Below, one piece after another: positions 1-64,000 of a stretch of 64,000 nucleotides of DNA. Below the pieces are notes generated by a model. That model saw only the letters and a list, made by a program, of their open reading frames with translations. It was not told where the DNA came from and did no database searches. A program made the position numbers and the translations under genes. Source of the stretch: Dechloromonas sp. TW-R-39-2 (GTDB lineage Bacteria; Pseudomonadota; Gammaproteobacteria; Burkholderiales; Rhodocyclaceae); contig NZ_CP045202.1 of the NCBI RefSeq assembly GCF_016864195.1, forward strand, positions 2,573,001-2,637,000. The letters are read 5' to 3'. Each line of letters starts with the position of its first letter. Position 1 is the first letter of the stretch.

Positions 1-112
1 CAAGTGCGTCGGACATCGCATCGAGAATCATCTTGACCGCAAAATCAGCATCCTTCGCCACCAACTGCGGAAAACGCTCCGCCAGTCGGGCGATGAGCTC
101 GGATTTGGTCAT
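1..112 (-). CDS. ihfB: Integration host factor beta subunit, N-terminal part only
   Basis: The 37 codons present read [20 protein letters not shown] and onward through [12 protein letters not shown], which matches the N-terminal helices of IHF-beta (HU/IHF family, DNA-bending nucleoid protein acting as a heterodimer with IHF-alpha). The DNA-binding arms lie outside the window. The start is the ATG 12 bases after the rpsA stop, which is the classic rpsA-ihfB arrangement, so the gene is probably cotranscribed with rpsA. HU-beta is the only realistic alternative; the MTKSEL start and the rpsA linkage favour IHF. Confidence 0.9.
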
Positions 113-124
113 GCCTTGAACCTA

Positions 125-1804
125 TCAGCCTTGCTGGTTGAGCTTGGCCTTCAGCAGGGCGCCCAGGTTGGTCGTACCGGAAGCAGCGGAGTTCGACTCT
201 GCAGAGAATTTCTGCATTGCTTCGTGCTGTTCGGCTTGATCCTTGGCCTTGACGGACAGGTTGATACCACGGGTCTTGCGATCCACGTTGATGATCATGA
301 CTTCAACCTCGTCACCCACCTTGAGGTGCTGCGACAGGTCGTCGATACGATCACGGGAGAACTCGGAAGCGCGCAGGTAACCTTCGTTCTCGCCATCCAG
401 CGTCATCACGGCGCCGCGGGCATCAACCGTCTTGACGGTAGCGCGCACGATGCTGTTCTTTTCGTGGGTAGCAATGAAGTTGGTGTACGGATCGCCTTCG
501 AGCTGCTTGATGCCGAGGGAGATGCGTTCCTTCTCGACATCAATGCCGAGAACGACGGCTTCAACTTCGTCACCCTTCTTGAAGTTGCGGATGGCTTCTT
601 CGCCGGTCGCAGACCAGGAGAGGTCGGACAGGTGAACCAGACCATCGATGCCACCAGGCAGACCGATGAAGATACCGAAGTCGGTGATGGACTTGATAGC
701 GCCCTTGACCTTGTCACCCTTCTTCTGGTTCATCGCGAAATCGTCCCACGGATTCGGCAGGCACTGCTTCATGCCGAGGGAGATACGGCGACGCTCTTCG
801 TCGATTTCGAGGATCATGACTTCGACTTCATCACCCAGGGAAACAACCTTGGACGGATGAACGTTCTTGTTGGTCCAATCCATTTCGGAAACGTGAACCA
901 GACCTTCGATGCCTTGTTCGATTTCAACGAATGAACCGTAGTCGGTCAGGTTGGTGACCTTGCCGAACAGGCGGGTACCAGCCGGGTAACGGCGGGCAAT
1001 ACCAACCCACGGATCGTCGCCCAGTTGCTTCATGCCCAAGGAGACGCGGTTCTTTTCTGCGTCGAACTTGAGGATCTTGGCGGTCACTTCGTCGCCCACG
1101 GCCAGAACTTCGGACGGGTGACGGACACGGCGCCAGGCCAGGTCGGTGATGTGCAGCAGGCCATCGATACCGCCGAGGTCGACGAACGCACCGTAATCGG
1201 TGATGTTCTTGACGATACCCTTGACGACAGTACCTTCCTTGAGGTTCTCGAGGAGCTTTTCGCGATCCTTGTCAGCGGTAGCTTCGAGCACGGCACGACG
1301 GGACATCACGACGTTGTTGCGCTTGCGATCGAGCTTGATGACCTTGAATTCGAGGGTCTTGCCTTCGTACGGGGTCGTGTCCTTGACCGGACGCATGTCG
1401 ACCAGCGAACCCGGCAGGAATGCGCGGACGCCGTTGGACATGACGGTGAGGCCGCCCTTGACCTTGCCGGTGATGGTGCCGGTGACCAGGGAGTTGTCGT
1501 TCAGGGCCTGTTCCAGGAAGTTCCAGGCGGCGATACGCTTGGCGCGGTCGCGCGACAGGCGGGTTGCGCCGTAGCCGTCTTCCAGCATTTCGATTGCGAC
1601 CTGGACGAAATCGCCAACGGCAACTTCCAGTTCGCCCTGATCGTTCAGGAATTCTTCGAGCGGAACATACGACTCGGATTTCAGGCCGGCATTGACCACA
1701 ACGAAGTTGTGATCGATGAGCACCACTTCTGCAGTGATGACTTCGCCTTGACGCATTTCCTGGCGAGCCAGGGATTCTTCAAATAGTTGAGCAAAAGATT
1801 CCAT
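125..1804 (-). CDS. rpsA: 30S ribosomal protein S1
   Basis: Full-length (559 aa) S1, the mRNA-binding protein that lets the 30S subunit recruit structured or leaderless-like messages. Six S1 (OB-fold) repeats follow each other, at roughly residues 20-87, 105-170, 190-260, 275-348, 362-435 and 448-522. The last four carry the typical G..V.G.V..I.DYGAFV / GLVH.SD.SW pattern. The usual start [12 protein letters not shown] is present. No Shine-Dalgarno sequence is visible in the 20 bases before the ATG, which fits the known autoregulated, structure-dependent initiation of rpsA in enterobacteria. It lies 92 bases downstream of aroA-cmk and directly upstream of ihfB. Confidence 0.98.
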
Positions 1805-1860
1805 TGACGGAGAGAACTTTCATGCTGCTGCGAACCGTGAAATCCACAGCGGGTTAGGGT

Positions 1861-1890
1861 TAAAACAAGCTACCGGCCAGGGCGGCCGGC
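1861..1890 (-). terminator. Weak terminator or attenuator hairpin between aroA-cmk and rpsA
   Basis: On the minus strand, just after the aroA-cmk stop, CCGGCC and GGCCGG form a perfect 6-bp GC stem around a 5-base loop, followed by TAGCTTGTTTT. The U tract is interrupted, so this may be an attenuator, or part of the rpsA leader, rather than a full terminator. Confidence 0.4.
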
Positions 1891-1896
1891 AACACT

Positions 1897-3828
1897 TTAC
1901 AACGAAGCTTTCCTGCTCCAATCCAGCACCTGCGTCACCGCCTGTTCGATGGTGAGCCCGGTGGTGTCGAGCAATTCGGCATCCGCCTCCTGCCTGAGCG
2001 GAGCCACGCTGCGCTGAGAATCGCGCTCGTCACGTTGCCGCAGGTCTTGCAGAAGGTCCGTGAGATTAGCAGAGAATCCTTTTTCCTTCAACTGCTTATA
2101 GCGACGATCAGCCCTCGCTTCGGCACTGGCGGTCAGGAAGACCTTGAGCCTGGCCCGGGGGAAAATGACCGACCCCATGTCGCGCCCGTCGCCAACCAGA
2201 CCGGGGACTTTGTTGAAAACCCGCTGACGGAACAACAATGCAGCACGCACGGCAGGCAGCGCCGCAACCTTGGAGGCTCCGGCAGAAATTTCCTCGGTAC
2301 GAATGCTGTCGCCAACCAACTGGCCATTCAGCGTGATATCTGACTCGAAAAACTCGACATCGAGCGCAGCAGCTATCGCAGCCACCCCCACCTCGTCAGC
2401 CCAGTCAACGCCGGCTTGACGTGCAGCCAGCGCGGTCAGGCGGTAAAGCGCCCCCGAGTCGAGATAGGCATAACCCAGTGCCGCTGCAACACGACCGGCA
2501 ACAGTGCCCTTGCCCGAAGCCGATGGGCCATCGATGGCGATCACTGGCGCGGCCTGGCTGACCGTAGCAAAACGCTCGAAATAATCCGGGAAGGTTTTGG
2601 CAACGCATTTCGGATCATTGATCCGCAAGGGCGTACCGAAAGCGGCGAGCGAGAAACACATCGCCATGCGGTGGTCATCGTAAGTATCGATCGCCGCCGG
2701 CTTGAGTGTCGCGGGTGTAACGCGGATAAAGTCCTCGCCCTCTTCCACAACAGCGCCCAGTTTGCGCAACTCGGTGGCCATCGCGGCAATCCGGTCTGTT
2801 TCCTTGACTCGCCAGCTGGCAATGTTGCGCAAAGTGGTCGTACCTTTGGCGAACAGCGCTGCAGTAGCCAAGGTCATCGCGGCATCGGGAATATGGTTGC
2901 AATCAAGGTCGACCGCGACAAGCCCGGATTTCGGCGCCTTGGCCGTCATCCAATTCGGCCCCATGTCGATCTCCGCCCCCATCCGGGCAAGCGCCTCGGC
3001 AAATTTAACATCGCCCTGAATGGAGTCGGCGCCAACTCCCTCAACTCGAACAGGGCCACCACCAATTGCCCCCAGCGCCAGGAAATAGGAGGCCGATGAG
3101 GCATCGCCTTCGACATAAACCGTACCGGGAGAAATATAGCGACTACCGGCCGGCACGGTGAAACGCTGCCAGCCTTCACGCTGCACATGAACGCCGAAGC
3201 GCGCCATGATGGCCAGCGTGATTTCGATATACGGCTTGGAAATCAGCTCCCCGACCACGTCGACCGTGGCAGCCTCGCCAGTCAGCGGCAAAGCCATCAG
3301 CAGGCCAGTCAGGAACTGACTGGAAACGTCGCCACGCACCTTGACCACACCGCCGGGCTGGATATTGGCCGGTTTAAGATGTAGCGGCGGATAACCGTCA
3401 TTGCCGAGATAGGTGACGTCGGCGCCCAACTGACGTAGGCCATCGACCAGATCACCGATCGGCCGCTCATGCATCCGGGCGACACCTTTCAGTATGTAGT
3501 CCCCGCCAGCCAACGCCAGCGCCGCAGTCAACGGGCGGAATGCCGTACCGGCATTACCCAGAAACAACTCGGCCTGCTTGACAGGAATGCGCCCTGCGCA
3601 ACCTTTGATCAGCCAGTTTTCACCGTCCAGGTGGGTCGCACCGACACCAAGGATTTTCAGGGCATCGAGCATGCGCTCGGTATCGTCCGAAGCCAGCAAG
3701 TCACGCACCTCGGTTTCACCCTCTGCCAGCGCAGCAAGCAGGAGAACCCGGTTGGAGATGCTCTTTGAACCGGGGAGACGAACGGTACCGGCGGCGGAAA
3801 TCAGTTGGGGAAGATCGAGGAATTCCAT
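1897..3828 (-). CDS. aroA-cmk: Fused EPSP synthase - cytidylate kinase (AroA-Cmk)
   Basis: A single 643-aa reading frame carries two enzymes. Residues 1 to about 420 are 5-enolpyruvylshikimate-3-phosphate synthase (shikimate pathway): PGSKSISNR near residue 20, [10 protein letters not shown] near 90, and DDHRMAM near 390. From about residue 427 the chain is cytidylate kinase (CMP/dCMP to the diphosphate): P-loop [16 protein letters not shown], and [12 protein letters not shown]. The linker is very short, with no stop or restart. In most relatives aroA and cmk are adjacent separate genes upstream of rpsA; this fused form is known from some betaproteobacteria. The ATG lacks a clear Shine-Dalgarno sequence. 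The upstream neighbours tyrA, hisC and pheA of the usual block are displaced by more than 30 kb. Confidence 0.97.
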
Positions 3829-3889
3829 GATGACTCTGTTTATAACGCTGACAAAAACCCTGCTATCCCCTCAAAAGGCAGCAGAAGGA

Positions 3890-3920
3890 AAGGCGTGGCC
3901 TATATTGCGGCGCACGCCTT
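3890..3920 (-). terminator. Inverted repeat at the end of the glycan cluster
   Basis: AAGGCGTG and CACGCCTT (8-bp stem, 15-base loop with a further GCC/GGC pairing) lie in the 98-base gap between the last glycan gene and aroA-cmk. On the minus strand the stem is followed by TCCTTCTG, so a classical U run is missing. The rest of the gap contains an AT-rich TTATAAAC stretch about 15 bases before aroA that could be a -10 element, but no convincing -35 partner was found. Confidence 0.35.
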
Positions 3921-3926
3921 GACTCA

Positions 3927-5765
3927 TTACATTTGCGGGAGATACTCCGGCACAAAATATTGCAGGCGCACCTTCAGAAGCCGCTCATCCTCAGGCTGAC
4001 GGCCAGCCACCCAGTCAAGCAACTCCGCCTGCCAAACAGGCCCAGGCGACACCTCCGCCTGACCTACCCTCAATTTGGGATGCGGTGTAGCCAGTGTGCA
4101 CTCGTTGTCCGTCAACAACTCTTCGTACAATTTCTCCCCTGGCCGCAAACCGGTAAAGACAATCTTGATTTCGTCATCCGAAAATCCGCTCAGGCGAATC
4201 ATGTCCTTGGCCAAATCGGCGATACGGATCGGCTCACCCATTTCAAGAACAAAAATTTCGCCGCCCTGCCCCATTAAACCAGCCTGCAGGACAAGTTGCG
4301 CCGCTTCAGGGATCAGCATGAAGTAGCGAATTATGTCTGGATGCGTCACCGTGACCGGCCCGCCCCTGGCAATCTGCTCACGAAATTTTGGAATCACGGA
4401 GCCATTGCTACCCAAAACATTGCCGAAACGAACTGTGATGAAACGCGTGCTGCAATTCTGATCGAAGCCAGCCAGAACGCGCTCGGCAAGACGCTTGGTG
4501 GCTCCCATGACATTGGTCGGATTAACCGCTTTGTCGGTCGAGATCAGAACAAATTTTTCGACGCCATAACGGATTGATGTTTCAGCCAAACAACGCGAAC
4601 CACCGACATTGTTACGCACCGCCTCCCAAGCATTGCCACTTTCCATCAAAGGGACATGCTTGTAAGCAGCGGCATGAAAAACAACTGCCGGCTTGTAGGC
4701 GGCAAAAACGCCATCAAGCCGGGCGGCATCTTTCACATCCCCCACAACACAGGCAATCCTGATTTCGGGGAAAAGCGAGGAAAACTCCTGTTCGATCTGA
4801 TAGAGGGCAAATTCGGAAAGTTCAAACAAGACCAGCAAACTCGGCTGAAAAGAGGCAATCTGGCGCGCCAGTTCTGAACCAATCGACCCCCCGGCACCGG
4901 TGACCAGTACGTGACGCCCACCGAGCAAGCCGCGCAGCCCTTCATCATCCAGCAATACAGGTTCCCGCCCCAGCAAATCTTCCAGTTGAACCTGACGCAT
5001 TTGTGAAACAGCCACATTACCGGCCAGCATATCGTTCAGACTGGGCACCGTCAGGACTGCCAAACCGGCTTGTACAGCAGCTTCCATCGCAACCCTGCGC
5101 TCATGCGCACCTGCCTCCGGCATCGCCACGATGGCTCGCCGTACCTCCAGTTTCTCAGACCACAGCGCAACGTCCTTGACTGGGCCGAGGATGCGAACCC
5201 CTCTGAGTTCATTGCCAGCACGTCTTGGCGTATCGTCGAGCAAACCAACGACACGCCAGTCGTCAGAATGCGCCAATTCGCGCAACAAACGCTCAGCCGC
5301 ATCACCAGCACCAAGAACAAGTACCGGCTCCCCACCCAAGGCGAGGTGACCGTACAGCATACGATCTTTCCAGGCACGGTAGATAAACCGACTCCCCCCC
5401 ATGACGACAACCAGCAAAATCGGATGCAGTACAAAAACAGACCGGGGGATGAAGGGGAAGCCCAATAGTTGAACGGCGGCAGCGACAGCAATTGCGGCCA
5501 TCCCGACCGCCATGATGATACGCCGCAAGTCCATTACGCTGGCATATCTCCAGATACCACGATACAGACCCATCATCCAGTAAATCGGGACATGCAAACA
5601 GGCAAGTACAGGCAGGGAAAGCAACGCTCCACGCATGAAATCCGGCGGAACATCAAGATTGAATCGAAGCCAGTACGAGGCATACCAGCACAGCACCAAT
5701 GCCGCGACGTCATGAAGACAGGCGAGCAGGCGCCGGGCACCCCCCGAAAAATGGAATGAGGACAA
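3927..5765 (-). CDS. WbpM/PglF-type membrane nucleotide-sugar 4,6-dehydratase
   Basis: 612 aa. Four predicted membrane helices in the first ~130 residues are followed by a Rossmann-like region (VLVLGAGDAAERLL near 150) and a second, catalytic SDR domain with TGAGGSIGSEL near residue 290, HAAAYKHVPLMES near 365 and STDKAVNP...GATKR near 400. This is the architecture of WbpM, PglF and CapD, which convert UDP-GlcNAc to the 4-keto-6-deoxy sugar at the inner membrane. As in that family, Met (not Tyr) sits three residues before the active-site Lys region. The reading frame opens with TTG 49 bases after the PglE-like gene; no better start is visible. With the next four genes it would make UDP-N,N'-diacetylbacillosamine or a related QuiNAc4N sugar. 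Confidence 0.9.
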   Translation of the reverse strand: MSSFHFSGGARRLLACLHDVAALVLCWYASYWLRFNLDVPPDFMRGALLSLPVLACLHVPIYWMMGLYRGIWRYASVMDLRRIIMAVGMAAIAVAAAVQLLGFPFIPRSVFVLHPILLVVVMGGSRFIYRAWKDRMLYGHLALGGEPVLVLGAGDAAERLLRELAHSDDWRVVGLLDDTPRRAGNELRGVRILGPVKDVALWSEKLEVRRAIVAMPEAGAHERRVAMEAAVQAGLAVLTVPSLNDMLAGNVAVSQMRQVQLEDLLGREPVLLDDEGLRGLLGGRHVLVTGAGGSIGSELARQIASFQPSLLVLFELSEFALYQIEQEFSSLFPEIRIACVVGDVKDAARLDGVFAAYKPAVVFHAAAYKHVPLMESGNAWEAVRNNVGGSRCLAETSIRYGVEKFVLISTDKAVNPTNVMGATKRLAERVLAGFDQNCSTRFITVRFGNVLGSNGSVIPKFREQIARGGPVTVTHPDIIRYFMLIPEAAQLVLQAGLMGQGGEIFVLEMGEPIRIADLAKDMIRLSGFSDDEIKIVFTGLRPGEKLYEELLTDNECTLATPHPKLRVGQAEVSPGPVWQAELLDWVAGRQPEDERLLKVRLQYFVPEYLPQM

Positions 5766-5814
5766 GTTAATGACTCAGCAAGAGATCATGAAACGCGTAT
5801 TTTACGCGAACAGT

Positions 5815-7020
5815 TCATGACTTGGACTGATCTGCCGCAAGGCACATGACTTCAGCAACGACCTCGGCAACCAACGCCATCTCGCGGGTACCAAGTGTAG
5901 GATGGATCAAGAAACACAAACTGGTATTACTCAGCTCATGGGCAATATGCAATGGCTGGGCAGGTCCCCAGCCTCGTTCGAGGAACGCTTTTTCACGATA
6001 GATCTCGCTACACGACCCCACCGAGCACGGGACGCCGCGTAACTCGATTTCCGCCATCACCCGGTCACGTGACCAGCCGGGAAGCAGTTGCTCGGGAAGC
6101 ACAAACGCATAGAATTTATACCATGCATGCTCGACCGACTCCGGTGGGACGGGGATTCGCAAACCCTGCACCCGGCTTAGTGCTGCAGTCAAATAGCCGG
6201 CATTTGCTTTACGCTGTGCCTGCCAACCGGGTAGGCGACGTAACTGAATCCGGCCCAGTGCCGACTGCATTTCAGTCAAACGCCAATTGGTCCCAAAAGA
6301 TTCAGTCAGCCAGCGAAAACCGGGAGGATGTTGACGGTGATAAACCGCTTCATGACTGCGCCCGATATCTTTGTAAGCCCAGGCCCGTGACCAGGCAGTT
6401 TCGTCATCAAGCGCGAGTACTCCCCCCTCACCGCCCGTCGTAATGATCTTGTCCTGACAAAAAGAGAAAGCGGCCGCATGCCCAAAGCTGCCAACCGGCT
6501 TACCTTTAAAAAAGGCGCCATGCGCTTGAGCACAATCCTCAATGACGATCAGGCCATGCTGGTCGGCAAAGGCCATGATTTCATCCATGGCACATGGCCA
6601 GCCGGCCAAATGCACAACAACAATCGCACGTGTCTTCGGCGTCAGAACTGCACTGATCGTTTCAATAGTCAGCACCTGACTGTCACGGTCAACATCCGCC
6701 ACGACAGGAATTGCACCGCGCATGACGGCGCAACTGGCAGAGGCAATGTAAGTCCTTGAGGGCACGATGACCTCTGCCCCTTCACCGATGCCAAATGCTT
6801 CCAGCGCGAGTTCCAGGGCCAGCGTTCCATTGGCCACGGCAATCACATGCCGGCGACCGAGATAGGCCGCATACTCCTGCTCGAAAAGACGGGATTCTTC
6901 TCCAGTCCAATAATTGACCTTGCCTGAGCGAAGTACGGTTGTCACAGCCGAAATCTGCTCATCATCATAAAAAGGCCAGGGGGCGGCCAATGCCTGCCGA
7001 ATGCGATCTTTCGTTTCCAA
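5815..7020 (-). CDS. DegT/DnrJ/EryC1/StrS aminotransferase (PglE-like)
   Basis: 401 aa PLP-dependent sugar aminotransferase. The fold markers are ANGTLALELAL near residue 65, VIEDCAQAHGA near 160 and FSFCQDKIITTGGEGG near 185, where the Lys of QDK is the expected Schiff-base residue. It would transfer an amino group from glutamate to C4 of the 4-keto sugar made by the WbpM-like enzyme. It begins with TTG, eight bases after the stop of the PglD-like gene. A second, distinct member of the same family (LegC) lies at 30797-31972, so the two aminotransferases probably serve separate pathways. Confidence 0.88.
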   Translation of the reverse strand: METKDRIRQALAAPWPFYDDEQISAVTTVLRSGKVNYWTGEESRLFEQEYAAYLGRRHVIAVANGTLALELALEAFGIGEGAEVIVPSRTYIASASCAVMRGAIPVVADVDRDSQVLTIETISAVLTPKTRAIVVVHLAGWPCAMDEIMAFADQHGLIVIEDCAQAHGAFFKGKPVGSFGHAAAFSFCQDKIITTGGEGGVLALDDETAWSRAWAYKDIGRSHEAVYHRQHPPGFRWLTESFGTNWRLTEMQSALGRIQLRRLPGWQAQRKANAGYLTAALSRVQGLRIPVPPESVEHAWYKFYAFVLPEQLLPGWSRDRVMAEIELRGVPCSVGSCSEIYREKAFLERGWGPAQPLHIAHELSNTSLCFLIHPTLGTREMALVAEVVAEVMCLAADQSKS

Positions 7021-7028
7021 CTTGCTAC

Positions 7029-7685
7029 CTATACCTTTTCATGCCAACCGGCATTCTGCTTATTGATGACCCGGTTGGTTCCGCCAACCACCGTTTCATT
7101 GTCGGGGACATCCCTGATCACCGTAGTTCCTGCTCCGGCCATCGACCATTTCCCCAAACTAACACCAGGAATGATTGTCACACTGGCCCCCAACTCGGCA
7201 CCCTCACCCAGCCTGACGGCACCACACAAACAACTCATAGGTGCAATCGTACAAAAATCAGCAATCTGACAATCATGCGAGACAACCGCACCGGTATTGA
7301 CGATGACGTGCCGACCTATTTTGACGTCCGCCGTCAGAATGGCCCCAGCAGAAACCATACACCCCGGCTCCAGGATGACCGAATTACCAACCTGTGCAGA
7401 CGGATGAATCAGCGTTGCAAACTCTGCCGATTCCTGCAAAAGAAGTTCATTCACTACCCTGCGCCTGACCGCAGGTGAACCAATGGCAACCACCATGTGG
7501 CACGTTTTTCCACGTAGCCAGGCCATTCCGCCCAAAACTGGGCAGCCGGCAACCTCAGTCGAGCGCGCAAAGTCGTCAATAAAACCAAGGAAATTCCAGG
7601 TTGGAGAAACCCGGTTGATCGCCAGGATGCTTTGATGCACCTCACGCGCATGACCACCTGCGCCGACAATGACGAGGTCTTTCAT
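7029..7685 (-). CDS. PglD/NeuD-family sugar N-acetyltransferase
   Basis: 218 aa. An N-terminal PglD_N-type domain (LVIVGAGGHAREV) is followed by a left-handed beta-helix of hexapeptide repeats with TGAVVSHDCQI, where the His corresponds to the PglD catalytic base, and ends in GNAG-like caps. The family acetylates the 4-amino group of UDP-4-amino sugars (PglD) or GDP-4-amino sugars (LegH/NeuD types). Its place between the PglE- and PglC-like genes, overlapping the latter by ATGA, favours the bacillosamine role. It is the only NeuD-type enzyme in the window, so it might also serve legionaminic acid synthesis. Confidence 0.88.
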   Translation of the reverse strand: MKDLVIVGAGGHAREVHQSILAINRVSPTWNFLGFIDDFARSTEVAGCPVLGGMAWLRGKTCHMVVAIGSPAVRRRVVNELLLQESAEFATLIHPSAQVGNSVILEPGCMVSAGAILTADVKIGRHVIVNTGAVVSHDCQIADFCTIAPMSCLCGAVRLGEGAELGASVTIIPGVSLGKWSMAGAGTTVIRDVPDNETVVGGTNRVINKQNAGWHEKV

Positions 7686-8284
7686 GGAGTTTTCTCCGTG
7701 TTTCCCATGAATTCCGGCATTGTCACATGCCCAGTGGCGCTCACACCACTGCTTACAAATACCTTTTTCACCGTTATCAGGAGAATGCGGAGATCAAGCC
7801 AGAAAGAATGGTGATCAACATACCAGACATCAAGATCAAATCGCTTTTCCCAAGAAATGGCATTGCGGCCATTCACCTGAGCCCATCCGGTAATACCCGG
7901 CCTCACCTCATGACGGCGAGCCTGATGGTTCGAATAACGTGACAAATATTGCATTAACAATGGCCGAGGCCCAACCAGGCTCATATCACCCACCAGCACA
8001 TTCCACAATTGCGGCAGCTCATCCAGACTCAGCTTGCGTATTGTTTTCCCGAATCCACCAAGGCGAATCTCGTCCGGCAAAAGCTCTCCGTTGGCATCGC
8101 ACGCATTGCTCATGGTTCTAAACTTGTAAAGCATGAATGGTTTGCCATGCAACCCCGGGCGCTGCTGTCTGAAGAAAACAGGACTGCCCAAACGCAACCT
8201 GATCATGAGGGCTACAAGCAAGATGAGTGGCAGCAGAATAATTACTGCAACAGAAACCAGAACAAAATCAAACAGGCGCTTCAT
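7682..8284 (-). CDS. PglC-like phosphoglycosyl transferase (initiating enzyme)
   Basis: 200 aa, the small monotopic phosphoglycosyl transferase type: one N-terminal re-entrant hydrophobic helix (residues 5-28), then [18 protein letters not shown], the catalytic Asp-Glu pair in KLSLDELPQ and GWAQVNGR. It would transfer a sugar 1-phosphate from a UDP sugar to undecaprenyl phosphate and so start glycan assembly at the inner membrane. The adjacent PglD/E/F-like genes suggest that the sugar is diacetylbacillosamine or a close relative. It overlaps the GT4 gene upstream by 17 bases and the PglD-like gene downstream by 4. Confidence 0.92.
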
Positions 8285-9425
8285 GCTTTATCTCCAGCCT
8301 GCCATTCAAATAATCAAGCAGTGCAGCAGTTACTCTCTCTGACGAAAATTCATTCACGACTCGCTCACGAGCTGCAAGTGCATATTGTTGACGTTGCTCG
8401 GCAGAAGCAATCAACACCTTGAGCCCGTCCGACAACTCATCAACTTTCCGTGGTGCATGCAAGATGCCCGTTTTTCCATCCAGCACGGCATCGGTCAAAC
8501 CATAAATTCTCGATGCAACAGCGGGCACACCAACTGCTGCAGCCTCGATAATGACCGAGCCAAATCCTTCTCGATAGCTGGGTAAGCAAAAAACATCCGC
8601 TGCAGCCATATATTTTTCGGGCAGGGGCGTGTAATCAACAAAATGCAGGCGATCCAGATTCAAGGCACAAATCTGACGAATATCCTCCCGCAATGCACCT
8701 TCATCCGGCCCCACAAAAAGAAGATGTGCAGCCGGACACTCCCCCGCAATCGCGTCGAATGCCCGCGCTAGGTCGAGAACCCCCTTATCCGTATTCAGAC
8801 GACCAAGAAATAGCAAAATCACATTGTCGTCATTGAGGCTCAATTGCCGACGAATTTCCTCCCTGGCCAGAAAATCTGGTTTGAATCTCTGCAAATCAAC
8901 GCCACTAATCGACCCGCTGGCCAAAACACAGGATTTTTTCCCTGAAACGATGCCCTCGGCAATCAGGAATTGGCGCTGTGTTTCGCTATCAACGAGAATA
9001 TCCGTCGCAAGCCAGGCAATCAGCCTGTCCATGAACTTAAGCACTTGACGCATTGGACCATGCCTGGTGACCCAGACCTGTCCGGTAAAGAAGTGAATGC
9101 GGACAGGGATGCCGGCCAAAAATCCAGCCAGCATGGACAGCAAGCCAGCCTTTGGTGTTACCGAGACAATTCCATCAAAGTGCTGCCGCCTGAAATGTGA
9201 AAACAACTCAAGACATGCCTTGAGATCTGCCAGCAGGTTAATCGGACGAACGATGGAAACAGGCTGGAGACGCCCCGAAACACCTTCACGTGCAAGGAGT
9301 TCGCGGTCGTTGGTATTAGCCATCACCGTCAATTCAAATTTTTCCCCGATTGCCACAAGGTGCTTTACGAGAAAAGCCTTGACCGTCATATCAGCCGATA
9401 CCACAAATGCAAGGCTACGTTTCAT
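8268..9425 (-). CDS. GT4-family glycosyltransferase (PglA-like)
   Basis: 385 aa GT-B enzyme of family 4. The N-terminal half has LVKHLVAIGEKFELTV and SVTPKAGLLSMLAG; the C-terminal half carries LLFLGRLNTDKGVLDL and the donor-binding CLPSYREGFGSVIIEAAAVG with its EX7E Glu pair. A strong ribosome site (AAGGAGAGGAA) precedes the ATG. Its position next to the PglC-like gene suggests it adds the second sugar to the lipid-linked first one, but donor and acceptor cannot be read from the sequence. Confidence 0.85.
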   Translation of the reverse strand: MKRSLAFVVSADMTVKAFLVKHLVAIGEKFELTVMANTNDRELLAREGVSGRLQPVSIVRPINLLADLKACLELFSHFRRQHFDGIVSVTPKAGLLSMLAGFLAGIPVRIHFFTGQVWVTRHGPMRQVLKFMDRLIAWLATDILVDSETQRQFLIAEGIVSGKKSCVLASGSISGVDLQRFKPDFLAREEIRRQLSLNDDNVILLFLGRLNTDKGVLDLARAFDAIAGECPAAHLLFVGPDEGALREDIRQICALNLDRLHFVDYTPLPEKYMAAADVFCLPSYREGFGSVIIEAAAVGVPAVASRIYGLTDAVLDGKTGILHAPRKVDELSDGLKVLIASAEQRQQYALAARERVVNEFSSERVTAALLDYLNGRLEIKHEAPV

Positions 9426-9473
9426 TTCCTCTCCTTGCCGGCGCCATAAAGCACCAGGCCATCATGAAAATCT

Positions 9474-10445
9474 TTATCTGACACGAAGCAGGACCTTGGC
9501 AAACCAGGAAAAAACGCCGCTGTCAGCAAGCGTACAAAACAAATACATCATCGACCTAAGCCTGAAAAGACGCCGTGCATTCAATACCGTCAGCTCCGCC
9601 AATTCGACATCGGCCGACAATGATGCTCGCACCGAATGCTTGGACAGCCAAAAAAACAGGACGACAGACTCAAGCCATTTGCCCATCTTGTTGCCGGCAA
9701 AATATTTGGTTAAAACAGTCAATTCCCACGCCGATATATTGCGATAGTTTTTTGAAAGCCCTGTCGGATTGACATAGTAGGCATACAAAGGAAGCTGCAG
9801 CTTGATCACTTTGACCTTGGCATCAAGAAGCCGTAGCCAAAGATCGAAATCTTCGCAGGAACGAAGCTTGGCATCGTATCCACCATGCTTCAAAAGCAAC
9901 TCCCGCCGAATCATCAACGCGGCCCCCGTTAACCTGTTGCGGAAAAGCAAGGAGCTGCTTTTCTGAAAAACAGTAACGGACAAAGGAAGCGATTGCCTTG
10001 CCTCAAAGACACATGGTCCCGGCTGATTGAAAAGACTGACGCTGCACGTAACAGCGACAGGAAAATCACTTTCCAAAAGAGCTAACTGGCGCTTTATTTT
10101 TTCCGGATGCAACTGATCGTCAGCATCGAGAAATGAAACAACATCACTTTTTGCAGCACGCAATCCGTTATTTCGCGTCGCAGCAAGCCCTTCATTCCTC
10201 GGGTTTACCAAATACATTACTTCAGGATAACGTCTGATGACGCTCTCTATCGCCTCCGTTTCGGGCGAGGCATCATTGACAACTATGATTTCGTCGACAC
10301 GGTGAGACTGCGCCAAAACCGAATCAATCGCCCAGCCCAGGGTTGCCGCATCGCGAAAACACGGGATGATGACGGCAACGGTTGTCACTTGCCCACCAGC
10401 CCGAGAGCACGACATTTTGTCTTGATCGACATTTTCCGTACTCAC
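9474..10445 (-). CDS. GT2-family glycosyltransferase
   Basis: 323 aa from the chosen GTG. The GT-A fold shows TTVAVIIPCFRDA, IIVVNDASPE, the DXD-type motif SFLDADDQLHPEKI and SCEDFDLWLRLL. The start chosen overlaps the upstream stop as GTGA, a pattern seen several times in this cluster; an ATG 30 bases later is possible. A longer frame exists upstream but would overlap the preceding GT2 gene by almost 150 bases. The C-terminus has a hydrophobic stretch near the end. Donor and acceptor are unknown. Confidence 0.8.
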   Translation of the reverse strand: MSTENVDQDKMSCSRAGGQVTTVAVIIPCFRDAATLGWAIDSVLAQSHRVDEIIVVNDASPETEAIESVIRRYPEVMYLVNPRNEGLAATRNNGLRAAKSDVVSFLDADDQLHPEKIKRQLALLESDFPVAVTCSVSLFNQPGPCVFEARQSLPLSVTVFQKSSSLLFRNRLTGAALMIRRELLLKHGGYDAKLRSCEDFDLWLRLLDAKVKVIKLQLPLYAYYVNPTGLSKNYRNISAWELTVLTKYFAGNKMGKWLESVVLFFWLSKHSVRASLSADVELAELTVLNARRLFRLRSMMYLFCTLADSGVFSWFAKVLLRVR

Positions 10446-11320
10446 CCCAACATAAGATGTTTTGCGAAACGGTAGGTATAACGGAGCGAGTTTCTGCCAA
10501 TCGCCGCTTTGAATACCTGAACGAATCCGCTCAGTTTTGCCCGACTCCCAATGGCCAGCAAAATCCGCCTGCAATACATCAATTCGCAAAGCAACAAGAG
10601 GCGTGTTGCCCGTTCCATTTTCAACCGGTACCTGAAATAAATCCGCCGGCGTCCGCTATAAGTTGATTTTGGGTTGCTGGTAATACGCACACCGGAATGT
10701 GGGATATAGCGAACCAATGCCTGGTTGCTGACAACAATTTCCCCCTGTCCATACAACTTCAGCCACAAATCCCAGTCCTGACCGCTGCGCAATTTGGGAT
10801 CAAAACCACCGATCGCGAGCAGCGCAGCCTTGCTGGTCAGGCACATGGACGCACCGCCCAGGTGATTCGAGCGTAGCAGTTGTTGCTCATCCAGCGGCGC
10901 GACAACCCGGACTGCTCGTTTGCCAAAAAAAGGGAATTCTGCGACAAACCCGCAGGAGACAGCAGAAACGCCTGGCTTGGCAAGTAGCATCGAAAGCTGG
11001 ACGTCCAGTTTTTCAGGTACCCAGACATCATCATCATCAAGAAATGCAATGTAGTCGCCCGTCGCCTCGGCTATTCCACAATTTCTGGCTCCGCCACCGC
11101 CCTGCGCAAATTCATTACGTACCACTTTTACCCTGGGGTCACTCAGGGCAAGGTCTTGAAGGTAAGCGGGGGTGTCGTCACTTGAGGCATCATCGACGAC
11201 CACAATTTCAATATTTGGCCATGTTTGGGCGTAGACCGAAGCAATCGCACGGGCCAGTCGCTCACGACGATTATGCGTTGGAATGACAACGCTGATCATG
11301 GGGTGACTAGTGTGCGACAT
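10442..11320 (-). CDS. GT2-family glycosyltransferase
   Basis: 292 aa from the chosen ATG (MSHTSHPMISVVIPTHNRRE). It shows IVVVDDASSDDTP, the DXD motif YIAFLDDDDVW and SGQDWDLWLKLYGQG, typical of GT2 enzymes that extend a lipid-linked glycan in the cytoplasm. The chosen start overlaps the asparagine synthase gene by 14 bases; a second ATG seven codons later lies just beyond that stop. It shares its general plan with the next GT2 gene, so they could act on successive sugars. Specificity cannot be assigned. Confidence 0.8.
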   Translation of the reverse strand: MSHTSHPMISVVIPTHNRRERLARAIASVYAQTWPNIEIVVVDDASSDDTPAYLQDLALSDPRVKVVRNEFAQGGGGARNCGIAEATGDYIAFLDDDDVWVPEKLDVQLSMLLAKPGVSAVSCGFVAEFPFFGKRAVRVVAPLDEQQLLRSNHLGGASMCLTSKAALLAIGGFDPKLRSGQDWDLWLKLYGQGEIVVSNQALVRYIPHSGVRITSNPKSTYSGRRRIYFRYRLKMERATRLLLLCELMYCRRILLAIGSRAKLSGFVQVFKAAIGRNSLRYTYRFAKHLMLG

Positions 11321-13178
11321 GGGTTTGGTACCAAACGGAAAAACAGTACAAAGAAAAAACCTCTGTTGCCCAGAAAGCGTTGCTCTCTTCAGCCCCGGCT
11401 TTCCAAAGACTTTCCGGGTCAAGTCCGTGCAATGCCGGAATTGCTCTGGCCGCCATCGTCTGCTCACGGAAGTGCTCGCGATTACCCTGTATCCAACTTC
11501 TCACTGGACCGGAAAACCCCTGTTTGCGTGCAGAGAAGGTTCTTTCATCAAGTTGGCCTGCAGCCATCCGACGCATCAGGCAGCGCGTATCAGGAGATGT
11601 CGGGCGAGCATGCAGCGAAGGATCGAGACTGAAGCTGGCTGTCAGCAAATCAATATCAAGCAGCGGCACCCGTCCCTCAACGGTGTGTGCCATGGTCAAC
11701 TGGTCAAGAAGCATCAAAAGCAGATCCGGCAAATAAACCTGCAGGTCGAACTGCATGTTTTCATAAAGCTCGGCAACCTGAGCTGCCGGCCTTGGGAAAA
11801 CACGGCCGGTCAAATTATCGAGAAACCCAAGAAATGCCTTGCGGTCCGCAAAAAAGTTCTCGGCGAACCCTGCCGAGCCTCCGGTATAGAACATCATGTC
11901 CAGCGAGGCATGGGCCAGTCGTTTGCCAAACACGGTTCCGGACAACAAGCCCGCTCCCAAGCCTTGGCGAATGCTGCGCGGCACTTGAAAAAACAGCTTT
12001 CGGCGCGCGTTGACCGCGACATAACGCGAGTAACCGCCAAAAACCTCATCGCCACCGGTTCCGCTCAAGAGTACCTTGACACCATCGTTCGCGGCCATCT
12101 CGGAAAGGCAATAAGTCGGCACCATCGCGCTATCGGCAACCGGTTCGCTCATGCTGGCGATCGCCCGATCCAGCATGCCAATGACTTCGGAACCATTGAT
12201 GATGCGTTCGTGATGTGTTGTACCGTAACGCTCTGCCATCGACTTGGCGACAGGCAACTCACTGGATTGAGCTGCGGCGTCAAAGCCAACGCTGTAAGTA
12301 TGCAGTGGCCCTGCCGTGCTGCGTGCGGCCGAAGCGACGATCATGCCGCTATCGAATCCCCCCGACAAAAAAGCGCCAACCGGCACATCGCTTTGCAATT
12401 GGGAGGCGACAGCCTTGTCGAGCAATACCTGCATCTCCTCGGCTGCAGCTGTCGCTGAAACATGCTTGGTCCCGGCAACAGGCAATTGCCAGTAAGACTG
12501 GATCTCGTGGCGACCATCACATCCGATTTCCAGCCATTGTCCCGGCAACAACTTCTCGACATCGGCAAAGATACTCATCCGGCGCGGCACGTACATCGAC
12601 AAGAAATAACATGCCACGGCATCAGCGTTGAGTGAATCCTGCGCCGGGTGAATCAATGCCTTGGACTCGGATGAAAACCTGAAACCAGTTTTATCCAGCC
12701 GATAGTAGAACGGCTTGATCCCGATCTGGTCACGCGCACAAAACAAGGTTTGGCGATCCTCGTTCCAGACCGCAAAAGCAAACATGCCGTTGAAACGTGC
12801 CAGACAGGACTTGCCCCAGGTTTCATAGGCAACCAGCACGACTTCCGTATCCGAATCAGTCCTGAACACCTTGCCAAGACTGCGCAACTCCCGCCGCAAA
12901 GCCTGGTAGTTGTACAACTCGCCGTTGTAGACAATCCATGTCCGGCCGTCGGTCGAGCGCATGGGTTGGGCCGAATGTGCCGCCAGGTCGATGATCGACA
13001 AACGTCGATGGCCTAGCGCAATGCCCGGATAGCGGGAAACCCCATCACCGCCCTCGCCGCCGACAACGACAGCTGCACTGTCACGTCCACGATGGGCGAT
13101 CGCATCAGTCAGGGCGACAATATCCGGACGAGCAACCGGCAAGCCACCAAAATTCAGGATGCCCGCTATGCCGCACAT
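11307..13178 (-). CDS. asnB: Asparagine synthase (glutamine-hydrolysing) homologue in a glycan cluster
   Basis: 623 aa. The start is set by chemistry: the class II glutaminase domain needs Cys as residue 2, and MCGIAGIL gives this; the frame extends 11 codons further upstream but would bury the Cys. The glutaminase domain spans about 2-205 (HRRLSIIDL, YNGELYNY, DSDTEVVL). The C-terminal ATP-pyrophosphatase domain has VGAFLSGGFDSG near residue 255, where most relatives have SGGLDSS, and LSGTGGDEVFGGYSRY. Homologues are common in exopolysaccharide clusters beside heparinase-like genes and may amidate a sugar acid rather than aspartate. It overlaps the heparinase-like gene by 13 bases. Confidence 0.88.
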   Translation of the reverse strand: MCGIAGILNFGGLPVARPDIVALTDAIAHRGRDSAAVVVGGEGGDGVSRYPGIALGHRRLSIIDLAAHSAQPMRSTDGRTWIVYNGELYNYQALRRELRSLGKVFRTDSDTEVVLVAYETWGKSCLARFNGMFAFAVWNEDRQTLFCARDQIGIKPFYYRLDKTGFRFSSESKALIHPAQDSLNADAVACYFLSMYVPRRMSIFADVEKLLPGQWLEIGCDGRHEIQSYWQLPVAGTKHVSATAAAEEMQVLLDKAVASQLQSDVPVGAFLSGGFDSGMIVASAARSTAGPLHTYSVGFDAAAQSSELPVAKSMAERYGTTHHERIINGSEVIGMLDRAIASMSEPVADSAMVPTYCLSEMAANDGVKVLLSGTGGDEVFGGYSRYVAVNARRKLFFQVPRSIRQGLGAGLLSGTVFGKRLAHASLDMMFYTGGSAGFAENFFADRKAFLGFLDNLTGRVFPRPAAQVAELYENMQFDLQVYLPDLLLMLLDQLTMAHTVEGRVPLLDIDLLTASFSLDPSLHARPTSPDTRCLMRRMAAGQLDERTFSARKQGFSGPVRSWIQGNREHFREQTMAARAIPALHGLDPESLWKAGAEESNAFWATEVFSLYCFSVWYQTHVAH

Positions 13179-14887
13179 GGAATAACCTTGAAATGACTTG
13201 AAATCGTACAAGGCAGATCAATCCTGCCTTTCATCGTCAGCATGCGCGCGGGCATTACTTCGCCATACCCTTTCGAGAAGGGATAGTCCTGCCAGCTCAA
13301 TGTCGCCCCTTTGATATCCGACAGGACTTCCAGACACAAGCCTTCGCCCTGCACCAAGCCATCGCCGACTTGCGCAAAGCCAGGTGGGAAATGCCAGTAA
13401 ATTTCGATGTCGACCGCGACATTTCCACTAATTTGATCGCGCACAGTCAAGCCATCGGCAACCATCCGAACATCACGCTGATGCCCCTGCACCCCCGGTA
13501 TGCGAGCGAATCCGGAGTGATCAATGGTAAAACCATCGACATCGACTCGAGCCTTGATCGCTGCTGCAGCATAAGTTGCGGGCAACCATAAGCCGGCATC
13601 AAGCAACGATTCCGAAAGCGGCGCGAGCGCATTGATCGTCAGGGTATTATGAGCCGCCGGACTGCATTGAAATTTTGCATCGTCGGTTTTTGCATAACTG
13701 CTGCGCCCGGCATCAACCAAAAGCAGGTGGCCTCGATGAACCCAGATGAAGCTAGCCAGATCCTGATGTCCGTGACTGGCATAGTCGAACGGAAAAACAT
13801 CAGGTAGTGGACTGGCAACCAGACTGCAATCACCTCGCTGGACCATTGGCCAGCGATCACTCTCGACGAAGTTAGATTCGCTCCGCTCCAGCCGCTCAGG
13901 ATAAAGCAAACGCAAACGCGCCACCGTCCAGCGCGGATGAGCATCCGGAGAGATATCACCGACATGCGTCGGCTGATCGCCCAGAACAGCAATTAACCTT
14001 GCGGTGGCTGAAGCAACTCGCTGCCCAAGGTTTTCCAGTTCGGCAAACGCGTCAGCCCCTAAGCCGCAACTTGCTTCCGTTCCACGCGAAAAATGCAGAA
14101 CATCAAAAAGCCAGTTCGCAACGACAAATTGGTAGTGCGACGAACGTTCACGCAGATAGCCCGACTGACCAAAGAGCTCACGGCTCATTCTGGCAAAAAT
14201 CTGCAGCCCCTCTACCAATATCGCCTGATTGGACAAGACATGTCCGGCAATCACTAAAGCTCGCGCGTTGTTCAACACATGGTTATTTGTCCGCGCCATT
14301 CCGTAGTACTCGAGGCGGCTGTCAATCCACTCAGCGGATGAGAGGAAAAAACCAGACAGCACTTCATCACTCACCAAGGAACGACAAGCCGGACGAGCAG
14401 CGAGCAAAACTGCCAGATTGGCAACCCGTTCACAACAGGAATAAGTTTCCCAGGCTGCCTCGGCCTTTTCGGGAGGGTTTTTCAGCCAGACAGAAACATC
14501 ATTCAAGGCACCTGCTGCGGCCTCATCCCCGACAAGAAGAGCGGAGAGACAACTCCCCCAGCGATGCCGTGCAAGCAATGCTTCGGGGTCCGTCGAGCCA
14601 GGCAAAAAAGGCGAAGCAGGCAATGAAAACTTGGCTTCAATTGGCACATAGCCAGGGAAAACAGGGCTTTCAGGCAACGCAGCAGCTGGCCAACGCGATG
14701 ATGACAGCCATTCAGGGCGCTGCTTCAAACCAAGGTGAGGCTGGCTCTGGCGACGCAGCGAGCGACTATTCGAAAATCGACGATAGACAAGCGAAACAAG
14801 CTGAATGGCGTAAGCCGGCCAATGCCACGGTCGACGCACGCTGGCATGCCGAAAATTGTTCCACTCACGAACATTGAAAAGACTCAC
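13166..14887 (-). CDS. Heparinase II/III-family protein
   Basis: 573 aa. The N-terminal half is an alpha-toroid-like region (WIDSRLEYYGMARTNNHVLNNARALV near residues 185-215) and the C-terminal half is a beta-sheet domain with DYASHGHQDLASFIWVHRGHLLLVDAGRSSY and AHNTLTINA, the signature of heparinase II/III-type uronic-acid lyases. No signal peptide is visible, although true lyases are usually exported. The GTG start is supported by GGGA seven bases upstream. Together with the asparagine synthase homologue, this pair recurs in exopolysaccharide loci. The substrate is unknown; it may edit or degrade the glycan, or be catalytically repurposed. Confidence 0.82.
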   Translation of the reverse strand: MSLFNVREWNNFRHASVRRPWHWPAYAIQLVSLVYRRFSNSRSLRRQSQPHLGLKQRPEWLSSSRWPAAALPESPVFPGYVPIEAKFSLPASPFLPGSTDPEALLARHRWGSCLSALLVGDEAAAGALNDVSVWLKNPPEKAEAAWETYSCCERVANLAVLLAARPACRSLVSDEVLSGFFLSSAEWIDSRLEYYGMARTNNHVLNNARALVIAGHVLSNQAILVEGLQIFARMSRELFGQSGYLRERSSHYQFVVANWLFDVLHFSRGTEASCGLGADAFAELENLGQRVASATARLIAVLGDQPTHVGDISPDAHPRWTVARLRLLYPERLERSESNFVESDRWPMVQRGDCSLVASPLPDVFPFDYASHGHQDLASFIWVHRGHLLLVDAGRSSYAKTDDAKFQCSPAAHNTLTINALAPLSESLLDAGLWLPATYAAAAIKARVDVDGFTIDHSGFARIPGVQGHQRDVRMVADGLTVRDQISGNVAVDIEIYWHFPPGFAQVGDGLVQGEGLCLEVLSDIKGATLSWQDYPFSKGYGEVMPARMLTMKGRIDLPCTISSHFKVIPCAA

Positions 14888-14905
14888 TCGGTCATCCCGT
14901 AACGA

Positions 14906-15880
14906 TCAGAACAGCTTCGAAAGGGCTTTTACGGGGAGTTCAATTACCCGCTTGCACAAAGCCACCGGCAAAAAAATCAAAGCAACCGGGTCCTGGCGGG
15001 CAACATTGCCAAAATGATGCGCAAAATTGATGATGCCGCTCGTTGATGGGCGAAGCAGATCGATCGCCCACAAATACATGACGTGCAAGCGATACTTGGC
15101 CCGCTCTGCAGTCGTCAATTGCTTGCTGCAAACCTGGCCAAGCAATAAACGGAAGAATTCATCATAGGTGACCCTTCCCTTGGTCGCGCTCCGGATTGTA
15201 GTCGTATGCTGACGGAATTTATTTAGCGGCTCAGCCACGTAACAAAAATCAAAATGATCGGCGATCCGGAAAAAAATATCCCAATCGGAACAAGCCTTGT
15301 AATCGTGAGATAAAAGACCGACACGATCAAAACATGCACGGCGAATCAGCGCGGCACTCAGGTTTGGAATGACGCATGAGTGAAGCAGAAAGCGCCGCAT
15401 TTCCTCACGCTCGATCAAGGTATCTGTCGCACAGCGCTGCCTGAACGCCGGCTCACGAATGGCAAAATCATCCCCGGTCACGATGCCTTTTTCATCAACC
15501 ATCAGACTTCGACAAAAAGCAACGCCAGCCGTTGGGTTGGCCTGCATGGCCAGAACCAGTTGTTCGACCATGCCAGGCAAACAGTCATCATCGCAATTAG
15601 CGAAAAGCACATACTCGCCGGTGGTTGTTTCCACCCCTTGATTACTGACTGTAACCCAGCCACCATTCGTTTCGCGCACCAACAACTTGACCTTGGGATG
15701 GGTCGTGTAGCGATTCAGAATTTCAACGCTATTGTCTGGGGAACGATCATCAATGACCAGAATCTCAATGCGCTGATAGGTCTGATTCACCAGACTATCC
15801 ATGCGCTCCACGAGGTACTCGGCGTGGTTGTAGCTGGCAACAACAATGCTGACCAAACCCGGGGTTACTAACGTGCTCAC
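14906..15880 (-). CDS. GT2-family glycosyltransferase
   Basis: 324 aa. GT-A motifs are VSIVVASYNHAEYLVER, ILVIDDRSPDNS, the DXD-like ANCDDDCLPGM and ACSDWDIFFRIADH. The GTG start overlaps the stop of the epimerase gene as GTGA, which implies translational coupling. The last 40 residues contain a hydrophobic patch, as in many membrane-associated GT2 enzymes. Being coupled to a probable dTDP-L-rhamnose 4-epimerase, it may use dTDP-L-rhamnose or dTDP-6-deoxy-L-talose, but this is only a neighbourhood argument. Confidence 0.82.
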   Translation of the reverse strand: MSTLVTPGLVSIVVASYNHAEYLVERMDSLVNQTYQRIEILVIDDRSPDNSVEILNRYTTHPKVKLLVRETNGGWVTVSNQGVETTTGEYVLFANCDDDCLPGMVEQLVLAMQANPTAGVAFCRSLMVDEKGIVTGDDFAIREPAFRQRCATDTLIEREEMRRFLLHSCVIPNLSAALIRRACFDRVGLLSHDYKACSDWDIFFRIADHFDFCYVAEPLNKFRQHTTTIRSATKGRVTYDEFFRLLLGQVCSKQLTTAERAKYRLHVMYLWAIDLLRPSTSGIINFAHHFGNVARQDPVALIFLPVALCKRVIELPVKALSKLF

Positions 15881-17013
15881 TTGAACAAGCCCTTCTCTCT
15901 CAGTTCAGCCAGGCTATCCTCATACCGATCCTGCTGTATTTCCTCTTGCAGAACCCACTTCACGAAGCGCTGCAAGCCTTCTTCAACACTGACTTTTGGA
16001 ACGAACCCTAAAACGTGCTGAATTTTTGTCAGATCAGCCACGTTATGGCGAATATCACCAACCCGGAACTGCCCGGAAACTGCAGTCGGCACTTCGTGCT
16101 TCAAAAGAACTTGCAAGGTCCTGGCAACGGTCACAACATCGGTCGGCACGCCCGAACCAACATTGAAAACATCGACAACTGGCTGCTCCAGTTCTATCCC
16201 GCGCACCGTGGCATCGATCACATCGTCAATAAAGACGAAATCACGACTTTCGAGTCCATCTTCAAAAATATTGATGCTCTTATCGTGACGGATCCGCGTC
16301 GAGAAAATTGAAAGAATCCCTGTATAAGGATTCGACAATGACTGCCCGGGTCCGTAAACATTCTGATACCGGAAAGCGAGAGCAGAAATACCCAGAGCCC
16401 GCCCCACGGTCAAAACCATCTGCTCCTGATTCAGCTTGGTAATGCCGTACACCGATGCGGGATTGACCGGGGTCGCTTCATCCGTCGGAAGCATCTCTGC
16501 GAACTGGAAGCAATGCGGGCAGCGAACGCCAAACTCCCCCTTTGCCATATCATCGGACTGACGGTTCCCCGGATACACATCCCCATGCACAGAACAACGA
16601 TACTTGCCTTCACCGTAAACCGCTCGTGAAGAGGCGACAATCATTTTCTTCACAGGGAATGGCTCGTTGGCAATCAGGTCAAGCAACAGTGCCGTACCAC
16701 CGATATTGACGTCAGAGTAATGGCGAATTGCGTACATCGACTGTCCGGTCCCTGTTTCAGCGGCAAGGTGGACAACCGTATCAATCCCGGGGAGGACGCG
16801 CTTGAGATCATCTTCACAGGTCACACTCCCCCGAACAAACTCCACCTTTCCCTGAATGGCACGGAACAGCGGGGACAACTCCGGATCCGCACCATGGATC
16901 TGCTCGGCAAGTGTATCTAGTACCCGTACCTTGTGGCCTCGTGCAAGTAACGCCAATGAAAGTCTGGAACCAATAAATCCAGCCCCGCCAGTAATCAGGA
17001 TAGTTTGAGTCAT
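15877..17013 (-). CDS. NAD-dependent epimerase, probably dTDP-L-rhamnose 4-epimerase
   Basis: 378 aa extended [17 protein letters not shown] binds NAD near residue 5; the catalytic Tyr-Lys is in ASVYGITKLNQEQ near 190. Between them is an insertion of about 40 residues with YRCSVHGDV and RCPHCFQF, giving three Cys and one His that could form a small metal site. That insertion, with SLSNPYTGILSIFSTR and EDGLESRDFVFIDDV, is what I recall for WbiB-type dTDP-L-rhamnose 4-epimerases, which make dTDP-6-deoxy-L-talose. The rml genes of the same cluster could supply the substrate. A general UDP-glucose 4-epimerase is the alternative. It overlaps both neighbours by 4 bases. Confidence 0.75.
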   Translation of the reverse strand: MTQTILITGGAGFIGSRLSLALLARGHKVRVLDTLAEQIHGADPELSPLFRAIQGKVEFVRGSVTCEDDLKRVLPGIDTVVHLAAETGTGQSMYAIRHYSDVNIGGTALLLDLIANEPFPVKKMIVASSRAVYGEGKYRCSVHGDVYPGNRQSDDMAKGEFGVRCPHCFQFAEMLPTDEATPVNPASVYGITKLNQEQMVLTVGRALGISALAFRYQNVYGPGQSLSNPYTGILSIFSTRIRHDKSINIFEDGLESRDFVFIDDVIDATVRGIELEQPVVDVFNVGSGVPTDVVTVARTLQVLLKHEVPTAVSGQFRVGDIRHNVADLTKIQHVLGFVPKVSVEEGLQRFVKWVLQEEIQQDRYEDSLAELREKGLFK

Positions 17014-17633
17014 TCAGTTACGTTTTTTTGCTGACAAGACGAAGCATTGGCTACTTTGCGCCATTGCTGCGTTGTGTGATCGTATTGCTTGATAACCACG
17101 GCAGGAGCACCTACCGCGACGGAATAATCTGGGATGTCGGAAGTTACCACAGCATTCGCACCGATCACACAGTTGCGGCCGACACTAGCACCGATGATGC
17201 AGGCATTCTCTCCGATCCAACTCCCCTCTCGAATCAGAACTCTATTTTTATAGCGCACTTTCTGATGCATGATCGGGGTCGAAACATCATCGAATGAATG
17301 AACATTGTCTGAGATGTAGACATTATTCGCAGTCAACACACAATCCTCTATGACAACATCCTTCACGGATGCAATATGATTGTTGTAACCCAAAACACAA
17401 CCCGCGCCAATTACAAGACGCCCACTCTTTTCATCCTCAGGGCAACAGTAAAGCCACCCCCCCTCCTGAATAACCGTCGCACTACCTAAACTGATAAATT
17501 GAGCGCCATCAATGCGAAACGGACGACGCAACAAGGCTTGCTTACCACAAGCTGCCAAGTAGGGAGCCTGAAAAAAGCCGAACAATACCCGATTGACTCT
17601 CCCACGCAAACGACGCAAGAAACTTACACTCAT
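17010..17633 (-). CDS. Left-handed beta-helix acyltransferase
   Basis: 207 aa. Hexapeptide repeats run from about residue 45 to 190 ([68 protein letters not shown]), with the His of DNVHSF as the likely catalytic base. This is the WcaF/maltose O-acetyltransferase style of enzyme that O-acetylates a sugar or glycan. It overlaps the epimerase gene by ATGA, so O-acetylation of 6-deoxytalose or rhamnose is a reasonable guess. Codon use is visibly more AT-rich than that of the gyrA-tyrA genes. Confidence 0.8.
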
Positions 17634-18295
17634 TTGCCGTCCTCAATCGCTTTGAGGAATAACGTGGGATCAGAGAATAGTGGTGCCAGTTCAGCTAATT
17701 GCTCCACCTCAAATTCCCACCAGCGTGAAGCGCTAAGCCGCTGACATACCGTAGCGTCGAAACGCTGCCTAATGACCTTGGAAGGCACCCCGACTGCGAT
17801 AGCATATGGTGGCACGTCCTTTGTAACGATGGCCCCCGCACCAATGACCGCGCCCTCACCCACGCTAACACCTGCGATGATCTTTGCTCCTTCGCCGATC
17901 CAAACATCAGCTCCAATCACAGTTCTGCCAAGACTGGACTCCCACAACACATCAGGTACAAACGAATAGGGCAACGGCTGGGTATTGTCATAAAACATGG
18001 GACTTGTGCTGACCATGGCAGTCGGATGGTTGACTAGCCCAACAGTGACATTAGCGGCGATAGAACAAAATGGTCCAACATCAGCACAGGAAAGCAAAGA
18101 GTTTTCTTGAACATAACTAAAAGCTCCCAGAGAAGCATGCATTAGCTTAGCTCCCTTAAAAAGCACGGAGTAACGCCCCAATGAAGATGCTGGATCAACG
18201 ATTGCACCATAATGAATTACGCTACTTGGATAGCGGCGGCGCTGCCTAAACTGATAAATTCGGGCTCTGATAGCCGTTAAAAAAGAGTTAATCAC
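17630..18295 (-). CDS. CatB-like hexapeptide acetyltransferase
   Basis: 221 aa. Left-handed beta-helix with [22 protein letters not shown], where the His is the conserved catalytic residue of the xenobiotic/virginiamycin (CatB, VatA) branch, then [32 protein letters not shown]. In glycan clusters such proteins usually O-acetylate a sugar rather than an antibiotic. It begins with GTG, overlapping the AT-rich gene by 8 bases, and overlaps the next acyltransferase by 4. Two adjacent acetyltransferases imply at least two acetylation positions. Confidence 0.8.
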
Positions 18296-20135
18296 TCTCG
18301 CTCTCCATACAACTCGTCTTAATCAGTTTCTTAACAAATGAAATATTGCGTTCTAGGTTTTTTCCATCAAGTGGGCCGATGTATTTTTCCATGACGGGCT
18401 TACTGAGGAATGAATCGAATCGGGTACTCCCGGAAAGAAAATCGATGATCGCCTGCTCGAGTTCTGGAACACTGGTGGTTGTGACAACTTCGGATTTACC
18501 GTCAAACGGCGGATCCATAATTTCCACGTCCTTTTTATGATAAACACAAGGAATACCCATGCAGGAAGCCTCAAACAGAGTTTGCGAGTAAATTGAAATG
18601 TAGAAATCAACTTGCTCAAGAACTGTTCGCATAGGAATTTCATCCTCAATGCGTATAACAACACCAGGAAAATACTCTTCAATAAATATTCTATAATCAC
18701 CAACATATCCATTGGGCCGAACTTTTAAAACAACGTCGATTTCATTTCCCTGCTTTGCGACATTCGAAATAGCAGTAAGCACATCACTCAAAAATTCATA
18801 CTCAACTGAGAGATAAGAATTCAAATCAACATTATTAAATCCAGAAGCTCCGATAGCAATATGAGTTAAGCTCCGATCTATTCTGCTATTTGGCGAGAAA
18901 TCATAATAGCCATCCATTCTCGGATCCCCCAAACAAACAACATTATCCAACCCTTTAAAATAATTATCACGAATGCTAACAGAGTAAGAATTAATGAACG
19001 ATGCATACTTCGCCTCATCGAGATATTCATTACTCAGAATTCCATTAATTATCATATAAGTCGGCACTGCCCGATTCTTTGCAACAGAATCGACCAGCAT
19101 TGCAAGCTGTCCGACATTTCCGATGAGAACCACTAGCTTAAGGGGAAATCGATTTAGATAACGTATAACACAATCCAAATTTCGCAGAGTTGCTGGCAAA
19201 AGACTTCGAATACGCCTTTCAATTAGGCGAAAAGATGGCTCAGTAATATCAATTCCATTAGATAGAACTAGCCGCGCGCAACGACTCTGAATCCAACCAT
19301 CCATTAGTTTATCAGCCAGCGGAATCAATTTTGAAACCCTGCCGTAGACTGGAATGGGCCTTTCACCCCAGAATTTGCGAAAACCAGATTTCGCAGAAAA
19401 ATGTCCTTGCAAAACCTTTACCTCAGGGTCTGCCTGTAGTGCGTACATCAAAGCACGACTTGGATGGTACTCTTGCACGAAGATGCAATCTTGAGTTAAA
19501 AACCGACCAACGAGCGAATCTACCCAAGCCATAGCAACCCCTTGCAACGGGACTACCACATCACGAAGCACTTGCCGCCAAGTGCGAATTCGAAGGCGCT
19601 CATCCATCCATCGATGAATTGGAAAAAAATAGCGGGGTTTACCTGTTTTCAAAACTTTCTCAAGCACAGAAAAGGGCAACCCCATGTCCTGAAGCACTTC
19701 GAATATCAAATCCTGACCAGCTCCGACCCACAACGCTTCATACTGAATAGTACGCAACTGTTCCAAACACATTCGAGTACGAACATAGAAAGTAAAATCG
19801 TTCCATATCTCAATGCGAAAGCTAAAGCCAAAATCAACACCATTGTGATTAAATAAATCTTTCCCATTTTTATCGAAGTGCCAATCCCTAAAAAAATGGT
19901 ACATAAGGAAATTATTTTCCTGCATAATCGCCTGGGAACACAGATGATCCAGGTAATAAGCCCTCCCGCCAAGTGCATCAATATCGTGCTTCAATCCAAA
20001 ATCATAAGTCAACACCAAATCGCAAGCAGGATCATAGGCATCCTTGGCCGCCCCCCAACCTTCACGTGATTCGATGATAAATAACAGGCGGAAAATAGCC
20101 CCCGCCTCGATAATTTCATTTTGTTGACTAAGCAT
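18288..20135 (-). CDS. Unrecognised large protein, possible GT-B glycosyltransferase
   Basis: 615 aa with no family I can name safely. No signal peptide or clear membrane helix is seen. The C-terminal third ([18 protein letters not shown], then [27 protein letters not shown] and [14 protein letters not shown]) looks like the donor half of a GT-B enzyme: the pattern of a screened 'SQTLFEA...GIP' loop and a final helix resembles sialyl- or CDP-glycerol-type transferases. The base composition is clearly more AT-rich than that of both flanks, suggesting separate acquisition. It lies between the acetyltransferases and the flippase in a legionaminic acid cluster, so a nonulosonate transferase is an attractive but unproven role. 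Confidence 0.6.
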
Positions 20136-20190
20136 TTAACACTTTCTGAACACAGCCCCCTAGAATCCGACTGCATTTTTACCGCCCTGC

Positions 20191-21771
20191 CTACTTATTG
20201 CCGGGTGTATTATTTCGATTAAATAGCCCTAATGTTTTCGCTATAAATATAGAAATGTGAGCTTGATTCATCCCAAAAAAACCAGGCCACTTTATCAAAA
20301 CCAGCAAGCATGCAAGCGTGTACACACACCCCGCAAAAACCAGACTAACCAAAAGAGAGATATTTGTTAATTCACCACCTCCCCATCGCACAAGCCAATG
20401 AGCCACGTACCCCAAACCACCTAGCAACATAATTATCGCCACTTGGTAACGCCACTGGAAAGCGACACCATAATGACGCGCAATAAACCAAGATTGAACA
20501 TTCGTAAACAGTACGTTCAGTCCCACGGTCTTTAACGCTAAACCCAGCGCTCCCAACTCCACTCCCGGCACCACTGATCCATACACGGGGGCAACAAGAA
20601 CGTATGAAATAGGCATGCCAACCAACAATCCAACAACACCAAGCCTCATATAGATACCGGTCTGCCCGGTCGCCATGAACAAGGTTGCGTTGATTTGCCC
20701 CATCGCTTGGTGTATCGGGTAAAAAAGCATGGCAAGCAGTGCCATCCAAGCTGACTGGTAGGCGCTACCCAATAACATGCGCACAAGCTCCTCCGCCCAC
20801 GGCCCCAAAAAACACGATACGAATGCGGACAGAGATATCAAAAGCCGCGTCGCCTTTCGATGTAGCTCTATCACACGCTCTGTTTTACCCTGCGCATTGG
20901 CCTCGGCAATCTCTTTCCAGAGAATATTCATAATCGACGTCGTAGCTAACAGACTAATGGTCGAAAGCTGCGAAGCAATTTGATAAAAACCTTGCTGGCT
21001 GGCCCCACCGAAACGCTGGAGCAACCAGCGGTCCAACATTTCGTAACAAAACGAGAAAACAGCCATTACAATCATCGGACGGCAATAGGCCAGATAGTCG
21101 AGAAATGCTTTTCGTAGCGAACAGCTTTCACCATCAGAAACCAGGTTGCAGTGTGCTTGGCGAAGGGTCGCTGAAAGCCAGACTGTAGCAAGCAGATATT
21201 CGATAATAATTGCCCAGAGTACAATACGCACCGTCAGCCATCCCTCTAACATCATCAAGGAAACAACCACTAGGTGGGCGGCAATGACTGCTAAGCTACC
21301 GCTCTGAATACGAATTGTCTTGCGTACTGCTTCGTGCGCCTGGACAACAGTCTGCCATACCTGATTCTGCAAAAAAGTGGCCAATAGAGCCAAAATGATT
21401 ATTTCGCGAGACTGCCCAAGCCAGAAGCCATCAACAACCCAGTCAGGGATAAGCACTACGACCAAGGCTGCTGACAGGACGAACTGAAATGCCAACCAAG
21501 CAAAATAGACTATGTAGTAACTACGGCCACGGTGCCGTTGGGCAATAAAGGTGTAGAAAGCGCTGGACGACCCAAGATCCAATAAGGCCCGAAGTGCCCA
21601 AAAGCTCCCAAGAAGGTAGGCTAGATTCCCATAGTCTGCAGGACCTAGCCCACGGGCAACAAGCAACCCTGCCAGCAAGCTAATTGCAGCTCGAGCCAGA
21701 TTAGCTGCAACGGAAAAAAGAAAACGTCTCCTGACAGATGAAGGAGGCACTTTTAGCTCAGGAACGCTCAA
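20191..21771 (-). CDS. wzx: Wzx-type polysaccharide flippase (MOP superfamily)
   Basis: 526 aa polytopic membrane protein with about 12-14 hydrophobic segments. The N-terminus has VAANLARAAISLLAGLLVARGLGPADYGNLAYLLG, the standard opening of Wzx/RfbX flippases, which turn undecaprenyl-linked glycan to the periplasmic face. It starts with TTG overlapping the SDR stop (TTGA). It is the only flippase in the cluster; no Wzy-like polymerase was found nearby. Confidence 0.9.
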   Translation of the reverse strand: MSVPELKVPPSSVRRRFLFSVAANLARAAISLLAGLLVARGLGPADYGNLAYLLGSFWALRALLDLGSSSAFYTFIAQRHRGRSYYIVYFAWLAFQFVLSAALVVVLIPDWVVDGFWLGQSREIIILALLATFLQNQVWQTVVQAHEAVRKTIRIQSGSLAVIAAHLVVVSLMMLEGWLTVRIVLWAIIIEYLLATVWLSATLRQAHCNLVSDGESCSLRKAFLDYLAYCRPMIVMAVFSFCYEMLDRWLLQRFGGASQQGFYQIASQLSTISLLATTSIMNILWKEIAEANAQGKTERVIELHRKATRLLISLSAFVSCFLGPWAEELVRMLLGSAYQSAWMALLAMLFYPIHQAMGQINATLFMATGQTGIYMRLGVVGLLVGMPISYVLVAPVYGSVVPGVELGALGLALKTVGLNVLFTNVQSWFIARHYGVAFQWRYQVAIIMLLGGLGYVAHWLVRWGGGELTNISLLVSLVFAGCVYTLACLLVLIKWPGFFGMNQAHISIFIAKTLGLFNRNNTPGNK

Positions 21772-22541
21772 AGGGAGAAACCGTCGTCAACCAGAAGATT
21801 CTGTCCCGTTATGTACCGCGATTCGTCGGATAACAGGAAGAGCAGCGCACCGACAATATCCCCAGGATCAAGCATACCCTTGGAAGCGCAATGAGCATTG
21901 TAGGCAGCCAAAAAATCACCGTGCTGATTGGCACGAATTCCACCAGGACTCAAACAGTTCACTCGGATTCCAGCCCCCTTAAAATACTGGGCAAAATAGC
22001 GAGTCAAATGTACAACTGCCGATTTGATAGCCGCATATTCGACCGGCATCGTCATCGGAGTACCTTCATACACCTCGAAACGAGGTGCTATTGAACCGTA
22101 GATGGAAGACATGTTGATTACATTCCCATGCCCCTGCGCCTTAAATACCATGCAGAACTGCTGGGCAACCAAAAAATAGCCACCAAGATGCAGGTTCACA
22201 TTCTCGCAAAAATCGTCGTAGGTAACATTTTCAATCTTGCGTCCATAATTTTTGTTTCTCGGATAAGAATTATTGACTAAAGCATCTATCGTTCCATATC
22301 TACACTGCAGGTCATCAATCAGTGAGCCAATGGACGCCTTTTGAGTTATATCAAGGCTGGCTGCGTAAACTCGTGCCGGAAATTCACGATCCAGTTCAGC
22401 CACGAGCTTTTCTGCGGCTTGAATGTCGATGTCGGCAACAACAACTCGCCCCCCGTTTTCAGCGATGGCACGAACAAAACTTCGTCCGAGCAGGCCAGCC
22501 CCACCCGCTACGACAACAAGTGCATTATCCAGTGATTTCAT
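21768..22541 (-). CDS. SDR oxidoreductase (PtmA-like)
   Basis: 257 aa classical short-chain dehydrogenase: VVAGGAGLLGRSFVRAI for the cofactor, DALVNNSYPRN, Ser in INMSSIYGS, and Tyr-Lys in VEYAAIKSAV, then LSPGGI and the C-terminal ITGQNLLVDDGFSL. NNSYPRNKNYG and the overall layout resemble PtmA, an oxidoreductase found with CMP-legionaminic acid genes in Campylobacter. Which sugar it acts on is not visible. The ATG directly follows the stop of the acyltransferase gene (TAAATG). Confidence 0.8.
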   Translation of the reverse strand: MKSLDNALVVVAGGAGLLGRSFVRAIAENGGRVVVADIDIQAAEKLVAELDREFPARVYAASLDITQKASIGSLIDDLQCRYGTIDALVNNSYPRNKNYGRKIENVTYDDFCENVNLHLGGYFLVAQQFCMVFKAQGHGNVINMSSIYGSIAPRFEVYEGTPMTMPVEYAAIKSAVVHLTRYFAQYFKGAGIRVNCLSPGGIRANQHGDFLAAYNAHCASKGMLDPGDIVGALLFLLSDESRYITGQNLLVDDGFSL

Positions 22542-23108
22542 TTAGCTATTCTTTATCTGCTTCAGAACCCGGGCTGGATTCCCTACTGCCACGGAAAACG
22601 CCGGAACATCGCGTGTCACGATCGAACCAGCTCCGACAACTGCATTCTCACCAACAGTAACACCTGGAAGGAGAATACTTCCGGCTCCAATCCAGGCACC
22701 CCGTTTAACGTTAATAGAGTCTTCGCTACTCGGCTTTGGGTAGCCTTGATGGATTATCGGTGTCGTCACATCGGAAAACTCATGATTGTTGGTGTAAAAA
22801 TGAACTCCGGGACCAATCAACACATCGTCTTCGATAACAATGCCACCACCGCCCTCGGTCGGATCCGCGAAAAGGAAGGATCCCGGTCTGATAACAACAT
22901 TACGCCCGATCATGATTTTCGAACAAGCCTCAGCGTAAGCGCCCGGCCTGAATTCTGCGCCATCACCAAAGGCCATGAATTTCTGGCAACACAGGGCCCG
23001 CATTGTACTTTTGAAATACAGGCGCCAGTGCGTTCCCAGCATATCAGGCCCAATACGGTCTGCATCGCACCAAAACCTGTATCGTATTACCAACTCTGCA
23101 AGCTTCAT
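22542..23108 (-). CDS. Hexapeptide acyltransferase of the legionaminic acid module
   Basis: 188 aa from the chosen ATG (MKLAELVIRYRFW); a longer TTG frame exists but its extra residues look non-coding. Repeats run from about 55 to 180 (IGRNVVIRPGSFLFADP, IEDDVLIGPGVHFYTNNHEFSD, VKRGAWIGAGSILLPGVTVGENAVVGAGSIV), with NNHEF as the likely catalytic His. The fold is WcaF/maltose O-acetyltransferase-like, not NeuD-like. It may O-acetylate legionaminic acid, or may stand in for the N-acetyltransferase LegH, which is otherwise missing from this module. Confidence 0.75.
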   Translation of the reverse strand: MKLAELVIRYRFWCDADRIGPDMLGTHWRLYFKSTMRALCCQKFMAFGDGAEFRPGAYAEACSKIMIGRNVVIRPGSFLFADPTEGGGGIVIEDDVLIGPGVHFYTNNHEFSDVTTPIIHQGYPKPSSEDSINVKRGAWIGAGSILLPGVTVGENAVVGAGSIVTRDVPAFSVAVGNPARVLKQIKNS

Positions 23109-23167
23109 TCGATCCGGATTCTCCAAGTGGATTTCAGGGCAGTTGGAACGATAACGACATCTGCATT

Positions 23168-23866
23168 TCAATCATTGCCGAGACACAAGAGGCACTCAGC
23201 CATCTGAAAATCGTAAAGTGTATCAATGTCGATAGCGCGTTGTTTCGGGACTTGAACAGCACGTACCCGCCCCTTGAAAATAGCATCGCTCGAGAAGACG
23301 AATTCAGGCCTGATCACATAAGCCACCGTGGCCATGTCATAAACTACAGGCACATCTTGGCGCCTGGTAATCGCTGATATGGGTGGAATCACCAAACCGA
23401 CGCACCCATCCGCATTCTCCTTAACCATATTAAAATAAGGACTGCGATGCGCCTCGGTGACGGTAATTACCACATCGGCATCACCTTTTGCGTACTCATC
23501 TAGACAATTTTCGATGTCTATCGGTTGTCTCAATGGTGCCGTCGCAGGCAACGAGACCATCACTTCCGGCAATGCACCTTCGGTAACTTCCAGAAAACGT
23601 AATGCATGGCGCCAAGCCAGCCATTCCGGGGAGTTATCTGCTGCGAACTCCGCTGGGCGGATGAAAGGCACACAAGCACCATGGGCTTTCGCCAGTGCCG
23701 CAATGTCTTCCGAATCAGTAGAAACAATGACGCGATCGATTCGACCGACCGACAGCGCATGCTCAATCGACCATGCAATCAATGGTTTACCAGCCAAAGG
23801 ACGAATATTCTTCCCAGGCAACCCCTTCGAACCACCTCGCGCAAATATAAACGCCGTCGCCTTCAT
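23168..23866 (-). CDS. legF: CMP-legionaminic acid synthetase (CMP-NeuNAc synthetase family)
   Basis: 232 aa nucleotidyltransferase. FIFARGGSKGLPGKNIRPL is the CTP-binding loop of CMP-sialic acid synthetases; SLPATAPLRQPIDIE and the C-terminal RAIDIDTLYDFQMAE are also typical. It activates a nonulosonic acid with CTP. Sequence alone does not separate legionaminic from sialic acid; the GDP-sugar-type ptmE and the legB/legC genes in the same run argue for legionaminic acid. It overlaps the oxidoreductase gene by ATGA. Confidence 0.87.
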   Translation of the reverse strand: MKATAFIFARGGSKGLPGKNIRPLAGKPLIAWSIEHALSVGRIDRVIVSTDSEDIAALAKAHGACVPFIRPAEFAADNSPEWLAWRHALRFLEVTEGALPEVMVSLPATAPLRQPIDIENCLDEYAKGDADVVITVTEAHRSPYFNMVKENADGCVGLVIPPISAITRRQDVPVVYDMATVAYVIRPEFVFSSDAIFKGRVRAVQVPKQRAIDIDTLYDFQMAECLLCLGND

Positions 23867-24882
23867 TGCTCACCCGAATTAATCAACTCAAGGCCACATG
23901 AATCTGCTGCTCTGCGAGCCGCGTCTATGACTTCCATCACCATCAACCCATCCTCCCCGCTGACCAGAGGTGACTCTCGATCCTCAATAAGCCTTAAAAA
24001 GTGTTGCCACTCTGCGAGATAGCTTTCGTCACGCTGCTGAGTATACGAATAAATCGTTTCCCAATTGGCCGCACCCCTAGCAAAAAAATCCACGCAGCCG
24101 GTCAGCGCATTCCAGCGAAGACTCCCTTCAGAACCGATGGCAACACAGATGCGGGTAGTGTCGTGTCGAATGAAGTCCATGTTCAGCGTGGCAACCAGTT
24201 GATGTCCGTCGTTGATTGGCTCAAAACCAATAAGGAGATGTGCGGAATCTTCGACGTCGATTTCCAAGCCACTCTGGTGTAATAGAGCAGCCCTCACCCA
24301 GTCAACCCGTCCAAAGATCCAGCACAGGTAATCGATCTCATGGCTTAATTCGAGCAGCGCCCCACCACCCAAAGCCTTGCGTGCCGAAACACCGCTCCTG
24401 TAATCCCCCCCCTGTCGCCAGGTTGGCAGATACTGGCCGATCTCGCAACGAACGGAAGCTATCTTCCCTGCCAGCTCGCCACTACGAACGAGATCGCGAA
24501 AACGTACCAGTGAAGGGAGAAAACGCAGGTTGTATCCGACCATCAGAACACACTGCCTCCTTTGGCACAGTTCAATCAGCAGAGAAATATCGGCGGCAGA
24601 ATCAGACAGCGGTTTCTCTATCAGCAGATGCACCCCCTGCTCCGCCAAAGGCAATGCTACGTTCAGGTGAAATGGTGCCGGATTGGCTACCACGGCAAGC
24701 TGAGGAGCAAAACATAGAGCGCTCTCCAGAGAGTAGAAACAGCCGTTTGAAAATTCGGGCACGAAGTGATCGACTTGATGCCGCAATACCCGAATATCGG
24801 CCTCGGGGAGCAATTGCCTTGCCAATCTGAGATGCCTGCTACCAATACTCCCGTAACCGACAATGAGGACCCGCGCGATCAC
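23863..24882 (-). CDS. Gfo/Idh/MocA-family oxidoreductase
   Basis: 339 aa from a GTG that overlaps the HisF-like stop as GTGA; the upstream extension of the frame lies within hisF-like coding sequence and is not needed. VLIVGYGSIGSRHLRLA binds NAD(P); EKPLSDSAADISLL carries the EKP motif with its catalytic Lys near residue 95; GGALLELSHEIDYLCWIFG follows. It also contains an 8-base G run. Members act on sugars or nucleotide sugars. With the SDR gene it could be a local counterpart of the PtmA/PtmF pair, but that is an inference from context. Confidence 0.82.
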   Translation of the reverse strand: MIARVLIVGYGSIGSRHLRLARQLLPEADIRVLRHQVDHFVPEFSNGCFYSLESALCFAPQLAVVANPAPFHLNVALPLAEQGVHLLIEKPLSDSAADISLLIELCQRRQCVLMVGYNLRFLPSLVRFRDLVRSGELAGKIASVRCEIGQYLPTWRQGGDYRSGVSARKALGGGALLELSHEIDYLCWIFGRVDWVRAALLHQSGLEIDVEDSAHLLIGFEPINDGHQLVATLNMDFIRHDTTRICVAIGSEGSLRWNALTGCVDFFARGAANWETIYSYTQQRDESYLAEWQHFLRLIEDRESPLVSGEDGLMVMEVIDAARRAADSCGLELINSGEQ

Positions 24883-25700
24883 TGAGCAACTTTCCGAAGT
24901 GAAGCAAAATGGCGCTCCATCAACTCGATATTCCAAAGTGGCAAATTCACCCCACTATCGACCAAGGTGCGCCGTGCCTTTTTCAGTCCATCCCCAACAA
25001 AATTGAACAGATTGGCCGTAGCTACTGCATCAATCCGCGAGTCAGCAAGCCCAGCGGCTAGGTGTGCGGTATTCCCTACACCACCGGCAAAAATTACAGG
25101 GACGCCTATTTTCCGGGAAAGGGAATCCAGGATGCCGAAATCGTAGCCCTGACCAGTACCGTCCCGATCAATTGAATTTAGGTAAATTTCACCGACTGAC
25201 TCTGCTGAGATTTGATCGATCCATCCCGACAAGTCCGCCTCAATCTCAAGCGCTCCGCAGCTTGAAAAAACCGCATACCCCTTGCTTTCCGAGCGCTTTA
25301 CATCCACAGAACCAACAATGCACTGCTGGCCGAACTCTGCGGCAAGTGCCCTGACCAACTCTGGCGATTCGTAAAGTGGAGTGTTAAGCACGATTTTGTC
25401 TGCCCCCGAACGAAGCAGCGCCCGAGCATCATCGATCGATCGGACGGCACCGCCAGCAGCGATGGGGGCGAAACAACCTTTTGCAAGCAATTTTAGAACA
25501 TCACAGAACTCTTTCTGGCACGCGCCATCTCGATCGACGTTGAGAACGACCAGCTCATCGATCGAATAAGCAATATGCGAAAAATCGTAATTTCTTTGTA
25601 GCCAATTGAAATCGCCAACCTTCTGCAGTCGAAAATTTCGGCTCAGCATGAAATGGCCACGAGAGTAAAGCAGCGTGAATATCAGACGCTTCTTGAGCAT
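24879..25700 (-). CDS. HisF-like cyclase homologue lacking the first catalytic Asp
   Basis: 273 aa (beta-alpha)8 barrel related to imidazole glycerol phosphate synthase subunit HisF: AAGGAVRSIDDARALLRSGADKIVLN, GSVDVKR, YLNSIDRDGTGQGYD and FAGGVGN. In true HisF the sequence near residue 11 is CLDV with catalytic Asp; here it is TLLY, so that Asp is Leu, while the Asp of the central strand (SVDVKR) is kept. With the HisH-like and WbpG-like genes this is the ammonia-supply trio known from acetamidino-sugar loci, not histidine synthesis. The ATG at 25700 follows the HisH-like stop; a TTG 15 bases upstream is possible. Confidence 0.85.
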   Translation of the reverse strand: MLKKRLIFTLLYSRGHFMLSRNFRLQKVGDFNWLQRNYDFSHIAYSIDELVVLNVDRDGACQKEFCDVLKLLAKGCFAPIAAGGAVRSIDDARALLRSGADKIVLNTPLYESPELVRALAAEFGQQCIVGSVDVKRSESKGYAVFSSCGALEIEADLSGWIDQISAESVGEIYLNSIDRDGTGQGYDFGILDSLSRKIGVPVIFAGGVGNTAHLAAGLADSRIDAVATANLFNFVGDGLKKARRTLVDSGVNLPLWNIELMERHFASLRKVAQ

Positions 25701-25701
25701 T

Positions 25702-26334
25702 TCAGGCACACTCAATAAAGTTTTTCAGCAACAACAACCCGTTTGACTGACTCTTTTCGGGATGAAACTGAGTCGCGAAGATATTCGCGTGCTCGTACGC
25801 TGCCAAAAACTCAACTCCGTAGACACAATTAGCGGCCAAGCCCGGCACACCGTCCGGCAACATTCGATATGAGTGCACGAAATAAAAATCAGCCTCCGCA
25901 GGCAGTCCTGCCATCAAGCGACTTCCGGGAGGCACATTGACACTGTTGAAACCAACATGGGGAATCTTCGAACCACGGACCTCATCGATAGAAAAACGTT
26001 CGACAACGGCAGGAATCAAACCTAAACCATGCGTTTCACCATCCTCTAAACCTCTCTCTCCCAACAATTGCATGCCCAAGCAAATGCCAAGAATTTTCCG
26101 ACCACGATTCAGGATCGCATGCTCGAGTGCGAGGTCCAACTCTTGCTCGCGCAAAGATGTCATAGCTTTTCTGAACGAGCCGACACCAGGCAGGACAAGG
26201 GTATCCGCACTGGCAACAAGGTCTGGATCGCTCACAACTAGCGCATCGCACCCCAGATAATTGAATGCGCTAACCACTGAGCAAATGTTGCCCATGCCGT
26301 AGTCGACAATCGTGACGGAATTGTTTGTCATCAA
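25702..26334 (-). CDS. HisH-like glutamine amidotransferase
   Basis: 210 aa class I glutaminase: VDYGMGNICSV at the N-terminus, nucleophile Cys in ILGICLGMQLLGE near residue 88, and the His-Glu pair in FATQFHPEKSQ near 190. It would release ammonia from glutamine and pass it through the HisF-like barrel to the WbpG-like amidotransferase. It overlaps the WbpG-like gene by 4 bases. This copy is embedded in a glycan locus with no other histidine genes, so a role in histidine synthesis is unlikely. Confidence 0.9.
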   Translation of the reverse strand: MMTNNSVTIVDYGMGNICSVVSAFNYLGCDALVVSDPDLVASADTLVLPGVGSFRKAMTSLREQELDLALEHAILNRGRKILGICLGMQLLGERGLEDGETHGLGLIPAVVERFSIDEVRGSKIPHVGFNSVNVPPGSRLMAGLPAEADFYFVHSYRMLPDGVPGLAANCVYGVEFLAAYEHANIFATQFHPEKSQSNGLLLLKNFIECA

Positions 26335-27455
26335 ACGACCTGAAATTTTGGCATCCAGCGACCATCTATTTTTTCAAAGAGAGCGCGATTCGCGTAGCGA
26401 TCAAGTACGGCATCAAACTCTGCCTTGCTCATCTGGTAATAGTCCAGATATAGATCAATAAATTCCTCGGGATAATAGCCATCGTAGAGACGAACCAAGT
26501 TGAGAGCCTGCTGCCTGTCCATTGCCCCACGGCGAATTTCGATACTTGCATCCTGGTTGGCTCGACCAAAACCGAATTTCAAATACATTAGATAAGCATG
26601 CAAAGCGTAAAGTGCTTGGTCGTTTTGCGCGAAATTGGTGAAGGTTCCTGCATTTGATGAGTCTGCCTCCTGCAAGCCGCAGTGTTCCTTCGCCACCAAA
26701 TAATTCCGGTACGGGTCCCAGTTCTCGTAGTAGGACCAATGGGTCAGGTCAATGGGGTTCCGATCTAGCGCATCGGAAGCGGGAAATCTGAAAAACTGCA
26801 ATTCGCTCTCCGGAAGTCCGCAGCTTTCAAGCACTTTCTCATACCCGCCTTCGAGGTAGATCTTCTTCTGATAATTCACGTCGTAAATCGGATTCTTGGC
26901 TGTTTCAGTCGATCCACCATATTCGACCTCACCATCTTCTCCGTAGAAAACCAGATCAATTCCAAAGCCCATTGCCACATGTATTACCGCTGTATGAATG
27001 GCGATCAGCCATCCATAGTACGGAAAGCCAATATCGACAAATCCAGCCTTATTAAGCCTGCGCATAGCCTCATATGATGGATTGACGGAAATATGGTTAT
27101 ACCCGCTGTTCACAAAAGCACGGAGGTTCTTGTCTCCAAGTTCCAGAGGTAGAGCTGGAGTTACAGTTACAGCGAGAGGGTTCATGCCATATTTGTGCTT
27201 CAGGTTGTAGGCCACATACGAACCATCCTTCCCTCCGCTAACCGGCACCAAGCAGTCGAATCGACCGTTACTCGAGCGATGCCGATTCAAAAGCTGCTGC
27301 AACTCGTTAAGCCGAGCCCCCCAATCTAGATTTGTTTTTGTCTCGGCCCAACGGCATGCATTGCAGTAACCACGCTCATCAAAGGTAATTCTTGGGCGAG
27401 TAGACATTGCGAGACAGTTGGAACACCAACGCAATTCAGGGATAGCTAAGGACAT
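26331..27455 (-). CDS. N-acetyl sugar amidotransferase (WbpG/PseA/LegA-like)
   Basis: 374 aa PP-loop ATP-pyrophosphatase. Two N-terminal CxxC pairs (CSNC and CNAC) suggest a zinc knuckle; PVSGGKDGSYVAYNLK near residue 70 is the ATP-binding loop; FYGEDGEVEYGGS follows near 175. Homologues with HisH/HisF-like partners convert an N-acetyl group to an acetamidino group on nonulosonic or uronic acids. In this neighbourhood the likely target is the C5 N-acetyl of legionaminic acid, as in Legionella LPS and Campylobacter flagellin. A GGAG box precedes the ATG. Confidence 0.88.
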   Translation of the reverse strand: MSLAIPELRWCSNCLAMSTRPRITFDERGYCNACRWAETKTNLDWGARLNELQQLLNRHRSSNGRFDCLVPVSGGKDGSYVAYNLKHKYGMNPLAVTVTPALPLELGDKNLRAFVNSGYNHISVNPSYEAMRRLNKAGFVDIGFPYYGWLIAIHTAVIHVAMGFGIDLVFYGEDGEVEYGGSTETAKNPIYDVNYQKKIYLEGGYEKVLESCGLPESELQFFRFPASDALDRNPIDLTHWSYYENWDPYRNYLVAKEHCGLQEADSSNAGTFTNFAQNDQALYALHAYLMYLKFGFGRANQDASIEIRRGAMDRQQALNLVRLYDGYYPEEFIDLYLDYYQMSKAEFDAVLDRYANRALFEKIDGRWMPKFQVV

Positions 27456-27482
27456 TTCTAAAACTCTCCAGTTCAGTATTCT

Positions 27483-28526
27483 CTACGTTTTGTTGGCCAG
27501 AGCTAAATCATCTGGCCGTCCTACATCAAGCCAAGGCTCATGCATAGGAAAGGCAACGGTACGTTTACCCTCGTACTGCAGTTGCTCGAAGAGGCTGGGC
27601 ATATCCAGCAGCATGTTAGGCTTGACGTGAGTCAACGCCTGTGGGCTCAGCGCGTAGATTCCGGCATTGATGTGCGTTCGATTAACCGGTTTTTCCTCAA
27701 AGCCAACGATATCGACTCCATTTGTCTGCACCACGCCAAAGGGATGCTGCCATTCGTAGAGACGTACTGCCATGGTGGCGGCAGCCCCTTGCCGATAATG
27801 GAAATCCAGCACTTCACCATATCGAATGTCGGAGAGGACATCGCCGTTGGTCACAATAAAGGAATCAGAAGGCTGCGGATTGAGCAAGCCAAGAGCCCCG
27901 GCCGTACCCAGTGGGGATATCTCGCGCAGGTAGTCGATGCTTACATCCCAACGCGAACCGTCGCCGAAATAATCTTCGATTACGTGACCGAGATACATAA
28001 TGGCCAGCACGAAGTGGCGAAAACCCTCTCCTCGGGCACGCTCAATGATGTGCTCTAGCATAGGCTTTCCGGCAACAGGTAGCATCGGCTTTGGGCAGGT
28101 TTCGGTGTGGGGGCGCATTCGCTTTCCCAAACCTCCTGCCATGATCACAATAGTATTGGAGCGAACCTCTCCTGCCACGTCGTCATCCCAGAGATGGAGT
28201 CCGACAACCCGATGATCGCCATCGACCACAGGAAGCTGCCGCAATTTGTTGACACGCATCAGATGCGCAACCATCTCCCGCCCCATTTCCGGCGGCACCA
28301 CCAAGGAGTTGCTGCGCATTACAGCAGACAATGGGGAATCAATCTGCCCGCCCCGTAACAAACCGCGGCGAATATCTCCATCAGTAACAGTACCCAATAA
28401 TCTGCCAAAATCATCGACTACGAGCACGATCTGCAGCCCACTCTCGTTCAAATTGGCAATAACGTCTCGGATAAGCTTGTCCGGCGACAGCATAATTTTT
28501 CGCCACAGGTGTTCTGGCAGACTCAT
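27483..28526 (-). CDS. ptmE: Glucosamine-1-phosphate guanylyltransferase-like protein (CBS pair + nucleotidyltransferase)
   Basis: 347 aa. Residues 10-115 are two CBS motifs (VVDDFGRLLGTVTDGDIRRGLL, LPVVDGDHRVVGL). From 125 on there is a nucleotidyltransferase: IVIMAGGLGKRMRPHTETCPKPMLPVAGKPML, FIVTNGDVLSD and GIYALSP. This arrangement is that of PtmE, which makes the GDP-amino sugar used for legionaminic acid. The ATG overlaps the legG stop (ATGA) and sits four bases after an 11-G tract, so tract length can affect initiation. An internal ATG at codon 12 is an alternative start. Confidence 0.88.
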   Translation of the reverse strand: MSLPEHLWRKIMLSPDKLIRDVIANLNESGLQIVLVVDDFGRLLGTVTDGDIRRGLLRGGQIDSPLSAVMRSNSLVVPPEMGREMVAHLMRVNKLRQLPVVDGDHRVVGLHLWDDDVAGEVRSNTIVIMAGGLGKRMRPHTETCPKPMLPVAGKPMLEHIIERARGEGFRHFVLAIMYLGHVIEDYFGDGSRWDVSIDYLREISPLGTAGALGLLNPQPSDSFIVTNGDVLSDIRYGEVLDFHYRQGAAATMAVRLYEWQHPFGVVQTNGVDIVGFEEKPVNRTHINAGIYALSPQALTHVKPNMLLDMPSLFEQLQYEGKRTVAFPMHEPWLDVGRPDDLALANKT

Positions 28527-29701
28527 GTCGCCCCCCCCCCCGAAGCAGCAGGAAGGTCAAAAAACGTCTTTTTCACCAGTTTATCCAGTTCCAGTTGTTT
28601 AATTTCAGCAACGATCCGCGCGCTAGCACCACCATTCCCGTAGGGATTGTGCACATTGTAAAGGCTAGACCGATATTCGGTCGAAAACAGCGTAGCGATG
28701 GCATCAGTGATAGCTCCACGTTCAACCTCGCAATTAATCACGCTGGAAGCCTGCTCTCGCCCGTGCTGACGGCTACCGAGGTTAACCGTACCAACACGAA
28801 ACGATGGAGCCTCCAAAAGACCACTCGAGGAGTTTCCTACAACGCCGTCGACCAAGGCCATGCAGGATAAATAGCGTTGCTGACCCAGTGACACAAATAC
28901 CTTGGCATTGCTGCGGCCATCAACAAACGCATACACTTGACGCATGAGCTCCCGCCCACCAGCATCGGCGTTGGGTAAAGTAAAGATCAAACCAACATTA
29001 TCAAGCGGAGCAAGGGCTGCCAGCAATTCTGCCATTTGCGCTGCTGGCGACGCCGTATCAAGGGTCGCCGGATGAAAGGTTACCAGCAGGTTGCGTTGAC
29101 GAAATTGAAAATCCAGCGATGCTTCCAAGGCTTCGCGAGAAATGAGGGGCTGCCGCATGATTGCATCAACACCCAAGCCACCAACGCAGATCACCCTTTC
29201 TGGACTCTCACCAAGTTGGATAACACGCTGCCGGTAGGCTTCGGTGGCCACAAAATGGACGTGGGACATTTTGGTAACCGCGTGGCGAATTGCGTCGTCA
29301 ACCGCCCCCTCAGTCAGTTCACCACCGTGCAAATGAGCAACCGGGATACGCGCAACCAAAGCAGCACTGACCGCGGCAAGTATCTCAAAACGGTCTCCCA
29401 AGACGATCACCAAGTCTGGAGTAAGGGATTGAAAGGCATCTGCAAATCCAATCACCCCCAAACCGATCGACTTCCCGATAGCCGATGGAGAATCTCCGCT
29501 GAGCAGCATTTCTACCTTGCGGTCGATAATAAATCCATCCAATTCGATTTCGCGGTAGGTATCACCAAATTCCGGAGCCAGATGCATACATGTGGCAATG
29601 ACTTGTAGCGACAAACAAGGGTCGGCCTCGATGTCCTGCATCAACCAACGTAACAAGCCATATTCGGCGCGAGTTCCCGTAACGACGCAAATCCTACGCA
29701 T
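28523..29701 (-). CDS. legG: NeuC/LegG-type hydrolysing sugar 2-epimerase
   Basis: 392 aa GT-B-like epimerase: ICVVTGTRAEYGLL at the N-terminus, LVIVLGDRFEI near residue 92, AHLHGGELTEGAVDDAIRHAV near 122, and VGNSSSGLLEAP near 280. It would release a 6-deoxymannose-type diacetamido sugar from its nucleotide for condensation by LegI. The last codons run through an 11-base G tract (encoding Ser-Gly-Gly-Gly-Ala-Thr-stop), so length changes alter the C-terminus or fuse it to PtmE. The ATG overlaps the legI stop by one base (TAATG). Confidence 0.9.
   Translation of the reverse strand: MRRICVVTGTRAEYGLLRWLMQDIEADPCLSLQVIATCMHLAPEFGDTYREIELDGFIIDRKVEMLLSGDSPSAIGKSIGLGVIGFADAFQSLTPDLVIVLGDRFEILAAVSAALVARIPVAHLHGGELTEGAVDDAIRHAVTKMSHVHFVATEAYRQRVIQLGESPERVICVGGLGVDAIMRQPLISREALEASLDFQFRQRNLLVTFHPATLDTASPAAQMAELLAALAPLDNVGLIFTLPNADAGGRELMRQVYAFVDGRSNAKVFVSLGQQRYLSCMALVDGVVGNSSSGLLEAPSFRVGTVNLGSRQHGREQASSVINCEVERGAITDAIATLFSTEYRSSLYNVHNPYGNGGASARIVAEIKQLELDKLVKKTFFDLPAASGGGAT
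28531..28541 (-). repeat. Poly-G tract (11 bases) at the legG/ptmE junction
   Basis: Eleven consecutive C on the plus strand, i.e. G on the coding strand, lie in the last codons of legG, four bases before the ptmE ATG. No other homopolymer noticed in the window exceeds 8. With 12 or 9 G the legG frame would run straight into ptmE in frame; with 10 G it would extend about 39 codons in another frame. Confidence 0.95.
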
Positions 29702-30702
29702 TACAGTTGTATCGGTTCGTCGGGCGCAAAGTCCCGTGGTGCCGGACGGCCCAGCAACTCATCAAGACACATCGGCGAGATCCCCGTACCAGGACGTTTT
29801 GCCACAAGATTTTGCTCCGAGAACAGCTCACCCTGCGTTATCACCCGGGCAGCGACCAGCGATTTTCGCGCCACCAATCGATTTTTCACCTCGCTGTCCG
29901 AAGGACTCTTAATGCCATCTCCAAGCGCAAGCTCGAGGTTACGGATCGAATAGACCAAGCGTGCTAGTTCATCGGGCTCAATGCTTGCATTGTGATCAGG
30001 GCCAGGCAGTTTACGATCAAGCGTAATGTGTTTTTCGATGATACAGGCCCCAAGCGCGACTGCAGCAATAGCAATCTCGATTCCCTTGGTATGATCTGAA
30101 AATCCGACACTAACGCCAAAAGCCTGACGAATGGATTGCATTGCTCTTAAATTTACTTCGCGCATCGGTACAGGATATTCGGTATTACAGTGAAGCACGA
30201 AAATCCGGTCACGCGTCATTCCAGCCTTCTCAAGCACCATCAAGGCTGCTTCAATCTCGCCAAGATTAGACATGCCCGTCGATAGAATAACCGGCTTACC
30301 AAAACTGCCAACGCGTCGCAGGTAAGTGAGATTTGTAATTTCGCCGGAAGGAATTTTGATTCTTTCCATGCCGAGAGACATTAGATAATCAAGACTTTCT
30401 ATATCGAATGCCGTTGAGAAAAATTCAATCCCTCGTAATTTACAGTGAGCGATAAGTTGCTCATGCATTGCTTCGCTTAGCTCCAGTCGCCGAATCATCT
30501 CGTACTGTGACTCATCGGCTGCCGTGGTGACCATCTGGTATGCGGCTTTCTTGGCTGACGCCGTAACCAACCGGTCAGCCTTAAAGGTTTGAAACTTGAC
30601 GATGTCTGCTCCTGCGTCTGCCGCAGCATCGATCAAGTGCCGTGCCATTGTCAGGTCACCGTTATGATTGACCCCTGCTTCGGCAATAATCAAAGTTCTC
30701 AT
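29701..30702 (-). CDS. legI: NeuB/LegI-type nonulosonate synthase
   Basis: 333 aa. A PEP-condensing TIM barrel opens with IIAEAGVNHNGDLTMAR; KFQTFKADRLV, ILSTGMSNLGEIEAAL, LHCNTEYPVP and GFSDHTKG are NeuB motifs; the C-terminal ~60 residues form an antifreeze-like SAF domain (SLVAARVITQGE..). It condenses the product of LegG with phosphoenolpyruvate to give the nine-carbon acid. NeuNAc synthase is the alternative, but the accompanying genes fit legionaminic acid. The 94-base gap before it is AT-rich, lacks a clear Shine-Dalgarno sequence, and may hold a promoter. Confidence 0.92.
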   Translation of the reverse strand: MRTLIIAEAGVNHNGDLTMARHLIDAAADAGADIVKFQTFKADRLVTASAKKAAYQMVTTAADESQYEMIRRLELSEAMHEQLIAHCKLRGIEFFSTAFDIESLDYLMSLGMERIKIPSGEITNLTYLRRVGSFGKPVILSTGMSNLGEIEAALMVLEKAGMTRDRIFVLHCNTEYPVPMREVNLRAMQSIRQAFGVSVGFSDHTKGIEIAIAAVALGACIIEKHITLDRKLPGPDHNASIEPDELARLVYSIRNLELALGDGIKSPSDSEVKNRLVARKSLVAARVITQGELFSEQNLVAKRPGTGISPMCLDELLGRPAPRDFAPDEPIQL

Positions 30703-30796
30703 TTTTAATGAATTTAAAATATTAATGAAATATCTTCACTTATGCCGCTCAAGTAACCCCAATAAGATAGGGGCGAGAGAATTTCACCCGGATAAA

Positions 30797-31972
30797 TCAT
30801 CGGGATATGGCTACTAACTGAGGACTACTTGGAATGTTAATAATGCGCTTTTCTAGGGAACTCGTCACCGGCAGTTCCATACGTGGGCATTCTGCGTATG
30901 GACGAAGTCGGTGCAAAGGTGTCCAAGCTGGCCGCGTCATTAATCCATTGTTATTACTCGCCTCAAGTAGACTGCTGTGCATGCTAGCGTGCTCGTTGTC
31001 GAGTAGCAGAGTCTGCAACCAGTAGTTGCTCCTGCAATCTTCTTGCTCACCAAATACGCGAATGCCTTCAATTCCCGAGAATGCCTCGCGATAATGCGCA
31101 AATAACTGTCGCTTGGCAGCAAGAAACTCGGGGAGTTGCTCAATTTGGGCACACCCCAGCGCTGCATTTATATTCGGCATCCGATAGTTAAAACCGACCA
31201 TATCGTGATCGAAACGCCAGCGATGTGGCAATTTGGCGGTAGTTGTGATGTGTTTTGCTAACTTAGCTAGCACTTCGTCGTTAGTGACAATTGCGCCACC
31301 ACCGCCAGTAGTAATAATTTTGTTGCCATTAAAGCTGAAGGCAGCGAGGCGACCAAAATTGCCGGTATGACGGTCGCGATAATACGATCCAAGGGACTCA
31401 GCAGCATCTTCGATAAATTCTAGGTGAAATCGCTTTGCGACCTCCAGAAGTGCGTCCAAGTTGGAAGGGTGCCCAAAGGTATGCATTGGTAACAAGGCGC
31501 GAATACGGCGTCCAGTTAGGCGGTTGTAACACGCATCGCCCCGAAATTCACTGATATTGCCGAGATGTTCAGACAAAGCCTCAGGATCAATTCCAAGTGA
31601 GTTCTCTTCGACATCAACAAAATGCGGGACGGCATCGCAGTAGCTAACGGCATTGGCTGTAGCCACAAAGGTCAGGGACTGCATCACTACTTCATCACCT
31701 GATTCAACGCCAGCGAGTTTAAGGCAGATATGGAGGGCTGCTGTGCCATTTACTACAGCTATAGCGTACCGGGCGCCGGTAAACTCGGCGATATCGTGCT
31801 CGAAGCGATCAACAAATTTGCCGACAGACGAAACCCAGCCGGTGTCCAGGCACTCCTTGACGTACGCCCACTCGTTCCCTTGGAAATGCGGTTCGTGCAG
31901 CGGCGCCGAGCCTGTGGGAACAACCGAGCGCAACGCATCGAGAACAGAAGCAGGTGTGAAATTAGATGACAT
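30797..31972 (-). CDS. legC: LegC-type aminotransferase (DegT/DnrJ/EryC1/StrS)
   Basis: 391 aa from the ATG that overlaps the legB stop by 11 bases; a longer frame exists but runs deep into legB. PLP enzyme with VNGTAALHICLKLAGV, EFIEDAAESLGSYY and FSFNGNKIITTGGGGAIV, the Lys being the Schiff-base residue. It would aminate C4 of the 4-keto-6-deoxy sugar made by LegB. It resembles the other aminotransferase at 5815-7020 only in family motifs. Confidence 0.9.
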   Translation of the reverse strand: MSSNFTPASVLDALRSVVPTGSAPLHEPHFQGNEWAYVKECLDTGWVSSVGKFVDRFEHDIAEFTGARYAIAVVNGTAALHICLKLAGVESGDEVVMQSLTFVATANAVSYCDAVPHFVDVEENSLGIDPEALSEHLGNISEFRGDACYNRLTGRRIRALLPMHTFGHPSNLDALLEVAKRFHLEFIEDAAESLGSYYRDRHTGNFGRLAAFSFNGNKIITTGGGGAIVTNDEVLAKLAKHITTTAKLPHRWRFDHDMVGFNYRMPNINAALGCAQIEQLPEFLAAKRQLFAHYREAFSGIEGIRVFGEQEDCRSNYWLQTLLLDNEHASMHSSLLEASNNNGLMTRPAWTPLHRLRPYAECPRMELPVTSSLEKRIINIPSSPQLVAISR

Positions 31973-32960
31973 AGCTGTCAGACCTGTACCGTCTGAGGTT
32001 GTCTGGATTGCTAAACCATGCGACTGTCTCAGCCATGCCACGCTTCATGCCTTCGCGGCCTGCGTATTCAGGCTTCCACCCAGCGATTTCCCATGCCTTT
32101 GTGTTATCCGCCCACAAACGATCCACTTCACTTTTCTCCGGACGCAAGCGGACTGCATCGGTCTCTATCTCAACGTCCACTCCCATGGTCTCGGCAATCA
32201 AGCGAACTGTGTCAATAATCGATATCTCAAAATTGCTGCCGATATTGATGACTTCACCAATCGAGCCCTCGGATTCTGCGATGGCATGGAAACCACGCAC
32301 CGTGTCCTGAACGTAGTTGAAGTCCCTTGTTGGATGTAGCGCCCCCAGTTTCAGTTTTCGCTTGCCACTTGCGATCTGGGTAATAACCGTCGGAATGATG
32401 GCTCGTGCCGACTGACGCGGCCCATAGGTATTAAATGGACGGATGATACTGACGGGGGTATTGAATGCGTTGTAGAAAGAAAGCGCAATTTGGTCACTTC
32501 CTATTTTGGTCGCGGAATAGGGAGACTGACCTTGCAGCGGATGCTTTTCATCAATCGGGACGTATCGAGCAGTACCATACACTTCGCTGGTTGACGTTTG
32601 AATCACACGCTCCACCCCGAGGTCTCGTGCTGCCTGAACGACGTTCAGCGTTCCCTTAATATTCGTATCAACATAGGTGTCTGGTGAGTGATACGAATAG
32701 GGAATAGCGATCAAAGCAGCCAAATTCAAAACGATATCACAGCCTTCCATCGCCTTGCGCACCCCGTTCGGATCACGCACGTCGCCGGCGAACACATCAA
32801 ATTTTCCACGCACGTCCGGTGCGCACTGATCAAGCCAACCCCAACTATCAAATGAGTTGTAAAGCACAAAAGCACGGACGTCATACCCCTGTCGCACCAT
32901 ATGTTCAGTAAGGTGCGAACCTATGAATCCATCGGCACCGGTAATAAGAACTTTTTTCAT
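31962..32960 (-). CDS. legB: LegB-type NAD-dependent 4,6-dehydratase
   Basis: 332 aa extended SDR: LITGADGFIGSHLTEHMV near residue 5, AALIAIPYSYHSPDTYVDTN near 85, catalytic Tyr-Lys in QSPYSATKIGSDQ near 150, and RPFNTYGPRQSARAIIPTVI. Sequence style matches the dehydratases that open the legionaminic acid pathway on a nucleotide-linked GlcNAc. It is first of the leg series after a 76-base AT-rich gap that could hold an internal promoter; no strong Shine-Dalgarno sequence is visible. Confidence 0.9.
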   Translation of the reverse strand: MKKVLITGADGFIGSHLTEHMVRQGYDVRAFVLYNSFDSWGWLDQCAPDVRGKFDVFAGDVRDPNGVRKAMEGCDIVLNLAALIAIPYSYHSPDTYVDTNIKGTLNVVQAARDLGVERVIQTSTSEVYGTARYVPIDEKHPLQGQSPYSATKIGSDQIALSFYNAFNTPVSIIRPFNTYGPRQSARAIIPTVITQIASGKRKLKLGALHPTRDFNYVQDTVRGFHAIAESEGSIGEVINIGSNFEISIIDTVRLIAETMGVDVEIETDAVRLRPEKSEVDRLWADNTKAWEIAGWKPEYAGREGMKRGMAETVAWFSNPDNLRRYRSDSYVI

Positions 32961-33036
32961 TAAATATTAATAATCCCACTTAACCTATGATCAATTTACT
33001 ATGCTTTGGTAGATATTTTACCTGTAGTCAGCATGC

Positions 33037-33570
33037 TCAATACTCTCGAAAAGCACATCCAGCGTCATCTTTAGCTGACAGCATCGGCTTTTCCGAAATA
33101 GGCCATTTAATACCTATTAACACATCATCCCAACGAATACATCGCTCATGCTCCGGCGCGTAGTAATCCGTCGTCTTGTAGAGAAACTCGGCCGTATCGC
33201 TCAACGTCAGGAAACCATGGGCAAAGCCTGGCGGAACCCAGAACTGCTTTTTGTTCTCAGCCGAGAGTATTTCACCGACCCATTGTCCGTACGTTTTGGA
33301 GCCTTTGCGAATGTCGACCGCAACATCGAAAACCTCGCCCTGCACGACACGCACCAGCTTGCCTTGTGGCTGAACAACTTGATAGTGCAAGCCGCGCAAG
33401 ACGTTTTTGGCGCTTTTCGAATGATTGTCCTGCACGAAAATCACATCCAGCCCGGTGGCTTCCTTGAAGGCTGCTTGATTGAAGCTTTCAAAGAAAAAAC
33501 CACGGTCATCACCAAAAACCTTTGGCTCGATGACAAGAACTTCGGGAATTGCAGTTGGCGTGACTTTCAT
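33037..33570 (-). CDS. rmlC: dTDP-4-dehydrorhamnose 3,5-epimerase
   Basis: 177 aa cupin. The motifs DDRGFFFESFN, FVQDNHSKSAKNVLRGLHYQ (catalytic His) and VFDVAVDIRKGSKTYGQWVG are diagnostic, and KFWVPPGFAHGF-like QFWVPPGFAHGFL follows. It epimerises C3 and C5 of dTDP-4-keto-6-deoxy-glucose. Its ATG overlaps the rmlA stop by one base (TGATG). The RmlD reductase that should follow is not in the window. Confidence 0.96.
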   Translation of the reverse strand: MKVTPTAIPEVLVIEPKVFGDDRGFFFESFNQAAFKEATGLDVIFVQDNHSKSAKNVLRGLHYQVVQPQGKLVRVVQGEVFDVAVDIRKGSKTYGQWVGEILSAENKKQFWVPPGFAHGFLTLSDTAEFLYKTTDYYAPEHERCIRWDDVLIGIKWPISEKPMLSAKDDAGCAFREY

Positions 33571-34454
33571 CAGTAAATCTTTTCCTTGAGCATGCCCAGC
33601 AGGTATTGGCCGTAGCCGGTCTTGGCGTAGGACTGGGCGATATTGACCAAATCATCGTCGGATATCCATTTTTGACGCCAGGCAATTTCCTCCGGGCACG
33701 CCACTTTCAGGCCCTGGCGTTTTTCAATTGTGGCGATGAATTGCCCCGCCTCAAGCAGCGAATCATGTGTGCCGGTATCGAGCCAGGCATAACCGCGCCC
33801 CATGATCTCGACCTTGAGTTGATTGCGCTCCAGGTAAACACGATTGACGTCGGTAATTTCCAGCTCGCCGCGCGCGCTCGGTTTGATCGATTTTGCGATG
33901 TCGACCACGGCATTGTCGTAAAAATACAGGCCGGTGACGGCGTAGCGCGACTTCGGTACAACCGGCTTTTCTTCAATCGAAATGGCACGTTGGTAGGCAT
34001 CGAAAGCGACAACGCCGTAACGCTCCGGATCAGTGACCGCGTAAGCAAAGACAGTAGCCCCCTGCTCGTCGGCATTGGCCGAGTGCAGCAAATCGCTGAA
34101 TTCGTGGCCATGAAAGATGTTGTCGCCAAGGATCAGCGCCGAGGGGTCGTTCCCGACGAAGTCGGCACCCAGAATGAAAGCCTGCGCCAGGCCATCCGGA
34201 CTGGGCTGGACGGCATACTGAAGGTTGATCCCCCACTGGCTGCCATCACCGAGCAACTGGGCAAAACGCGGCGTGTCCTGCGGCGTCGAAATGACCAGAA
34301 TATCGCGGATTCCCGCCAGCATCAGCGTGGTCAGCGGATAGTAGATCATCGGCTTGTCGTAGATCGGCAACAACTGCTTCGAGACCGACAAGGTGGCCGG
34401 ATAAAGCCGGGTGCCGGAACCGCCGGCCAGGATGATGCCTTTGCGTTTGATCAT
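33570..34454 (-). CDS. rmlA: Glucose-1-phosphate thymidylyltransferase
   Basis: 294 aa from the ATG at 34454, which overlaps the rmlB stop (ATGA); the frame extends ten codons upstream into rmlB but the family begins at [19 protein letters not shown]. Further motifs are [42 protein letters not shown] and the closing [10 protein letters not shown]. It makes dTDP-glucose from dTTP and glucose 1-phosphate. Confidence 0.96.
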
Positions 34455-35515
34455 GTGCGCGCTCCGTAATTCCGGTCCAGCCACTGGCGATAGCTGCCAC
34501 TCGTCACGTTGGCCACCCAGGCCTGATTATCGAGATACCACTGCACCGTCTTGCGAATCCCTGTTTCAAAGGTTTCAGCCGGTTTCCAACCCAGCTCACG
34601 CTCGATTTTGGTCGCATCGATGGCATAACGCCGGTCGTGACCGGGACGATCCTGGACATAGGCAATCTGCGCCTTGTACGGCTTGCCATCAGCCCGTGGG
34701 CTGAGTTCATCGAGGATCGTACACAACGTATGGACAACCTCAAGATTGGGCTTTTCGTTCCAGCCGCCCACATTGTAGGTTTCGCCCAATTGGCCAGCCT
34801 CCAGCACGCGACGAATGGCACAGCAATGGTCCTTGACGTAAAGCCAGTCGCGGATCTGCTGACCATCACCGTAGATCGGCAGCGGCTTGCCGGCCAGTGC
34901 ATTGTGGATAACCAGTGGAATAAGCTTTTCTGGAAAGTGGTAAGGGCCGTAGTTGTTGGAGCAGTTGGTGGTCAGTACCGGCAGGCCGTAGGTGTGGTGG
35001 TAAGCCCGCACCAGATGGTCGCTGGCAGCCTTGCTGGCTGAATACGGACTGTTCGGCTCGTAGCGGTTGGTTTCGGCAAAAGCGGGGTCATCCTTGGCCA
35101 GTGAGCCATACACCTCGTCGGTCGAGACGTGCAAAAACCTGAATTCATTTTTGGCCGGATTTTCCAGTTGACCGTAGTAAGCGCGCACCGCTTCCAGCAA
35201 ACGGAAGGTACCGACGATATTGGTCTGAATGAAATCTTCCGGGCCATGAATGCTGCGGTCGACGTGCGATTCAGCCGCAAAATTAAGGATCGCACGCGGC
35301 TTGTGCTCGGCCAGCAAACGACTCAGCAGTTCACCATCGTCAATGCTGCCGTGAACAAAAATATGGCGCGAATCACCCTGCAAGCTGGACAGGTTATCGA
35401 GATTTCCGGCATAGGTCAGCGCATCGAGATTGAGCACGGGCTCGTCGGATTGCGCCAACCAGTCGAGCACAAAATTGCTGCCGATAAAGCCGGCACCACC
35501 GGTGACCAGAATCAT
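34451..35515 (-). CDS. rmlB: dTDP-glucose 4,6-dehydratase
   Basis: 354 aa extended [51 protein letters not shown], catalytic Tyr-Lys in [12 protein letters not shown] and [18 protein letters not shown]. It forms dTDP-4-keto-6-deoxy-glucose, the second step to dTDP-L-rhamnose. It is the first glycan-cluster gene after the conserved gyrA-tyrA block, with GGGG before its ATG. Confidence 0.97.
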
Positions 35516-35564
35516 TTGCCCAACCCCTTGAAACTGAAGAACGAGGAAATATCGATACGCCGCA

Positions 35565-36404
35565 TCACTCAGCAGCCCTGACGCGCAAAAAACTGGCGAA
35601 GCGCGGCAAACCGTTGCGCGTCAGATCACGATAGCGATACGTCACAGTTGTCCCGATAGCCGGTGGATTGTCTCGCTGCGCGTCGCTCAAGCCAGTGCCC
35701 AGCGAAAACTCGCGCCCATCATCGGTTTTCACGCGCAAGGCACCGAGTCGTCCAGCGTGCTTTCCTTTACCCGACAAATGTGCGATGACCACTGCCTCAG
35801 CATCCTCCCAGGGCTTGATCTTGAGCAAGATATCGCTGCGCCCGGTTTCGTAGCGCGCATCGGCGCGATGCAGCATCAAGCCTTCACCACCGGCCTTGAC
35901 TACTTCGTTGAGCCGCTTCTGCAGACTGTCGCGGTCGACGACCGGTAATTGCTCGATTGCATGCAACCACGGCACATTGGCCTGCTGCACGAGATACCGG
36001 ATTTGCTCGGCACGCTGACGAAAATCACCGTCGCCACCGGGCAGTTCAAAAATCATGTAGCAAACTTGCCGCCACTCGGCCTCATCCGACACATCGCGCC
36101 GGACAATCCCGGAAAGACGTTCGAAGGTGCCACGCCCCAGCCACAATTCGCCATCCAGCGCCTGCTTCGGCAAGCCATCGAGAAACCATTGCGGGGCGTT
36201 GACTTCGCGCCCACTGCGAAAGCGCAGGGTCCGACCATCCCAAACAGCACGCACACCATCCAGCTTTTCGCTGACCAGATAGCGCGTCACATCCACCTGG
36301 TTGCGATAAACCTCGGCAAGCAAAATGGCTGGCGCAGCAGCATGCGGCAAAGTCGGGAAAAGCAACACCCAGACAAGCAGGATGACCCGCCACACCCCAG
36401 CCAT
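35565..36404 (-). CDS. ligE: Exported ATP-dependent DNA ligase (LigE type)
   Basis: 279 aa from the ATG that overlaps the tyrA stop (TGATG) and has GGGGGA in front; an upstream TTG in the same frame is less likely. Residues 1-24 are a signal peptide ([18 protein letters not shown]). The minimal ligase follows: the nucleotidylation motif [13 protein letters not shown] with the adenylated Lys, LDGELWLG (motif III), EGLMLHR (motif IV) and LLKIKPW (motif V), then a short OB-fold. No zinc finger, BRCT or helicase-linked domains. LigE proteins are periplasmic in several Proteobacteria, with roles proposed in extracellular DNA or competence. It is coupled to tyrA. Confidence 0.9.
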
Positions 36405-37270
36405 CAGTCCCCCGCCCAATCGCGTCGTGCCTTGCGGGCGACGCCGAAGATTTCCTCCAGGCGGGCACCGTCGTTTTGCGCCAACGCCAGGCGCAATTCA
36501 TCGAGCTGCGCCCGGTAGCTATCGAGCTCGCCGAGCAGTGCTTCGCGGTTGGCCAGACAGATGTCGCGCCACATTTCCGGATGGCTGGCCGCAATTCGCG
36601 TGAAATCGCGGAAGCCGGAGGCGGCAAAGGTAAAGAACACGTCCGCATCCTCGCGCACGGCGAGATCGTGCACCAAGGCGAAGGAAAGCAGATGCGGCAG
36701 ATGGCTGACTGCAGCAAAAACGCGGTCATGCGCTTCCGGCGTCAGCTCGTAAATATCCGCCCCGCACAAGGACCAGGCACGCTTGATGTGATCGAGCGAA
36801 TCATCGCTGTTCTCCGGCAAGGGCGTCACAACAACCTTCCTGCCTTCATACAGGTCGTAACGCGCCGCCGAGGGACCGCTGTTTTCTGCCCCGGCAATCG
36901 GGTGCGCCGGAACAAACTGACCGATACGCTCGCCAAAGGCGGCACGCGCCGCAGCGACGACATCACCCTTGGTCGAACCACCATCGGTCACGATGGTATT
37001 TGGTCCGAGGTAAGGTGCAATGCGATTGAAAATTTCCGGCATCTGGGCGACGGGCGTCGCCACCAGAATAATGTCGGCATCTTCAATTTCGTGATTCGGA
37101 TTGATTCCGGCCCGGTCGATCACCCCCAACTGCTGCGCCGAACGCAGCGTGGCCGGGGTACGGCCAAAACCGACAACCTCTTCCACCGCGCCGGCTTCCT
37201 TGAGCGCGAGGGCAAAAGAACCGCCAATCAGGCCAGTACCAAAAACGACAAGCTTGCCAAACTCCGGCAT
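36404..37270 (-). CDS. tyrA: Prephenate dehydrogenase
   Basis: 288 aa, a monofunctional TyrA. The NAD(P)-binding motif FGTGLIGGSFALALK lies at residues 10-24; DGGSTKGDVVAAA near 95 and FVPAHPIAGAENSGPSAA near 115 carry the active-site Ser and His residues of the family; HDRVFAAVSHLPHLLSFAL follows. It converts prephenate to 4-hydroxyphenylpyruvate for tyrosine. It directly follows hisC with adjacent stop and start codons. Confidence 0.96.
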   Translation of the reverse strand: MPEFGKLVVFGTGLIGGSFALALKEAGAVEEVVGFGRTPATLRSAQQLGVIDRAGINPNHEIEDADIILVATPVAQMPEIFNRIAPYLGPNTIVTDGGSTKGDVVAAARAAFGERIGQFVPAHPIAGAENSGPSAARYDLYEGRKVVVTPLPENSDDSLDHIKRAWSLCGADIYELTPEAHDRVFAAVSHLPHLLSFALVHDLAVREDADVFFTFAASGFRDFTRIAASHPEMWRDICLANREALLGELDSYRAQLDELRLALAQNDGARLEEIFGVARKARRDWAGD

Positions 37271-38374
37271 TTAGAGGGCTTTCTCCAACGCCTCCAGGAA
37301 GCGCGTATTTTCGGACGTTTTGCCGATCGTGACGCGCAACCACTCGGGCAGGCCGTAGCCACCGATCGGACGAACGATGACGCCCTGTTGGAGCAATTTC
37401 TGGTTAACCCCGGCAGCATCGCCGACTTTGAAGGTCACGAAATTACCGTGCGGAGCGATGTATTCAAGCCCGAGCTTGTCGAGCCCGGCAATGATTTGCG
37501 CCATGCCGGACTGGTTCAGCTCGTAACTGGTGGCAACAAACTCGACATCATCGAGCGCCGCAATCGCTGCCGCGATGGCCAGGTTATTGACGTTGAACGG
37601 CTGACGCACCCGATTCATCAGATCGGCCACTTCTGCCGAAGCAAGGGCATAACCGACACGCAAACCGGCCAGGCCGAAAATCTTCGAGAAAGTGCGGGTC
37701 ACCACCAGATTCGGGAAATCCTTGATCCAGCTGGCCGTATCGACGCGCTCGGCCGGTGGCAGATATTCGTTGTAAGCCTCGTCGAGCACGACCACGACAT
37801 CCTTTGGCACGCTTTCGAGGAAGGCGCGAATTTCCGGATACGGCAGGAAATTGCCGGTTGGATTGTTCGGATTGGCAATCCAGACAATCCTCGTATCAGG
37901 CCGGATGGCGGCACGCATGGCCGCCAGATCGTGACCAAAATTCTTGGCCGGAGTGGCAATCAACTCTGCCCCGGTCGACAGCGTCGCCAGCGGGTAAACC
38001 GCGAAGGCGTGCTGGGCGAAAACAGCCGAACGGCCAGGCGCCAGGAAAACACGGGCAATCAGGTCAAGCACATCGTTCGAACCGTTGCCAAGTACCACCT
38101 GACTGGGATTCAGGGCAGCGCGCTCGGCCACCGTCTTGATCAGGTCGAATTGATCGGGGTAACGCTCGATACCGCCAATTGCAGCCTCGACAGCCAGTTT
38201 GGCCTTCGGGCTCATGCCCAGCGGGTTCTCGTTCGACGCCAGTTTGACGATGCTTTCAACCGGAATACCCATTTCACGGGCCAGCTCGGTAATTGGCTTA
38301 CCCGGCTGATAAGGCGAAATGGCACGGACATACGACAAGGCTTGTTCAGCAAGACTCATGGGTGCAATCCTCAA
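37271..38374 (-). CDS. hisC: Histidinol-phosphate/aromatic aminotransferase
   Basis: 367 aa class I/II PLP aminotransferase: LASNENPLGMSP, GNGSNDVLDLIAR, WIANPNNPTGNFLP, VVLDEAYNEY and the PLP-lysine motif TRTFSKIFGLAGLRVGYA near residue 225. Lying between pheA and tyrA, it may work mainly on phenylpyruvate and 4-hydroxyphenylpyruvate rather than histidinol phosphate, as proposed for HisC2-type enzymes in this operon. It overlaps pheA by 4 bases. Confidence 0.95.
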   Translation of the reverse strand: MRIAPMSLAEQALSYVRAISPYQPGKPITELAREMGIPVESIVKLASNENPLGMSPKAKLAVEAAIGGIERYPDQFDLIKTVAERAALNPSQVVLGNGSNDVLDLIARVFLAPGRSAVFAQHAFAVYPLATLSTGAELIATPAKNFGHDLAAMRAAIRPDTRIVWIANPNNPTGNFLPYPEIRAFLESVPKDVVVVLDEAYNEYLPPAERVDTASWIKDFPNLVVTRTFSKIFGLAGLRVGYALASAEVADLMNRVRQPFNVNNLAIAAAIAALDDVEFVATSYELNQSGMAQIIAGLDKLGLEYIAPHGNFVTFKVGDAAGVNQKLLQQGVIVRPIGGYGLPEWLRVTIGKTSENTRFLEALEKAL

Positions 38375-39462
38375 TAAACCGCAACCGGGTAGGACCCGAG
38401 AATTTTCATGTAAGCCGCACGCCGGGCAAGTTCCTCAAGCGCCGCCTTGACCGGGGCTTCATCACGATGCCCTTCGATATCGACGTAGAAAACGTATTCC
38501 CACAAGGCATTGCGAGCCGGACGTGACTCCAGGCGACACATCGAAACGCCCGACGTTGACAAAGGCAACAGCAGTTCATGCAGCGCCCCGGTGCGATTCG
38601 GCGCCGACATGATCAACGACGTCTTGTCGCGGCCGGACGGGCCGGCATCATGGCGACCCAGCACCAGGAAACGCGTCGTGTTGTTCGGCTCGTCCTCGAT
38701 ATTTTCAGCCAGACGCGGCAGGCTGTAGCGTGCGGCCGCTGCCTCGCCGGCAATCGCCGCCGTACCGACTTCTTCGGAAGCTTTCTGGGCAGCCTGGGCA
38801 TTACTGCCGACTGAAATGCGCTGGGCATTCGGCAACATCCTGTTCAGCCATTCGTGGCACTGGGCCAGCGACTGGGCGTGGGAATAAACCCGGGTAATGT
38901 TGTTCAGATCGGTTTCATTGGTCAGCAGATTCTGATGAATGCGCAGAACCACTTCGCCACAAATCTTGAGCTGCGTACCAAGCAGCAGATCCATCGTCCG
39001 GCCAACCGCGCCCTCGGTCGAGTTTTCGACCGGCACCACGGCGTATTGGGCATGGCCGGATTCGACTTCGCGGAAAACATCGTCGATCGACGATTGCGGC
39101 AGCAAACGTGCGGCATGGCCGAAATGCTTGGTCGCAGCAGATTCCGAGAAGGTGCCGAGCGGACCGAGAAAAGCGATGCCGAGCGGCTGCTCAAGCGACA
39201 GACAGGCGGACATGACCTCGCGGAAAAAGAAGGTAATGTTTTCACCGAGCAAAGGCCCGGGGTTTTGTTCCTGCAAGCGACGCAGCACTTGCGCCTCACG
39301 CTCGGGGCGGTAGATATAACCGGCGTCGCCATGCTCGGCCTTGATCTCGCCAACTTTTTGCGCACAACGGGCACGCTGGTTAAGCAGGCGGAGCAATTCG
39401 GCGTCGATGCCATCAATTTCGGTGCGCACACCGGCCAGGGCCTTCTGCAGTTCGTCGCTCAT
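38371..39462 (-). CDS. pheA: Chorismate mutase / prephenate dehydratase
   Basis: 363 aa three-domain P-protein. AroQ chorismate mutase is at about 1-90 (TEIDGIDAELLRLLNQRARCAQKVGEIK); prephenate dehydratase at about 95-275 (FLGPLGTFSESAATKHFG, PVENSTEGAVGRTMDLL, NTTRFLVLG); an ACT regulatory domain at about 285-360 with GALHELLLPLSTSGVSMCRLESRP, the ESRP motif that binds phenylalanine. It is therefore likely to be feedback-inhibited by phenylalanine. It sits between serC and hisC in a tightly packed aromatic/serine operon. Confidence 0.97.
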   Translation of the reverse strand: MSDELQKALAGVRTEIDGIDAELLRLLNQRARCAQKVGEIKAEHGDAGYIYRPEREAQVLRRLQEQNPGPLLGENITFFFREVMSACLSLEQPLGIAFLGPLGTFSESAATKHFGHAARLLPQSSIDDVFREVESGHAQYAVVPVENSTEGAVGRTMDLLLGTQLKICGEVVLRIHQNLLTNETDLNNITRVYSHAQSLAQCHEWLNRMLPNAQRISVGSNAQAAQKASEEVGTAAIAGEAAAARYSLPRLAENIEDEPNNTTRFLVLGRHDAGPSGRDKTSLIMSAPNRTGALHELLLPLSTSGVSMCRLESRPARNALWEYVFYVDIEGHRDEAPVKAALEELARRAAYMKILGSYPVAVY

Positions 39463-39468
39463 CGTGGC

Positions 39469-40554
39469 TTAACCGTTGCGTTTGGCGAAATCGTTCATGA
39501 ATTCCACCAGCGCCTGAACACCGGCGAGCGGAACCGCGTTGTAGATCGAGGCGCGCATGCCGCCGACCGACTTGTGGCCTTTCAGCGAAACCAGGCCGGC
39601 AGCCTTGGACTCGGCGAGGAATGCAGCATCCAGCCCGGCATCGGCCAGTGTGAACGGGACATTCATGCGCGAGCGGCAATCGGCATCGACCGGATTGACA
39701 TAGAAGTCACCCGAGTTGTCGATGCATTCGTACAAAATGCGGGCTTTTTCGGCGTTGACCGCGTCAATGCCGGCCAGACCTCCCTGCTTCTTCAGCCACT
39801 GGAAAACCAGACCAGCGATGTAGATACCGTAGGTCGGCGGCGTGTTGAGCATCGAACCGTTTTCGGCCATCACCGCGTAATCCATCACGCTCGGAATCGT
39901 CAGCGGTGCCATGCCGAGCAACTCTTCGCGCATGATGACCAGCGTCAGACCGGACGGACCGATATTTTTCTGCGCCCCGGCGTAAATCATGCCGAATTTC
40001 TCGACATTGACCGGGCGCGACAGGATATGCGATGACATGTCGGCGACCAGCGGCACGCCGACATCGGCAATGCGCTCAGCCGGAATTTCGACACCATGGA
40101 TCGTTTCGTTGGTGCAGACGTGCAGGTAAGCCGCGAACGGATCGAGCTTGATCTCTTCAGCCACCGGCAAACGAGTGAAGGCGCTGCCTTCCGTCGTTGC
40201 GGCACAACGCGCCGTACCGATGCGCTGCGCTTCCTTCAGGGCCTTCTTGGACCAGGAGCCGGTCACGATGTAATCGGCCGAACGGCCGGCCAGCAAATTC
40301 ATCGGGATCTGCGCGAACTGCTGCGTCGCACCGCCTTGCAGGAAAAGCACCTTGTAATTGGCCGGAATGCCCATCAACTCGCGCAGGTCGGCTTCGGCCT
40401 GCTCGATGATGCTGGTGAACTCCTTGCCGCGATGGCTCATCTCCATCACGCTGCAACCGGCGCCATGCCAGTCGAGCAGCTCTTCCTGCGCCTGGCGCAG
40501 GACTTCTTCTGGGAGAGCAGCCGGACCGGCGCTGAAATTCCAGATTCGACTCAT
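39469..40554 (-). CDS. serC: Phosphoserine aminotransferase
   Basis: 361 aa. The family start RIWNFSAGPAALPEEVLRQAQEEL is present, followed by HRGKEFTSIIEQAE, FLQGGATQQFAQIPMNLL and the PLP-lysine region GMIYAGAQKNIGPSGLTLVI near residue 195. It makes phosphoserine from 3-phosphohydroxypyruvate and may also serve pyridoxal phosphate synthesis. Its ATG overlaps the gyrA stop by one base (TGATG). Confidence 0.97.
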   Translation of the reverse strand: MSRIWNFSAGPAALPEEVLRQAQEELLDWHGAGCSVMEMSHRGKEFTSIIEQAEADLRELMGIPANYKVLFLQGGATQQFAQIPMNLLAGRSADYIVTGSWSKKALKEAQRIGTARCAATTEGSAFTRLPVAEEIKLDPFAAYLHVCTNETIHGVEIPAERIADVGVPLVADMSSHILSRPVNVEKFGMIYAGAQKNIGPSGLTLVIMREELLGMAPLTIPSVMDYAVMAENGSMLNTPPTYGIYIAGLVFQWLKKQGGLAGIDAVNAEKARILYECIDNSGDFYVNPVDADCRSRMNVPFTLADAGLDAAFLAESKAAGLVSLKGHKSVGGMRASIYNAVPLAGVQALVEFMNDFAKRNG

Positions 40555-43190
40555 CAGGCTTCTCCACCTTCTTCAACATTCGGCGCCGGGGTTTCAGGGG
40601 CTGCCTCGACAACCGCCTCTGCCGCATCGCCCTCGGCTTCCGCTTCGACTTCAACGACGGATTCGGCCACTTTTTCAAGACCAGCCAGCTTCTCGCCTTC
40701 ATCCAGCGAAATCAGCGTGACGCCCTGTGTCGCCCGGCCCATGCCGCGGATTTCCGCAACGCGGGTCCGGATCAGCACGCCACCGGTCGTGATCAGCATG
40801 ATTTCATCTTCATCGCTGACCAGCTTGGCACCGACTACCGTTCCGTTGCGTTCGCTGTCGGCAATGGCGCGAACGCCCTGCGTACCGCGACCGGAGTGAC
40901 GGAAATCAGCCAGAACAGTACGTTTACCGTAGCCATTCTCGGTTGCAACAAGCACGGTCGCCTGATCGCTCTCGGCGACCAGCAGAGAAATGACCGACTG
41001 ACCTTCCATCAGACGCATACCGCGCACGCCACGAGCCCCACGGCCCATCGGACGGACATCTTCCTCGTCGAACCAGACTGCCTTGCCGGCATCCGAAACC
41101 AACACGATATCGCTCTGGCCGGAAGTCAGCTCGACGCCGACCAGGATATCGCCTTCGTCCAGCGCAACGGCGATGATGCCGGCCTTGCGCGGGTTGGAGA
41201 AGTCGGACAACGGGGTCTTCTTGACCGTTCCCATGACCGTCGCCATGAAGACGTACTGGTCATCGGAGAATTCCTTGACCGGCAGCACGGCATTGATCCG
41301 CTCGCCCTCTTCCAACGGGAAGAGATTGACGATCGGCTTGCCGCGACTGGTCCGGCTACCCTGTGGCGCTTCGTAAACCTTCAGCCAGTAGCAACGGCCG
41401 CGATTCGAGAAGCACAGGATGTAATCGTGCGTATTGGCGACGAACAGGTGATCGACGAAATCCTCGTCCTTGATCGCCGCTGCCTGCTTGCCACGCCCGC
41501 CACGACGCTGCGAACGATAATCGGCCAGCGGCTGAGCCTTGACGTAACCGCCATGCGACAACGTGACGACCATGTCCATCGGCGTGATGAAATCTTCAAT
41601 CCCCAGCTCCTGCGTGTGCAGTACGATTTCCGAACGACGCTCGTCGCCGAACTGTTCACGGATCGCGGTCAGTTCGCTAACAATGATTTCGGTGATGCGT
41701 GCAGGCTTGGCCAGGATATCGAGCAGATCGAGGATTTTGGCCATGACGTCCTTGTACTCGCTGACGATCTTGTCCTGCTCCAGACCGGTCAGGCGCTGCA
41801 GACGCAGTTCCAGAATTGCCTGGGCCTGAGCATCGGACAAACGATAGCCCTGCGACGACAAACCGAATTCCGGCGCCAGACCATCCGGACGCGAAGCATC
41901 CGAGGCGGCACGAACCAGCATTTCCTCAACCACCGGACTGCGCCACTGGCGTTCCATCAGCCCGCGCTTGGCATCGGCCGGCGTCGGTGCCGCCTTGATC
42001 AGCGTGATGATGTCATCAACATTGGACAACGCGACGGCCAGACCTTCCAGGATATGGCCACGCTCGCGCGCCTTGCGCAGTTCATAGACAGTACGGCGCG
42101 TCACCACTTCGCGACGATGCGACAGGAAGCACTCAAGCATCTGCTTGAGGTTGAGCAGGCGCGGCTGGCCATCGACCAACGCCACCATGTTCATGCCGAA
42201 GGTGTCTTGCAGTTGGGTCTGCTTGTAGAGGTTATTGAGGATGACCTCGCCGACTTCGCCACGCTTCAGTTCGATGACGATGCGCATACCGGACTTGTCG
42301 GACTCGTCGCGGATGTCCGAGATGCCCTCGATTTTCTTCTCGTTGACCAGTTCAGCGATTTTCTCGATCAGCGACTTCTTGTTAACCTGGTAGGGAATTT
42401 CATCGACGATCAGTGCCTGACGCCCATTGCCCTTTTCCATGTCCTCGAAGTGAGTACGGGCGCGCATGACCACACGACCACGACCGGTCTTGTAACCTTC
42501 GCGCACACCCATCACACCGTAAATCAGCGCAGCCGTCGGAAAATCGGGGGCCGGAATGTATTCGATCAGATCGTCAATGGTGATTGCCGGGTTTTCCAGC
42601 AAGGCCAGACAACCGGCGATCACTTCGTTCAGATTGTGGGGCGGAATGTTCGTCGCCATACCCACAGCAATACCGGAAGAACCGTTGATCAGCAGATTGG
42701 GAATGCGTGCCGGCATGACCAGCGGCTCATGCTCGGAACCATCGTAGTTTGGCCCGAAATCGACGGTTTCCTTGTCGAGATCTTCCAGCAACTGGTGGCC
42801 GATCTTGGCCATGCGCACTTCGGTGTAACGCATCGCTGCCGCGCTGTCGCCGTCCACCGAGCCGAAGTTGCCCTGGCCATCGACCAACATGTAGCGCAGC
42901 GAAAAATCCTGCGCCATGCGAACGATGGTTTCATAAACGGCGTAGTCACCATGCGGGTGATATTTACCGATCACGTCACCGACGATACGGGCTGATTTCT
43001 TGTACGCCTTATTCCAGTCGTTGTTCAACTCGTGCATCGCGAACAAGACGCGGCGATGTACCGGCTTCAGGCCGTCACGCGCATCCGGCAGGGCACGACC
43101 GACAATCACGCTCATCGCGTAATCGAGATAGGAACGCCGCATCTCGTCTTCGAGGCTGATCGGCAGAGTTTCTTTGGCGAATTGGTCCAT
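40554..43190 (-). CDS. gyrA: DNA gyrase subunit A
   Basis: 878 aa. The breakage-reunion domain spans about 1-520, with catalytic Tyr122 in [10 protein letters not shown]; the C-terminal beta-pinwheel begins near 530 and carries the GyrA-box QRRGGRGK, which identifies gyrase rather than topoisomerase IV. Numbering through the quinolone-resistance region coincides with E. coli: [10 protein letters not shown] gives Tyr83 and Glu87 instead of the usual Ser or Thr at 83 and Asp at 87. The tail is very acidic (Glu/Ala-rich, last ~35 residues). It heads the serC-pheA-hisC-tyrA-ligE series. Confidence 0.98.
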
Positions 43191-43288
43191 GTCTCACATT
43201 CGCACCGCTTGCGCGATGCCGTATTAGTTGAATCGAGCGTAATTTGTTATTTTAACACGCCACCATCAATGAACAGACGTCGTTTTCC
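43191..43288. promoter_or_regulatory. Divergent intergenic region between gyrA and mtaD
   Basis: This 98-base gap should hold promoters for both directions. It has an AT-rich centre with a small inverted repeat TGTTA-TTT-TAACA (43245-43257). TTAAAATAAC on the gyrA strand could be a -10 region and TTGAAT ... TATTTT lies on the mtaD strand, but neither has good spacing, so no precise promoter is claimed. Confidence 0.4.
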
Positions 43289-44623
43289 ATGACAAGAACA
43301 CCCGAAATCATCGACCTGCTGATCGAGTCCCGCTGGATTGCCGCGGTCGACCCTGATGTGGTACTGAAAAACCATGCCGTGGCGATTCACAACGGCAGAA
43401 TCATCGACATTCTGCCCACCGGTGAAGCACGGGCACGATACCGGGCGGAGGAACGGGTCACACTCGCCGAACACATTCTCATTCCCGGCCTGATCAACCT
43501 GCACACGCACGCAGCCATGTCTCTCATGCGCGGACTGGCCGATGACCTCCCCTTGATGGAATGGCTGCAGGAACACATCTGGCCAGCCGAAGTAGCACAC
43601 ATGTCGGCACAGTTCGTGTACGACGGCACTCGCCTGGCCTGCGCCGAAATGCTCAAGGGCGGCATCACTTGCTTCAGTGATATGTATTTTTATCCCGAAG
43701 CAGCAGCAACCGCCGTAGCCGAGTTCGGCATGCGCGCAATGCTCGGCATCACCACACTGGAGTTCCCGACCCCTTACGCCAGCGACGCCGATGACTACAT
43801 CAACAAAGGCCTTGCAGCCCGCGAAAACTGGCTCGACCATCCACTGATCGGCTTTTGCCTTGCGCCGCACGCCCCCTACACCGTCTCCGATCTCACTTTC
43901 GAGCGCATCCTGACGCTTTCGGCACAACTCAACCTACCGATCCACTGCCACGTTCACGAAACACGCCAGGAGCTGGCCGACAGCCTCAAGCTACACGGGC
44001 AAACACCACTTCAGCGACTGCAAAAACTGGGGCTAACCGGCCCCTCATTCATCGGCGTGCATGCAGTGCACAACAATGAAGCTGATCTGGCGATACTGGC
44101 CGACAGCGGCAGCAGCATCGCGCACTGCCCGACATCGAACCTGAAACTGGCAAGCGGCATTGCCCCTGTCGCAAGAATGCGACAACTCGGCATCAATGTG
44201 GGCTTGGGCACCGACGGTGCGGCCAGCAACAATCGACTCGACCTGTTCGGAGAAATGCGACTGGCCTCACTGCTCGCCAAAGGAACCACCGGCGATGCCA
44301 GTGCCTTGCCAGCCAACGAAGTCTTGCGCATGGCAACACTCAATGGCGCGAGCGCACTCGGCCTCAGCCATGAAACAGGATCAATCACCATTGGCAAGGC
44401 GGCAGACCTCTGCGCAGTGGAGCTTGGCAACCTGGAAACACAACCTTGTTTTGATCCGCTGTCACATCTTGTCCACGTTGCCGGACGGGAAAATGTCAGC
44501 CATGTTTGGGTCGCCGGAAAGTGTTGCGTAGACCACAAAACTTTACGCACGAATGGGCAAAATGACTTGGATTCGGCCATTGCCCTATGGCAAAATAAGC
44601 TTGAAGTCCGCGGTGAGGCTTAG
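43289..44623 (+). CDS. mtaD: 5-methylthioadenosine/S-adenosylhomocysteine deaminase (TRZ/ATZ family)
   Basis: 444 aa amidohydrolase. Metal-binding HxH is in LINLHTHAAMSLMRGLADDLPLMEWL near residue 70; further ligands are in PIHCHVHETRQE near 215, GVHAVHNNEADL near 255 and LGTDGAASNNRLDLFGEMR near 310. The substrate-pocket pattern (MEWLQEHIWP) matches deaminases that turn methylthioadenosine or S-adenosylhomocysteine into inosyl derivatives. It lies divergently from gyrA and upstream of ompA/ubiG/gph; recycling S-adenosylhomocysteine would complement the neighbouring methyltransferase UbiG. Confidence 0.88.
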   Translation: MTRTPEIIDLLIESRWIAAVDPDVVLKNHAVAIHNGRIIDILPTGEARARYRAEERVTLAEHILIPGLINLHTHAAMSLMRGLADDLPLMEWLQEHIWPAEVAHMSAQFVYDGTRLACAEMLKGGITCFSDMYFYPEAAATAVAEFGMRAMLGITTLEFPTPYASDADDYINKGLAARENWLDHPLIGFCLAPHAPYTVSDLTFERILTLSAQLNLPIHCHVHETRQELADSLKLHGQTPLQRLQKLGLTGPSFIGVHAVHNNEADLAILADSGSSIAHCPTSNLKLASGIAPVARMRQLGINVGLGTDGAASNNRLDLFGEMRLASLLAKGTTGDASALPANEVLRMATLNGASALGLSHETGSITIGKAADLCAVELGNLETQPCFDPLSHLVHVAGRENVSHVWVAGKCCVDHKTLRTNGQNDLDSAIALWQNKLEVRGEA

Positions 44624-44679
44624 TTTTAGCTGAATTTGCGGGTCAAGGATTTTTAAATTTTCTTCAACGAGGGAAAACA

Positions 44680-45339
44680 ATGATCAAAAACATCGCCAAG
44701 AAAACACTGGTTCTGGCCCTGCTGGCCGGTATCGGTTTCGCTGCTACTGCTCAAGAACGCGTTTACGTGATCGACCAGCGCGACGTCGTCGCCAAGTCCG
44801 GTTTCGGCCTGTGCTGGCGCACCGGTTACTGGACCCCGGCTGCTGCCGCCAAGGACGCTGCCGGTTGCGAATGCGACAAGGACCTGCTGCCGAAGGAAGC
44901 CTGTGAAGCCGCTGCCAAGGGCGCTGCCGGCGGTGCTGCCGTTGCCGGTCCGAAGCCGTCCGGTGAAAAGATCACCGTCGCTGCCGACGCCCTGTTCGAC
45001 TTCAACAAGGCTGTTCTGCGCCCGGCTGGTAAAGCCAAGCTCGACGAGCTGGTTTCCAAGGCCAAGGCCATCAAGCTGGAAGTGATCCTGGCCGTTGGTC
45101 ACACTGACCGTATCGGTGGCGATGCCTACAACCAGAAGCTGTCGGAAAAGCGCGCTGCTGCCGTCAAGGAATACCTGGTTTCCAAGGGTATTGAAGCCAA
45201 CCGTGTTTACACCGAAGGCAAGGGCGAGAAGCAACCGGTTACCGGCGACAAGTGCAAGGGTAACGGCAAGTCCAAGGCGCTGATCGACTGCCTGCAGCCG
45301 GATCGTCGCGTTGATATCGAAGTGATCGGCACCAAGTAA
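44680..45339 (+). CDS. OmpA-family outer membrane protein
   Basis: 219 aa. A signal peptide (about residues 1-24, LVLALLAGIGFAATAQ) is followed by a ~75-residue N-terminal part with a few Cys (GLCWRTGYW, CECDKD), an Ala/Gly linker, and a C-terminal OmpA peptidoglycan-binding domain from about 105 (DALFDFNKAVLRPAG, VGHTDRIGGDAYNQKLSEKRA, PDRRVDIEV). There is no eight-stranded barrel, so it is a peptidoglycan-tethering periplasmic or outer-membrane protein. Codon use is strongly biased (GCT, CTG, AAG), and with GAGGG before the ATG and a strong terminator after it, the gene is probably highly expressed. Confidence 0.92.
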   Translation: MIKNIAKKTLVLALLAGIGFAATAQERVYVIDQRDVVAKSGFGLCWRTGYWTPAAAAKDAAGCECDKDLLPKEACEAAAKGAAGGAAVAGPKPSGEKITVAADALFDFNKAVLRPAGKAKLDELVSKAKAIKLEVILAVGHTDRIGGDAYNQKLSEKRAAAVKEYLVSKGIEANRVYTEGKGEKQPVTGDKCKGNGKSKALIDCLQPDRRVDIEVIGTK

Positions 45340-45357
45340 TCTGCCGAAGCTTCAACA

Positions 45358-45388
45358 AAAAGCCCCGCCCAGCGGGGCTTTTTCTTTT
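45358..45388 (+). terminator. Rho-independent terminator after the ompA-family gene
   Basis: AGCCCCG and CGGGGCT pair around CCCAG, preceded by an A run and followed by TTTTTCTTTTC. It isolates the highly expressed ompA-family gene from ubiG, which starts 20 bases downstream of the T tract. Confidence 0.93.
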
Positions 45389-45409
45389 CATCCACTTTCA
45401 TAGACCAAA

Positions 45410-46108
45410 ATGCTCAACGCTGATCCCGCAGAACTCGATAAATTTGGCGAACTTGCTCACCGTTGGTGGGACCCGAATAGCGAATTCAAGCCCCTGCACG
45501 ACATCAATCCACTGCGACTGGACTGGATTAACCGCAACGTCGGACTCTCAGGTAAAAAAGTACTTGATGTAGGTTGCGGTGGCGGTTTGCTTTCAGAAGG
45601 CATGGCCCGAATGGGGGCCGATGTCACCGGCATCGATCTCTCTGAAAAGCCGCTTGGCGTCGCCCGCCTGCATTTGCTGGAAACCGGCCAGAAGGTTGAC
45701 TACCGCAAGATCGCCGTCGAACAACTGGCAGAAGAAATGCCCGGCACCTTTGACGCGGTCACCTGTCTGGAAATGCTCGAACATGTCCCCAACCCATCGA
45801 GCGTCGTCAGCGCATGCGCTCGCCTGGTCAAACCCGGTGGGCAGGTTTTCTTTTCGACACTGAACCGCAATCCGAAATCCTATCTGTTCGCAGTGCTCGG
45901 CGCTGAATACATCCTCAAGATGCTGCCCAAGGGCACCCACGACTACGCCAAGTTCATCAAGCCATCGGAACTGGCTCGTTGGGCCAAGCAGACTGGGCTG
46001 GAGCCTGATGAAATGCTGGGCATGAGCTACAACCCGCTGCTCAAGGAATATTCACTGGGACAGGACACCAGCGTCAATTACCTGTTGCGCACTACCCGGC
46101 ATGTTTGA
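45410..46108 (+). CDS. ubiG: Ubiquinone biosynthesis O-methyltransferase
   Basis: 232 aa. [22 protein letters not shown] is the typical UbiG opening; the SAM site is [19 protein letters not shown] near residue 50, with [12 protein letters not shown] near 120 and [21 protein letters not shown] near 148. It catalyses both O-methylation steps in ubiquinone synthesis. It overlaps gph by 8 bases. Confidence 0.97.
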
Positions 46109-46769
46109 AGCGGTTCTCTTCGACCTGGATGGCACACTGGCTGATACCGCCCCGGACCTGGGCGGTGCCGCCAATTTCTTGCTCCAGGAAGAAGGTCGAC
46201 CGCAGCAAGCGCTCGACAAGCTGCGCCCTTACACCTCGCAAGGTGTGCGCGGCTTGCTCAAGGCTGGTTTCGATCTCGATCCGGGAGCACCGGAATACGA
46301 TCGACTGGCTCAGCGCTTTCTGGAAATCTATGCTGAGCGACTGTGCGATCAAAGCACCTTGTTCAACGGCATTCCGGATTTGCTCGATCAACTGGAAAAC
46401 CGGGGTCTAAGCTGGGGCATCGTGACCAACAAGCGGATGCGTTTCACCGATCCGCTGGTCAAACTGCTGGGACTGACGCCACGCACCCGCTGCGTCGTCA
46501 GCGGCGACACGACACCGGAAGCCAAACCCTCGGCACGCCCGATTCTGTACGCCTGCCAAAACCTCAAGGCCGACCCGGTACGTAGCATTTATGTCGGCGA
46601 TGATCTGCGCGACATCCAGGCCGGAAGAGCCGCCGGCTGCTTCACCGTAGCCGTCTCTTATGGCTATCTCGGCCACAATGGGCCGCTCGAAACCTGGGGG
46701 GCCGATCTGATCATTGACCACCCATCCGAACTGGCCGACTACGTGGCTAGCTGCGCCGGGCAGAAATAA
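46101..46769 (+). CDS. gph: Phosphoglycolate phosphatase (HAD family)
   Basis: 222 aa HAD hydrolase with [14 protein letters not shown] (nucleophile Asp), IVTNKRM (motif II), [12 protein letters not shown] with motif III Lys, and [16 protein letters not shown] (motif IV). The ubiG-gph pair is widespread; the enzyme clears phosphoglycolate or related phosphates. A MupP-like role on cell-wall sugar phosphates is possible for ubiG-linked members. Its 3' end overlaps the convergent methyltransferase gene by 23 bases. Confidence 0.9.
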
Positions 46770-47919
46770 GCAGGTTGCGCGGCGTCAGCTGTCGGGAACA
46801 AAAAACACCCAGCTCAACGCGGTAGCCGCTCGTCTCAAGAAACCCGGCTAGATCAAGCGCCAGCCAAACTTCAAGCGGCCGGCGAAAAGCGTGCCGAACC
46901 ACCGAAAACCGCATCACCTGGCGCTGCCGCTGCCATCCCTGCGCCTCAAAATCGGCAGCAGAACGATCACTTGGCACAGGCAAACCTTCACGCTCAGCCA
47001 TCAAGGCCAGAAAATCCTCAAATTGCTGCCGAAACCAGGCGGCCGGAACCGGCTTGAAGGTTTTGTAAACATCGCCGGACACCTGGCGGCGATACGCATC
47101 AAACCCCAGTTTCCAGGCCATTTCCTTATCCCGCAGGCGTGCCAGCCTGGGGGATGCGGTCACTGTTTCGGTCACTGCCAGACGTGTATCGTCGCGCGTC
47201 AGGACGGTCGCCAGACCTGGCGACAAGGGTTGATATGACTGGGTAACGCCCCGGTGGTAACAGCACGGCGCGACATCAAATTGCCTCACCTCGCGCGCCA
47301 CACCATGACTGATCAAGCGGCGATGCAACTCGCCACAGGCATGCAGGGCTACCGCATGCTGACCGGACTGCGGCCAATCTGCCACGGTCAACGCATCCGC
47401 CTCAAAAAATTCCTGCGGCAATTGCTGACGAGCAGCCAACTGCCGCCCCTCCTGACAAAGCTGGTGATCAATTTCTAGCGTACTGACAGGCATCTGCCAC
47501 TGCAGGGCAAGCAAGCGACCGAGATGCCCCTTGCCGCCACACCAGTCGATCACAGGCAGTGCCTGATGCGATGTCGATGCGGCAAAAGCCTCGATTTGCT
47601 CACGCTTCCGCCCGGGAATATCACGACACCAATGCGGCCCATGTTCGACCATTGGTACTTTGGGTCGCTCAGGCAAAGTCGCCAGCACAGCAAGATCACG
47701 CCAGTCAGGCTGATGCCTGGCCAGCAAGGCCAGGGCCGCCGCCCCGTCATCGTTCAGCCGGCTGACCTCAGCCTCGGACAAGGCATTCAGTTCATCAAGC
47801 AAAGCCGGATAGCTGTCGCACCAGGCTGGCAAAGGTTCGCGGAAGGGTTGCGGATGCCAGCACGGCTGACTGGCAGCAAGCAAACCATCAATTTCACGCT
47901 GACGTACCGCGAGATTCAT
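46747..47919 (-). CDS. METTL25-like SAM-dependent methyltransferase
   Basis: 390 aa. The SAM motif VIDWCGGKGHLGRLLALQW lies near residue 145, followed by STLEIDHQLCQEG, AVALHACGELHRRLI and the Cys-rich FDVAPCCYHRG near 235. The combination of GGKGHLG, LHACG.L and CCYH matches the METTL25/RRNAD1 (Methyltransf_32) group. Its substrate is unknown; rRNA or protein have been suggested for relatives. It overlaps the solute-binding protein gene by ATGA, and its 3' end overlaps gph. Confidence 0.8.
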   Translation of the reverse strand: MNLAVRQREIDGLLAASQPCWHPQPFREPLPAWCDSYPALLDELNALSEAEVSRLNDDGAAALALLARHQPDWRDLAVLATLPERPKVPMVEHGPHWCRDIPGRKREQIEAFAASTSHQALPVIDWCGGKGHLGRLLALQWQMPVSTLEIDHQLCQEGRQLAARQQLPQEFFEADALTVADWPQSGQHAVALHACGELHRRLISHGVAREVRQFDVAPCCYHRGVTQSYQPLSPGLATVLTRDDTRLAVTETVTASPRLARLRDKEMAWKLGFDAYRRQVSGDVYKTFKPVPAAWFRQQFEDFLALMAEREGLPVPSDRSAADFEAQGWQRQRQVMRFSVVRHAFRRPLEVWLALDLAGFLETSGYRVELGVFCSRQLTPRNLLISARRS

Positions 47920-50060
47920 TTCAGCGCAGCTCGTTGCTCACGTCGGCGGTAAGCGCTCCAGGCCGGCAACAAGGCCAGCACCAGGACCAGCACAGCCAGC
48001 CCGATTGGCCAGAAAACCGGCGGATTCCACAATTTTCGGGCATTGCTGCGGTCGACCGTGTCAATTCGCTGATATTTCAGAATATTGTTCCCGACTTCGC
48101 TCGGTTTTCGATTTTTCAACCAGCGATGGCTCAAGGTATAGCTCTTGGGATGAAAGCCGAAGACCCAGGGGGCATCATGATGCAAAAGCCCGTTCATTTC
48201 GCGGACGATCGCCAGACGCTCCGGTGTGTTGTCCATGTTTTTCATGCGGGCGAACAAGCGATCAAACGCCGGATTGGCGTAATTCGAAGCGTTCTCTCCA
48301 CCCCGGCCAACCTTGCCTTCATTACCATCGAGCAGGAAAAAGAAATTCTCCGGATCGGGATAATCGGCATTCCACCCAAGATAATAGAGTTGGACATTAC
48401 CCTTGCGAATCTTGTCCTGGAAACGATTGAAGTCCGTCGAACGGACAACCAGCTGGATGTCGATCTTGGCAAACTGACGGACCAGCCAGTCCAGCCGGGA
48501 TTTTTCACCGCTTCCTCCACCGGTCGTATCAAGATTGACGACCAGCGGCTCGCCTGTTTTTTCATCGCGCCCGTTCGGATAGCCCGCCTCGACCATCAAC
48601 TGGCGCGCCTGCTCGACCGGCTTGCGCTTGGGCTTGCCATCGACCCAGTCATAGACCACACGATCGATTCCCGCTTCGCCATTCTCGTAACCAAAAATCC
48701 CCGGCGGCAAAGGCCCCTGCGCGGCAATACCCCGGCCATTGGCAAAAATCGAAATGTACTCTTCCTGATCGATGGCAATTGAAATTGCCTGCCGCAAACG
48801 GGTTGACCGCGGCACCAGCCCGCCGACAACCGGATCGAGCATATTGAAGCCCATGTAGAAGGTCGAACTCTTGACCGAAGTCAGCAGCCGGATACCCTTG
48901 GCCTGCATTTCGTCAGTCAGCCCCACCTCGCCGCCGACATTGACGCGAACCGCCTGATCGAAGCTATCCGAGGAAATCCCGGAAGCATCGTAATACCCCT
49001 GCAGGAACTTGTTCCAGTACGGAATGGCCTCCTTCTCACGGGTAAAGATGGCCCGATCGACAAACGGCAGCGATTTGCCGCAATCATCCAGCAAGCCCGT
49101 TGCGCGATCGCTCGCCTCACCTTCGCAGGGATAAGTCTGGCCGTGGAAATTCGGATTCCGGACAAGTACCATGCGACGATTCGGATCATTTTCGGCGAGA
49201 AAATACGGCCCCGTCCCAACCGGCCACCAGTCCAGCGAGAAGTTCTTTGCCGCCATGCCCGGCTGGCTGAAAAAGCGGTCGACCTCACGCGGTACCGGCG
49301 CAAAGAACGGCATTGCCAGCCAATAAAGAAACTGCGGATACTTGCCCTTGATACGGATGCGCCAGGTCAGCGCATCGACTTTCTGAACGCCCGACAAGGC
49401 ATGCTCATCGAGATCCAGCCAGGCATCTTTCGGCAAGGCTTTGGCCGCCTGCCCAAGCGATTCCCCCAAGGCTTGCAAGCCAACGATTTTGTCGGCCATC
49501 ATGCCGAAAATCGGTGAATGCAGACGCGGATGAGCCAGTCGCTTGATCTGGTAGATGTAGTCATCGGCGGTCAGTTCACGCGTCGCCATTTCTGCAAAGT
49601 CGCTCATCGACTGACGACCATCGGCCGCATTTTTGCCCAAGTAAAGCGGTTGACCGTGAGCATCGAGCGCAAAAGCCGGATGCGGCTGAAAGCGGATGCC
49701 CGGCTTCAATTTCAATTCATACACACTCTCGGCAACCCTCTCCGGCGCCACGTCAGCCGGCAACTCACGACCCGCGGCATCGAAAAACCGAGGTTGCGGC
49801 ACGGCCTCGACGGTGGCCGGCATCAATTCGTAGGGACGCTTGAGATAGTGATACTGCAAGGGCGGTTCATAAATCTGCCCGGTGAATGCCAGTTCATCCT
49901 CGGTGTAGGACTGGGCCGGATCAAGATGCTTTGGGCGTTCGGTGAATACGGTGTAAAGAATATTCTGCCCGGCATCAGCGGCCGGATAGGGATCATTCCA
50001 GGATTGGCCACAACCGGCCAGCAACAGGAAGAAAGAGAGGCAGACAAAATTTGTTCGCAT
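47916..50060 (-). CDS. Family 5 extracellular solute-binding lipoprotein with C-terminal membrane anchor
   Basis: 714 aa from MRTNFVCLSFFLLLAGC, which gives a proper lipoprotein signal with lipobox LAGC (Cys17); the frame runs 59 codons further upstream, but those overlap the divergent bcp region. The body is an oligopeptide/dipeptide-type SBP (SBP_bac_5), with LDPAQSYTEDELAFTGQIYEPP, FSLDWWPVGTGPYFLAEN and RKGNVQLYYLGWNADYPDPENF. Unusually, a membrane helix (FWPIGLAVLVLVLALLPAW) follows at the C-terminus with a basic tail. No ABC permease or ATPase gene is adjacent, so its transporter is elsewhere or it is a standalone binding protein. Confidence 0.85.
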   Translation of the reverse strand: MRTNFVCLSFFLLLAGCGQSWNDPYPAADAGQNILYTVFTERPKHLDPAQSYTEDELAFTGQIYEPPLQYHYLKRPYELMPATVEAVPQPRFFDAAGRELPADVAPERVAESVYELKLKPGIRFQPHPAFALDAHGQPLYLGKNAADGRQSMSDFAEMATRELTADDYIYQIKRLAHPRLHSPIFGMMADKIVGLQALGESLGQAAKALPKDAWLDLDEHALSGVQKVDALTWRIRIKGKYPQFLYWLAMPFFAPVPREVDRFFSQPGMAAKNFSLDWWPVGTGPYFLAENDPNRRMVLVRNPNFHGQTYPCEGEASDRATGLLDDCGKSLPFVDRAIFTREKEAIPYWNKFLQGYYDASGISSDSFDQAVRVNVGGEVGLTDEMQAKGIRLLTSVKSSTFYMGFNMLDPVVGGLVPRSTRLRQAISIAIDQEEYISIFANGRGIAAQGPLPPGIFGYENGEAGIDRVVYDWVDGKPKRKPVEQARQLMVEAGYPNGRDEKTGEPLVVNLDTTGGGSGEKSRLDWLVRQFAKIDIQLVVRSTDFNRFQDKIRKGNVQLYYLGWNADYPDPENFFFLLDGNEGKVGRGGENASNYANPAFDRLFARMKNMDNTPERLAIVREMNGLLHHDAPWVFGFHPKSYTLSHRWLKNRKPSEVGNNILKYQRIDTVDRSNARKLWNPPVFWPIGLAVLVLVLALLPAWSAYRRREQRAALK

Positions 50061-50085
50061 GAGCGAGAGTTTAACAAATGACGAG

Positions 50086-50115
50086 TTGACCGCCCGGACA
50101 CGATTTGCCCACAAT
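50086..50115 (+). promoter_or_regulatory. Possible bcp promoter
   Basis: TTGACC (-35-like) and CACAAT (-10-like) are separated by 18 bases in the 85-base divergent gap between the solute-binding protein gene and bcp, ending 30 bases before the bcp ATG. The match is moderate. Confidence 0.35.
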
Positions 50116-50145
50116 GGACCAAACCCGATAACAAAAAGGCAACCC

Positions 50146-50601
50146 ATGCTCGACACCCAAATCCCCGACTTTTCCCTGCCGGCCACCAGTGGCCAGACGT
50201 TCAATCTCGCCGCCCAGGCCGGCAAGATCGTGGTCATCTATTTCTACCCCAAGGACAGCACCCCGGGCTGCACCACGCAGGGACAGAATTTCCGCGATCT
50301 GCACAGCGAGTTTGCTGCGGTCGACGCAGTGATTCTGGGCATTTCCCGCGACAGCCTGAAATCGCACGAAAACTTCAAAGCCAAGCAGGAATTCCCCTTC
50401 GAACTCGGATCGGATGGCGATGAAGCCGTATGCAATCTGTTCGGCGTCATGAAAATGAAAAACATGTATGGCAAACAGGTTCGTGGCGTGGAACGCAGCA
50501 CCTTTGTCATCGATCGAAAAGGTGTTCTGCGCCGCGAATGGCGTGGCGTCAAAGTACCGGGCCACGTTCAGGAAGTACTCGATTTCGTCAAAACGATTTA
50601 A
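50146..50601 (+). CDS. bcp: Bcp/PrxQ-type peroxiredoxin
   Basis: 151 aa from the ATG before LDTQIPDFSLPATSGQ; an upstream frame extension overlaps the opposite promoter region and is not conserved in style. The peroxidatic Cys is in YPKDSTPGCTTQG near residue 45. The second Cys five residues on, found in E. coli Bcp, is absent (TTQGQ), so this is a one-Cys type or resolves differently. It reduces peroxides with a thiol donor in the cytoplasm. AAAAAGGC before the ATG is a reasonable ribosome site. Confidence 0.93.
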   Translation: MLDTQIPDFSLPATSGQTFNLAAQAGKIVVIYFYPKDSTPGCTTQGQNFRDLHSEFAAVDAVILGISRDSLKSHENFKAKQEFPFELGSDGDEAVCNLFGVMKMKNMYGKQVRGVERSTFVIDRKGVLRREWRGVKVPGHVQEVLDFVKTI

Positions 50602-50634
50602 CTCCTTTCCCCACCCCGACCAAAGGCCCACTCC

Positions 50635-52065
50635 ATGCCGCGCAAGCCCGCTGCCTCAAAGAAGCCCGCCGTTACCAAGATTTTCGTCCTCGACACCAAC
50701 GTGCTGATGCACGACCCAAGCAGCTTGTTCCGCTTCGAGGAACACGATGTCTTCCTGCCGATCATGACGCTGGAAGAACTCGACAATCACAAGAAGGGCA
50801 TGTCCGAAATCGCCCGCAATGCCCGCCAGACATCGCGTACGCTCGATGAACTGCTGGCCGCCAACGGCGAGGATGATATCGACGAGGGCATTGATCTTTA
50901 CGGCCCATCAGCCAAACTGGCCAGCGGTCGCCTTTACCTGCAGACCGAGGCAATCAGCGCCGATCTGCCACAGGGCCTGCCGACTTCCAAGGTCGACAAC
51001 CAGATTCTTTCGGTGGTCATCCACCTGCAGAAGAAATTCCCCAAGCGCCCGGTCATCCTGGTGTCGAAAGACATCAACATGCGCATCAAATCCCGAGCGC
51101 TGAATCTGCTGGCAGAAGACTATTTCAACGACAAGGTGCTGGAAGACACCGACATCCTGTACACCGGCACCCGCGCCCTGCCCGACAATTTCTGGGACAA
51201 GCACGGCAAGGGCATGGAGTCGTGGAAGAAGGAGGCCAAGACCTACTACAAGGTCAGCGGCCCGCTGTGCCCACAAATGCTGGTCAATGAATTCGTCTGG
51301 ATGGAAAAGGATGGCTTCACCGCCATCGTCAAGGAAACCTCCGGGAAAAGTGCCGTACTCGAAACCTTGGTTGATTACACGCATCCCAAAAATGCGGTAT
51401 GGGGTATCACGGCACGCAATCGCGAGCAGAATTTTGCGATGAACCTGCTGATGAATCCGGACATCGACTTTGTCACCCTGCTCGGCCAGGCCGGCACTGG
51501 CAAGACACTGCTGACGCTCGCCGCTGGCTTGACCCAGGTTCTCGAGAGCAAGCAGTTTGCCGAAATCATCATGACCCGGGCCACAGTCCCGGTCGGTGAG
51601 GACATCGGCTTCCTGCCCGGCACCGAAGAGGAAAAAATGGCCCCCTGGATGGGCGCGCTGGAAGACAATCTCGACGTCCTCACCCATACCGACGAAGCAA
51701 GCAGCGGCACCTACGGCGGCGACTGGGGCAAAGCGGCGACCAACGACATCATTCGCTCGCGGGTCAAGATCAAGTCGATGAACTTCATGCGCGGCCGGAC
51801 CTTTCTGAAGAAGTATCTGATCATCGATGAAGCCCAGAATCTGACGCCCAAACAGATGAAAACCCTGGTCACTCGCGCTGGTCCGGGAACCAAGGTCGTT
51901 TGCCTCGGCAATATTGCCCAGATCGACACCCCTTACCTGACAGAAGGGAGTTCCGGCCTTACTTACGTAGTCGACCGCTTTAAAGGCTGGGCTCACTCCG
52001 GTCACATAACGTTACAACGTGGTGAGCGCTCCCGCTTGGCGGACCATGCAGCCGAAGTGTTATAA
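50635..52065 (+). CDS. PhoH-family ATPase with N-terminal PIN domain
   Basis: 476 aa. The N-terminal PIN nuclease-like domain (about 15-150) begins KIFVLDTNVLMHDPSSLFRF with its metal-binding Asp. The PhoH domain (about 255-475) has Walker A GQAGTGKTLLTLAAG near 285 and Walker B YLIIDEAQNLTPKQMKTLVTRAG near 395, then SRAGPGTKVVCLGNIAQID-like sequence. The PIN-PhoH fusion (YlaK/PhoH2 type) is linked to RNA unwinding and cleavage. It follows bcp by 33 bases and ends at a strong terminator. Confidence 0.92.
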   Translation: MPRKPAASKKPAVTKIFVLDTNVLMHDPSSLFRFEEHDVFLPIMTLEELDNHKKGMSEIARNARQTSRTLDELLAANGEDDIDEGIDLYGPSAKLASGRLYLQTEAISADLPQGLPTSKVDNQILSVVIHLQKKFPKRPVILVSKDINMRIKSRALNLLAEDYFNDKVLEDTDILYTGTRALPDNFWDKHGKGMESWKKEAKTYYKVSGPLCPQMLVNEFVWMEKDGFTAIVKETSGKSAVLETLVDYTHPKNAVWGITARNREQNFAMNLLMNPDIDFVTLLGQAGTGKTLLTLAAGLTQVLESKQFAEIIMTRATVPVGEDIGFLPGTEEEKMAPWMGALEDNLDVLTHTDEASSGTYGGDWGKAATNDIIRSRVKIKSMNFMRGRTFLKKYLIIDEAQNLTPKQMKTLVTRAGPGTKVVCLGNIAQIDTPYLTEGSSGLTYVVDRFKGWAHSGHITLQRGERSRLADHAAEVL

Positions 52066-52085
52066 TCGCTGGAAATAACCAAAGG

Positions 52086-52115
52086 GGCCGTGTCAGCGAC
52101 ACGGCCTTTTCGTTT
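52086..52115 (+). terminator. Rho-independent terminator after the PhoH gene
   Basis: GGCCGTGTC and GACACGGCC form a perfect 9-bp stem with loop AGC, followed by TTTTCGTTT. It ends the bcp-phoH transcript. A GTG inside it opens the next reading frame, but that is not the real start of the downstream gene. Confidence 0.93.
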
Positions 52116-52146
52116 CAGCCACGGGCTGCTCTGCCGGAGGAAACTT

Positions 52147-53430
52147 TTGAAACGTCGTGATTTTCTAGTATCTGCTGCCGCTCTGACGCTCTTTGCCGGC
52201 GAAGCTGCCGCCGCAAAAAAACAAAGCAGCGCCAAGGCTACTGCGGGCAAATCGTCTTCATCGAAATCCAGTGGCTCCAAAAAAGGCGCCACCTCGAAAA
52301 AGCCGGGGCAATCGACCAAAAAAGGACGGCACAGCTATCGCCAGGTAGCCGCCGGCCCCGTCACGCACACGGCCGACGACCCAGTCATCGAAAGACCCCC
52401 ACAGGGTACTTCTGCCTCGCGCCTGCCCCCCGTCAAGGCGGCCGAACCGCCCAGCGAATGGCGCACCTACGAAATCACCACCACGGTGAACCTAAAAAAC
52501 ACCAGTGGCCAAAGCAAGCTCTGGCTGCCGTTGCCATTGAATCAGGACACGCTTTTCCAGCGCACACTGGGCCATTCATGGGGTGGCAATCCAAATAGTT
52601 CAAGCATGCGACGCCTGCCGGACGGCGATCTTGAAGTATTTCGTTGCGAATGGAGGGATGGTGGAGAAGCATCACTCCAGCTCACCACACTGGTCACAAC
52701 AGCAGACCGCCATTTCGACGTGACAAAACGTACCGTTGCGCCAGAGCGTGAAGACATTCTCCGGCGCAACCTGCAGGCCTCCCAGTTGATTCCGAATGAA
52801 GGCCTCGCATTCCAGCTTGGAGAGCGAATTGTTGGTCGCATCAAGGATCCGGTCGCCCAAGCGAAAGCAATTTATGACTGGGTCGTCGATAACTCGATCT
52901 ATGACCCCAGCCTCCCCGGCTGCGGCACTGGTGATGTCCGCAAGCAGCTGATTCAAGGGCAGTACGGTGGTCGCTCAGCCGACATCAACGGACTGTTTGT
53001 TTCGATTTGCCGGGCCATCGGCATCCCGGCACGCTGCGTCTACGGCTTGCGTGTAGGGCCATCACGCCTGTTCCGCAGCCTGGGCTTGAACGGCAGCGAC
53101 GCGACTCGCGGGCAACACGTCCGGGCTGAGTTCTATATCCCCGGCTATGGCTGGATTCCGGTCGACCCCAGCGATGTACGTCGCTCGATTGCACTGGAAG
53201 GCTACTCGGACCGCGACAGCAAGCTTCTTTCGCTGAAGAAAATCCTGTTTGGTGTCTGGGAAATGAACTGGATTGCATTCAATGTCGGCAATGACATCAC
53301 CCTGCCCGGACAGAGCCGGATACTACCCTTCCTGCTGCTCCCACAACTCGAATCAAGCACCGGGCGGCTTGATGGAACCAACCCGGCAGCCATTCAATAT
53401 ACGATCAGCACACGCGGCGTCGAGCTCTGA
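52147..53430 (+). CDS. Tat-exported transglutaminase-like protein, catalytic Cys replaced by Ser
   Basis: 427 aa from a TTG preceded by GGAGG with six bases spacing; this start gives MKRRDFLVSAAALTLFAGEAAA, a twin-arginine signal, whereas the longer frame begins inside the terminator. After a Lys/Ser-rich linker (about 22-70), the domain at about 130-345 is transglutaminase-like: the core AKAIYDWVVDNSIYD, then GGRSADINGLFVSICRAIGIPARCVYG, where most relatives have Cys in place of the first Ser. His (GQHVRAEFY) and Asp (VDPSDVR) are kept. It is predicted periplasmic and may be non-catalytic or a hydrolase. Confidence 0.85.
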   Translation: MKRRDFLVSAAALTLFAGEAAAAKKQSSAKATAGKSSSSKSSGSKKGATSKKPGQSTKKGRHSYRQVAAGPVTHTADDPVIERPPQGTSASRLPPVKAAEPPSEWRTYEITTTVNLKNTSGQSKLWLPLPLNQDTLFQRTLGHSWGGNPNSSSMRRLPDGDLEVFRCEWRDGGEASLQLTTLVTTADRHFDVTKRTVAPEREDILRRNLQASQLIPNEGLAFQLGERIVGRIKDPVAQAKAIYDWVVDNSIYDPSLPGCGTGDVRKQLIQGQYGGRSADINGLFVSICRAIGIPARCVYGLRVGPSRLFRSLGLNGSDATRGQHVRAEFYIPGYGWIPVDPSDVRRSIALEGYSDRDSKLLSLKKILFGVWEMNWIAFNVGNDITLPGQSRILPFLLLPQLESSTGRLDGTNPAAIQYTISTRGVEL

Positions 53431-53433
53431 AAC

Positions 53434-54840
53434 CTAGTTATCCGAGCTGACAAAACCACCGCCAGCCAGATTCTGGAAGCGGGTGAACTCACCGACAAAG
53501 TTCATCCGCACTGTTCCTGTCGGACCGTTACGTTGCTTGCCGATAATCACTTCGGCAATCCCCTTGTCAGGCGTGTCAGGCTTGTAATACTCCTCGCGGT
53601 ACATCATCAGAATAACGTCCGCATCCTGCTCGATAGCACCGGACTCTCGCAAGTCAGACATCATCGGACGTTTGTCGGTCCGCTCTTCGACCTTTCGGGA
53701 GAGCTGCGAAAGCGCCACGATAGGAACCTGCAATTCCTTGGCCAGAGATTTGATCGAGCGTGAAATCTCGGACACTTCCGTTGCCCGATTTTCTCCCTGC
53801 TTGTTACCACTCATCAACTGGATGTAGTCGATAACCAGCAGACCGAGCTTCCCGCCATACTGCCGCGCCAGGCGTCGCGCGCGGGCGCGGAGGTTGGCCG
53901 GACTCAGACCACCGGTCTCATCGATATAAATTGGCGCCTCATGCAACTTGCCGAGGGCAAAGGAGAGTTTTGACCACTCCTCATCATTCATCCGGCCAGT
54001 TCGAAGATTTTGCGAGTTCAATCGCCCGATTGAAGCCAGCATCCGCATGGCCAACTGGGCGCCGCCCATTTCCATCGAAAACACACCGACCGGCAAACCG
54101 GTGTCGACCGCGACATTCTCTGCGATATTCAAGGCAAAGGCCGTTTTCCCCATGGATGGGCGGCCGGCCACGATAATCAGGTCCCCCGGCTGGAAACCGG
54201 AGGTCTTTTGATCAAGGTCGATAAAACCGGTTGGCACGCCGGTAATATCCGACGGGTTATCCCGGTCGTGCAGCTCCTGGATGCGCTCAACCACCTGGGT
54301 CAGCAAAGGGTTGATATGCACAAAACCTTCACTGTGCCCAGCCCCCGCTTCAGCAATCTTGAAAATCTTGGACTCGGCTTCGTCGAGCAAGGTTGCCGCA
54401 TCACGCCCGAGGGGATTCAAGGCATCAGAGGCAATTTCATCTGCTGTCGCAACCAGCTGGCGCAACACGGCGCGTTCTCGAACAATTTCAGCGTAACGCC
54501 GGATATTTGCGGCCGATGGTGTATTTGCCGCCAGTTCGCCCAGGTAAGCCAAGCCGCCGGTCTGATCGCTTTCTCCTGCTGCATCGAGCGCCTCGGCCAC
54601 GGTAACGACGTCAGCCGGCTTGGCTCGTTCGAGAAGACCGCGAATCTGACGAAAAATGCGTCGGTGCTCATCGCGATAGAAGTCGCTATCGGTAAGCAGA
54701 TCGCCCATTCGGTCCCATGCCTGGTTATCAAGCAAGAGACCTCCGAGAACGGATTGCTCGGCCTCAATCGAATGCGGCGGGACACGTAGCTGAGCGAGGG
54801 AAGGATCGACGGATTTTGGTTTTGGCGGACGCTGGTTCAT
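53434..54840 (-). CDS. dnaB: Replicative DNA helicase
   Basis: 468 aa. The N-terminal domain (about 15-120) starts VPPHSIEAEQSVLGGLLLD; the RecA-like motor has Walker A AGRPSMGKTAFALNIAENVA near residue 215, LLVIDYIQLMSG near 325 and the arginine-finger region near 420 (GTVRMNFVGEFTRF end). No intein is present. It follows the rplI operon after a terminator and meets the transglutaminase gene tail to tail, with three bases between the stops. No Shine-Dalgarno sequence is obvious before the ATG. Confidence 0.98.
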   Translation of the reverse strand: MNQRPPKPKSVDPSLAQLRVPPHSIEAEQSVLGGLLLDNQAWDRMGDLLTDSDFYRDEHRRIFRQIRGLLERAKPADVVTVAEALDAAGESDQTGGLAYLGELAANTPSAANIRRYAEIVRERAVLRQLVATADEIASDALNPLGRDAATLLDEAESKIFKIAEAGAGHSEGFVHINPLLTQVVERIQELHDRDNPSDITGVPTGFIDLDQKTSGFQPGDLIIVAGRPSMGKTAFALNIAENVAVDTGLPVGVFSMEMGGAQLAMRMLASIGRLNSQNLRTGRMNDEEWSKLSFALGKLHEAPIYIDETGGLSPANLRARARRLARQYGGKLGLLVIDYIQLMSGNKQGENRATEVSEISRSIKSLAKELQVPIVALSQLSRKVEERTDKRPMMSDLRESGAIEQDADVILMMYREEYYKPDTPDKGIAEVIIGKQRNGPTGTVRMNFVGEFTRFQNLAGGGFVSSDN

Positions 54841-54850
54841 CGGGGAGAGT

Positions 54851-54884
54851 GTAAATTAAAAAGGCCTCGCAAATGCGAGGCCTT
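54851..54884 (-). terminator. Rho-independent terminator of the rpsF-priB-rpsR-rplI operon
   Basis: On the minus strand AAGGCCTCGCA and TGCGAGGCCTT form an 11-bp stem with a two-base loop, followed by TTTAATTT. It lies between rplI and dnaB, so dnaB is probably transcribed by leakage or from its own promoter in or before this gap. Confidence 0.93.
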
Positions 54885-54907
54885 TCAATGAAACAGAGTA
54901 AGCGAAA

Positions 54908-55354
54908 TTACTCGGCAACCACAGCCACATTGATGTTGGCCAGCACATCGGTGTGCAGGGCAACGTCGAGCGGGAATTCACCGATCGTCTTGAGCGGGCC
55001 TTCCGGCATGCGGACAGCTGAACGATCGACGGCAAAGCCGGCAGCCTTCAGTGCTTCAGCAACATCGGCATTGCCGACGGAACCGAACAGACGGCCATCC
55101 ATACCAGCCTTGCGGGCAACGGTAACGGTGGTGCCATTCATCTTGTCGGCAACGCCCTGGGCAGCAGCCAGCTTTTCAGCGGCCAGCTTTTCCAGTTCAG
55201 CGCGACGAGCTTCAAACTCAGCCATGGCAGCCGGCGTAGCACGCTTGGCCATACGCTTCGGGATCAGGAAGTTACGGGCGTAACCGTCCTTGACCTTGAC
55301 GACATCACCGAGGTTACCGAGGTTAACAACCTTCTCGAGCAGAATGATTTGCAT
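54908..55354 (-). CDS. rplI: 50S ribosomal protein L9
   Basis: 148 aa, full length. The N-terminal rRNA-binding domain [34 protein letters not shown] is followed by the long central helix and a C-terminal domain ending [17 protein letters not shown]. Last gene of the rpsF operon, 18 bases after rpsR. Confidence 0.99.
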
Positions 55355-55372
55355 GTTTCGTCTCCTCGAAAA

Positions 55373-55648
55373 TTATTGATGGTTATCGGTGTAAGGCAGC
55401 AGAGCCAGGAAGCGGGCGCGCTTGATTGCGGTGCCCAGCTGACGCTGATAGCCGGCCTTGGTACCGGTCAGACGAGCCGGCATGATCTTGGCGTTTTCCT
55501 GGATGTATTCCTTGAGAACGTCTACATCCTTGTAGTCGATCTGTTCGACCTTTTCAGCCGTGAAGCGGCAGAATTTGCGACGCTTGAACAGGCCGCCACC
55601 GCGCTTCTTTTTCTTGTCGTCATCCTTCTTCTTGAAGAATCGAGCCAT
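55373..55648 (-). CDS. rpsR: 30S ribosomal protein S18
   Basis: 91 aa with a Lys-rich start ([19 protein letters not shown]) and the S18 core [26 protein letters not shown], then [38 protein letters not shown] precedes the ATG. Its 5' end overlaps priB by 29 bases. Confidence 0.99.
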
Positions 55649-55949
55649 TTTCGTTTCCTTCCAAAAATTCTATTGAGTGCACATGCAGCACGGGCATTTT
55701 GCTGTTGCGATTTCTGGCAGCCAGAAAACCTGTCACTTTGACACCCCCACTCAGAGGGACTGCTTCGAGCCAGCGGGCAGAATCGCCCAAGGCCAAAACA
55801 GCAATTTCCACTTCTACCAGACGCTCTGTTTTGTTTTCAATCTGTGAGGAGCTGTGTTGCAGCCATCCTTCACTGACTGGAATTCCTGCCGGCGTGTAGC
55901 GCAACGCTTTACGCTCAAGCAGCTTTCCAGTGATTTCAAGACAGTTCAG
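55620..55949 (-). CDS. priB: Primosomal replication protein N (PriB), apparent CTG start
   Basis: About 109 aa, single-OB-fold ssDNA-binding protein of the replication restart primosome. [22 protein letters not shown] matches the N-terminal strands of neisserial PriB, so translation must begin upstream of the first TTG (55904). No ATG, GTG or TTG occurs in frame between the rpsF stop and that point. The best candidate is CTG at 55949 (CTG-AAC-TGT-CTT), preceded by GGGA six bases away, which would give the family start MNCLEITG. It sits between rpsF and rpsR as usual and overlaps rpsR by 29 bases. Confidence 0.85.
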
Positions 55950-55972
55950 CCGTAATCCCGTACAAATATCCG

Positions 55973-56344
55973 TTAAGCAGCCGGTGCTTCGACGGCAGCT
56001 TCACCAGCCAGCAAAGACTTGGACTTCTCTTCCTTCATCATCGGGGAAGGAGTCGTCACAGCAGCCTTCATCTTGACGGTCAGGTGGCGCAGAACAGCGT
56101 CGTTGAACTTGAACGAATGCTCGAGTTCATTGAGCGTTTCACCTTCGCACTCGATGTTCATCAGGACGTAGTGAGCTTTGTGGATCTTCTGGATCGGGTA
56201 AGCCAGCTGACGACGGCCCCAATCTTCAAGACGGTGGATCGTGCCGTTCTTTGCGGTAACGATGGCGCGGTAACGTTCGACCATGCCTGGCACTTGTTCG
56301 CTTTGGTCCGGATGGACGATAAAGACGATTTCGTAATGGCGCAT
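55973..56344 (-). CDS. rpsF: 30S ribosomal protein S6
   Basis: 123 aa: [52 protein letters not shown] and [15 protein letters not shown] are S6 motifs. The Ala/Glu-rich tail is longer than average. AAAAGGAG seven bases before the ATG is a strong ribosome site. First gene of the operon. Confidence 0.99.
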
Positions 56345-56394
56345 GCAAACTCCTTTTGGCTAATACCCCCCGCCATGCGGTCGCGGTGGGGCAA

Positions 56395-56433
56395 GGTTGA
56401 AAAGCCCACGACTATAGCAGAAATCGTGGGCTT
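56395..56433 (-). terminator. Terminator between the acyl-CoA dehydrogenase gene and rpsF
   Basis: A perfect 10-bp stem AAGCCCACGA / TCGTGGGCTT with a 12-base loop, followed on the minus strand by TTTTC. The loop contains CTATAG, which might also be part of the rpsF promoter. Confidence 0.75.
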
Positions 56434-56458
56434 AGAGGGAAAAACAAAGGCTTATTTA

Positions 56459-58240
56459 TTAAAAACTATCGTCATCAATCTGGAGCGCACCGACAGCACC
56501 GCTCATGACAGACTCAGCCAAGCCCTCTGCCTGAGTCAAAAAGTGGTCAGCATAGAAGCGGGTTGTAGCCAGCTTGGCTTTCCAGAAGGGGTCGGTATCA
56601 CCGGACGCCAACCTGGCACGGGCGATGACCGCTGCGCGCCCTAGTTGCCAGCCTCCGGCAACAATCCCCAGCAGACAAAGAAATGGCACAGCTCCGGCAT
56701 GAACTGCTTTGGTATCCGACGAAAATGTCTCGACAATCCAGGAAACAGCCTTTTCCAGCGCGTCGACCGCAGCATTCTGACGGGCACCTATGTGCGACAG
56801 ATCATCATCAAGTTGCAGCGCAGCGGCGCGCATATCCGCAATCAAGGCTGCAATCGTCACCCCTTTTTCGCGAGCGATCTTCCTGCCAATCAGATCGTTT
56901 GCCTGAATTGCCGTTGTGCCTTCGTAAATCGCAGTGATTCGCGCATCGCGCAGATGCTGTGCCGCACCCGTTTCCTCGATATAACCCATACCGCCGTGAA
57001 CTTGCACGCCGAGCGAAGCAATATCGATGGCACTCTCGGTACTCCACCCCTTGACCACCGGAATCATCAAATCAGCAAAGGCCTGACCACACTGGCGAGC
57101 GTGCTCATCCGGGTTGGCATGCGCATGATCCTGAGCCGTTGCCGTCACATAGGCCAAAGCTCGCATTGCCTCAATCCGTGCCCGCATCGACATCAACATG
57201 CGTCGAACGTCAGGATGCCTGATGATCGGGACTTTCGGCCCGCCACGCACACCAACCTCAGCCCCCTGCACACGATCCCTGGCGTAGACAACTGCCCGCT
57301 GATAAGCCCTTTCGGCATCACCCAGACCTTCCAGACCGACATTGAAACGGGCGGCGTTCATCATGATGAACATGTATTCCAGGCCACGATTCTCTTCACC
57401 GACCAGCGTACCGATGGCGCCGCCATTGTCGCCAAAGGCCAGAACGGCGGTTGGGCTGCCATGAATGCCCAGCTTGTGCTCAATCGAGACACAGAAGACG
57501 TCATTACGCTCACCCGGCTCGCCTGCTGCATCCAGCAGGAACTTCGGAACCACAAAAAGGGAAATCCCCTTGACACCTTCCGGGGCATCGGGCGTACGAG
57601 CCAGAACCAAGTGGACAATATTGTCCGCCATGTCGTGCTCGCCATAAGTAATGAAAATTTTCTGACCAAAAATCCTGTAGGCACCATCTCCGACAGGCTC
57701 TGCACGACTGTGTACGGCTGCGAGATCTGACCCAGCCGAGGGTTCGGTCAGATTCATCGTACCTGTCCATTCACCGGAGACCAGTTTAGGCAGATAAGCC
57801 GCTTTCTGAGCATCCGTACCGGCGATCATCAACGCCTCGATCGCACCCTGAGTCAACATCGGACACAGGGAAAAAGCATGGTTGGAGGCCTTCCACATTT
57901 CGCTGACAGCAGCAGACAGCAAACGGGGCAAGCCCTGACCGCCGAACTCGGGGTCGCAACCCAAGCCATTCCAGCCATTGTCTACAAATTGACGATAAGC
58001 CTCCTTGAAGCCAGGCGAGGTGGTTACCACCTTATCCGCCCACTTGGCTCCCTCTCGATCCCCCACCCGATTCAGCGGGGACAGAACCTCACTCGCGAAC
58101 TTGGCTGCCTCATCGAGAATTGCATCAACCACATCTGGAGAAGCCTCTTCGCAGCCAGGCAGCGCTACAACCTGATCCAGGCCTGCAAGTTCCTGCATGA
58201 CAAAACGAATGTCCTTCAGCGGTGCAACATATTCGCTCAT
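56459..58240 (-). CDS. Acyl-CoA dehydrogenase (large, DmdC-like type)
   Basis: 593 aa. The N-terminal helical domain begins YVAPLKDIRFVMQEL, a feature of the ~595-aa DmdC/FadE-like class; FAD/substrate motifs are MNLTEPSAGSDL near residue 165, KIFITYGEHDMA near 195, the helical QVHGGMGYIEETGAAQHLRDARI near 410 and the catalytic Glu in ITAIYEGTTAIQANDLIGRK. A C-terminal extension follows. It would oxidise an acyl-CoA and pass electrons to the flavoprotein EtfAB encoded 2.6 kb upstream on the same strand. The ATG overlaps the FimV-like stop (ATGA). Substrate chain length is not readable. Confidence 0.92.
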   Translation of the reverse strand: MSEYVAPLKDIRFVMQELAGLDQVVALPGCEEASPDVVDAILDEAAKFASEVLSPLNRVGDREGAKWADKVVTTSPGFKEAYRQFVDNGWNGLGCDPEFGGQGLPRLLSAAVSEMWKASNHAFSLCPMLTQGAIEALMIAGTDAQKAAYLPKLVSGEWTGTMNLTEPSAGSDLAAVHSRAEPVGDGAYRIFGQKIFITYGEHDMADNIVHLVLARTPDAPEGVKGISLFVVPKFLLDAAGEPGERNDVFCVSIEHKLGIHGSPTAVLAFGDNGGAIGTLVGEENRGLEYMFIMMNAARFNVGLEGLGDAERAYQRAVVYARDRVQGAEVGVRGGPKVPIIRHPDVRRMLMSMRARIEAMRALAYVTATAQDHAHANPDEHARQCGQAFADLMIPVVKGWSTESAIDIASLGVQVHGGMGYIEETGAAQHLRDARITAIYEGTTAIQANDLIGRKIAREKGVTIAALIADMRAAALQLDDDLSHIGARQNAAVDALEKAVSWIVETFSSDTKAVHAGAVPFLCLLGIVAGGWQLGRAAVIARARLASGDTDPFWKAKLATTRFYADHFLTQAEGLAESVMSGAVGALQIDDDSF

Positions 58241-60072
58241 GCCCCCTCCACTTCTCTTTCCATGCGGTTTGATGTTTCCTTGAGTTCGATCAGGAACAGA
58301 ATTTCCTCGACAACCGGCAAAGCAAAACCAACCCGCTTGCCGCCACGGTTATCGCGCAACAGCTGATACAGATAGCCAACCACATCACCCGATGACCAGA
58401 ACTGGGTCACCGACGCCATGATGCGCGGCATATCCTCTAGACATTCCGGACGCGGAGCAACAGGTACAGGAGAAACCGGAGCCTCATCATCGAGAATCAG
58501 GTCCAGCGAATGACGGTTCTGACTCGGCTCCGAGCCATCCCATTGTTGAATTTCAACATTGAAGTTCTGGTTCAGATTCAATGCAACGGCTTCGAATTCA
58601 TTGCGCATGCCGGCCATCTTGTAGACGTCCATCAGACGAATCCATGGCTGCAAGGCCTCCTGCGGATTATTATCGATGTACTCCTGAAGCGCCTGGGCTG
58701 CGCCCTTGACACGCCCGAAGGAAAGCATGATGTCAGCCAGTTCCATGACCGGATTGGCTTCAAAATGCTCATCAAGCGTCGTGGCATTGACCGAGAAAAC
58801 AGAATCAAGCTGGGCCTCCGCCAGGGAGTCGTTCGTAGCCTGCGGCGAATTGCTGACCACTTTACCTGTATCGTGCCCATCAAGCTCAAGATCAACCTTC
58901 ATGGTCGACCCCATCATGCCCGGCTCGACAGGCAGATCAACACCACCGAGCTCTTCGTACTCTTCGTCACGCTTTGGATCAACCTCCAACCCGGGTGCAA
59001 CGAATAAATCGTCAGAATCGATATTGCGCAATTGGCGCTCACGATAATTTCTCCAGCCAAGCAAGCCCCCGAGCGCCAACACAGCTACCGACAAAAGTCC
59101 GTAGAGCCCCCACTCGGAGAGATCACTCGACGAATCGGCTGCGGCAGGCGGTGGGCTGGCTGGCGGAGCAGGCGGCGGGGGTACAGGCGCAACAGGCTTG
59201 GCAGCATCGCCAACGGGCTGAGCCCCCGCTACTGCAGGCGCTCCCTGAGCTGCATCCTTCTCGGAACGCTGGGCAATTTCCAGCGTTCTCTGTTCCAGTT
59301 CAGCCAAGGTACCTTCCATGTTGCGCAGCTTTTCCGCCGTCGCCATTTGGGTATTGGCCTGCTCATGAAGCGCCATCAACATGCGATATTCGAGGCGCAG
59401 CACTTCACGCTGAGCCTCGACCGATTGCCCAGCACCTGTCTGCCTGCCCATTCCGGCAATATCGGTCGCCAAACGCAAGGAGGGATCACCGACATCGATC
59501 CCCGTTGAAAGCATCAAGCGGTCTGGCAATCCCTTGCCAGCATCATTTCGTCCGATAGGACGCGAACGCGGGGCAGAAGGACGGGAAACAACCGGTCCAC
59601 GGTCTGCCGCCGCCGGACGTGAAGCAGCCTTTACTGAATCTCCTTGAACCTGTGACGGCAATTCGCGAGCAACCGCACGCGGTGACTCTGGCGCAACATC
59701 CCTGGCCGGTGAAGCAAGAATCACATAGTCACGAGAGATATCATTCCCACACGCCACATGCACGGCAAACTGCATGATCGGCTCACGCAAGGGAATATCC
59801 GATTTGATTTCCAGAACGGGCGGATTGCCATTGCGAGTACTCAGCACCGCTTTCTTGAGCCAGGGCAGATCACCGCCATTCGTCGGCTGAACAAGGCGAT
59901 AGCATGAAGCATCAAGCACTTCCTTGCCCCCGCCCAGCAAACCGACCTCAACCTGCAGACGATCACCCAATGCAGGCTGCCCCCTGAGCTCCCCCAGCCC
60001 AATCGCTGAAGCACTCGCAGAAACGGCGAGCAAGGCGACCGGAAAGCAATAACGGAAAGTCAAACAATTCAA
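58237..60072 (-). CDS. FimV-like protein (type IV pilus/polar hub family)
   Basis: 611 aa from a TTG with GAGGG eight bases upstream; the frame extends 36 codons further but would then overlap the next gene. A signal-like N-terminus (CFPVALLAVSASASA) precedes IGLGELRGQPALGDRLQVEVGLL, the FimV N-terminal signature. A LysM domain is not evident. A coiled coil lies at about 225-275 (LRLEYRMLMALHEQANTQMATAEK), then a Pro/Ala linker, one membrane helix near 335 (LYGLLSVAVLALGGLLGW), and a cytoplasmic TPR-like FimV C-terminal part near 465-530. FimV proteins organise pili and polar functions. The coupling to an acyl-CoA dehydrogenase is unusual. Confidence 0.82.
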   Translation of the reverse strand: MNCLTFRYCFPVALLAVSASASAIGLGELRGQPALGDRLQVEVGLLGGGKEVLDASCYRLVQPTNGGDLPWLKKAVLSTRNGNPPVLEIKSDIPLREPIMQFAVHVACGNDISRDYVILASPARDVAPESPRAVARELPSQVQGDSVKAASRPAAADRGPVVSRPSAPRSRPIGRNDAGKGLPDRLMLSTGIDVGDPSLRLATDIAGMGRQTGAGQSVEAQREVLRLEYRMLMALHEQANTQMATAEKLRNMEGTLAELEQRTLEIAQRSEKDAAQGAPAVAGAQPVGDAAKPVAPVPPPPAPPASPPPAAADSSSDLSEWGLYGLLSVAVLALGGLLGWRNYRERQLRNIDSDDLFVAPGLEVDPKRDEEYEELGGVDLPVEPGMMGSTMKVDLELDGHDTGKVVSNSPQATNDSLAEAQLDSVFSVNATTLDEHFEANPVMELADIMLSFGRVKGAAQALQEYIDNNPQEALQPWIRLMDVYKMAGMRNEFEAVALNLNQNFNVEIQQWDGSEPSQNRHSLDLILDDEAPVSPVPVAPRPECLEDMPRIMASVTQFWSSGDVVGYLYQLLRDNRGGKRVGFALPVVEEILFLIELKETSNRMEREVEGA

Positions 60073-60115
60073 GGAAACAGCCCTCAATGACAAAAAACTA
60101 AGCGGATTGTAGTCG

Positions 60116-60781
60116 TTATTTATCACATAGATAACAGGAATCGTTAAAGGTAAGTACCCAGTTGGGACGATAAACGACAAAAAGCGTCATGACCATTCCC
60201 GAGAGCCATGCCTCGGAGAATCCCAATAACAAAAAATAGGGAAAATAATCACCAATCAGATATTCCCATTCATACGCCCCCGCCATTGCCATGAACACAG
60301 AAACTGAAAATCCGGTCGCAATAACAGTCAGTGCCGCACAAAGGAAGCCGTGGATGAATATATAAACAAAAAAATGCCTGGGAAGAACCGGAGAGAGCCA
60401 CTTGAACAAGAAATGACTGCACGGCACCGCCACGCCAGCCATGAGTAGCTCATTCAACCCAAAGGCAAAAATTCCGGCAGAACCATTCAAGGTGACGGCA
60501 GCCAAGACGGCAGATAAACCGATAAAGGCAAGGTATGGACCAAAACTCAGCGTAAAGACGGTGGCGCCAAGCAGATGGAACCCCAACCCGGGCTTGACGC
60601 CCGCTTTCATGCTCCAGATCAGCACCAGAAACACGATCATGCCAAGCCACACATTGAGCTGTTCCGAACTCCTGAGACGCGCCCAGTCGGCCCGAAAAAG
60701 ACAAAGGGCGAAGACGGGTAGCCAGACGACCCAAGCCGCCCAGTACCACGCTTCGCCCAACAGTGTATCCGGTAGATTCAC
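60116..60781 (-). CDS. CbiM-like multi-pass membrane protein (ECF-type permease family)
   Basis: 221 aa with six or seven hydrophobic helices. MKAGVKPGLGFHLLGATVFTLSFGPYLAFIGLSAVLAAV and the following FAFGLNELLMAGVAVPCSHFLFKWL resemble the CbiM/NikM substrate-binding permeases of cobalt or nickel uptake. The N-terminal Met-His metal ligand of true CbiM is missing (it begins VNLPDT), and no ATPase or CbiN/Q partner is nearby. The GTG start lies nine bases after the etfA stop. The function is open; the family assignment is moderately sure. Confidence 0.6.
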   Translation of the reverse strand: MNLPDTLLGEAWYWAAWVVWLPVFALCLFRADWARLRSSEQLNVWLGMIVFLVLIWSMKAGVKPGLGFHLLGATVFTLSFGPYLAFIGLSAVLAAVTLNGSAGIFAFGLNELLMAGVAVPCSHFLFKWLSPVLPRHFFVYIFIHGFLCAALTVIATGFSVSVFMAMAGAYEWEYLIGDYFPYFLLLGFSEAWLSGMVMTLFVVYRPNWVLTFNDSCYLCDK

Positions 60782-60790
60782 ACGGCTATT

Positions 60791-61723
60791 TTAGCCAACA
60801 GCAGCTACCAGTTGCGGCACCACCTCAAACAAATCACCCACCAGGCCGTAATCGGCGATCTGGAAGATCGGCGCATCCGGATCCTTGTTGATCGCAACGA
60901 TCACCTTGGAATCCTTCATCCCGGCCAGATGCTGGATCGCACCGGAAATACCGACCGCCAGGTAGAGCTGCGGCGCGACAATCTTGCCGGTCTGGCCAAC
61001 CTGATAGTCATTCGGCACAAAACCGGCGTCGACCGCAGCACGGCTGGCGCCGAGTGCGGCACCGAGCTTGTCGGCTAGCGGCTCGAGCAGTTGCTGATAG
61101 TTTTCACCGCTGCCCAGACCACGACCGCCGGAGACGATGATCTTGGCGGCGCCGAGTTCGGGGCGGGCCGACTTGGTCAGTTCGCGGTGGGTCAGCGTGC
61201 TTTGGGCGGTGTCGGCGGCGGCGCCGAGCGTTTCGATTTCGGCATTGTTGCCGGCGGCGACCGCGTCAAAGGCGGTGGTGCGCACGGTGATGACCTTGAC
61301 GGCGTCGGCGCTCTTGACCGTGGCCAGCGCATTGCCGGCGTAGATCGGGCGAACGAAGGTGTCCGGGCTTTCAACGCCGGTGATTTCGGAAATCTGGGCG
61401 ACGTCGAGCAGTGCGGCGACGCGCGGCAGGAGGTTCTTGCCGAAAGTCGTGGCCGGGGCCAGGATGTGGCTGTAGCCGGCGGCATTGGCGATGACCAGCG
61501 CAGTCAGATTTTCTGCGGTCTGGCTTTGGTAGTGGCCGGCATCAGCCACTTTGACTTTGCTCACGCCTTGCAGGCCGGCGGCTTGCTGGGCGGCGCCGCT
61601 GCAGGCGGTACCGGCAACGAGGACGTGAATGTCGCCACCGATTTTCGCGGCTGCAGCCACGGTGTTGAGCGTAGCGGCCTTGAGGCTGGCGTGGTCGTGT
61701 TCTGCGATAACGAGGATGGTCAT
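60791..61723 (-). CDS. etfA: Electron transfer flavoprotein alpha subunit
   Basis: 310 aa. The C-terminal FAD domain has [55 protein letters not shown] and [35 protein letters not shown], the EtfA signature. With EtfB it carries electrons from acyl-CoA dehydrogenases to the quinone pool. It starts two bases after etfB ends. Confidence 0.98.
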
Positions 61724-61725
61724 GA

Positions 61726-62475
61726 TCAGATCACCTTGGCTTCGTTTTTGAGTTTATTGACGAGTTCGGCCACATCCGCGACCTTGACGCCGGCGGAGCG
61801 CTTGGCGGGTTCGGCGACTTTCAGCGTGCTCAGGCGCGGGGTAACGTCAACGCCGAGGTCGGCCGGCTTGACGGTGTCGAGCGGCTTCTTCTTGGCTTTC
61901 ATGATGTTCGGCAGCGTGGCGTAGCGCGGTTCGTTCAGGCGCAGGTCGGTCGAGACGACGGCCGGCAGGCTGATTGCCAGGGTTTCCAGACCCCCGTCGA
62001 TTTCGCGGGTGACTTCTGCTTTGCCGTCGGCGATGACAACCTTGGAGGCGAAGGTGGCTTGCGGCCAGTTCTGCAGCGCAGCCAGCATCTGGCCGGTCTG
62101 GTTGGCGTCGTCGTCGATGGCTTGCTTGCCGCAGATGACGAGTTGCGGTTGTTCCTTGTCGCACAGCGCCTTGAGTAGCTTGGCGACAGCCAGCGGCTGC
62201 AGTTCGACGTCGGTTTCAACCAGAATGCCGCGGTCGGCGCCGATGGCCATCGCGGTACGCAGGGTTTCCTGGCAGGCGGCCACGCCGCAGGAAACGGCGA
62301 TCACTTCTGTCGCAATCCCGGCTTCCTTCAGGCGCACGGCTTCTTCCACCGCAATTTCGTCAAACGGGTTCATGCTCATCTTGACGTTGGCCAGGTCAAC
62401 ACCTGAGCCATCCGCCTTCACGCGTACCTTGACGTTGTAGTCCACTACCCGCTTCACGGGGACGAGAATTTTCAC
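61726..62475 (-). CDS. etfB: Electron transfer flavoprotein beta subunit
   Basis: 249 aa: [40 protein letters not shown] and [33 protein letters not shown] are EtfB motifs, including the AMP-binding loop. The start is GTG with AAAGGAGAGG in front. The divergent TetR-family gene and its two palindromes lie immediately upstream, suggesting repression of etfBA by that regulator. Confidence 0.98.
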
Positions 62476-62569
62476 AAGCCTCTCCTTTCAGGTCGTTTAA
62501 ATTTATCAGCGCCTTTGTACTACAAACTGGCATCTGTTTGACAGAGTCTTGGTCATTACGCACAATGAC

Positions 62570-62606
62570 CATACTGTGTCGTATGGAGTGCATACGGTAG
62601 CGTATG
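62570..62606. promoter_or_regulatory. Two tandem CATAC-N6-GTATG palindromes, probable TetR-type operators
   Basis: Palindrome 1 at 62570-62585 (CATAC-TGTGTC-GTATG, extended by C/G to six-base arms) and palindrome 2 at 62591-62606 (CATAC-GGTAGC-GTATG) are spaced 21 bases start to start, two helical turns. The second ends on the ATG of the TetR-family gene; the first lies about 95 bases upstream of etfB. Confidence 0.8.
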
Positions 62607-63215
62607 GAAATCACACCTGTCAAGTCTCCCCTGAAAGTGCCTCGCAAGAAGGCGGTATCGCCACGCACGCAACTTGACCCCAACCACTGGGTCGAAACGG
62701 CGGTTGACGTCCTCGCCCGAGAAGGCATTGCCGGCCTGCGCGTCGAAGTGCTGGCCAAGCGCTGCGGCGTCACCAAAGGCAGCTTTTACTGGCACTTCAA
62801 GGATCGCCAGGCGCTGCTCGATGCCGTACTGGAGCATTGGAAAGAAGGCCGGATTCGTGACATCGAGAAAACCACCTCGGTTGCCCCCGGCCAGGAACGC
62901 GACCAGTTGCACTACGCCATCGAGGTCTATGGCGCCAATCGCAATCGCAAAGGCATGTCCATTGAACTGGCTGTGCGCGATTGGGCTCGTCATGATACAC
63001 GTGCGGCAGCTGTCGTCGAAGCCGTCGATTTGTATCGCCTGGAGTGTACCCGCAAACTGTTTGTTGCTTCCGGCATGTCGGAAGCCGAAGCAAAAAGTCG
63101 CAGCCTGCTGCTGTACGCCTGCGTTTTCGGGCTATCGCTGATGCACTACAGTGAGTTTGACGACAATCTTGGCGATCTCAAGCAACGCATTGCCGAACGC
63201 ATTGTTTCAAATTAA
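62604..63215 (+). CDS. TetR/AcrR-family transcriptional regulator
   Basis: 203 aa. The N-terminal helix-turn-helix spans about 25-75 (WVETAVDVLAREGIAGLRVEVLAKRCGVTKGSFYWHFKDRQALLDAVLEHW). The C-terminal ligand domain contains LSLMHYSEF near its end. It is divergent from etfBA, and two palindromes occupy its own start, so it probably represses itself and etfBA, with an acyl-CoA-type inducer as a guess from context. There is no Shine-Dalgarno sequence before the ATG, which is itself inside a palindrome. Its 3' end overlaps the convergent lipoprotein gene by 4 bases. Confidence 0.9.
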   Translation: MEITPVKSPLKVPRKKAVSPRTQLDPNHWVETAVDVLAREGIAGLRVEVLAKRCGVTKGSFYWHFKDRQALLDAVLEHWKEGRIRDIEKTTSVAPGQERDQLHYAIEVYGANRNRKGMSIELAVRDWARHDTRAAAVVEAVDLYRLECTRKLFVASGMSEAEAKSRSLLLYACVFGLSLMHYSEFDDNLGDLKQRIAERIVSN

Positions 63216-63814
63216 CGCAGGCAATCAGCCAGCACACCGGATCGCTCCTGCTCCCACACACCGATTGCTGCGGTCAACTGCTCGACCACTGCCGTCAAGC
63301 CAGCTACACCGCCTTTTGAATCAGGTGACCCGGCGGCCTGGTCAAAGGCAAAAGTTTGCTCAGCCAAACGCCCGCGGCTACGATCAAGCCATTGCACGCG
63401 ACCTTGCAGGACAGCCCGACTGACGGTTGCCGTATCAAAAACCTGGCTGAACTCCGTGATATCAAGGCGTAGCACACAACGCGCCCGCCCCTGCCCTGCC
63501 GCAACCAGGCCTGAATCGCGAACCAGCTTAAGCTGAATCAACTGAGCCGGCGGACCCGCCCAACGTGCCCTGGCATATTCACGCAATCGCGCAGGCTCGT
63601 CATAGGCCAGACGGTAACCGATACCCAGCGAGTCGAACCACAGCGGCGCCCTGACTTCAACGGCCATCGGCACTTTACGAATCGGCGGATTGCTGCGGTC
63701 GACCGCAAAACCGAGGTCATAGACAGCCATTGCCGTATCGCCTCGCTTGCCTGACGTCAAACAGCCGGCCAACGACAGCACAAGGAGCGGTATCGCAAAG
63801 AATCGCATGTTCAT
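63212..63814 (-). CDS. ABC-type transport auxiliary lipoprotein (PqiC-like)
   Basis: 200 aa with lipoprotein signal MRFFAIPLLVLSLAGC (lipobox LAGC). The mature part has YDLGFAVDRSN, VEVRAPLWFDSLGIGYRLAYDEPARLREYARARWAGPPAQL and RCVLRLDITEFSQVFD, matching the ABC_trans_aux/PqiC family that partners MlaD-type proteins in lipid transport across the envelope. Its ATG overlaps the stop of the MlaD-family gene (ATGA). Confidence 0.88.
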   Translation of the reverse strand: MNMRFFAIPLLVLSLAGCLTSGKRGDTAMAVYDLGFAVDRSNPPIRKVPMAVEVRAPLWFDSLGIGYRLAYDEPARLREYARARWAGPPAQLIQLKLVRDSGLVAAGQGRARCVLRLDITEFSQVFDTATVSRAVLQGRVQWLDRSRGRLAEQTFAFDQAAGSPDSKGGVAGLTAVVEQLTAAIGVWEQERSGVLADCLR

Positions 63815-64000
63815 TGCCCGCCCCCGTTCGCAAAGCCTGGCTCACCGGGGCCGGGAGGCAATGCCGGCGCACCGAAGACAAGCCCCTGCGGCGAATCTTC
63901 GAGAATCCGCAAAACGCGGCTCAACTGACGCGAGGTCGTCGAAAAATCACTGGCCAATTCATTCAGGCGCGGCATCAGTGCCGCCGTTCCTCCGGCCGAG
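63811..64000 (-). CDS. MlaD/MCE-family protein, C-terminal end only
   Basis: The last 62 codons read SAGGTAALMPRLNELASDFS, then SRQLSRVLRILEDSPQGLVFG and a Pro/Gly-rich tail. The helix followed by D.PQ.LVFG is the usual C-terminal pattern of MlaD-like substrate-binding proteins in MCE lipid transporters. The MCE domain lies outside the window. The overlap with the PqiC-like lipoprotein gene supports a common operon. Confidence 0.75.
   Translation of the reverse strand, partial: SAGGTAALMPRLNELASDFSTTSRQLSRVLRILEDSPQGLVFGAPALPPGPGEPGFANGGGQ

Follow-up and report, generated by a model that had tools for sequence, protein, structure and literature searches.

An 11-base G tract over the legG/ptmE stop/start overlap of a Dechloromonas genome: a candidate coupling element and candidate site of C-terminal or fusion phase variation

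An 11-base run of G at the end of legG in Dechloromonas sp. TW-R-39-2 raises the question of whether its length switches LegG and the neighboring PtmE between separate and fused proteins, or whether the run mainly serves the expression of the two genes as they stand. In the window (the whole stretch of 64,000 nucleotides analyzed), the minus strand at the junction reads ...GCTTCGGGGGGGGGGGCGACATGAGT, and the coding-strand order is G11, CGAC, ATGAGT (28523-28545). The initial annotation had described 11 G in the last codons of legG, four bases ahead of a ptmE ATG that overlaps the legG stop, and the sequence confirms each part of this description: the legG stop TGA lies inside ATGA, the 3' end of the tract stands four bases from the ptmE ATG, and LegG ends S-G-G-G-A-T-stop with its glycines coded by the tract. 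Lying five bases ahead of the legG TGA, G11 is a run of at least 10 G near the 3' end of a coding sequence.

The legG/ptmE junction and its reading frames

28531-28541, minus strand: the G11 tract (C11 on the plus strand), exactly 11 bases
28523-28526, minus strand: ATGA, four bases shared by the ptmE start and the legG stop, with the same overlap in the nearest relative (genome G016)
28526-28552, minus strand: codons for the extra LegG tail PAASGGGAT (residues 384-392), outside the alignment with solved relatives
28523-29701, minus strand: legG, hydrolysing 2-epimerase of NeuC/LegG type, 392 aa (TIGR03568, NeuC/NnaA, 468.7 bits against a cut-off of 235.9; PF02350; solved relatives 5zlr and 5xvs)
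27483-28526, minus strand: ptmE, two CBS stretches and a nucleotidyltransferase, 347 aa (PF00571 in two stretches; PF00483)
29701-30702, minus strand: legI, NeuB-family synthase, with a one-base TAATG overlap with legG
30797-31972, minus strand: legC aminotransferase (TIGR04181), its start placed by hand at an ATG, the ORF being open from a GTG at 32041
31962-32960, minus strand: legB 4,6-dehydratase (TIGR04180)
26331-27455, minus strand: WbuX-type N-acetyl sugar amidotransferase, downstream of ptmE (TIGR03573; no Pfam match)

The name ptmE is our assumption, following the initial annotation and general usage; the gene has the PtmE-type layout of paired CBS domains followed by a nucleotidyltransferase domain, within a leg operon, and none of the 25 NCBIfam matches shown for it lay above its own cut-off. 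Domain scans further along the same strand find an oxidoreductase, a cytidylyltransferase, a hexapeptide acetyltransferase, an SDR protein and a family-2 glycosyltransferase, and the translations of other ORFs read as HisH-, HisF-, flippase- and asparagine-synthase-like proteins and as rml genes, the flippase-like ORF having no NCBIfam match. Taken together, partly from domain scans and partly from ORF reading, the cluster reads as O-antigen-type rather than flagellar, and looks like a locus for legionaminic acid synthesis, the sugar perhaps bearing an acetamidino group. With ORF starts placed mechanically, short stop/start overlaps recur along the operon: one base at legI/legG, and four bases at legG/ptmE, oxidoreductase/cytidylyltransferase, cytidylyltransferase/acetyltransferase and SDR/flippase-like. 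Calls from an ad hoc gene finder based on codon usage were discarded, since it put the legG and ptmE starts in the wrong places.

Reading through the tract in each frame shows what a change of length would do. The frame offset by two bases from legG is that of ptmE, which it enters at the gene's own ATG, and this frame is brought into register by one G more (12) or two fewer (9), giving a LegG-PtmE fusion. The frame offset by one base, as with 10 G, continues for 39 codons beyond the glycines and then stops. Both alternative frames lengthen LegG, so that other tract lengths either change its C-terminus or merge it with PtmE. The frame arithmetic first proposed for this site, an in-frame fusion at 9 or 12 G and 39 foreign codons at 10, is correct. 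The same annotation had placed the tract on the ptmE ribosome site and suggested that its length could tune PtmE; the position stands, but tuning through ribosome-site spacing we reject on reasoning. Because the 3' end of the tract is always four bases from the ATG, that spacing should hardly vary with tract length. A change of length should make itself felt more by way of the legG frame than by spacing, and any effect on PtmE would come through the place where legG ribosomes stop or through RNA folding.

The LegG sequence itself suggests that such changes would be tolerated. Its closest solved proteins, 5zlr and 5xvs (named GDP/UDP-N,N'-diacetylbacillosamine 2-epimerase), align to residues 1-383, and the 5zlr chain runs two residues past the aligned part; LegG relatives have short tails that differ in length and sequence. 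Since the tail is extra to the solved relatives and variable among relatives, the tract probably sits where length and frame can change at little cost to LegG. The Campylobacter type of on/off switch, in which a slip truncates a protein from a tract within its coding frame, is not the arrangement found here, as the tract lies beyond the part of LegG common to the solved relatives.

The junction among relatives

With the host's own genome included, LegG matches occur in 9 of 76 genomes of the genus (E <= 1e-30), in 26 of 395 genomes of the family (E <= 1e-80), in 20 of 369 of the class (E <= 1e-100), and at 35 loci in named genomes. We inspected 85 distinct legG loci (L003-L009, L040-L074, L154-L196), some of which end soon after legG, and sought ptmE up to 600 and then 900 bases downstream; it is the next gene downstream in 17. 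None of these 17 adjacent pairs is a natural LegG-PtmE fusion. Three long open frames, L169 (792 aa), L172 (599 aa) and L176 (1151 aa), were considered as fusions and rejected for want of an adjacent ptmE. Three pairs show a possible four-base overlap of stop and start, a further ten have a possible start within 20 bases, and four are separated by at least 59 bases.

Within -30 to +25 of the legG stop, the longest G run is at most 3 in 16 of the 17 pairs and 6 in G016, although in the four pairs with a distant ptmE start this stretch stops short of the ptmE ribosome site. A tract shared among relatives as a switch is thereby rejected, only G016 exceeding G3; among the relatives examined, the long tract is specific to this lineage. 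G016 is the nearest species, its LegG being 87% identical, and has its G6 at the tract position together with the same overlap. A MAFFT alignment of the two (431 identities in 574 columns, end gaps included) places several clustered substitutions over the tract and no gap, while an alternative path has about five Gs gained and five bases lost; G016 and the window both keep the overlap and the legG/ptmE frame relation.

This comparison bears on two further explanations. In the first, the gene does not vary, and RNA polymerase slippage or -1 ribosomal frameshifting yields a fixed minor share of LegG-PtmE fusion. The geometry allows it, since ptmE occupies the -1 frame relative to legG, whose own frame divides the tract as G-GGG-GGG. 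Programmed frameshifts are, in the available part of PMC3711429, marked by a conserved site, and no conserved slippery site is found here: 16 of the 17 relatives have no comparable run, none reaching above 3. We consider this explanation very improbable. In the second, the true length is not 11, through an error of sequencing or assembly. Homopolymers are the usual weak point of assemblies, and some genomes of the genus contain implausible runs, such as those of 39 and 35 G near a contig end (L100, in G009), by appearance an assembly artefact. Against this, a length of 11 is one that keeps the legG/ptmE frame relation found in G016, and an error of this kind seems to us extremely improbable. 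A 27-G run also lies inside a single-contig genome (L111, in G015).

Long G runs in the genome and the genus

The tract is the longest homopolymer of the window; the second longest has 8 bases, in agreement with the initial annotation, which had seen no other above 8. In the genome (3,462,267 bases, a single contig) there are four G runs of at least 9 (9, 9, 9 and 11), and G11 alone reaches 10. Under a first-order model, runs of at least 11 G or C are expected about 0.026 times in the window and 1.4 times genome-wide, and extrapolating the decay observed from G7 to G9 gives about 0.06 such runs per genome. G11 is thus unusual within the window, yet one such run per genome is not extraordinary. 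Across the genus, runs of G10 or longer occur in 67 of 76 genomes. Starting from 61 tracts with a long ORF nearby on one strand or the other, we chose and scanned 20 sense ORFs on or beside G10+ tracts. The matches included NuoG-like, H+-pyrophosphatase, phosphomannomutase and chemotaxis-receptor proteins, and also a PilY1 domain, a glycosyltransferase, a DegT aminotransferase, a sugar dehydratase and an asparagine synthase. Because tracts also occur in housekeeping genes, a long G run in this genus is by itself no marker of a surface-gene switch.

Side observations on G runs include G10 tracts within the H+-pyrophosphatase and NuoG-like genes (L031 and L106), and a G8 at 24405-24412 on the coding strand of the same operon, inside the Gfo/Idh/MocA oxidoreductase ORF, where the frame is open. 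Long runs in G000 and G002 seem to favor one strand by region, as if tracking replication strand or gene orientation; in G002, for example, G10 has 9 forward matches and 0 reverse.

These figures make it conceivable that G11 is a chance homopolymer that the non-essential tail tolerates, doing no more than ordinary ribosome-site purines would. Between 0.06 and 1.4 such runs are expected per genome, and among the genus tracts examined, many fall outside coding sequence, antisense to a gene or in housekeeping genes. Yet the tract lies precisely at an overlapping start, the one whose predicted 16S pairing is the strongest of the 15 starts tested (see below), and G016 likewise has a G run there. 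We hold chance alone to be quite unlikely.

Long G runs occur at other junctions as well. In G010 (L018:1501-1510), G10 occupies the last codons of a DegT aminotransferase ending IGGGA, whose TGA overlaps the GTG (GTGA) of an Epimerase_2 gene, the same architecture as at legG/ptmE. In G072 (L222:1499-1509), G11 lies in the last codons of a glycosyltransferase-like gene, whose protein ends TGGGASI, and over the start of the next gene, which is hexapeptide acetyltransferase-like; the NCBIfam matches shown for both assignments are all below cut-offs, and the site fails a strict start test, the frame being open 55 codons upstream. An ORF of at least 150 codons lies ahead of the tract and ends within 12 codons at 5 of 67 tracts (the window, G010, G072, L027 and L031). 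The sample is not unbiased: L222 had entered it through its RTGA pattern, while legG had led to L112 and to the window. The qualifying ORF at L031 is an off-frame ORF in the pyrophosphatase gene. At L027:1501-1510 (G020), a G10 tract begins five codons before the end of a vipB-like (type VI sheath) frame that matches its family profile only in part, which points to a broken frame or an assembly error. A G9 in mid-locus at L197 (G001) sits at a stop/start overlap of genes that read like lactate utilisation, and the layout is therefore not confined to surface genes.

A loose start test was passed by 7 of 65 G10-15 tracts and none of three longer ones, against 2154 of 115248 random positions (1.87%). 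Two of the seven, the window and L112, came through legG, and we judged L012, L016 (its ORF without a Pfam match) and L035 to be chance ORFs, which leaves L018 and L020 among 63 tracts. L020:1501-1511 (G012) is a G11 that runs right up to the ATG of a prepilin-like gene (N_methyl motif), and L112:6387-6396 (G028) a G10 three bases ahead of the ATG of a NeuB-type (legI-like) gene, beside another legG. G9 followed by RTGA was found 44 times, in 26 of 76 genomes, and its reversed control 30 times, in 17 genomes; in the family, G10 gave 63 of 395 genomes against 41 for a control counted by hand. Among 30 family loci fetched as a subset of the matches, 8 have a plausible start at the site, the window included, and the window alone satisfies the start test as well as the upstream-gene test. 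The enrichment of long G runs at gene starts and junctions is weak. A broader reading would make poly-G ribosome sites in stop/start overlaps a class of contingency sites in the genus, with legG/ptmE, the aminotransferase/2-epimerase pair of G010 and the glycosyltransferase/acetyltransferase pair of G072 as members, switching sugar and polysaccharide enzyme pairs between coupled, fused and uncoupled states. We regard this class as a long shot; if it were real, it would amount to a three-way switch on enzyme partnership rather than an on/off switch.

The host genome carries mutS (1073.9 bits) and mutL (561.4 bits). The MutS/MutL repair pair is missing from Campylobacter and H. pylori but present in Neisseria, which phase-varies all the same. 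As the host, like Neisseria, has both proteins, the analogy with Campylobacter drawn in the initial annotation is weakened, though the poly-G precedent itself holds and there is still room for a switch.

G11 is a candidate for C-terminal or fusion phase variation. In its full form, this explanation holds that slippage under selection toggles LegG-PtmE between separate, fused and frame-shifted states, and so varies surface legionaminic acid. All three states are allowed by the frames, the ribosome-site position fits, domain scans and ORF reading give a surface-polysaccharide context, and the sugar and polysaccharide pairs of G010 and G072 carry G10-11 in the upstream gene's last codons over the next start. 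There is also published precedent, in the available portions of the texts, for repeat tracts at gene 3' ends that merge genes (PMC2823697, PMC5320596). Weighing on the other side are the absence of fusions among the 17 pairs, of which G016 alone, with G6, has a run above G3; the occurrence of G10 in 67 of 76 genomes of the genus, including in nuoG-like and H+-pyrophosphatase genes; the G9 junction of the same kind in lactate-utilisation-like genes; and the presence of MutS and MutL. Furthermore, neither altered state is an obvious off switch, since a fusion retains both domains. Length switching under selection is therefore a candidate reading that the evidence partly supports, and in the full form given here we judge it unlikely, though not negligible.

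A coupling proposal and its parallels in known systems

The region upstream of ptmE has a predicted pairing with the 16S tail of -10.9 kcal/mol, the strongest of 15 hand-picked starts tested against an E. coli-type tail, with the oxidoreductase gene left out because its start is unclear; the other 14 window starts range from +1.7 to -7.1 kcal/mol, and the prediction for ptmE of G016 is -9.4. The G tract is also predicted to fold with upstream legG pyrimidines:

28528-28560, minus strand: predicted RNA hairpin in which the G tract pairs with legG pyrimidines lying upstream (-14.7 kcal/mol when 39 nt are folded)

In 39 nt this hairpin has a z-score of -2.04, with 8 of 200 shuffles as good, and in longer stretches it hardly beats shuffles (z -0.67 in 63 nt, -0.34 in 80 nt). 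The ptmE site is predicted to be the least accessible of 9 starts (0.19 unpaired), which fits translational coupling because translation of legG would have to open the site. The overlapping stop and start expected of coupled genes is present as ATGA.

We propose, with slightly better than even confidence, that G11 is a ribosome-loading and coupling element in a dispensable LegG tail that has grown into a slippage-prone tract. Ribosomes ending legG would open the local RNA and stop at the TGA atop the ptmE ATG, where pairing between the G tract and the 16S tail would hold them until they restart on ptmE. After the split from the nearest relative, replication slippage would have lengthened the tract, which was presumably free to grow because it lies in a tail unneeded for the enzyme fold. 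The tract is probably unstable in length, and its variants would give separate proteins, a LegG-PtmE fusion, or a LegG extended by 39 foreign codons together with a reduced amount of PtmE. The proposal draws on the ATGA overlap common to G016, the other short overlaps in the operon, and the G6 of G016 at the same place with the frame relation kept. Several observations count against parts of it: the hairpin is not clearly better than shuffles in the longer stretches; the gapless alignment with G016 means that substitutions could account for the tract in place of slippage; MutS and MutL should repress slippage; and the share of shorter G runs found at starts follows no clear trend with run length (G5 3/387, G6 5/74, G7 1/43, G8 0/27, G9 0/4), the rate for random positions being 1.87%.

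The closest parallel is Helicobacter canadensis, for which the accessible part of PMC2823697 describes C-terminal phase variation with tracts of at least 10 G near gene 3' ends, including a G11 five bases before the stop of flaG and the possible merging of HCAN_0660 with HCAN_0661. The legG/ptmE site shares with these the long tract near a 3' end, the alternative C-termini and the merging with the next gene, and its spacing is identical to that of flaG. It differs in that the tract doubles as the ribosome site of the next gene and that both genes are assigned enzymes; moreover, a range of lengths per tract was seen in reads of H. canadensis, according to the same excerpt, whereas the legG/ptmE tract is known here from one assembled sequence.

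Among genes fused by repeats, pglB2 is a glycan gene. In the parts of PMC5320596 available, a repeat fuses N. gonorrhoeae NGK_1211 with NGK_1212, strain variation being reported for NGK_1211, and the N. meningitidis fusion of pglB2 with its downstream gene is cited. The legG/ptmE tract is likewise a repeat close to a gene's 3' end that could join that gene to the following one, though the pglB2 repeat is poly-A and that of legG/ptmE poly-G. Campylobacter has poly-G tracts of similar length in flagellar glycan genes and in Cj0031, some in nonulosonic-acid glycan loci; in the sections of PMC7099621 and PMC4294202 at hand these lie inside the coding frame and act on/off, unlike the legG/ptmE tract, and the term ptmE occurs nowhere in PMC7099621. 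An effect of G-tract length on translation is reported for the Mycobacterium tuberculosis espR leader (PMC11898584, in part), where the tract is 144 bp upstream and thought to work by leader folding, whereas the legG/ptmE tract lies over the ribosome site of a putatively coupled gene. A limited literature search, with partial texts, found no description of the legG/ptmE tract and no paper joining betaproteobacteria, homopolymeric tracts, phase variation and O-antigen.

If the tract does not vary in length, the locus would be a caution that G11 alone is poor evidence of phase variation in a genus rich in long G runs. If length variation is real, legG/ptmE would place a C-terminal or fusion contingency site in a betaproteobacterium that is not among the usual host-associated pathogens, judging its habitat by its nearest named relative, Betaproteobacteria bacterium UBA5582, a metagenome-derived genome. 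The same bases would then serve as a slippery repeat and as the ribosome site of the next gene, and two assigned enzymes from a single pathway would allow a direct test of how translational coupling and phase variation are linked.
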